Part shown: positions 1 to 37,205 of the stretch, one piece after another
Layout of the letters: each line of letters opens with the position of its first letter
Numbering within the stretch: the stretch's first letter is position 1
Assembly: GCA_025463875.1 (NCBI GenBank)
Contig: JAODBI010000030.1
Location: 1 to 37,205, forward strand
Length of the DNA stretch: 37,205 nt
Direction of reading: 5' to 3'
Source of the DNA: Actinomycetes bacterium
GTDB lineage: Bacteria; Actinomycetota; Acidimicrobiia; IMCC26256; PALSA-610
The notes under the pieces: model-generated
What the model saw: only the letters and a program-made list of their open reading frames with translations
The model's database searches: none
What the model was told of the DNA's origin: nothing
Program-made: the position numbers and the translations under genes

Positions 1-995
1 ACGAGAACGACATGCCCGATCCCGTCTACAGCGTGAGGGTCGGGCCGAATCCTGAGTTCGCGACACACACGCTGCGCTACGGCTACACGTCGCTGGTCGC
101 CCCCGTGACCGACGTCGACTACGAGATGGACGACCGCAGCTCCGCGATCGTGAAGACGCAGCCGGTCCTCGGCGGCTACGACCCGACGCAGTACGTGTCG
201 GCCCGCCTGTGGGCGACGGCGGGCGACGGCACGCAGATCCCGATCTCCCTGGTCCGTCGCCGAGACACGCCGATCGACGGGTCGGCTGCGGCGTTGCTGT
301 ACGGCTACGGGTCGTACGAGATCTCGACCGACCCGTCGTTCCGGGCGTCGCGATTGTCGTTGCTCGACCGGGGCTTCGTGTTCGCCATCGCGCACGTACG
401 CGGCGGCGGCGAGATGGGCCGGCAGTGGTACGAGTCCGGACGGCTCGAGCACAAGGCCAACACGTTCACCGACTTCGTCGCCAGTGCGGAACACCTCGTC
501 GCGAGCGGCTACACGAGCCCGGCCCGGCTCGCCGCGCGCGGTGGGAGCGCGGGCGGTCTCCTGATGGGAGCGGTCGCCAACCTCCGACCCGATCTCTTCG
601 CCGCGATCGTCGCCGAGGTTCCCTTCGTCGACGTCGTCACGACGATGCTCGATCCGTCACTCCCGCTCACCATCACCGAATGGGAGGAGTGGGGCGATCC
701 GCGCGAGGCCGAGGCGTACGCGCGTATGAAGTCGTATTCGCCCTACGACAACGTGCGCGCGGCCGACTATCCCGCCCTTCTCGTCACGACCGGGTTGAAC
801 GATCCGCGCGTGCAGTACTGGGAGCCCGCGAAGTGGGTCGCGAAGTTGCGGGTCCTGTCGACGTCGGGGAAACCGATCCTCCTGCGCACCGAGATGGGGG
901 CCGGCCACGGCGGACCGTCCGGTAGATACGACGCGTGGCGGGACGAAGCGATCGTCCTCGCGTTCGTCTGCGAGGCGGTGGGGGCGGCGGCGTGA
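1..995 (+). CDS. Prolyl oligopeptidase family (S9A, oligopeptidase B-like) serine peptidase, C-terminal part; 5' end outside window
   Basis: GGSAGG nucleophile motif (RGGSAGGLLMGAVAN), GGGEMGRQWYE and GAGHGG catalytic-His region; frame is open to the window edge upstream of the ATG at 12. Confidence 0.9.
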   Translation, partial: ENDMPDPVYSVRVGPNPEFATHTLRYGYTSLVAPVTDVDYEMDDRSSAIVKTQPVLGGYDPTQYVSARLWATAGDGTQIPISLVRRRDTPIDGSAAALLYGYGSYEISTDPSFRASRLSLLDRGFVFAIAHVRGGGEMGRQWYESGRLEHKANTFTDFVASAEHLVASGYTSPARLAARGGSAGGLLMGAVANLRPDLFAAIVAEVPFVDVVTTMLDPSLPLTITEWEEWGDPREAEAYARMKSYSPYDNVRAADYPALLVTTGLNDPRVQYWEPAKWVAKLRVLSTSGKPILLRTEMGAGHGGPSGRYDAWRDEAIVLAFVCEAVGAAA

Positions 996-1639
996 AGCCG
1001 CACCACATGAGACTGCATACGGCTGACGGCCTCGCCCTCGAGGCGGAATGGACCGCCCCGCCGCGCGCCCGCGCGACCGCGGTGCTCTGCCATCCACACC
1101 CGCAGTACGGCGGCACCATGCGCAGCATCGTCACTTCCGCACTGTTCGGATCCTTGCCGGCACACGGCGTCGCGTGCCTGCGGTTCAACTTCCGGGGCGT
1201 CGAGAATAGCGAGGGCGCGCACTCCGAAGGCCGCGACGAGCACCACGACGTCGTTGCCGCGATCGATGCCGCGATCGACGAGGGCGCTCGCACCGGCATC
1301 GCGGGCCCGCTCGCGCTCATCGGCTGGTCTTTCGGCGGCGACATCGCGCTCGCGATCGACGACCCGCGTCTCGCGGGTTGGATGGCGATCGCTCCACCGC
1401 TGCGATTCCGACCGGAGCACGCGTACGACGCGGTGGCACGCGACCCGAGGCCCAAGTTGCTCGCGCTGGCGGCGCACGACGAGTTTCGCTCGCCCGCCGA
1501 GATCGAGGCCGAGACGGCCGGCTGGACCGCGACGCGGATCGAGGTCGTGGCGGGTGCGAGTCACTTCTTCGTCGGCCGTACCGATCGCGTCGTGCACCTC
1601 GCCGCCGAGTTCGTCGAGAGCTTGATCCCGCGCGACTGA
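992..1639 (+). CDS. Alpha/beta hydrolase (YcjY/dienelactone hydrolase-like)
   Basis: GTG start at 992 overlaps the preceding stop (GTGA); CHPHPQYGGTM, GWSFGG nucleophile elbow, GASHFF His motif. Confidence 0.85.
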   Translation: MKPHHMRLHTADGLALEAEWTAPPRARATAVLCHPHPQYGGTMRSIVTSALFGSLPAHGVACLRFNFRGVENSEGAHSEGRDEHHDVVAAIDAAIDEGARTGIAGPLALIGWSFGGDIALAIDDPRLAGWMAIAPPLRFRPEHAYDAVARDPRPKLLALAAHDEFRSPAEIEAETAGWTATRIEVVAGASHFFVGRTDRVVHLAAEFVESLIPRD

Positions 1640-1685
1640 CCTCGCCGTGGGGCGCGTTCGAACCGCGCGCCCCGCGGCGAGGTCA
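1637..1685. terminator. Strong GC-rich hairpin between convergent genes, likely bidirectional terminator
   Basis: tgacctcgccgtggggcgcg / cgcgccccgcggcgaggtca arms (~20 bp, one G-U-type position), starting on the stop codon of the upstream gene. Confidence 0.6.
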
Positions 1686-1699
1686 GAGCAGAACTGCCC

Positions 1700-1981
1700 T
1701 CAGATCGAGAGGGGCTCGGCGGAAAGGCCGTGCGTCGTCAGGAAGCTCGTTCTGCGTTCGATCGCGATGTGCCACATCGCAAGATCGGACTCGAACGACG
1801 CGCGATCGCCGTCCTCGTACGCATGCTCGAGCTCGTCGAACGCCGCGTCCTCGGCGTCGAGAAGACTTCGATAGCGGCGGAAGAAGTGGTCGTCGACAGC
1901 GCCGACGTTGCCGGGAAGAACTCCGCCGCCCAATCCGCTCAGCGACGGTCCCAGCGGGTAGTGAGGTTCGGCCATGGGCAC
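1700..1981 (-). CDS. Hypothetical protein (93 aa)
   Basis: ORF convergent with upstream hydrolase; plausible acidic helical composition (LLDAEDAAFDELEHAYEDGDRASFESDLAMWHIAIERR). Confidence 0.55.
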   Translation of the reverse strand: MPMAEPHYPLGPSLSGLGGGVLPGNVGAVDDHFFRRYRSLLDAEDAAFDELEHAYEDGDRASFESDLAMWHIAIERRTSFLTTHGLSAEPLSI

Positions 1982-2211
1982 CTCCTACACACGTACGGAG
2001 CCCGAGCTCCGCACTTGGTAGGGCGACGGTACTCCCTTCGGGCGCCGCGCGGAACCATCTTCGGTCACCGTTCCGTCAACGGCTGTTTACCGCCCGATGA
2101 CAGCCGTGATCCGGCCCCGCGACCCCTCGGATCGGGCCGGTCAGCCCGTCAGAACAGCCCATCAGGGCCGGCTGGTGGGGAAGATGGTGGGAGGATGGCG
2201 GGCGCGGCCGG

Positions 2212-2970
2212 TCAGGGCCGGACGACGACGTGTCGATCGGCCAGGAACCGCTTCGCCTCCTGCACCGTGTGCTGGCCGAAGTGGAAGATCGACGCCGCAA
2301 GGAGCCCGCTCGCCCCGCCGGCCGCGGCTCCGTCGTAAAGGTGCTCGAGGGTTCCGACTCCCCCGCTGGCGATGATCGGGACATCGACCGCTTCCCCGAT
2401 TGCCTGGAGGAGCGCGATGTCGTAGCCGGCCTTGGTGCCGTCCCGGTCCATCGACGTCAACAGGATCTCGCCCGCCCCGAGCGCGCAGACGCGTTCGGCC
2501 CAGGCGACCGCGTCGAGCCCGGTCGGCGTGCGGCCGCCGTGAGTCACGACCTGCCACCCGCCATCGTCACGTCGGCGGGCGTCGATGGCCACCACGATGC
2601 ATTGCGCGCCGTACTCCTGCGCGCCCGCGCGCACGATCTCGGGGTCGTTCACCGCGGCGGTGTTGAACGAGACCTTGTCGGCTCCGGCGCGCAATATGCG
2701 GCGCGCGTCCTCGACCGTACGCACTCCCCCGCCCACCGTGAAGGGGATGAACACCTGCTCGGCAACCTGTTCGACGACGTGCACCATCGTGTCGCGGACG
2801 TCGCTCGACGCGGTGATGTCGAGGAACACCAACTCGTCGGCACCTTCCGCGTCGTAACGGATCGCGAGCTCGACCGGATCGCCCGCGTCGCGGATGCCGA
2901 CGAAGTTCACACCCTTGACGACGCGTCCCGCGTCGACGTCGAGACAAGGGATCACGCGGACGGCAAGCAC
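2212..2970 (-). CDS. hisF: Imidazole glycerol phosphate synthase subunit HisF
   Basis: [39 protein letters not shown] motifs; his operon context. Confidence 0.97.
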
Positions 2971-3689
2971 GCGGCGATTCCTTCCTCCACGGTGAATCGG
3001 TTCTCGTAGATGGCGCGCCCGACGATCGCGCCGGCCAGGCGCTTGCCTACGATCTCGAACGCGGCCAGCGCGCGCAGGTCGTCGGCGCTCGCGACCCCGC
3101 CGCTCGCGATCACCGGGACCGCCACGGCCGCGGCGACGCTCGCGAGCTGCTCGAGCGCGGGACCGCCGAGCATGCCGTCGCGTGTGATGTCGGTGACGAC
3201 GAGGGCGGCGACGCCGGCTGCGTCGAACTTCTGCGCGAGGCCGATGAGGTCGAGTCCGGTCGCGTCGGTCCAGCCGTGGATCGCGACGTCCCGCCCCCGG
3301 GCGTCGAGCCCGACCGCGACCTGGCCCGGATGCAGCGCGCGCAGCTCCTCGACGACTTCGGGGTGCTCCACGGCCGCGCTGCCCACGACGACCCGCGTCA
3401 CACCGGCGGCGAATCGTTCGCTCGCGTCCTCGACGGTACGAACACCGCCGCCGGTCTGCACGCGGGCACCGACATTCGCGCAGATGGATTCGATCACCGA
3501 GAGGTTGGGGTTGCCTCCCGAAAGCGCGGCGTCGAGGTCGACGACATGGATCCAGCGGGCACCGGCGGCGTCGAATCGACGCGCCACTGCGACCGGGTCG
3601 TCGTCGTAGATCGTCTGCGCCTCGTAGTCGCCCCGCGCGAGGCGCACGACTTGACCGGCGCGCAGATCGATCGACGGATAGAGGTCCAT
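2952..3689 (-). CDS. hisA: Phosphoribosylformimino-5-aminoimidazole carboxamide ribotide isomerase HisA (possibly PriA-like)
   Basis: [34 protein letters not shown] at 3689 overlaps the hisH stop. Confidence 0.95.
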
Positions 3690-4321
3690 CAGACCTTCAC
3701 CCGCCGGTCGACGGCGTCGACGAAGTTCGAGAGCATGCGCATGCCGACCGCGCCGGACTTCTCGGGATGGAACTGTGTCGCCCACACCGGGCCCTGCTCG
3801 ACGGCAGCTGCGAAGCGCCGGCCGTAGTCGCACCACGCCGCGACGACCGACGCATCGTCGGGTGCGGGCGCGTAGGAGTGGACGAAGTAGAGCCACGCGG
3901 GCTCCGGGAGGTCGGCACCGAGGCGCGAGCCCACCACGACCTCGAGCGTGTTCCAGCCCATCTGCGGGAGCCGCACCGTCGTGGGCAACCGCGTGACGCG
4001 ACCGGAGATGACGCCGAGTCCGGAAACGTCGGGGCTCTCGTCGCTGCCGTCGAACAGCATCTGCATGCCGATGCAGATGCCGAGGAACGGCCGGCCGTCG
4101 GTGGCCGCGGCCCTGGTCGCGCCTTCGAGGCCGGCGCGGTGCAACGCCTGCATGCAGGCGCCGAACGCGCCGACGCCCGGGAGTACGACCGCCTCGGCCG
4201 ACTCGATCGCGCGCCGGTCGGACGTGAGTGCCGCATCCGCGTGCAGATGTTGCAGCGCCTTCTCCGCCGATCGTAGATTCCCGATCCCGTAGTCGACGAC
4301 CGCGATGCTCGGCCCGGTCAC
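3689..4321 (-). CDS. hisH: Imidazole glycerol phosphate synthase glutaminase subunit HisH
   Basis: [28 protein letters not shown] (Cys nucleophile), QFHPEKSG. Confidence 0.97.
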
Positions 4322-4331
4322 GAGGGCGTGC

Positions 4332-4949
4332 TCATGACGACAGGGTTCCCTTCGTCGACGGCACCTCGGACCCTTCGACCGTCACCGCGTCGCGCAACGC
4401 GCGGGCGACACCCTTGAACGACGCCTCGATGACGTGGTGGCCGTTCTTGCCGGTGATGCTGCGGAGATGCAACGTCACGCGCGCGCCGTCGACGAATCCC
4501 TTCCAGAACTCCTCGGCCAGCTGCGGATCGAAGGTGCCGATCCACTCCGAGATGGGATCGACGTCGTAGACGAGGAACGGCCGCCCCGACAGGTCGAGTG
4601 CGACCTGCACGAGCGCTTCGTCGAGGGGCACGAGCGAGTTCGCGAAGCGACGAACACCCCGCCGTTCGCCGAGCGCTTCCCGCAGGGCGTTGCCGAGCAC
4701 GATGCCGACGTCCTCGACGGTGTGGTGGAGGTCGACCTCGAGGTCGCCGCGCGCCTCGATCTGCAGATCGAAGCCGGCGTGCTTGCCGAGCTGTTCGAGC
4801 ATGTGGTCGAAGAACGGAATGCCGGTCGACACGCTCGTGGTGCCCGACCCGTCGATCGTGAGCGCGAGATCGACCGTTGTCTCCTTGGTCTCGCGGCGCA
4901 GCTCGGCCCGGCGCGTGGGGTTGGTCCGACCACCGGCATTCGTCATCAC
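4332..4949 (-). CDS. hisB: Imidazoleglycerol-phosphate dehydratase HisB
   Basis: TGIPFFDHMLEQLGKHAGFDL, DLHHTVEDVGI, HHVIEASFKGVARAL. Confidence 0.97.
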   Translation of the reverse strand: MMTNAGGRTNPTRRAELRRETKETTVDLALTIDGSGTTSVSTGIPFFDHMLEQLGKHAGFDLQIEARGDLEVDLHHTVEDVGIVLGNALREALGERRGVRRFANSLVPLDEALVQVALDLSGRPFLVYDVDPISEWIGTFDPQLAEEFWKGFVDGARVTLHLRSITGKNGHHVIEASFKGVARALRDAVTVEGSEVPSTKGTLSS

Positions 4950-6031
4950 ACGACCTCCGGCAGGACCTCACCGAGGGCGGCGAGGAAAGCGTCGTTCTCT
5001 TCGGGCGTCCCCACGGTGACCCGCAGGCAGCCTTCGATCCTGGGCCACGACGAGAAGTCGCGCACGAGCACGTCGTGCGCGAGCATCCGCTTCCAGACCT
5101 CGTGCGCATCGCTCGCCACCCGGAACAACAAGAAGTTGGCACCCGACGGGCACACGTCGATGCCGTCCGTCGCGGCGAGCGCGGCGAACAACCGTCCCCG
5201 CTCCTCGACGAGCGACGCGACACGCTGCTGCATGTCGGCGGCGAACTCGAGCGCGATCGTTCCGGCAACCTGGGTGGGCACCGACAGGTTGTACGGAAGC
5301 ATCACCTTCTCGAGCTGCGCGACCATCCACGTGGGCGCGACTGCGAAGCCGAGCCGCACTCCCGCGAGGGACCAAACCTTGGAGTAGGTGCGCACGACGG
5401 CGAGGGGCAGGTCCTCGGAGACGAGCTCCAGCGCGCTCCACGGCGCGAACTCGCCGTATGCCTCGTCGACGACCAACACCGCCCCCGCGTCGGAAGCGGC
5501 GCGGGCCAACGCCTCGACGGTCTCGCGCGATTCCACCGTCCCCGTCGGATTGTTCGGGCTGCACACGAACACGACCGCCGGTCGCTCCCGATCGATCGCG
5601 GCAATGGCGTCGTCGGGATCGATCGCGTAGTCGGGTCGGCGTTCGCCGGCGACGATCCCGGTGCCGGTACCGCGCGCGATCTGCGCGTGCAGTGCATACG
5701 TCGGTTCGAACATCAGCGCCCTGCGCCCGGCCCCTCCGTAGGTGAGCAGCAGCGTCTGCAGGATCTCGTTGCTGCCGTTGCCGCAGACGAGCCGGGCCGG
5801 CGGCTGACCGAGGAACGTACCCAGCGCGGAGCGCAGCCCGGTCGCGGCGCGGTCGGGATATCGATTCCAGTCGACCTCTCGCAACGCATCGACCCAACGC
5901 TCGACGAAGGCGGCCGGGGGTGCGTACGGGCTCTCGTTCGTGTTCAACCGGACGTCGACGTCGACCTGCGGTGAGTGATATCCCTCCAGCGCGCGGAGGT
6001 CGTCGCGCGGTTGGGGGCGGGTCGCGCTCAC
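4946..6031 (-). CDS. hisC: Histidinol-phosphate aminotransferase HisC
   Basis: NTNESPYAPP, CSPNNPTGT, VVDEAYGEF, RTYSKVWSLAGVRLGF (PLP Lys); GTG at 6031 overlaps hisD stop by 4 nt. The ORF track extension to 6946 is read-through of an alternate frame of hisD. Confidence 0.94.
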   Translation of the reverse strand: MSATRPQPRDDLRALEGYHSPQVDVDVRLNTNESPYAPPAAFVERWVDALREVDWNRYPDRAATGLRSALGTFLGQPPARLVCGNGSNEILQTLLLTYGGAGRRALMFEPTYALHAQIARGTGTGIVAGERRPDYAIDPDDAIAAIDRERPAVVFVCSPNNPTGTVESRETVEALARAASDAGAVLVVDEAYGEFAPWSALELVSEDLPLAVVRTYSKVWSLAGVRLGFAVAPTWMVAQLEKVMLPYNLSVPTQVAGTIALEFAADMQQRVASLVEERGRLFAALAATDGIDVCPSGANFLLFRVASDAHEVWKRMLAHDVLVRDFSSWPRIEGCLRVTVGTPEENDAFLAALGEVLPEVV

Positions 6032-7314
6032 GACGACAGCTCCGAGCGCAGACGGACCGCGTCGGCGTGCGCCCACAGACCCTCGGCCTCGGCGATGGCC
6101 CGCGCCGCCGGCCCGACGCGGCTCAACGCGGCTGCATCGGCTCGCACCACGTGAATGTGCTTCTGGAAGTCGGCGATACGGAGCGCGCTCGCAAAGCGCG
6201 CGGTGCCACCGGTCGGGAGCACGTGGTTCGTACCCGCCACGTAGTCGCCGATGACCGCCGGCGCGAACGCGCCGACGAATACGGCGCCCGCGTTCCTCAC
6301 GAGCGGAACCAGCAGGTCGGCGTCGGCGCACATGAGCTCGAGGTGCTCGGGTGCGATGGCGTTCGCGGCGTCGACCGCGCGGCCGGCGTCGTCGACGAGG
6401 ATCACGCGGCCGCCGGCGTCGAGCGTCGACGCGGCCTCGTCGCGCCGTTCGGCACTCAGCAAGAGCGTGTCGAGTGCGAGCTCCACGCGCTCGGCGACGG
6501 CCTCGTCCCAGACGATGACCGCGACCGCGCCACCGGGACCGTGCTCGGCCTGGGCGAGCAGGTCGACCGCGACCCACTCGGGCTCCACCGTGTCGTCGGC
6601 TACGACGACGACCTCGGACGCGCCCGCGAGTCCGTCGATACCGACGGTGCCGAAGACCTGACGCTTGGCCTCGACGACATACGCGTTGCCGGGACCGACC
6701 ACGACGTCGACGGGTCGCAGCTCGCCCGCGCCGAACGCCAATGCCGCGATCGCCTGGGCGCCGCCGATCGCGTGCACCTCGTCGACCTGCGCGATCGCAG
6801 CCGCGGCCAGGATCGCGTCGTGGATCCTGCCGTCGGAGTCGGGGGGCGAGCAGAGGACTACCTCGGGGACGCCCGCGACGCGAGCCGGGAGCGCCGTCAT
6901 CAACGCCGACGACGCCAACGGCGCGCGACCGCCGGGGACGTAGCAACCGACGCGGTCGACCGGAACCACAAGCTCGGTCACCTCCACGCCGAGGCGGGCG
7001 TGGTGGGCCTCCCGCTCCTGTTGTGCCTCGTGCCAGGCGACGATCTGGTCGCGGGCAAGCTCCAGCGCGGCCCGCAGTGACGGAGAGATGCGCTCGAGCG
7101 CGGCATCCATCCGGGCCGCATCGACGCGGGTATCGGCGATCTCGACACCATCGAGGCGCTTCGTCAGCTCACGGACCGCGGCGGCGCCGCGGGACCGCAC
7201 GTCGGCGATGATCCGGGCGACGGCGACGCTCACGTCCGGACCCGCGGCCACCGGGCGCGCGAGAACCTCGCGCAGGTCGCCGGAAGTGCCGCGTACGTCG
7301 ATGCGAGCCAGCAT
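6028..7314 (-). CDS. hisD: Histidinol dehydrogenase HisD
   Basis: VDRVGCYVPGGRAPLASS, GPGNAYVVEAKRQVFG, EHGPGG, EHLELM, GTNHVLPT. Confidence 0.97.
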   Translation of the reverse strand: MLARIDVRGTSGDLREVLARPVAAGPDVSVAVARIIADVRSRGAAAVRELTKRLDGVEIADTRVDAARMDAALERISPSLRAALELARDQIVAWHEAQQEREAHHARLGVEVTELVVPVDRVGCYVPGGRAPLASSALMTALPARVAGVPEVVLCSPPDSDGRIHDAILAAAAIAQVDEVHAIGGAQAIAALAFGAGELRPVDVVVGPGNAYVVEAKRQVFGTVGIDGLAGASEVVVVADDTVEPEWVAVDLLAQAEHGPGGAVAVIVWDEAVAERVELALDTLLLSAERRDEAASTLDAGGRVILVDDAGRAVDAANAIAPEHLELMCADADLLVPLVRNAGAVFVGAFAPAVIGDYVAGTNHVLPTGGTARFASALRIADFQKHIHVVRADAAALSRVGPAARAIAEAEGLWAHADAVRLRSELSS

Positions 7315-7382
7315 GGAAGCGGCTCATCGTACCGGCCGCCCGACTACGGCCCGATTCGATTTGGGTATGGCACACTGCCGCG

Positions 7383-7592
7383 ATGAACTCCACGAGCGAC
7401 CTTGCCGCGCTCTCGAGTATCACCGCGCAGGTCGACGAGCTGAGCCGTCGGATCACCGCTCTGGCAGAGAGCTACGGCCAGACGCCCGATTCGGCAGTCG
7501 CCAGTGAGCTCTTCTCGACCGAGCGGGCGTTCGCCACCGCGCGCCGCTCGCTCGACCGGGCGGTCACGCTCCTCTCGCGCATGGGCGACTGA
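7383..7592 (+). CDS. Small hypothetical protein (69 aa)
   Basis: ATG ORF divergent from hisD, coiled-coil-like heptad composition. Confidence 0.55.
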   Translation: MNSTSDLAALSSITAQVDELSRRITALAESYGQTPDSAVASELFSTERAFATARRSLDRAVTLLSRMGD

Positions 7593-7635
7593 GGATCACG
7601 GCCCGGCGGTCGGCACCGCTCGGATTGCGCCGCCG

Positions 7636-8301
7636 TCAGATCGCGCCGGCGATCCGGCCCGCCGACGGACAGATGCCCGCCAGCGTGCACTTGCTGCAGC
7701 GCGGCTTGCGGGCGTCGCAGATCCGCCGTCCGTGCTCGATGAGCCGCAACGAGAAGTCGCCCCATTCGCCGGGCGGCAGCATCGAATCGAGATCGAGCTC
7801 GATCTTCACCGGATCCTTCTCCGCGGTCAGCTTCAGGCGAGCCGACAGGCGCGTGACGTGGGTGTCGACCGGCAGCCCGGGCTCGTGGAACCAGACCGAC
7901 CGCACCACATTCGCCGTCTTGCGCCCGACGCCCGGCAAGGTGACGAGATCGTCGAGCGCCGACGGCACCTCGCCGTCGAACCGCGACTCCACCGCCTGCG
8001 CCATCCCCATGAGGCTCTTCGCCTTCGCGTGGAAGAAGCCCGTCGACTGGATGATCGTTTCGACCTCTTCGGGGTCGGCGCCGGCGAGGTCGCCCGGTGT
8101 CGGATATTTCGCGAACAGCGTCGGGGTGACCATGTTCACGCGCTCGTCGGTGGTCTGCGCCGACAGGATCGTCGCCGAGAGCAACTCGTAGGCGTTCGAA
8201 TGGTTCAGCGCGCAGTGCGCGTCGGGATACTCCTCGCGCAGGAGCTCCACCGCCGCCGTCGCCCGCGCCTTTGCACCCCGGGGTCGCGCCACGGCGGCCA
8301 C
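7636..8301 (-). CDS. nth: Endonuclease III
   Basis: ATILSAQTTDERVN, LPGVGRKTANVV (HhH), DTHVTRLS, C-x6-C-x2-C-x5-C Fe-S cluster (CDARKPRCSKCTLAGIC). Confidence 0.96.
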   Translation of the reverse strand: MAAVARPRGAKARATAAVELLREEYPDAHCALNHSNAYELLSATILSAQTTDERVNMVTPTLFAKYPTPGDLAGADPEEVETIIQSTGFFHAKAKSLMGMAQAVESRFDGEVPSALDDLVTLPGVGRKTANVVRSVWFHEPGLPVDTHVTRLSARLKLTAEKDPVKIELDLDSMLPPGEWGDFSLRLIEHGRRICDARKPRCSKCTLAGICPSAGRIAGAI

Positions 8302-8315
8302 GGTACCCTCGTCGC

Positions 8316-9266
8316 GTGCCCGAGCCGTCTGTCGCAGTCATTTCTGCGACCAAGTTCCCCGAGATTGTCGCACCCGTTTCCCGCATCGACGAAGCGGCGC
8401 GTACCAGCGACGGCCATCCCGCACTGGGCGACGCGGTGTGGCTCGACCTCGATCATCCCGGTTCCGATTCCGCCGGCTTCCTCGCGAACGAATCGGGATA
8501 CGCGCACGTCGCGCGTGCCGACAACATCGCGACCACGGCGAGCGCGAACGATGGCGCGATCCCTCCGCACTGGACACTCGGAGTCGCGGTCGCGCCCGAT
8601 GCGCGCGCGAGCGGGGTGCGGGCGCGGTTGGTCGCCGCCGCGGTCCGCCATGTCGCCGAGCACGGCGGCGGGCGCCTGGTGTTCTGGGTGCTCGGCGCCG
8701 GACCCGACGACGACGAGGAGCTCGCTCCTGTGGGGTTGCAACCCGCACGCGACCTGTACGAGATGCGCGTCGCGCTGCCCATCGCCGAGGAGGCGAAGTG
8801 GCCCGCCGGTATCCGGGTCCGGCCATTCGAGGTCGGCACGGACGAAGCGGCGTGGCTCGAGGTCAACAACCGCGCCTTCGCCGGGCACGACGAACAGGGC
8901 GGCTGGACCGCATCCACGCTCGAACGCCGAATGACCGAGGCGTGGTTCGATCCGGCTCTGTTCCTGTTGGCGTTCGACGACACCGGCCTCCTCGGCTTCA
9001 ACTGGCTGAAGATGCACGAAGCCCACGATCGCGACCCGCGCCTCGGCGAGATCTACGTCATCGGCATCGACCCGCGCGGGCAAGGCAGCGGGCTCGGGCG
9101 CGCCCTCGCGATTGCCGGACTCCAGGCGTTGCACCAACGCGGCATCGATGTCGGCATGTTGTTCGTCGCCGCCGACAACGAGCCCGCACTCCGCCTCTAC
9201 CGAGCGCTCGGTTTCGAGGTGCATCGCGTCGACCGCGCGTACGAATGTGAGGTCGAGCCGGCATGA
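8316..9266 (+). CDS. mshD: Mycothiol synthase (double GNAT acetyltransferase)
   Basis: Two GNAT-like halves; WLEVNNRAFAGHDEQGGW, EIYVIGIDPRGQGSGLGRAL, DNEPALRLYRALGF typical of MshD; GTG start. Confidence 0.9.
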   Translation: MPEPSVAVISATKFPEIVAPVSRIDEAARTSDGHPALGDAVWLDLDHPGSDSAGFLANESGYAHVARADNIATTASANDGAIPPHWTLGVAVAPDARASGVRARLVAAAVRHVAEHGGGRLVFWVLGAGPDDDEELAPVGLQPARDLYEMRVALPIAEEAKWPAGIRVRPFEVGTDEAAWLEVNNRAFAGHDEQGGWTASTLERRMTEAWFDPALFLLAFDDTGLLGFNWLKMHEAHDRDPRLGEIYVIGIDPRGQGSGLGRALAIAGLQALHQRGIDVGMLFVAADNEPALRLYRALGFEVHRVDRAYECEVEPA

Positions 9267-10291
9267 CCGCGGTCACAACGGCGCGCTACTCGACCGGCCG
9301 AGCCGAGCTCGACGCGCTGATCGCCGAGCTCGGCGAACCCGCGTACCGGGCCCGACAACTGCACGAGGGCCTCTACGAGCAGCGCCGTCCGCTCGAATCC
9401 CTGACGAACCTTCCCAAAGCCCTGCGCGCCCGCATTGCCGACGCGCTGCCGCTCGCGTTCACCGTCGACACCATGCAGCTCGCCGACGACGACATGACGG
9501 CGAAGTGGCTGTGGCGCGCGGGCGACGGCGCGCAGATCGAGACGGTGCTCATGCGGTACTCGGCGCGGGCGACCGTCTGTGTCTCCTCGCAAGCCGGGTG
9601 CGCGATGGGTTGCACGTTCTGTGCGACCGGTCAGGCCGGGTTCGAACGTCAGCTCTCGACCGGCGAGATCGTCGAGCAAGTGGCGCGCTCCCAGCACGCG
9701 TCGCCGCAGCGCGTCTCGAACGTCGTGTTCATGGGGATGGGCGAGCCTCTCGCGAACGTCGACGCCGTGCTCGACGCGTGCACCCGGCTTCACGACGACC
9801 TCGGCATCTCGGCCCGGCACATCACCGTCTCCACCGTCGGAGTCGTGCCCGGCATCGAACGCCTCACCGACTTCGAGCTTCCGGTGACGCTCGCCGTCTC
9901 GCTCCATGCTCCCGACGATCTGCTGCGAGAACAGCTCGTCCCTCTGAATCGTCGTTATCCCCTGGCCGCCGTCCTCGACGCAGCCCGGGCGTACGCCGAC
10001 CGCAAGGGCCGGCGCGTGTCGTTCGAGTACGCGTGCATCAGCGGCGTCAACGATCTTCCGCATCATGCCGACGCACTGGCCGGCCGGCTGACGGGCTTCC
10101 GGGGCGGGGCGCACGTCAATCTCATTCCTCTCAACGACACCGCGGGCTACCCCGGTCGTCCGAGCGAGCCGGTCCGGATCGCCGCATTTGCGGAGCACCT
10201 GCGTGCCGCGGGCGTCGAGGCCACCGTTCGGCGCAACCGTGGGACCACAATCGATGCGGCGTGCGGCCAGCTGCGCGCCCGAACTTCCTGA
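9263..10291 (+). CDS. rlmN: 23S rRNA (adenine(2503)-C(2))-methyltransferase RlmN
   Basis: Radical SAM CAMGCTFCATG, NVVFMGMGEPLAN, HITVSTVG, INDLPHHA region; ATG overlaps mshD stop. Confidence 0.96.
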   Translation: MTAVTTARYSTGRAELDALIAELGEPAYRARQLHEGLYEQRRPLESLTNLPKALRARIADALPLAFTVDTMQLADDDMTAKWLWRAGDGAQIETVLMRYSARATVCVSSQAGCAMGCTFCATGQAGFERQLSTGEIVEQVARSQHASPQRVSNVVFMGMGEPLANVDAVLDACTRLHDDLGISARHITVSTVGVVPGIERLTDFELPVTLAVSLHAPDDLLREQLVPLNRRYPLAAVLDAARAYADRKGRRVSFEYACISGVNDLPHHADALAGRLTGFRGGAHVNLIPLNDTAGYPGRPSEPVRIAAFAEHLRAAGVEATVRRNRGTTIDAACGQLRARTS

Positions 10292-10342
10292 TCCCAGCAG
10301 CCGCGGGCCGAGAGCCGCGCAGCGATGCGCCACAATGGACCC

Positions 10343-10699
10343 GTGAACGAAACCAAATGGATCAACCCGCACCAGCCGCAGACGCTCTATATGGCGGTCA
10401 TCCTCTGCTACATCCAGGCAGTATTCGTCCTGCTGTCCTTCGGCTACCTCGGTCCGCTCGGCCTTTTCATCCTGGTTGGCCTCGGCGGCGGGGGTTTCGG
10501 GATCGCGAACGAGAAGAAGTGGGGATATGCCTTGGCAGTCGCAGCTGCCGTCTTCCAGGTACTGCTCTTCGTCGCCGTCGGCGGGCTCAGTGCACTGGCC
10601 GACGTCCAGGTGCTGATCGGTTTCGCGTTCGACGTGCTCCTGGTCGTCTTGTTACTGCACCCGATGAGCCGAAGCTACGAGCGCATCTGGTTCAAGTGA
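10343..10699 (+). CDS. Small integral membrane protein
   Basis: Several hydrophobic segments (MAVILCYIQAVFVLLSFGYLGPLGLFILVGLGGG); GTG start VNETKW. Confidence 0.75.
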   Translation: MNETKWINPHQPQTLYMAVILCYIQAVFVLLSFGYLGPLGLFILVGLGGGGFGIANEKKWGYALAVAAAVFQVLLFVAVGGLSALADVQVLIGFAFDVLLVVLLLHPMSRSYERIWFK

Positions 10700-12255
10700 C
10701 CCCGGACGATCTCGTCGCGGCGTGCGCGGCGACGCTGCGGCCACTCGAGACCGCCACCAACGCGAGCTGGTGGGAGTCCAACGTCGACGCGCGCGACGAA
10801 ACGCAGCGCCGGCGGGCCGAGGCGGAGATCGCGCTGTCCGATGCGTTGGCCGACCCCGAGGCGTTCGCCGCGGTCCGCGCCGCACGCGCCGAGCCCGGCC
10901 TCGACCCCTTGGTCGCCCGGCAGCTCGCGATCCTCGAGCAGGGCTTCACCCCGAACCAGGTCGAGGCCGACCTCCGGCGTGAGATCGTGGAGCTGGAGAC
11001 CGACATCGAGTCGCGGTTCGCCCGGCACCGGGGTGTCGTCGACGGTGCCGAGGTCGACGACAACGACATCCTCGAAATCCTGCGTTCCAGCCACGACGTC
11101 GAGCGCCGGACCGCCGCGTGGAACGCGTCGAAGACCGTCGGCGCCGAGGTCGCGACCGATCTCCGGGCGCTGGTCCGCCTGCGCAACCGAGCGGCGGAAT
11201 CGCTCGGGTACCGCGACCACTTCGCGCTGTCGCTCGCGACGAACGACTTCGACGAGGCGCGTCTGTTCGCGACGCTCGCCGAGATCGACGAGATCACCGC
11301 CGGCCCCTTTCGGACGATGAAGGCCGAGCTCGACGAACAACTCGCGATCCGGTTCGGAACCTCGGTCGACGCACTCCGGCCGTGGCACTACGAAGACCCT
11401 TTCTTCCAGGAGACGCCGAACGCGATCGGCGTCGACCTCGACAACTACCTGGGCGGCGCCGACCTCGAGGCGTTGACCGCCCGGACGTTCGATTCCATGG
11501 GACTCGACGTCAGCGGCGTCCTCGGGCGGAGCGATCTCGCTCCGCGGCCCGGCAAGGTGCAGCACGCGTTCTGCATCGACGTCGACCGCGCCGGCGACGT
11601 GCGCGTCCTGTGCAACAACGTCGCCACCGCGCGGTGGGCCGAGACGATGCTGCACGAATTCGGCCACGCCGTGTACTTCGAAGGCGTCGGGCGCGACCTG
11701 CCGTGGCTCTTGCGGACGATGCACCTGTGCGTGACCGAAGGCGTCGCCATGCGCTGTGGGCGCCTCGTGCACGATCCGGGCTGGCTCGGTCGCATCGCGG
11801 ACCTACCGGCAACACCGCTCGCCGATCTGGCTCCGCGTCTGCGGGCCGCGGCCCGCGCCCAGCTTCTCATCTTCGCCCGCTGGGTGCTCGTGATGACCCA
11901 CTTCGAGCGCGGCCTGTATGCCGACCCGGACGGCAACCACGACGACCGCTGGTGGGATCTCGTCGAGCGGTTCCAACTCGTGCGGCGACCCGACGGTCGC
12001 CACGCCCCCGACTGGGCCGCGAAGATCCACATCGCCGCCGCGCCCGTCTACTACCACAACTATCTCTTCGGCGAGCTGATCGCGTCGCAGCTGTCGGCGA
12101 CGTTCGGGAACCTCGTCGACGATCGCGAGGCCGGGCGCGCGCTCGGGTCACGCCTGTTCGCACCGGGCGCGACGCTGCGGTGGGACCGTCTCGTCGAACA
12201 GGCGACGGGTTCGCCTCTCACCCCGGCGGCCTTCGCGCGCGACCTCGCCAACTGA
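10696..12255 (+). CDS. M2/M3-like gluzincin metallopeptidase
   Basis: HEFGHAVYFEG zinc motif with downstream CVTEGVAM glutamate; GTG at 10696 overlaps previous stop (GTGA). The 1047-aa ORF's N-terminal half is not coding. Confidence 0.85.
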   Translation: MTPDDLVAACAATLRPLETATNASWWESNVDARDETQRRRAEAEIALSDALADPEAFAAVRAARAEPGLDPLVARQLAILEQGFTPNQVEADLRREIVELETDIESRFARHRGVVDGAEVDDNDILEILRSSHDVERRTAAWNASKTVGAEVATDLRALVRLRNRAAESLGYRDHFALSLATNDFDEARLFATLAEIDEITAGPFRTMKAELDEQLAIRFGTSVDALRPWHYEDPFFQETPNAIGVDLDNYLGGADLEALTARTFDSMGLDVSGVLGRSDLAPRPGKVQHAFCIDVDRAGDVRVLCNNVATARWAETMLHEFGHAVYFEGVGRDLPWLLRTMHLCVTEGVAMRCGRLVHDPGWLGRIADLPATPLADLAPRLRAAARAQLLIFARWVLVMTHFERGLYADPDGNHDDRWWDLVERFQLVRRPDGRHAPDWAAKIHIAAAPVYYHNYLFGELIASQLSATFGNLVDDREAGRALGSRLFAPGATLRWDRLVEQATGSPLTPAAFARDLAN

Positions 12256-12258
12256 GGC

Positions 12259-13434
12259 ATGTTCCGTATGTGCGACACGCTCTGCGTCCGCACCGTCGAC
12301 GGGATGTTGTTCGCCAAGAACTCCGATCGCCATCCCGACGAAGCGCAGGTCGTCGAGTGGCACGATCGGCGCGAGTCCGGCGGCCGGCTCCGCACCCAGT
12401 ACCTCGACATCGACGACCGCGGCGCGCACGCGTTCCTCGGTTCGCGCCCGACCTGGCTGTGGGGCGTCGAGCACGGTGTGAACGAGCACGGCGTCGCGGT
12501 CGGCAACGAGAAGATCTGGACCGTCGACAATCCGCGACAACGACCGGCGGCCCTGCTCGGCATGGACCTCGTGCGACTCACCTTGGAGCGGTCGCGCTCG
12601 GCGTACGACGCACTCATGCACCTGACCGGTTTGCTGGAACGCTACGGACAGGGAGGATCGGGCGAGCCTCATCGCGACGAGCCCTACGACTCGTCGTTCC
12701 TGGTCGCCGACGCCGACGGCGGATTCGTCGTCGAGACCAGCAATCGCACGTGGGCCGCGCGTCAGATCGATCACGGCGCCGCCGTCTCGAACCGCATCAG
12801 TATCGGCACCGACTGGACGCGCGCTTCCGATGACGTCGCTCCCCACACCGACTTCGACGACTATCGCTGGAAGCGCATGCCCACGATCGTCGCCGACGGG
12901 CGCCTCGCGGTGACCGCGGCTGCGGTCGCGCCCGGTGCCGCCACCACACCGGCCGATCTCGCGCGGACGCTGCGCAGTCACGGCGCCGGACGGCCCGGCG
13001 ACGCCCTTCCCTACGCGCGGCGCGCGGAGCTCAGCGACGACGGGAGCGGGTTCACGGTCTGCATGCACCGCCGGGATACGCACTCGCAGACCACGGCGTC
13101 GATGATCGCCGAACTGCGCGAAGACGCCCCGGCGCGGGCGTGGGTGAGCCTCGGCAATCCGTGCGCGAGCGTGTACGTGCCCTGCTTCGCACCGGCGATC
13201 GCGCCCGAGCTCTCCGACGAGGCCCAGTGGCGCCGTTTCGCCCGGCTGCGAGACGAGATCGAGGCCGCACCGGTCCGCCTCGGGGAGGTGCGCGCCGAGC
13301 TCGGGCCGGTCGAGACCGAGCTCTGGGCCCGCGCCGCCGGGGCGTTCGCAACCGGCGAGCGGGCCCCCCTCGACACGTTCGCCCGTACGGCCTTCGCGCC
13401 CATCGACGGCGCGCTCCTTCGCCTCGGCGTCTGA
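12259..13434 (+). CDS. C69/secernin-like Ntn hydrolase (dipeptidase family)
   Basis: [27 protein letters not shown] start typical of C69/secernins with N-terminal Cys; [12 protein letters not shown]. Confidence 0.88.
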
Positions 13435-13506
13435 ACACCCACTACGGTCGGCGCCCCGGGGGGCAAGCTCGCCCGGAGTCACGGACGGCGCGAGCTCAGG
13501 AGCCAT

Positions 13507-15150
13507 TTGACCGTGCAGTTCAATGTGGCCGATCTGCTCGAGCGGGTCGCCGACACAGTGCCCGACCACCTCGCCCTCGTGTGCGGGTCGCGCCGGCTCA
13601 CCTTCGCCGACTTCGAAGCCCGGTCGAACCGCCTCGCCCACGTGCTCGCCGCGCAGGGCATCGGCCCCGGCGACCATGTCGCGCTGTACCTGTTCAACTC
13701 GACAGAGTACCTCGAAGGGATGTTCGCGGCCTTCAAGCTGCGCGCGGTTCCGATCAACGTGAACTACCGGTACGTCGAAGACGAGTTGCAGTACCTGCTC
13801 GACGACGCCGACGCAGTCGCCGTGATCTATCACCGGGAATTCGCGTCGAAGCTCGCGGCGATCCGGCGGAACCTCCCGAAGCTGCGCGTCTTCGTCGCCG
13901 TCGACGACCGGACCGACGAACCGGGCGTGTCCGTCGATCTCACCGGCATCGAAGCGGGCGCGCTCGAGTACGAGGCGGCGCTCGCGGGCGCAGCATCCGA
14001 GCGCGACTTCCCGCCCCGCTCCGCCGACGACCTCTACCTGCTCTACACCGGCGGCAGCACGGGGATGCCGAAGGGCGTCATGTGGACGCACGTCGACCTG
14101 TTCTTCGGTGCGATGGCGGGAGCCGGAGGTGGCGGCGCACCGATCAGCACGCCCGAGGAGATCGCGGAACGTTGCCGCGAGCCGCGCACGCGGTGCGTCC
14201 CGATCTGTCCGTTCATGCACGGGACGGCGCACTGGATGGCGTTCAGCACGCTCTTCATGGGCGGGACGATCATCATCCCGATCGAGCATCGGCTCGATGC
14301 GCAGGCCCTGTGGCGACTGGTCGCGCACGAGCAGGCCAACTATCTCGTCATCGTCGGCGACGCGTTCGCCCGGCCGTTGCTCGAAGCGCTCGACACGGCC
14401 GCCGGACGCGTCCTCGACGTCTCGTGCCTACACGTCGTCTTGTCGGGTGGGGCGATCCTCTCGCCCGCGCTGAAGCGCGCATTCGTCGAGCGCCTCCCCG
14501 GCGTGCTGGTCGTCGACGGCTACGGCGCGTCCGAGACCGGCGGCCAGGGCCAGTCGGTCGTCGTCGCGGGAGGCGACGTCCCCGCGTCGCCCCGCTTCCG
14601 GGTCGGCGCCGATACCCAGGTGCTCGGGGCCGATCTCCGACCGGTCGATCCCGGAATCGTCGGCCTGCTCGCGCGCCGGGGCCACATTCCGCTGGGCTAC
14701 TACAAGGACGCAGCCAAGTCGGCCGAGACCTTTCCCGTCATCGACGGCGTGCGCTGGGCGGTGCCCGGCGATCACGCGGTCGTCGAGGTCGACGGTTCGA
14801 TCACGCTGCTCGGACGGGGCTCGGTATCCATCAACACCGGTGGCGAGAAGGTCTATCCCGAAGAGGTGGAGTCGGTGTTGAAGGCGCACGCCGACGTCGT
14901 CGACGCGGTCGTCGTCGGCGTTCCCGACCAGCGTTGGGGAGAACGCGTCGTCGCGATCGTACAGGCGCGCGCCGGCGCCGAACCGCGGCTCGACGCACTG
15001 CAGCACCACAGTCGCACGTACCTCGCGGGCTACAAGGTCCCGCGCGCGCTGGTACTCGTCGACGCGATCGAACGGTCGCCGGCCGGCAAGCCGGACTACC
15101 GGTGGGCCCGGACGGTGGCGAACAGCACGCCGGGTACGGTCGAGGTGTGA
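13507..15150 (+). CDS. AMP-dependent acyl-CoA synthetase / fatty-acid-CoA ligase
   Basis: [20 protein letters not shown]-binding motif, [32 protein letters not shown]. Confidence 0.95.
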
Positions 15151-17183
15151 CCGAGAACCGCCTGGCGAACGAGACCAGCCCGTATCTCCGCCAACACGCC
15201 GACAATCCCGTCGACTGGATGCCGTGGGGCGACGAGGCGTTCGCGCTCGCCCGTGAACGCGACGTACCCGTGTTCTTGTCGGTCGGCTATTCGTCGTGTC
15301 ACTGGTGTCACGTCATGGCGCACGAGTCGTTCGAGGATCCCGATACGGCCGCGGTGATGAACGACCTCTTCGTCAACGTGAAGGTCGACCGCGAGGAGCG
15401 CCCCGACGTCGACGCGATCTACATGCAGTCGGTGCAGGCTCTCACCGGCCGAGGCGGCTGGCCCATGAGCGTCTGGTGCACACCCGCCGGCCGCCCGTTC
15501 TACGCGGGCACGTACTTCCCCGACGACGACCGCCACGGCATGCCGTCCTTCCGGCGGGTCTGCGCCGCGATCGCGGAAGCCTGGCGGGAACGCCGAGACG
15601 AAGTCAGCGCGCAGAGCGAGCAACTCACGGCCGCGCTGTCGGAAGAAGCGCTGCGCATCGACCGCGCCGGCGACGAAGATCTCGACGCCGGCATCTTGGC
15701 GCGTTCGTACGCGGGCATCCGATCACAGTTCGAGCCGAGCTACGGCGGGTTCGGACGCGCGCCGAAGTTCCCGCAGGCGATGACGATCGACTTCTTGTGC
15801 CACGCCTACGTGCGCAATCTCTCGGACGAGACGCGCACGATGATCGCGACGACGCTCGACGCGATGGCCGCGGGCGGGATACACGATCAGTTGGGCGGCG
15901 GCTTCGCCCGCTATTCGACCGACGACCAGTGGCTCGTCCCGCACTTCGAGAAGATGCTCTACGACAACGCGTTGCTCACGCGCGCGTATCTGCACGGATT
16001 CCTCGTGACCGGCGAACCGCGTTACCGCCGCGTCGTCGAGGACATCGTCGAGTACGTGCTGCGCGACCTGCGCGATCCGCTCGGCGGCTTCTACTCCGCC
16101 GAGGACGCCGACTCCGAAGGCGTCGAAGGCAAGTTCTACTGCTGGTCGATCGCGGAGTTGCGCGAGGTGTGCGGCGCCGACGCCGATGCGGTGATCGCGT
16201 ACTACGGCGCCACCGAGAACGGGAACTTCGTCGATCCGCACACGGGGTTCCGAGGCAACATCCTCCACGTGAGCGAACGCAACGCTGAGCCTCCTGTCGA
16301 AGTCGAGCGTTCGAAGTCTCGACTCCTCGCCCGGCGCGCCACGCGGGTCCGCCCCGCGCTCGACGACAAGGTGCTGCTCGGCTGGAACGCGCTCATGCTC
16401 GGCGCGCTCGCCGAGGCCGCCGCCGCGTTGGGACGGGACGACTGGATGGAGATTGCCCGCGTCAACGCGCGATTCCTGCTCACCGAGCTCCGCCGCACCG
16501 ACGGCCGGCTCCTGCGGTCCTGGCGCGCTCCGTATCTCGCCTACGCCGAGGACTACGCCGCACTGCTCGAGGGGCTGTGCACCCTGGCCGAGCTCGACGA
16601 CGTCGCCTGGCTCGCCGACGCGCGCACCGTCGCGAGCGAACTGCTGCGGCTGTTCCGGGACGACGACGGTGGCGGCTTCTTCACCACGGGTACCGACGCC
16701 GAGCAGTTGGTCGTGCGGCTCAAGGATCTCTTCGACGACGCGACACCGTCGGCGAATTCCATGGCGGCGAACGGACTGCTACGACTCGCTCAGCTCTCGG
16801 GCGCGACCGAGCTCGAGGCGCCGGCCGTCGAAGTCCTGCGCATGCTCGCACCGTCGGCCGCCGCGCATCCCAACGGCTTCGCGCATCTGTTGGACGCGCT
16901 CGAACGCTTTGTCACGAGCCCGACCGAGATCGCGATCGTCGGTGACCCGCTCGACGAACGCACGCGCGCGCTGCGGCGCGAGATCGCGACCCGACTGGTG
17001 CCCGCGTCGGTGACATTGACCGGCTCCGCGAACGATCCGTCGCCACTGCTCGCGGGCCGAGAAGCACGTGACGGATCCCCGACCGCGTACGTGTGCGAGC
17101 ACTACACGTGCAAACAGCCCGTCACGAGCGCGACGGACCTCGGCGAGCAACTCGACGCGGTGCTGGCCTCGCGCCGGCGGTAG
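15147..17183 (+). CDS. Thioredoxin domain-containing DUF255/YyaL (SSP411-like) protein
   Basis: [40 protein letters not shown] at 15147 overlaps previous stop. Confidence 0.95.
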
Positions 17184-17186
17184 GCG

Positions 17187-17873
17187 TCAGCAGGCGGCGA
17201 GATACGAGCCCGCCGCGAGCTCCTCGGCAACCGCCCAGCCGAAGGCGATCATCGCCTGGCCTCGGGAGGCATCGAGGGTCCCTACGAGCGACGCGATCTT
17301 CGCACCGCCGGTCGCCTTCACCGGGCTCGTGTCGAGCACCGCGAGGCACGGCGGCTTGCGACCCTTCACCGCAACCTTGAACTCACGGTCGTCGAAGTGG
17401 CCGTCGTTGCCGTAGCGCTTCGCCAGCCGCCGGCCCCACGCCCGGTCCTCGCCGTTCGGCGTGTAGCCGGGTCGCGGCACGACGTTCGCGTAGCTCTGCA
17501 GCAGGACGTAGCAGCTCGGCTGGGCGAGCCGGGCGGCGACCAGCACATCCTCGTCCGGGAACGAGATCGCGGCGCGTCGGGTCAGCTCCCCAGTCATCGC
17601 CTTCAGCGTCTCGGCGGCGGGCTTGCCTTTTCGGACGACGCCCATCCCCCACAAGATCGAGGGAGTTCCACCGATCCGCTCCAGCGACCCCAACATCAGG
17701 CCGTGGATGTCGCCCTCGACGGTTGCGAGGACGGCGAGCGGGAAGGATTCCACCTGGCGATCGAGCTCCTCATCGGAGACGGGAAGGCCATTGGAAAGGA
17801 AGATCTGACCGACCTCATCGAGCTCGGCGGGCTTCAGCGAGACGGAATCGCGGGACTCGACGTTCATCGCCAA
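17187..17873 (-). CDS. Hypothetical protein (228 aa)
   Basis: Long ORF convergent with DUF255 gene; no confident family recognised. Confidence 0.75.
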   Translation of the reverse strand: MAMNVESRDSVSLKPAELDEVGQIFLSNGLPVSDEELDRQVESFPLAVLATVEGDIHGLMLGSLERIGGTPSILWGMGVVRKGKPAAETLKAMTGELTRRAAISFPDEDVLVAARLAQPSCYVLLQSYANVVPRPGYTPNGEDRAWGRRLAKRYGNDGHFDDREFKVAVKGRKPPCLAVLDTSPVKATGGAKIASLVGTLDASRGQAMIAFGWAVAEELAAGSYLAAC

Positions 17874-17976
17874 TACATTGTGGCCGAAGTCACGCCCGGA
17901 GGAAAATCGAGCGCATTCTCCGGATCGGCTCCGCGCGTTTGTGCAGGTCGGAGGGGGTGCGCCGTCCGACGGGTGT

Positions 17977-18360
17977 TCACGCGTCGCGCGTTCGGGCCCG
18001 AGACATGTCCCAGTACGCCTTCATCGCGGCGATCTTGCCGTCGTCGTCGACCTCGAGTGTCTCGATGCAATCCATGATCATCCCCGAGTCGCCCATGGTC
18101 ACGTGGATCTCGAGGATCATGGCCGCCTCGGTGCCACAGACGATGACGTCGCGGAGCTTCATCTCGACCCGATCCGCAAGCGCACGGGTCTGGTCGTAGA
18201 AGGAACTCACTCCTTCGACGCCGACGTGGGGTGGCTGGCCGACAGGATCGAACCAGACCGTGTCCGGCGCGAACTGCGCCAGGACGGCGTCCTTGTCGTT
18301 GGCGTTCGATGCGGCGACGTAGGCCTCCGCGACCGCCTTCACCTGGTCCGGGGTGGGCAT
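17977..18360 (-). CDS. Nuclear transport factor 2 / SnoaL-like family protein
   Basis: AVAEAYVAASNANDKDAVLAQFAPDTVWFDPVG N-terminal pattern; ATG at 18360. Confidence 0.85.
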   Translation of the reverse strand: MPTPDQVKAVAEAYVAASNANDKDAVLAQFAPDTVWFDPVGQPPHVGVEGVSSFYDQTRALADRVEMKLRDVIVCGTEAAMILEIHVTMGDSGMIMDCIETLEVDDDGKIAAMKAYWDMSRARTRDA

Positions 18361-18424
18361 GGCCGCCAACATACCGGGCGGCAGGGATACCGGGCGCCGG
18401 CGCAGCCACGCCTGACGTCCACCG

Positions 18425-19252
18425 CTATTCGATGACGATGCCATCGAGATCCGCCGCGGGCGGCGGGATCTTCGGGTCGAGGTCTTCGAGGGTGTCGAGC
18501 AGGATGCTCGCCGCGGCCAGGCCCGCGACCCACTTGTGGTCGGCGGGGACCACGAACCACGGAGCCAGATTCGTCGACGTCGCGGAGATCGCGGCGTCGT
18601 AGAGGCACATGTAGTCGTCCCACCGCTTGCGCGTCTCGAGATCGGCCCGTTCGAACTTCCAGCGCTTCTCGGGGTTGTCGAGCCGCGCCTGGAGTCTTCG
18701 CCGTTGCTCGTCCTTGCTGACGAGCAAGAAGATCTTCACGATCCAGGTGCCCTCCTCGCGCAGCATGTGCTCGAACGCGACGATCTCGTCGTAGCGACGC
18801 TTGCGTCGGTGGTCGTCGATCGCCCCGATCACCCGCGCCGCCACCACGTCCTCGTAGTGCGAGCGGTTGAAGATACCGATGTGGCCGCGCGCCGGGAGGT
18901 TCTGGTGGATCCGCCACAGGTAGTCGTGCGCGAGCTCGTTCGGGGCCGGGGCCTTGAACGACGTCACGTCGCAACCCTGCGGGTTGAGCCCGGTGAACAC
19001 GCGCCGGATGGTGCCGTCCTTGCCCGACGCGTCGAGGCCCTGCAACACGAACAGCACCGCCCGTTGGTGCTCCGCGTACAGGCGTTGCTGCAGGAGCCGC
19101 AGCCGCTCGGTCAGATCGGCCAACTCCAGCTGGGCGCGGGCCTTGTCGATACCGAGACGATCGTCAGTCGACCGGTCGGCGAGATCGGCCTTCGACCCCG
19201 GTTCGACGAGGCACGCGTTGCGCCGCTCGCGGTACGTCCGGGGCGCCGTCAT
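18425..19252 (-). CDS. Polyphosphate kinase 2 family protein (PPK2)
   Basis: Walker A GLDASGKDGTIR, NRSHYEDVV Walker B, lid RRLQARLDNPEKRWKF. Confidence 0.94.
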   Translation of the reverse strand: MTAPRTYRERRNACLVEPGSKADLADRSTDDRLGIDKARAQLELADLTERLRLLQQRLYAEHQRAVLFVLQGLDASGKDGTIRRVFTGLNPQGCDVTSFKAPAPNELAHDYLWRIHQNLPARGHIGIFNRSHYEDVVAARVIGAIDDHRRKRRYDEIVAFEHMLREEGTWIVKIFLLVSKDEQRRRLQARLDNPEKRWKFERADLETRKRWDDYMCLYDAAISATSTNLAPWFVVPADHKWVAGLAAASILLDTLEDLDPKIPPPAADLDGIVIE

Positions 19253-19944
19253 TGCAGGTGCTCCGTCCAGCGGTACCCGTCCCAGTAGCGCAACCGGCCC
19301 GAACCCGCCGGGTCCGGGTGCCACCCGGGTGGCACCGACGGCACGTACGCCATGGAGGTGCGCATCCGCCCGCGTCGCACCGAGCCGACGATCAACAGCA
19401 CGATCCCGACGACGAATACGACGCCACCGACAAAGGTCAACGCGAACCAACCGAGCGACGATCGAATCGTGTCGGTGAGCGGGTGCGCGATCAGGACCGT
19501 CGTGGGCGACGCGTTGCGCACGTCGATCGCGTAGTCGCCCGCCGTCGGGGTCGTGAACCGGGCAGCTCCGACGTACCGGTCGCCGTTGTTGTCGAGTGTC
19601 TCGCGGATCGAACCGCGGTCTTTGACCGGCACGCTCACACCGGCCCCGCTCGTCACGGTCACGTCCTCGGGCGAGATCGTCAGCGTGTCGTTGTTCGAGA
19701 ACGCCGAGCCGATCGAATTCGCACCCGTGTGCTCGAACAGCATGTAGTTGCCCCGGCTCAGGTGCACGCGGATCTCGCCCGGGACTGCGTATCGATTCGA
19801 GGTCGTCACAGTGCGGATGATCGGTGCGATCCCGGCGCTGAGTGTCGGGATCGCGAGCGCCAGGCCGGCGATCACGAGGACCAGCGAAAGCCGCAGGCTC
19901 GGACCCGGGGGCCGGGGCGCGGGCGGGATCCCGGTGCTCATCAT
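19249..19944 (-). CDS. Membrane protein with C-terminal DUF2510 motif
   Basis: Two TM segments and PPGWHPDPAGSGRLRYWDGYRWTEH terminal motif; stop overlaps PPK2 start. Confidence 0.85.
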   Translation of the reverse strand: MMSTGIPPAPRPPGPSLRLSLVLVIAGLALAIPTLSAGIAPIIRTVTTSNRYAVPGEIRVHLSRGNYMLFEHTGANSIGSAFSNNDTLTISPEDVTVTSGAGVSVPVKDRGSIRETLDNNGDRYVGAARFTTPTAGDYAIDVRNASPTTVLIAHPLTDTIRSSLGWFALTFVGGVVFVVGIVLLIVGSVRRGRMRTSMAYVPSVPPGWHPDPAGSGRLRYWDGYRWTEHLQ

Positions 19945-20050
19945 CTCTCTATCATCGCTCCTGCCGTGGCGACCTTGACGGGTTCGGCCCGACGGGTTCG
20001 GCCCGTGGTATACGGAAGGGTGCCTCGACATCGCCCGCGGTCGTGACGAG

Positions 20051-21064
20051 GTGAACACACCCGACCCCGGACGAACGCGTTGGTATCGCCGGATCAGCGT
20101 GTCGCGCGTCCTCGTGCTGATCGTCGCCGCGATCACGTTCCACGTCGTGACCCCGAGCATCGTCGAGGTCCTGGGCTCGTGGCCGCGGCTTTCGAGCGTC
20201 GCGCCGTTGTGGCTCGTCATCATCGTCGCCTGCGAGGCGCTCAGCTTCGCCAGCGCGATCACGTTGCAACGCATCGCGCTGCGCACCGACGCGTGGTTCC
20301 CGGTGGCGACCTCGCAGCTGTCGGGGAACGCTGTCAGCCAGATCACGCCCGGCGGCGCGGCGGCGGGCGCGACGTTGCAGCTTCGGATGCTCGGCCGCGC
20401 CGGCAACGACACCACGACCGCGATCGCGGGTTTCACGGCGTTCTCGTTGCTGCAGACCGCGAGCGTCCTCTTCCTTCCCGTGCTGACGCTGCCGACGATC
20501 CTCGTGGGCGCCCCGGTCGATCGTTCCCTCGCTTCGACGGCCTTTCTGGGCATAGGCGGGTTCGTAGCCGTCGCCGTGCTCGGCGCCATCCTGCTCAGCA
20601 CCGATCCGCTCCTCGTCGCGATCGGCCGCGCCTTCCAGGCGGCGCGCAACCGGCTACTGCGCCGGCGGCCGCCGATCACGGGGCTGCCTCAGAAGCTCAT
20701 CCAGGAGCGCAACAGCATCCGGGAGGTGCTCGGTGAGCGCTGGCGCGCCGCGTTGCTCGCGACCGCGTGCCGTCTCGGCTTCGACTTCCTCGCGTTGTTC
20801 GCGGCGCTGGCCGCGGTGGGTGGACTCCCGCGGCCGTCGCTCGCGTTGCTCGCCTATACCGCGGCTTCGTTGCTGGCGATGATCCCGCTCACCCCCGGCG
20901 GGCTCGGTCTCGTCGAGGCGGGCCTGACCGGCACGCTCGCGCTGGCCGGCGTTCAACCCGCGCAGGCCGTGCTGGCGACGCTGCTCTACCGGCTTGCCTC
21001 GTACTGGTTGCCGATCTTTGCGGGCCCGATCGCGTACACGCTCTTCCGGCGCCGCTACCGCTGA
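20051..21064 (+). CDS. Flippase-like / lysylphosphatidylglycerol synthase TM-domain (UPF0104) protein
   Basis: Multiple TM helices, TPGGAAAGA and PLTPGGLGLVEAGLTG motifs. Confidence 0.88.
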   Translation: MNTPDPGRTRWYRRISVSRVLVLIVAAITFHVVTPSIVEVLGSWPRLSSVAPLWLVIIVACEALSFASAITLQRIALRTDAWFPVATSQLSGNAVSQITPGGAAAGATLQLRMLGRAGNDTTTAIAGFTAFSLLQTASVLFLPVLTLPTILVGAPVDRSLASTAFLGIGGFVAVAVLGAILLSTDPLLVAIGRAFQAARNRLLRRRPPITGLPQKLIQERNSIREVLGERWRAALLATACRLGFDFLALFAALAAVGGLPRPSLALLAYTAASLLAMIPLTPGGLGLVEAGLTGTLALAGVQPAQAVLATLLYRLASYWLPIFAGPIAYTLFRRRYR

Positions 21065-21288
21065 CCGCGTCGCGCCGACCGCGTTCCGGCATGTTCGTCG
21101 GACCCGGTCCTTCGGTCGGTCGTCGCGACCGGTGCTCGAATTCCGGCACATCGCACGAAGCGACCCCAACGCCGCGCGCGAAACGTTGCCGGATTGACGT
21201 GCGCACCGGTGCGGGAACATGTCATCGTGAACGATTACTAACGCATAGCTAACGCGAAGGTGGCCCGAAGGTTTCGGGCGCCCGGCCG

Positions 21289-23400
21289 ATGCACCACACG
21301 AACCCGCCGAAGAGACGAGCTTGCCGACAGACGATGCAGACATCTTGTGGGGGCCGAGATGATTCGCTTGTCGCGACGGCGGCGCCTGAGGAGCGCGCCC
21401 GACTGCGCCATCAGCCCGCGCTCGACGGCCTGCGAGGTCTCGCAGTCGCGGGCGTGCTGTTGTTCCACGGCGGCCACCTGCAGGGCGGCTTTCTCGGCGT
21501 AGACGCCTTCTTCGTCCTCTCCGGCTTCTTGATCACCTCACTCCTCCTGGTGGAGGCGACCGAGCGGGGCCGCATCTCGCTCCGCGCCTTCTGGGCGCGC
21601 CGGGCCCGCCGGCTGTTGCCCGCGTTGGCGTGCGTGCTCGGCGCGGTCGCGCTCTACGCCTGGCTGCTCGCCCGGCCCGACGAGCTCGCCACCATCCGGG
21701 GCGATGCGTTCGCCACCATCGGGTACTTCGCGAACTGGCGCGCGATCTTCAACAGTCGCGACTACTGGTCGTTGTTCCGAAGCCCGTCGCCGCTCGACCA
21801 CACGTGGAGCCTCGCTATCGAGGAACAGTTCTACCTGGCGTGGCCGTTGCTGGTGGCCGTCGTCACGATCGGCGCCCGCGGCCGCCGCGTGGCCCGGCGG
21901 GTCCTCGTCGCCTCTGGCGCGCTGGCGCTGGGCTCGCTCGCGTGGATGCTCATCGTCTTCGATCCGACGAATCCGTCGCGCGCCTACTTCGGCACCGACA
22001 CCCGCGTTGCCTCGATCCTGGTGGGCGCGGCGCTCGCGGCGTGGTTGCGATTGCGGGGCCCGACGCGCTCGCGCGCGGTGCGCGGCGCACTCGAAGTCAG
22101 CGCGGTCGGAGCCCTCGTCCTGTTGGCCCTGGCGTGGACGCGGCTGTCGGGATCGTCGACGACGTTGTACCGCGGCGGTCTCTTCGTGTGCGCGCTCTCC
22201 GTAGCGGGCGTGATCGCCGCCGCGGTGCACCCGCGACGCGGCCCCGTCAATCAACTGTTCTCGTTCCGTCCGCTGCGTGCGCTCGGGCTCATCAGCTACG
22301 GCGTCTACCTGTGGCACTGGCCCATCTACGTCGTCCTCGACCGGACGCGCGTCCACCTCGACGGATGGCCCCTCCTCGCGGTGCGCATCGCCGCAACGCT
22401 CTGTGTCGCGATCGTGTCGTACCGCTTCGTCGAGCAACCGATCCGGCACGGCCCGCGAGTTCGAGCGGGATCGCAGCTGCGCCCGCGCACCCTGCGCGTA
22501 GGCGTCGCGTTCGCGACTGCGCTCGCGGTCGTGGTCGCCGTCGTCGCCTCGACCGCGGCCGCGCCGGCCGTGCACGTCGTCGTCGCCGACCAGATCCGAC
22601 CACCCGAGCCGATCGCCGCCACCCCGGCACACCGGTCCGGCCCGGGCGTCTACAAGGTCGGGCTCGTCCAGGACAACGTCCCGCGCCGGGTTCTCGTCGT
22701 CGGCAATTCGATGGCGTTGTACGCCGCCGACGAAGGCTTCAAGCAGATACACACGACCCCACCACTCGACGTCCTGAATCTGGGGTCCATCGGATGCCGC
22801 CTCCTTCCCGAGGAAACGCGCACGCGCTATCCGCGCGGTGGACTCTTCGACGGACAGGCGCGCGTGTGCCGCGACAACTGGGCGACGGCCGTGTCCCTGT
22901 TCCGACCCGACGTCGTCGTGATGCTCGTCAGCGAGCCGACCGACGCCGAGCACGAGATCAACGGGCACTGGACGGCTCCGTGCGAGCCTGCGTACGACAC
23001 CGTCTTCGAACGCGAGTTGCACGATCAGATCCGACTGCTCGCATCGGGCGGCGCGCACGTCATCCTGACGACGACGGCGTATGCGGGCCTCCCCTACAAG
23101 ACGCCGCAGTGGTACGCACACAACGACTGCCAGAACAGACTCATCCGGCGGGTCGCGGCGGCGGAACCCAAAGTTGTGCTGGCCGATCTCTTCGCGTGGA
23201 TGTGTCCCCGACTCGACACGGACTGCTACGCGCACGTCGGCGACGTTGTGCTCCGCCCCGACGGTGTGCACTTCCGCGACACGTCGGCCCGGTTGCTCGC
23301 GGCGTGGCTCATCGCGCAGGGCCGCCATCATGGACTGTTCAGGCATCTGCGCGTCGAGGGTCCCGAGGCGCGCGCGATCGCGACGCCCCCGTCACCCTGA
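21289..23400 (+). CDS. OafA-type acyltransferase 3 with C-terminal SGNH domain (exact start uncertain)
   Basis: ALDGLRGLAVAGVLLFH, FFVLSGFLIT, TWSLAIEEQFYLAWPL, LISYGVYLWHWPI; C-terminal VLVVGNSMALY...RPDGVHF. Confidence 0.93.
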   Translation: MHHTNPPKRRACRQTMQTSCGGRDDSLVATAAPEERARLRHQPALDGLRGLAVAGVLLFHGGHLQGGFLGVDAFFVLSGFLITSLLLVEATERGRISLRAFWARRARRLLPALACVLGAVALYAWLLARPDELATIRGDAFATIGYFANWRAIFNSRDYWSLFRSPSPLDHTWSLAIEEQFYLAWPLLVAVVTIGARGRRVARRVLVASGALALGSLAWMLIVFDPTNPSRAYFGTDTRVASILVGAALAAWLRLRGPTRSRAVRGALEVSAVGALVLLALAWTRLSGSSTTLYRGGLFVCALSVAGVIAAAVHPRRGPVNQLFSFRPLRALGLISYGVYLWHWPIYVVLDRTRVHLDGWPLLAVRIAATLCVAIVSYRFVEQPIRHGPRVRAGSQLRPRTLRVGVAFATALAVVVAVVASTAAAPAVHVVVADQIRPPEPIAATPAHRSGPGVYKVGLVQDNVPRRVLVVGNSMALYAADEGFKQIHTTPPLDVLNLGSIGCRLLPEETRTRYPRGGLFDGQARVCRDNWATAVSLFRPDVVVMLVSEPTDAEHEINGHWTAPCEPAYDTVFERELHDQIRLLASGGAHVILTTTAYAGLPYKTPQWYAHNDCQNRLIRRVAAAEPKVVLADLFAWMCPRLDTDCYAHVGDVVLRPDGVHFRDTSARLLAAWLIAQGRHHGLFRHLRVEGPEARAIATPPSP

Positions 23401-23429
23401 CCGCCCGCTGCGGGACTCCTTGTGACGGG

Positions 23430-24023
23430 TTACTTGGTACGGGCCTTGGTGCGGGACCCGTTCGATCCCGAATCGGTCGCAGTCACGGCCGCGCAGAGCT
23501 GATCGACGGTGCCGCACAGCGCGTCGACCTTGCGCTCGAGCGAAGCCAGTCGGTCGTCATCGACTGACGAACCGCGCTCGGCCTGCTTCAACAACGCGTG
23601 ACATTGCTTGAACAACTGCGCCGAATCGCGCTCCTCCGCGATATACCGCCCGAGGAGCGCACCCGTCGCGATGTCGATCGAGTGATCCTTGAAGAAGTCG
23701 TCGAAGATGTCGGGCTTGTCGCCGCGGTCGAGACGATGCAGCTTCAACGTCTCCATCTTGTCGAGATCCGAGCGGTCGGAGGTCACGAGCGCGATCGCGG
23801 CGGCATCGTCGTCGTCTCCGGGGCGAACGTCGTAGCCGAGCTCGTTGATACGACGACCGAAGGTCATTGCGTGCTCGCCTTCGCGCGCCGCGATCTTGCG
23901 CAACACGGCTCTCACGTCGTCGCTCTTCGTCGTCTCCGCCCACGCGGTCAGGTAGGCGTGGGCCCGCCCCTCTGCGACCGCGATCGCGTTCAGAAGACCG
24001 AGATAGCTCGGCTTGTCGGACAT
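23430..24023 (-). CDS. Ferritin-like-fold hypothetical protein with C-terminal coiled coil
   Basis: LLNAIAVAEGRAHAYLTAWAETT...KIAAREGEHAMTFGRRINELGYDV helical carboxylate/His pattern; ATG at 24023. Confidence 0.65.
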   Translation of the reverse strand: MSDKPSYLGLLNAIAVAEGRAHAYLTAWAETTKSDDVRAVLRKIAAREGEHAMTFGRRINELGYDVRPGDDDDAAAIALVTSDRSDLDKMETLKLHRLDRGDKPDIFDDFFKDHSIDIATGALLGRYIAEERDSAQLFKQCHALLKQAERGSSVDDDRLASLERKVDALCGTVDQLCAAVTATDSGSNGSRTKARTK

Positions 24024-24087
24024 GCGGTCGCCTCCTGCTCCGGGGTTTGCCGGTTCCACGCTCGCGCCAATGGCCCGCAGGGCGCCA

Positions 24088-25686
24088 CTAACGGCCGGAT
24101 GCATCGGCCGGCAGACAGACGCGGGGCGGGGCGTTGCCGTTCCTCGGCCCGATGATCACCGGGCCCGGATCGCTCAGTACGACGACCGACGACCCGTCGG
24201 TCGGCCTGAAGACCAGAGGTACGAGCATGCCGATCTTCGCCGACCGCACCATCAGCGGATTGTCGAACACCCCGATGACGTCGCCCGGCTTCAGGCGCAC
24301 CGCCATCGAATGCAGCAGCCGCCCGCACGCGCCTGACGGGCCGGCGCCCGGCGCCCGGTCGAACGACAGCCGGAAGTCGGTAACCGCGAACGCGGCCTTC
24401 GAGATGTGTCCGCCGGGAAGCTCATGGTGTGCGGCCTGGTCGAGGATCCAACCGACGGTGAGATGCTGCGAGAACGCGGTCTCGGGTCGCAGCGTCCGCG
24501 GCACCTCGCGTGCCCGCGGATCCATCGGGATCGAGATGACCAACCGTCGCGTCTCCTGATCGAGGCGTTGGGCCTCGCGTTCGATGCGGACGAACGCCCG
24601 GACGTTGCCGGGTATCCCGACCAGGAAAAGTGCCATCGCGACCGGAAGGAACCATCGCCCCCGCGAGGTCAGCGCGTCGGCGGCGACCGCGAGCGCGGGC
24701 AGTGTCATCGCCGCGACGAGATACGCGTAGCGGGGCTGGAGCGCGTAGGTGGATCCGAACGACGACGCGCGTCCCGTCGCGGTGATCACGAGGAGAAGCA
24801 GGGAGCCGACAAGCAGGCCGAGTGGCGCCAACCGCGCCGGCAACTGTCCCGATCGGCGCGCCTGGACGACCGCGAGGATGAGTCCGGCGACCAACACGAC
24901 TGCGAGCAGCGATCCCACCCAGGCGACGTTGCCCAGAAGGCCATAGGTGTTGCGGAGGCCCTTCGAGACGAACTCCTCGACGCCGCGCGCCGTCGGCGAG
25001 CCTCGTGTATAGCCCGCGTGCCCTGACGCCGCGAACCACACGCCGTAACACGCGGCCGGCGGAACGACGTGGAAGAGCGCCGCTCGCCATCCGCGCCGAG
25101 CCACGACGACGAGGCCCACGACGATCACCATCGCGACCGCGACGCCCGACGTCATCAGGCCGAGCAGTCCGGCCAGGAGCCCGAGGCGGTCGCGCCGGTC
25201 GAGCGGTCCGTCGTGATCGGCGAGGATGAGATGCGCGAGCCCGAACACGAGTGAGCCGGTGAACCCGATCTGGAATGCGCGGGTGATGTTCGCGCCGCCC
25301 GATCCGAAGAGCACGAACAGCGACGCCGCCGAGGTGGCGATCCAAGGTCGCACGCGCGCCCGGAGCATCACGACGAACAGGAGCGCGGCCGCGGTCAGGT
25401 GCGAGAGCACCGCGCACAGCTGATACGGGAAGTACGTGTGCAGCCCGAAGATGCCGTAGAGCGCGCGGTACAGGAGCACCGGCAGGGTCTGCCAGTGCTC
25501 GTTGTGCGGGCGGAACAGGTCGCCGAGATCTCCCGCTCGACGCGTGGCGAGGAAGTCCCACTCGTCGTTGTAGAACCACAGCCATCGACCGAGCACCATG
25601 TAGAGCGCCAGCGCGCCCGCCTCGACCGCGGCGAAGACGGCGATCGGGGCTCGGTCGACGATCCGGCTATCGCGCCGCGGCCTCAC
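24088..25686 (-). CDS. Polytopic membrane protein, GT-C glycosyltransferase-like
   Basis: About 10 hydrophobic segments; N-terminal WLWFYNDEWDFLATR with acidic loop and PHNEHWQTLP. Confidence 0.75.
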   Translation of the reverse strand: MRPRRDSRIVDRAPIAVFAAVEAGALALYMVLGRWLWFYNDEWDFLATRRAGDLGDLFRPHNEHWQTLPVLLYRALYGIFGLHTYFPYQLCAVLSHLTAAALLFVVMLRARVRPWIATSAASLFVLFGSGGANITRAFQIGFTGSLVFGLAHLILADHDGPLDRRDRLGLLAGLLGLMTSGVAVAMVIVVGLVVVARRGWRAALFHVVPPAACYGVWFAASGHAGYTRGSPTARGVEEFVSKGLRNTYGLLGNVAWVGSLLAVVLVAGLILAVVQARRSGQLPARLAPLGLLVGSLLLLVITATGRASSFGSTYALQPRYAYLVAAMTLPALAVAADALTSRGRWFLPVAMALFLVGIPGNVRAFVRIEREAQRLDQETRRLVISIPMDPRAREVPRTLRPETAFSQHLTVGWILDQAAHHELPGGHISKAAFAVTDFRLSFDRAPGAGPSGACGRLLHSMAVRLKPGDVIGVFDNPLMVRSAKIGMLVPLVFRPTDGSSVVVLSDPGPVIIGPRNGNAPPRVCLPADASGR

Positions 25687-25747
25687 GAGGTCGGCGGGTC
25701 GTCACGGGGAACGCAGCACAAGCGGACGATCGTATGACGAACCTGGT

Positions 25748-25769
25748 GACACCAAGAGGGACAGGGCAG
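25748..25769 (+). repeat. Left copy of 22-bp perfect inverted repeat GACACCAAGAGGGACAGGGCAG
   Basis: Exact reverse complement at 29501-29522. Confidence 0.95.
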
Positions 25770-25885
25770 GGGCAAGCGACGAGGACAGAGGCGACACACG
25801 GGGCGGGGCAGGCACGGGCAGGGCCGAAGGACAGGCACGAGGAAGGGACAGGACGGGGCGGCGATGCCAGAGGGGCGGCAGCGCG
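25766..25885 (+). repeat. Copy 1 of a diverged ~120-bp direct repeat
   Basis: Aligns by eye with 29372-29490; shared blocks include gcaagcgacg, cacgaggaa, ggcggcgatgcc/gtcggcgatgcc, ggggcggca. Confidence 0.8.
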
Positions 25886-26422
25886 CCAGCAAGCGCGGCG
25901 ACCGCGGACAGGTACCGCGAAAACCTGGCCAGATGGGCAGGTTCGGTGGGTTGGTGGGCACCTCAGGTCCGCGCTTGAGGCGCGAGTCAGGGAGGCCCAT
26001 GTTGATGGCACGGCGGTTGTCGCGTTCGGATTCATTGTTCTCATCGCGGGCTCCCTCATCTGCGCGCGTGGGTCAGCGACGCGGCGAATTCGCAGCACAA
26101 TGTCCGCAGAACGCATACGAGGCTCGGCGCCACTCTGGCGTCTACACCCCGGGATACTTCGCCCACTTTTCCGACACGGCACGGGACTACGAGTTCCGCC
26201 ACACTCGTCCCGAGATAACCGAAGCATTCGACCGGCAAGTCGCGACGAGCCGAGCCGTCTCTCCTACGTGAACGGCTCAGGTCCAATGGGCACGGGCCGT
26301 AACCTTTAAGACCTGGCCTTGAGGCCCACAATCTTGCCCGTAGCTCCGCAGCGGGAATCCGAAAAGGGCGGCTGATCAACCTCTTCCGACGGCGACGCCC
26401 TCGAAGCTCGGTAGTCGGCCAA

Positions 26423-27553
26423 GTGACCGAGATCAGCAGTGCCTCGGACGATGACGACGCGATGGCGGTCGTCGGCGACGACGATCGACTTGTTGAAGTC
26501 GACGTTGTAGGCGAATCGCATCGACAGGATGCCCTCGAACGGATTGCTGGCTCTCGCACTGATCGCGGCAAGCATCATCACGTCGGCGTGACCCTTCGTT
26601 GCGACCCAAAGAACGAGCATGACCGCAACGCGATACGCGTCGAATGCATGGGACAGTTGCTCGGTTACATTCCGCGGGCGACGGCGACTCAACTTTCGGC
26701 AGCGATGGAAGCACGCTGCGGATCGGTGCTTGAAGGCGTCGGCTTCATTGTTGGTGGTTGGGACGACGGCGACAGCATCGGCTCGTACGGCGTGCGCGTG
26801 TGGATAGGTAAGGAGGCGCTCAACCGGATCGGAGTGAATCCGAGCGCGGTACAGCGCGACCCTTACACGCGATCGGGATCCGCATCGACATCTCTACACG
26901 GGGCGTCGAGCGATCTCGATACGGGCTTCTCCAATGCATGGGAAACCGATGACGACGACGACAGTTACGACCTGTCCTGGTACGAACAACTACCGGAAGC
27001 GGATCGACCCGCTATCGAGATGCTTCGCAAGCTGCTCGCCACGGAAGCCGATCCGTTCGACCGACACTTCCAATACTCAGTGCTTGAACACCGGCTGTAC
27101 CGATGTCGAACACTCTACGATTCCGCACTCGACGAGTACGACACCACTTGTGTCGCACACGACGCCGAGATGGCAACGATGCGAGCGGTGTTCCTGGGTA
27201 AGTGGGGAAAGGTTCCGCGCCTCGATCTCTACCGGCAGATGGCAATCCGTCAATCCAAGGCGCACGACTGGAACGCGGCGCTCTGGTGGAGCGAGCGCGG
27301 GCTCGCCGTCTACGGCGAGGATGCAGCTCGTGAGGCGGCGGTCGAAGACCTCATGAAGCGCCGTATCCAGGCGGTAGCAAAGCTCAATCCGCAGCCCGTG
27401 CAGCCGCGAACCCCGGCCGCGACGACCTCTGGTCTCGCCGCGCCAAGCCTCGAAGACCTTGACTGCAAGTCATGCGGCGCGACGTTTCAACGGGTCAAGG
27501 TCAAGGGACGGAAGCCTCACCTTTGCCCCGACTGTCGAACTCGACGCGATTGA
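26423..27553 (+). CDS. HIRAN domain protein with C-terminal zinc ribbon
   Basis: VDVVGESHRQDAL...VTLRCDPKNEHDRNAIRVECMGQLLGYIPRATA matches the HIRAN pattern; CKSCGATFQRVKVKGRKPHLCPDC C-terminal CxxC pair. Confidence 0.85.
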   Translation: MTEISSASDDDDAMAVVGDDDRLVEVDVVGESHRQDALERIAGSRTDRGKHHHVGVTLRCDPKNEHDRNAIRVECMGQLLGYIPRATATQLSAAMEARCGSVLEGVGFIVGGWDDGDSIGSYGVRVWIGKEALNRIGVNPSAVQRDPYTRSGSASTSLHGASSDLDTGFSNAWETDDDDDSYDLSWYEQLPEADRPAIEMLRKLLATEADPFDRHFQYSVLEHRLYRCRTLYDSALDEYDTTCVAHDAEMATMRAVFLGKWGKVPRLDLYRQMAIRQSKAHDWNAALWWSERGLAVYGEDAAREAAVEDLMKRRIQAVAKLNPQPVQPRTPAATTSGLAAPSLEDLDCKSCGATFQRVKVKGRKPHLCPDCRTRRD

Positions 27554-27778
27554 TCGCTTTGGTCACGTCTGACGACCGACCCCTCGTCGGAGCGGATTTC
27601 TTGCTTGCGCCGAACGGTACTGGCGGCGAAGTCGCGTTCGTCCCCGCGCACGAATAGTCGCCGGACTCGACCCCTCTGCCTAACGTCGGTCGGGACGCGC
27701 GCTGAGGCGGCGTGTCCAGTGCGTCGGCCGGCTGGATGGTGCGTCTCGCGAGCCCTTACTGGCGGGAGCCTCGGGAGG

Positions 27779-28834
27779 TTAGGGACTGCGGGCGAGCTGG
27801 GCGTCGATGCCGGTGGCGGTCGAGCCGACGGTGACCGTGACCGAGGTCGCCGAGGCGGCGGTCGGCGCGTTGTTGAACCACTGGATCGCAAGACCAGACC
27901 CGCTGGGTGGCGCGAAGCGAACTCGATAGGCGGCCGGTCGAACGCCGCTGATGCGGTACGAACCATCGGCGGCGGTTGTCGCGCCGAAGGAGCCAACCCA
28001 CCTGTCTCCCGGACCGTATGCCCATACGGTCACGCCTGAAACGCCAGCGCCGGCGGTATCCGTGACGACACCGGCGATCGCGCCGCCCGCGGCGAGTTGC
28101 GCGTTGGCCGTCACGACGGCGTCATTGAAGGCGGTCCCCAACAAGATGCCGGCGGCGCCTCTGCGGTGCGTCCGATTGTCGAACCATTCCGCAATCAGAT
28201 CGGTCCCGGCCGGCGGCCCGAATCGGACGGTGTAAATGCCGGTTGGGTTGATGTCGAGCTCGTACGCTCCGTTTCGATCCGTCACAGTTCGCAGCGATCC
28301 AACCCAGCTGTCCGAGACTGTGTACGCCCACACGTCGGTGTTCGCCAGCGCATGCCCATCCGGTCCGGTGACCGAACCTTTGATCGCGAACCTCGCCGCA
28401 GCCTGAGGCGTGAACGTGATCGGAGTGACGACGATCTCGAACGTGACGACATCGGCCGCGCCGATGGCGCAGTGCGCCGTCGATGCGGCACAGTCGATCG
28501 TCGTTCCCGAACTCGACGGTGTGATGAAGCGGAACACGGTAACCGGTACCGAGAACGCACCGGTTGCGTCCGTCGTGAGGCTCTCAAATGTCGTACCGCA
28601 GTCCGATGAACTGGGCGGTTGTCCGGTAATAACGCCCTCGCAGAAATCGACGACCGTTGAAGCCGGGAACCCGGTACCTGCGAGGGTGACGACATCGCCC
28701 CCGACGAGCCCCGTGTCGGGCGTGACCGTCAACGAACGGGTCGTCTGCGCCGAACTCTGCGAGGTTGGTGGCCCTACAAGAGCCAACGTACCGCTCACCA
28801 ACAACAGAAGAGCGATGCGAAGCATCCACCTCAT
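27779..28834 (-). CDS. Secreted protein with IPT/neocarzinostatin-like N-terminal domain and two carboxypeptidase-regulatory-like repeats
   Basis: Signal peptide MRWMLRIALLLLVSGTLALVGPPTSQSSAQ; LTVTPDTGLVGGDVVTLAGTGF; two homologous ~95-aa units (VWAYTVSDSWVGS.../VWAYGPGDRWVGS...). Confidence 0.85.
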   Translation of the reverse strand: MRWMLRIALLLLVSGTLALVGPPTSQSSAQTTRSLTVTPDTGLVGGDVVTLAGTGFPASTVVDFCEGVITGQPPSSSDCGTTFESLTTDATGAFSVPVTVFRFITPSSSGTTIDCAASTAHCAIGAADVVTFEIVVTPITFTPQAAARFAIKGSVTGPDGHALANTDVWAYTVSDSWVGSLRTVTDRNGAYELDINPTGIYTVRFGPPAGTDLIAEWFDNRTHRRGAAGILLGTAFNDAVVTANAQLAAGGAIAGVVTDTAGAGVSGVTVWAYGPGDRWVGSFGATTAADGSYRISGVRPAAYRVRFAPPSGSGLAIQWFNNAPTAASATSVTVTVGSTATGIDAQLARSP

Positions 28835-28989
28835 GGTGACTCCATCGAGTCTTCGGGGGGTTCAGATTACCCCGATGACGAGAACATGTCGATAGTCGGA
28901 CGGAGAACCCGAACGCTCCGTGATCCGGTGCGCATCCCCACGGCGCGCTCATAACAACGCTGAGTACGCATCCGAAGCTCTCGCATAAA

Positions 28990-29360
28990 TCAAACCATCT
29001 GCATCAGAGGCGTTGCGGCGCACGCGCGAAGCAGGACGAGTACAGACCCGCAGCCGATCTGGACGCCGACTTGCCCGGCGCGACGAGCGCGCCACCACGA
29101 CTCCCCTTGCGCCGCGTTGCGAATGTAGGAGACAAGGCATGCAATAAGGCATGACATGACGAGCACTGCGAAACCCCACGCTGCGAGATATCCAGCACGG
29201 GGTGGATGTAACCGCTCCCGTCAGCGAGGATCCGGTGGACATCCGGCGTGTGCGGCTTGACGATGACGTGCACCAGGGCAAAGACACCGAGCGCAGCCGC
29301 GTTCGTGAATACAGCGACAGTGATGAGACTCGCAGTCTCGACGAGCGGCGACAGCGCGCC
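28990..29360 (-). pseudogene. Truncated, frameshifted membrane-protein fragment (DUF6338-like by memory)
   Basis: GALSPLVETASLITVAVFTNAAALGVFALVHVIVKPHTPDVHRILADGSGYIHPVL continues only after a frame change near 29196 as AGYLAAWGFAVLVMSCLIACLVSYIRN... to TGA at 28990-28992. Confidence 0.55.
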
Positions 29361-29371
29361 CTGAACGACGC

Positions 29372-29490
29372 GCAGGTGCAAGCGACGGGACCAGAGCGGA
29401 CGACCCACGGGCACGGGCAACGGGCAGGCCCGAAGACAGCCACGAGGAACGAACAGGGCGGGTCGGCGATGCCGGCGGGGCGGCAACGCG
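29372..29490 (+). repeat. Copy 2 of the diverged ~120-bp direct repeat
   Basis: Aligns with 25766-25885 at nearly equal length. Confidence 0.8.
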
Positions 29491-29500
29491 ACAAACGCAG

Positions 29501-29522
29501 CTGCCCTGTCCCTCTTGGTGTC
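29501..29522 (-). repeat. Right copy of 22-bp perfect inverted repeat
   Basis: ctgccctgtccctcttggtgtc, exact reverse complement of 25748-25769. Confidence 0.95.
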
Positions 29523-29538
29523 GACGAACCTGGCTGGC

Positions 29539-29615
29539 TGGTGGGCGATAGAGGACTCGAACCTCCGACCTCCTGCGTGTGAAGCAGGCGCTCTAACCAG
29601 CTGAGCTAACCGCCC
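29539..29615 (-). tRNA. tRNA-Val(CAC), CCA end encoded
   Basis: GGGCGGTTAGCTCAGCTGGTTAGAGCGCCTGCTTCACACGCAGGAGGTCGGAGGTTCGAGTCCTCTATCGCCCACCA; acceptor GGGCGGT/ATCGCCC, anticodon loop TTCACAC. Confidence 0.95.
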
Positions 29616-29631
29616 TCGCGAGACGACGAGG

Positions 29632-30852
29632 TTAGCGCGGGCTGTCGCGCTCCCCGCGGCCGAGGTATTCGACGGCCAGCGCGGCGTACATCGCGGCGCC
29701 CACGCTCATCGCGGCCTCGTCGATGGTCATCCGGTTCGAGTGACACGCGTGCGCGCGGGCCGGATGTTCACCGGGCGGGCATACGCCGAGAAACGACATC
29801 GCGCCGGGCCGCCGCTGCAGGACATACGAGAAATCCTCGGCGCCCATGACCGGTGCGGGCATCTTCCCCGCGCCTTCGGCGCCGAGCAGGTCGGACGCGA
29901 CCTCGAGCGCGAAGCTCGCGCCATCGTCGTGATTGATCGTGACCGGATACCCCTTGTGGACCGTGAGCTCGGCGCGCATTCCGTGCGCGCTCGCGATGCC
30001 TTCGACGAGCTGGTTCATCGCGTCGATGGCGAGCGCGCGACTGTGCTCCGACACCGCGCGCAGGGTGCCGAGCATGTCGACCGCCTCCGGGATGACGTTG
30101 TCGGTGGTACCCGCGCGGATCTTCGTGATCGTGACGACCACCGGATCGAACGTGTTGATCCGCCTCGTGACCATCACCTGCAACGCCTGCACGATCTCGG
30201 CCGCGATCGGCATCGGATCACTCGCGAGGTACGGCGTCGACGCGTGACCGCCCTTGCCGCTCACCTTGATCTCGAGCACGTCCGCCGACGCCATGAGCGG
30301 TCCGCCGCGGGTCCAGATCGTGCCCGAGGGAAGGTTGGGCGAGACGTGCAGCGCGAATGCGGCGTCGACCGGGACGTCGCCGTCGAGGACGCCCTCCTCG
30401 ATCATGTAGCGCGCGCCGTGATGGCCCTCTTCGCCCGGTTGGAACATGAAGCGCACAGTGCCGGGCAACTGCGCGCGCCGGGCGTGCAGAAGCCGGGCCG
30501 CACCCACGAGCATCGCAGTGTGCGCATCGTGACCGCACGCGTGCATGCAGCCGTCGATGGCGCTCGCGAACTCGAGACCCGTGTCTTCGGGCATAGGCAG
30601 CGCGTCCATGTCGCCGCGCAACAAAACGACGGGCCCGGCGCCGACCGCGAGATCGGCGACGACCGACGACACCGACTCGCCCGTCCGCGTATCGAGCGCG
30701 AGGCCGTCGATCTCGTCGAGGACGGTCGCCTGCGTGTTCGGCAACGCGAGACCCAGCTCGGGGGCGCGGTGGATGCGCCGGCGCAGATCGATCAGGTCGG
30801 GCAAGAGCCGTTCCGCGTCTTCCAGGAGCTGCGCGGAATCGATCATGCTCAC
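29632..30852 (-). CDS. M20 family metallopeptidase / amidohydrolase (hippurate hydrolase-like)
   Basis: LLRGDMDALPMPEDTG, CMHACGHDAHTAMLVGAA, FQPGEEGHHGARYMIEEG, MGAEDFSY. Confidence 0.95.
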   Translation of the reverse strand: MSMIDSAQLLEDAERLLPDLIDLRRRIHRAPELGLALPNTQATVLDEIDGLALDTRTGESVSSVVADLAVGAGPVVLLRGDMDALPMPEDTGLEFASAIDGCMHACGHDAHTAMLVGAARLLHARRAQLPGTVRFMFQPGEEGHHGARYMIEEGVLDGDVPVDAAFALHVSPNLPSGTIWTRGGPLMASADVLEIKVSGKGGHASTPYLASDPMPIAAEIVQALQVMVTRRINTFDPVVVTITKIRAGTTDNVIPEAVDMLGTLRAVSEHSRALAIDAMNQLVEGIASAHGMRAELTVHKGYPVTINHDDGASFALEVASDLLGAEGAGKMPAPVMGAEDFSYVLQRRPGAMSFLGVCPPGEHPARAHACHSNRMTIDEAAMSVGAAMYAALAVEYLGRGERDSPR

Positions 30853-30878
30853 GCGGCGAGACTACCCAGTGACCCCGA

Positions 30879-31724
30879 TCAGTGGTCGAGAAACCAGGCC
30901 CGCAGCGCGGTCGAGAACTCCGACTCGTACGTCCGATAGGCGCGCCGCAGCGCGTCGCCCGTCGTGGCGTCGGAATCGCCGACGATCTCCGGCGGCAGCA
31001 GCGGATCCAAGCGGATGTGTGCGAGCGCGGCCGCGCCCGCGGCGAACGCGTCCGGCAGTGCGCCGTCGTCGGACTGCGAGAGCGCGCCCGCGACCTCGAA
31101 CAGACGGGTCGTCAGCGTTTCGGCGCGCCGCGTCCAACGCCCGGGCTCGAACAGCCGGGTGGCGAGCTCCGCCGCCGGTTCGTCCGGACTCCCCGACCAC
31201 CACAGGCATTGCGCGTCGGCAACGTTCCACGACTCGGCCGGCGCCGATTCCCGCGGGAGGTTGTCGGGCCGGGTCCACACTCCTTCCCGAAGCGCCCCGT
31301 AGTGCAGCCGCCGCATCGCATCACGCAGCGCCGCCCGGTCGCCCGCCGCGCGCGATCCGGGTGCCACGACCGCGACCCGCCACGCGCCGTCCCACTCCGC
31401 GACCACGGGGTCGAGGCTCCAGTTCTGGGCGCCGCGCCGGCCCTGCACCCGGCCCGCGAGCTCGTACACGCCGTCGGCGCCGCGCAGCTCGCCCCGTTCC
31501 ACCATCCGGCTCAGCGCGACCCGCGTCGTCCCCTCGCTCACCCCGAAGAGGCCGCACCACTGCACGAGCCGCGCCCCGCTCATGCGCGGCGGCCGCGTCC
31601 GGAGGAGCAGGCTCGCGATGACCGACCGCGCCGACAGGGGCCGCTCGAGGAGGGCATCCGGCGATCTCCCCAACGCCGCATCGGCCTGATCATCGGAACC
31701 GCCGTTATTACGCTCTCGCAGCAT
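30879..31724 (-). CDS. PaaX-family transcriptional regulator (start may be downstream of 31724)
   Basis: PLSARSVIASLLL...LVQWCGLFGVSEGTTRVALSRMVERGEL wHTH, LRDAMRRLHYGALREGVWTRPDNLP. Confidence 0.88.
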   Translation of the reverse strand: MLRERNNGGSDDQADAALGRSPDALLERPLSARSVIASLLLRTRPPRMSGARLVQWCGLFGVSEGTTRVALSRMVERGELRGADGVYELAGRVQGRRGAQNWSLDPVVAEWDGAWRVAVVAPGSRAAGDRAALRDAMRRLHYGALREGVWTRPDNLPRESAPAESWNVADAQCLWWSGSPDEPAAELATRLFEPGRWTRRAETLTTRLFEVAGALSQSDDGALPDAFAAGAAALAHIRLDPLLPPEIVGDSDATTGDALRRAYRTYESEFSTALRAWFLDH

Positions 31725-31743
31725 CTGTTGATGAAGTGTAATA
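31706..31743. promoter_or_regulatory. Candidate divergent promoter/operator with TATTAC-N26-GTAATA inverted repeat
   Basis: tattac at 31706-31711 and gtaata at 31738-31743; TAATAT (31739-31744) sits 6 nt before the desaturase GTG. Confidence 0.35.
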
Positions 31744-31750
31744 TGCGGGC

Positions 31751-32734
31751 GTGACGTCCACGATGATCCCGGAACCGGCCCTGCTCGACTCCGTCCACCC
31801 GACCGAGCGCATCACCGCCGGTGGACGGCCGAACCCCGAGTTCCGCGAGCAGCTCCGCCGCATCCCGAATCTGCGCAACGCGCTCGCGGTCGTCGCGCTG
31901 TACGTGCAGACGGTGGCGATCGTGCTCATCGCCGTCCACTTCGACGACTGGCGGGTCTGGTCGAACTGGTTCGTGTGGATCGCCGCGTTCGTCCTCATGG
32001 GACGCGCCCACGCCCAGTTCGCGGCGCTGATGCACGAAGCCGCGCACCGTCTGCTGTTCCGCAACCGGAAGGCCAACGACCTCGTCGGCCGTTGGCTGCT
32101 CGGCTTCCCCTCGTTCACGCCGATCGACGCTTACCGGCGCGGCCACATGGCCCACCACCGGGAGGAGTTCGGACCGGACGAGCCCGACATGCCCCTCTAC
32201 CGCGGCTATCCGATCTCGAAGGAGTCGATGCGCCGCAAGCTCGTCCGCGACGCGACCGGTCGCACGGGCTGGAAGCTGTTCAAGGGCCTGCTGGGCGCGG
32301 TGCGCTCCGACAGCCCTCCCGTGCGGTTCCAGGCGCGCTGCATCGTCGCGTCGCAACTGCTGCTGATTGCCATCGGGATCGCCTTGCACCACCCGTTCGT
32401 GTACTTCGTCCTCTGGCTCGCGCCCTATCTCACCGTGTGGCGCGTCATCAACCGGCTGCGCTCGATCGCCGAGCACGGTGGGATGCAGCGTTCCAAGGAC
32501 CGGCGACTGACCACCCACAGCGTGAAGCAATCGCCGTTGGCGCGCTTCATCTTGGTGCCGTTCCACATCGGATGGCACCTGGCCCACCACGTCGACGCGG
32601 GTGTCCCGATGGCGAACCTGCCGAAGTTGCACGCCGAGCTCCAACGCGCGGGCTACGTCGTCGACGGGCTCGAGTACCGCAGCTACTCGGCGCTTTGGCG
32701 CAAGCTGTCGAGCGGTGCAAGCCTCCCGGGGTGA
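31751..32734 (+). CDS. Membrane fatty acid desaturase
   Basis: Histidine boxes HEAAH, HMAHHRE, HLAHHVD with TM segments; GTG start. Confidence 0.92.
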   Translation: MTSTMIPEPALLDSVHPTERITAGGRPNPEFREQLRRIPNLRNALAVVALYVQTVAIVLIAVHFDDWRVWSNWFVWIAAFVLMGRAHAQFAALMHEAAHRLLFRNRKANDLVGRWLLGFPSFTPIDAYRRGHMAHHREEFGPDEPDMPLYRGYPISKESMRRKLVRDATGRTGWKLFKGLLGAVRSDSPPVRFQARCIVASQLLLIAIGIALHHPFVYFVLWLAPYLTVWRVINRLRSIAEHGGMQRSKDRRLTTHSVKQSPLARFILVPFHIGWHLAHHVDAGVPMANLPKLHAELQRAGYVVDGLEYRSYSALWRKLSSGASLPG

Positions 32735-33408
32735 GCACGTTCGACCCGACGATCGAGCCGACATTCGCGGCGGTCGCCGGCCTGATGCGCGCCCAGGCCG
32801 CGCAACGCCGGCTCCGTAGTGATCCGGTCGACGACGACACCGTGCTGGCCCTCCTCGACCTCGCCGCCCACGCGAACGGCGGCCGGCGCCGGAGATGCGC
32901 CTTCGTCGTCGTGCGCGACCCCGACGTCCGCCACCAGCTCGCACGCACCTATCGCCAGGGCTGGTCCGTCTACAAGCGCATTCTGCGGAGCCGTTGGAGC
33001 GACGACGCCCTCCTCGAGGACCGGCAATGGCAGTCCGACCACTTCGAGGACGTACCCGTCCTGGTGGTGGCGTGCCTGCCGGGCCGCCGCCCCCTGTTCC
33101 CGGCGGTCGGCGCGGCGGCCTTCTACGGCATGGCCTTCCCGGCGGTGCAGAACCTCCTGCTCGGGGCCGCCGCCCGCGGTCTCGGCGCCTCGGCCACGAC
33201 GTTGCCGTTGTGGTCGGTGTGGGAGGCACGCCGGACCCTCGGCTTGCCGAGGAATGTCACGCCGGTCTCGGTGGTCGCTCTCGGGTGGCCGCGCGGGACG
33301 ACGAACCGAGCGTTGAACGGCGCGCCGACGCCGTTCGTCGGCAACGTCGTCCACCTCGATCGCTGGGGTCACCTGCCCTTTCGCGCCCGGCGCGACCCCG
33401 GCCTGTGA
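32731..33408 (+). CDS. Nitroreductase family protein
   Basis: AAQRRLRSDPVDDDTVLALLDLAAHANGG, FPAVQNLLLGAAARGLGASATTLPLW; GTG overlaps desaturase stop. Confidence 0.88.
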   Translation: MSTFDPTIEPTFAAVAGLMRAQAAQRRLRSDPVDDDTVLALLDLAAHANGGRRRRCAFVVVRDPDVRHQLARTYRQGWSVYKRILRSRWSDDALLEDRQWQSDHFEDVPVLVVACLPGRRPLFPAVGAAAFYGMAFPAVQNLLLGAAARGLGASATTLPLWSVWEARRTLGLPRNVTPVSVVALGWPRGTTNRALNGAPTPFVGNVVHLDRWGHLPFRARRDPGL

Positions 33409-33451
33409 GAAACGGCATAATGGGCGTCACGACTTCGAGGCAGGTGACGAC

Positions 33452-33658
33452 GTGCCCAGAAAAGGACGAGCACGCCGCTTTCGTGAAGCGCGTCAGCTCA
33501 AGCAGGGGTTCGACGATGGGCTCTTCAAAGAAGGCTCCGGCACCCTCGCGGATCTGAGCGACAAAGCGGACAGCGACGAGGATTCCGACGACGACTTCGA
33601 CGACGAGTTCGAAGACGAAGAGGAAGACTGGGACCCGGACCACAACCTGAACCGTTAG
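33452..33658 (+). CDS. Small bipolar protein: basic N-terminus, highly acidic C-terminus (68 aa)
   Basis: MPRKGRARRFREARQLKQGF...DKADSDEDSDDDFDDEFEDEEEDWDPDHNLNR; GTG start with upstream purine-rich stretch and cataat -10-like box. Confidence 0.65.
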   Translation: MPRKGRARRFREARQLKQGFDDGLFKEGSGTLADLSDKADSDEDSDDDFDDEFEDEEEDWDPDHNLNR

Positions 33659-33688
33659 ACCGCACCCGGAACCCGGCGGCACCGGGCG

Positions 33689-33716
33689 CCGGCCGCGAGG
33701 CATCGCCTCGGCCGCG
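33689..33716. terminator. Possible hairpin terminator between convergent genes
   Basis: ggccgcGAGGCatcGCCTCggccgcg, imperfect stem with a 2-nt bulge. Confidence 0.3.
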
Positions 33717-33724
33717 AACGGGAC

Positions 33725-36412
33725 TCAGGCGGTCCGGGGGTCCGGTGCGTCGGCGTCGATCTCGTAACGCTCGATGGCCTCGGCGACGGTCTCGGCCTTC
33801 ATGTCGCCCGTCTGGGCCAGTCCGTCGAGCACCCCGACGACCACGTGCGCGGCGTCGACCTCGAAGTGACGCCGGAGCGCGTCCCTGACGTCGGAGAAGC
33901 CGTAGCCATCGGTCCCGAGCACCACGTAGGGCTGTGGCACGAACCGGGCGATGCTGTCGGGGACGGCACGGACCCAGTCCGAGACCGCGACGACCGGGCC
34001 GGCCGACTCCGCCAGGAGATCGGTGATGTAGGGCGTGCGGGGCGGGTCGGCGGGGTGCAGCCGGTTCCAGCGCTCGCATTCGATCGCGTCATCCCGTAGC
34101 TGCTTCCAGCCGGGGACGCTCCAGACGTCGGCGTCGACGTCGTACTGCTCGGCCAACATCTTCTGCGCCTCGAGCGCCTGCAACACCATCGGCCCGCTCG
34201 CGAGGATCTGCGCCCGGTGCGTGTGCCCGCCGGGACCAGCCTTCAGCAGGTACATGCCGCGCACGATGCCGTCCTCCACGCCCTCGGGCATGGGTGGCTG
34301 CACGTAGTTCTCGTTGTAGAGGGTGACGTAATAGAAGCAGTCCTCGGCCTCGGGGCCGTACATGCGCCGGATGCCGTCGCGCACGATGACACCGAGCTCG
34401 TAGGCGAACGCGGGGTCGTACGCGCGGCAGTTCGGATACGCGAGCGCGTACAGCTGCGATTGCCCGTCGCAGTGCTGCAGTCCTTCGCCGGACAACGTCG
34501 TGCGACCCGCGGTGGCGCCCAGCAGGAATCCGCGCCCGCGTTGATCACCGAGTGACCAGATCATGTCGCCGACGCGCTGGAAACCGAACATCGAATAGAA
34601 GATGTAGAAGGGGATCATCGGCTGACCCCACGACGCGTACGCGGTCGACGCCGCGGTCAGCGACGCCATCGCACCCGCCTCCGTGATCCCCTCCTCGAGG
34701 ATCTGCCCGTTGGTCGCTTCGCGGTACGAGAGCATGAGTCCCGCGTCGACGGGCTCGTACTGCTGACCGAACGGCGCGTAGATCTTGAACTCGGCGAAGA
34801 GCGCGTCAAGGCCGAAGGTGCGCGCCTCGTCGGGGATGATCGGCACCACACGCGGGCCGATCTCGGGCTCTTTCAACAAGACGCGCAGAAGGCGCGCGAA
34901 TGCCATCGTCGTCGACGCGGGCACCTTCTCGCCGGTTCCGGCCGTGAGCTGGTCGATGATCCCGTCGCGTGGGAAGACGATCGTCTTCGACCGTTCCACG
35001 CGATCGGGCAGGAAGCCGTCGAGCGCCCGCCGACGCTCCATCATGTACTCGTATTCGGGCGACTTGTAGCCGGGGTGGAAGTACGGCGCCATCCCCGACT
35101 CGAGATCCTTGTCGGGGATCTCCATGTAGAGCCGATCGCGCAACGCCTTCAGCTGGTTGGGCGACATCTTCTTGATCTGGTGCGTCGCGTTGCGGGCCTC
35201 GAAGTCGGGGCCGAGCGTCCAACCCTTGACCGTCTTGGCGAGGATGACCGTCGGTGTCCCTTGGTGCTCGACCGCGGTCTTGTACGCGGCGTAGATCTTG
35301 CGGTAGTCGTGCCCGCCGCGCGGGAGACGTTGCAGCTCGTCGTCGGAGAGATGCTCCACCATCTTGCGCAGGCGGGGATCGCCGCCGAAGAAGTGCTCGC
35401 GAATGTACGCGCCTGACTCGACGGCGTACTTCTGGAACTCGCCGTCGACCGTCGTGTTCATCTTGTTCACGAGCACGCCGTCGATGTCGCGGGCGAGCAG
35501 CTCGTCCCATTGGCGGCCCCAGATGACCTTCAACACGTTCCACCCCATGCCGCGGAACGTCGACTCGAACTCCTGGATGACCTTGCCGTTGCCGCGTACC
35601 GGCCCGTCGAGCCGTTGGAGGTTGCAGTTGACGACGAAGATCAGGTTGTCGAGCCGCTCGCGCGCCGCGAGATCGAGCGCAGCCGTCGCCTCCGGCTCGT
35701 CGAGCTCACCGTCGCCGACGAAGCACCAGACCCGCGCGTTCGACGTGTCGACGATCTTGCGGTCGTAGAGGTAGCGGTTGAAGCGAGCCTGGTACACCGC
35801 GTTGAGCGGACCGAGCCCCATCGACACGGTCGGGTACTCCCAGAACGTCGGGAGCCGGCGCGGGTGCGGGTACGACGGGAGGCCGCGGCCGGACGTCTCG
35901 CGCCGGAAGTGGTCGAGCTGGTCCTCGGTCAGGCGTCCCTCGAGGAAGGCGCGGGCGTAGATGCCCGGCGCCGCGTGACCCTGGAAGTAGATCTGGTCGC
36001 CGAAGCCGCCGTCGCCCTTGCCCCGGAAGAAGTGGTTGTACCCGACCTCGTACAACGACGCCGCCGACGCGTAGGTCGAGAGGTGACCCCCCAGCCCGTC
36101 GAACCGGTGATTGGCGCGGTCGACCATCGCCACCGCGTTCCAACGCACGAACGCCCGGATGCGACGCTCGATGTCTTCGTTGCCCGGGAACCACGGCTCC
36201 TGCTCGGGCGGGATCGAGTTGATGTAGTCGGTCGTGACCATCGCGGGCACGAACGCGCCCTTCTCGCGGGCGCGCTCCATGAGGCGCGCCAGCAGGTAGT
36301 GCGCGCGCGACCTGCCCTTGACGTCGATGACCGCGTCGAGCGACTCCAGCCATTCATTCGTCTCTTGGGGATCGACATCGGGGAGCTGATGGATCGAACC
36401 GTCGCTGAACAT
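33725..36412 (-). CDS. aceE: Pyruvate dehydrogenase E1 component (homodimeric)
   Basis: DVDPQETNEWLESLDAVI, GHAAPGIYARAFLEGRL, FVGDGELDEPEATAAL TPP motif, ATAGRTTLSGEGLQHCDGQS, YNENYVQPPMPEG; ATG at 36412. Confidence 0.97.
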   Translation of the reverse strand: MFSDGSIHQLPDVDPQETNEWLESLDAVIDVKGRSRAHYLLARLMERAREKGAFVPAMVTTDYINSIPPEQEPWFPGNEDIERRIRAFVRWNAVAMVDRANHRFDGLGGHLSTYASAASLYEVGYNHFFRGKGDGGFGDQIYFQGHAAPGIYARAFLEGRLTEDQLDHFRRETSGRGLPSYPHPRRLPTFWEYPTVSMGLGPLNAVYQARFNRYLYDRKIVDTSNARVWCFVGDGELDEPEATAALDLAARERLDNLIFVVNCNLQRLDGPVRGNGKVIQEFESTFRGMGWNVLKVIWGRQWDELLARDIDGVLVNKMNTTVDGEFQKYAVESGAYIREHFFGGDPRLRKMVEHLSDDELQRLPRGGHDYRKIYAAYKTAVEHQGTPTVILAKTVKGWTLGPDFEARNATHQIKKMSPNQLKALRDRLYMEIPDKDLESGMAPYFHPGYKSPEYEYMMERRRALDGFLPDRVERSKTIVFPRDGIIDQLTAGTGEKVPASTTMAFARLLRVLLKEPEIGPRVVPIIPDEARTFGLDALFAEFKIYAPFGQQYEPVDAGLMLSYREATNGQILEEGITEAGAMASLTAASTAYASWGQPMIPFYIFYSMFGFQRVGDMIWSLGDQRGRGFLLGATAGRTTLSGEGLQHCDGQSQLYALAYPNCRAYDPAFAYELGVIVRDGIRRMYGPEAEDCFYYVTLYNENYVQPPMPEGVEDGIVRGMYLLKAGPGGHTHRAQILASGPMVLQALEAQKMLAEQYDVDADVWSVPGWKQLRDDAIECERWNRLHPADPPRTPYITDLLAESAGPVVAVSDWVRAVPDSIARFVPQPYVVLGTDGYGFSDVRDALRRHFEVDAAHVVVGVLDGLAQTGDMKAETVAEAIERYEIDADAPDPRTA

Positions 36413-36564
36413 TGTGTCTCCGCCCCTCGAACGGAGCATCGGCCGTTCCGACCGGATGCGTGAGCTATCTGCGAGAGCCGCGTGCGTTGACCCGTCCGGG
36501 GGCGCGACCCATTTCACCACTCAGGCTATGACCGGTCCCGACTCCTGCGGTGCCAGGTACTGGG

Positions 36565-37205
36565 TCACTTTGATTTTCCGGCCGCCGCGGATTCCAGCAG
36601 TTCGCATAGCTGAGTGATCGCCCACGGGGCCGACTCGACACCAGCGGCCATTGCCGGGGTTGTCTTCCGGCCCGCGGCCTTGGTCAGCGTCTCATGCGGA
36701 CGGCAGAGGTTGTAGTAGGCGAAGTAGAGCGCGATCGCCGCGGCGTGGTTCTCGATCCGCTTGCTGTGCGCGTTCGTCAAGCGGGTAAACCGGCGCATCG
36801 ACATGCGCATCGTGAGGTTCTGGCGCTCAACGTAGCTGGTGCTCACCATGGCCTCATCGGGGTCGCCCGAGATGAGGTGCTTCTGGATCGAGCTGCACGT
36901 CGCCGGGCTGTACTTCCGGGCCTCATCACCCGTCGCGCCCTTGTACTCCTTCACCACGATCGCGTAGTCGATCTTGTCGCCCCACAACGCGTGCACGACC
37001 GGCTGGTACGCGCCGAGGCCGTCTGTCGTGAACTGGAACCGATGACCCGGCACCATGCGCGCACGCAGGTCGCGGAGGAAGTCGTAGCAGTCCTCGGTCG
37101 ACCGGTCACCCACGAGCCACGACGGGATCAGCTTCGTCACCGCGTCGATCGCGGTCCACGTCCACACCGATCCGTAGTTCGGGTCGTCCTGGTGGTCAGC
37201 GGGAC
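36565..37205 (-). CDS. IS1-like DDE transposase, N-terminus beyond window end
   Basis: VWTWTAIDAVTKLIPSWLVGDRS, FTTDGLGAY, YVERQNLTMRMSMRRFTRLTNAHSKRIENHAAAIALYFAYYNLCRPHETL; frame open to window edge. Confidence 0.9.
   Translation of the reverse strand, partial: PADHQDDPNYGSVWTWTAIDAVTKLIPSWLVGDRSTEDCYDFLRDLRARMVPGHRFQFTTDGLGAYQPVVHALWGDKIDYAIVVKEYKGATGDEARKYSPATCSSIQKHLISGDPDEAMVSTSYVERQNLTMRMSMRRFTRLTNAHSKRIENHAAAIALYFAYYNLCRPHETLTKAAGRKTTPAMAAGVESAPWAITQLCELLESAAAGKSK

Follow-up and report, generated by a model that had tools for sequence, protein, structure and literature searches.

The segment at 25748-29522 of the window (the whole 37,205-nucleotide stretch of DNA analysed here) is probably a non-autonomous, transposon-like cassette of the mobile insertion cassette type that is moved in trans by a DDE transposase, a reading to which we give a probability of roughly 0.72. 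In this reading the inverted ends, of 22/23 bp, would be bound by a DDE-type transposase whose gene lies elsewhere; the cassette would be cut out together with its two passenger genes and joined to a 10-11 bp staggered cut in the small gap that separates tRNA-Val from the following gene, so that one copy of GACGAACCTGG flanks it on either side. Before insertion, or after excision, tRNA-Val-CCAGCCAGCCAGGTTCGTC would be joined straight to ATACGATCGTCCGC with a single repeat copy. In this scheme the action of a transposase in trans, the direction of the event, and the mobility of the cassette in one piece are all presumed. If the scheme is right, it would represent cargo transport by transposase-less cassettes, with a HIRAN-domain passenger, in an apparently little-studied bacterial lineage.

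The order of the features is given in Table 1. The coordinates and sequences of the inverted ends and of the flanking repeat proposed in an earlier sequence-only reading of this DNA were reproduced exactly, and the same 5 bp distance was found between the end of the right duplication and the encoded CCA of tRNA-Val(CAC). The two inverted repeats are perfect inverses of each other, are separated by 3731 bp, and read GACACC at their ends. If the unpaired T at 25747 is counted in, the ends read TGACACC, the inverted repeat extends to 23 bp, its outermost pair being a T/C mismatch, and the duplication is then 10 bp long (ACGAACCTGG).

Table 1. Features of the cassette and its right-hand neighbour (positions are those of the window).
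Feature	Coordinates	Strand	Basis or remark
11-bp direct repeat, left copy, GACGAACCTGG (target-duplication-like)	25736..25746	+	sequence; 7 bases kept in G003
Left terminal inverted repeat, GACACCAAGAGGGACAGGGCAG, 22 bp; unpaired T at 25747 just before	25748..25769	+	
T-poor block just inside the left inverted repeat, with a single T among 126 bases; repeated directly at 29375-29500	25770..25895	+	
Cargo gene, 376 aa, HIRAN domain (residues 48-102) and C-terminal FPG/IleRS-type zinc finger	26423..27553	+	Pfam
Cargo gene, 351 aa, secreted-type protein with neocarzinostatin-like and carboxypeptidase-regulatory-like domains	27779..28834	-	Pfam
Right subterminal T-poor block, 3 T; direct repeat of 25770-25895	29375..29500	+	
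Right terminal inverted repeat, perfect inverse of left	29501..29522	-	
11-bp direct repeat, right copy, GACGAACCTGG	29523..29533	+	
tRNA-Val(CAC) with encoded CCA; lies beside the element, outside it	29539..29615	-	Rfam

A chance origin of the inverted ends and the duplication is excluded. In 60 simulated windows (third-order Markov) inverted repeats reached at most 19 bp, compared with 22 bp here, and no duplication adjoining an inverted repeat of 12 bp or longer exceeded 9 bp, compared with 11 bp; with up to three mismatches allowed, 0.00 matches to the 22-mer are expected per shuffled window. Mobile insertion cassettes carry one or more passenger genes between inverted repeats, have no transposase gene, and are flanked by a target duplication (PMC3913671). 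The segment here is likewise bracketed by inverted repeats, perfect over a length exceeding any that was simulated, and by an 11-bp target-site duplication (10 bp with T25747 in the repeat); it holds passenger genes but no transposase gene in the Pfam, NCBIfam and PADLOC scans, which returned only HIRAN/zinc-finger and carboxypeptidase-regulatory/neocarzinostatin domains.

The 3.8-kb segment is foreign to its host DNA. Its GC content is 0.64 as opposed to 0.69 in the rest of the window, its tetranucleotide composition deviates more than that of any other part of the window, and the GC3 values of its cargo (0.68 for the HIRAN gene and 0.76 for the 351-aa gene) lie below those of the neighbouring genes that were measured (0.82-0.92). 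The 376-aa protein matches PF08797 (E 1.9e-9) and PF06827 (E 6.5e-6), and the 351-aa protein matches PF13620 (E 8.6e-16) and PF00960 (E 3e-9). The HIRAN gene has matches in 4/58 genomes of the order, its own included, the remaining three being partial with 36-50% identity, and it is absent from the 13 other genomes of the family. Four phage records match its product within the HIRAN region only, plasmids yielded no match to it, and no relative was confirmed in genome_contigs or viral_contigs by a method that detects close relatives only. A weak PADLOC match of this protein spans the HIRAN region alone and is insufficient for assigning it to defence. Among the cargo and end ORFs the Pfam, NCBIfam and PADLOC scans recognised neither a transposase nor an integrase or invertase, in agreement with the earlier impression that no mobilisation gene is visible.

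Two genomes of the same genus (G001 and G003) share the M20 peptidase gene and tRNA-Val with the window, and in both of them homology goes no further than the 3' end of the tRNA. It picks up again in G001 at window position 19920, such that the whole of the region from 19.9 to 29.5 kb is variable; in place of the 9.6 kb downstream of tRNA-Val (window 19920-29538) this genome has approximately 5 kb of other genes. The left-flank gene is present in G003 with 84% amino acid identity, and DNA homology spans 23884 to 25742, ending within the left duplication with nothing of the cassette beyond. Seven bases of the left duplication (GTTCGTC on the other strand) are kept in G003 at the point where homology stops. 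However, the neighbour upstream of the left-flank gene in G003 is a paralog of that gene and not tRNA-Val, and G003 is therefore not a clean empty site; its tRNA-to-gene junction is rearranged at the same place as the insertion. The cassette is missing from both genomes; syntenic sharing of the whole segment by relatives, which the sequence-only reading had named as counting against it, is thus not what they show. That reading had also called for a relative with one repeat copy beside tRNA-Val, and such a pre-insertion junction was seen in no relative examined. The 532-aa protein encoded at 24088-25686 has no Pfam match, but ten more related matches are present in its own genome, indicating an expanded paralogous family.

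The conserved left flank also bears on whether the structure is an assembly artefact of a metagenome-style bin, in which unrelated contigs have been joined and the repeats made at the joins. The genome is certainly fragmented (4.6 Mb in 403 contigs, 88% complete), but the conserved left-flank DNA runs exactly up to the repeat, and simple fold-back or chimeric joining does not make two kinds of repeat, direct and inverted, at both joins; we regard an artefact as most improbable. It is also very unlikely that the 3.7 kb is an invertible segment that flips at its 22-bp inverted repeats, with the outer direct repeat being coincidental or ancestral. Perfect inverted repeats of 22 bp are within the size range of invertible segments, but inversion leaves the abutting 11-bp direct repeat unexplained, no invertase gene was recognised in the scanned ORFs, and the DNA is foreign and missing from relatives.

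The position next to tRNA-Val could suggest instead the remnant of an island integrated site-specifically at the tRNA, with the 11-bp repeats as the core, the inverted repeats as integrase arm sites, and the integrase since lost. The distance of just 5 bp from the tRNA 3' end is consistent with this, as is the finding that the sequence downstream of tRNA-Val is different in each same-genus relative examined. However, the duplicated 11 bp is not tRNA sequence, lying beyond the tRNA 3' end with 5 bp in between, whereas the core repeat of a tRNA-integrated island is expected within the tRNA gene, and neither an integrase gene nor a remnant of one was recognised in the scanned ORFs. In the usual attachment-site layout no perfect 22-bp inverted repeats abut both cores, as they do here. 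Moreover, when the segment and one repeat are removed only about 65 bp is left between the tRNA and the next gene start, and insertion near the tRNA therefore requires no tRNA targeting, making its nearness unsurprising. The scar of an island at a tRNA site, offered as an alternative in the sequence-only reading, is for these reasons less well supported than a transposon-like cassette, and we consider it unlikely.

The cassette is the sole copy found in all of the genomes searched. Allowing up to three mismatches, the 22-mer has no site in its own genome besides these two and none in the 13 other genomes of the family, and an 18-mer with three mismatches gives a handful of scattered matches in the genus, near the control level. 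None of the other 57 genomes of the order contains a relaxed end pattern, which has one match outside the window in 398 genomes of the phylum, at chance level, and is at chance level in viral contigs; a class sample of 396 genomes gave three lone matches against a control count of five. There is no exact match in genome_contigs (a collection of 85,462 species that may omit the record of the window itself), plasmids and phages provided short weak DNA matches in plasmids only, with none spanning the element, and an Rfam scan detected nothing but the tRNA. A dispersed REP- or MITE-like repeat can be dismissed, given that no other genome of the order has the relaxed pattern and that it occurs at chance level in the phylum and in viral contigs. 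A generic tRNA-downstream sequence, which the sequence-only reading had put forward as a possible undoing of its proposal, is likewise not what the genome, family, order, phylum and class searches reveal, and relatives carry different sequence after the same tRNA.

Mobilisation of a cargo element in trans is thus the best supported of the earlier proposals, in that the DNA is foreign, no recombinase is recognised, inverted ends are combined with a duplication, and homology of the left flank to G003 stops within the duplication; its expectation of further loci with the same ends around different cargo did not hold, no second locus being found, and neither was there a clean empty site. A transposase with matching ends was also not found in these searches, in a fragmented assembly that could hide such a partner. 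Multi-copy elements often drop out of fragmented assemblies, and the absence of an autonomous partner is therefore weak evidence. A truncated transposase gene is present at 36568-37167, cut by the contig end at 37205, with weak IS1/IS6/IS481-type matches (PF03400, E 2.6e-6). This gene was considered as the partner and rejected, its visible flank being unlike the cassette ends.

The cassette shares its plan with known mobile insertion cassettes, namely MIC231 (Bacillus cereus), mic-qnrD, and the mic with qnrS2. The mic elements with qnr genes are likewise described without a matching transposase. It differs from them in carrying two unrelated passengers and T-poor direct subterminal repeats, in being present in single copy with putative mobility, and in having ends that match no other site found. 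A match of the ends to an autonomous IS of the kind seen for MIC231 was not found with up to three mismatches in its own genome, a fragmented assembly, or in the family, and in the order, genus and class matches were at or below control.

Target duplications in the IS4 family are about one helix turn in length, 10-13 bp, with a family range of about 8-13 bp (PMC2266710, Table 1), and the 10-11 bp here is similar to those of the IS231, ISH8 and IS4 subgroups. The terminal bases of IS4 subgroups are CAT, CA, CT or -AATR, with CAT/CA/CT at the ends of IS231, ISH8, IS4Sa and IS10 (PMC2266710), whereas the GACACC or TGACACC here fits no known subgroup. The IS4 hallmark is a DDE transposase with a YREK motif, and no transposase domain was recognised in the segment. 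The ends being unlike those of IS4 subgroups, we make no family assignment despite the fitting duplication length. Non-autonomous elements with Tn3-type ends are usually in single copy and can move cargo (PMC4133298), as proposed for the cassette here, but their ends are approximately 38 bp and their duplications 5-6 bp, as compared with 22 bp and 10-11 bp.

The sequence-only reading overlooked a pair of 126-bp subterminal repeats, which adjoin the inverted ends and are in direct orientation, with 79% identity over 133 aligned columns. Their alignment score of 138 compares with a shuffled maximum of 60, and the two blocks are the most T-poor 126-base stretches in the whole window. Simple transposition does not account for these direct repeats. 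They could point to a composite or mosaic origin, in which two related end units surround the cargo with the inner ends decayed and the outer ones intact, and their position next to the ends together with the high alignment score speaks for this. However, the similarity does not demonstrably run on into inner copies, in decayed form, of the inverted repeats or the duplications (not significant in shuffles, with p from 0.21 to 0.75), and no single unit was found elsewhere. The block has only short G+C-rich matches near chance elsewhere in the family, with four inspected contexts having no related block. A composite origin is doubtful, and would refine the transposon reading rather than replace it. 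Each of the rivals – composite, lost-integrase island, invertible segment and artefact – covers less of the evidence or needs unsupported steps. We view with similar reserve the idea that this cassette is the first member seen of a transposon family not yet described, in which the ends would measure 22/23 bp, the duplications 10-11 bp, and the almost T-free subterminal direct repeats would act as transposase-binding arms. The nearly T-free repeats nonetheless provide a searchable signature for an autonomous partner. Between the 351-aa gene and the right end, at 28993-29498 on the minus strand, there are two stretches of membrane-protein-like sequence (e.g. SPLVETASLITVAVFTNAAALGVFALVHVIV) in different frames; the scanned ORFs of this region have no Pfam match, and the two stretches could be a decayed gene.
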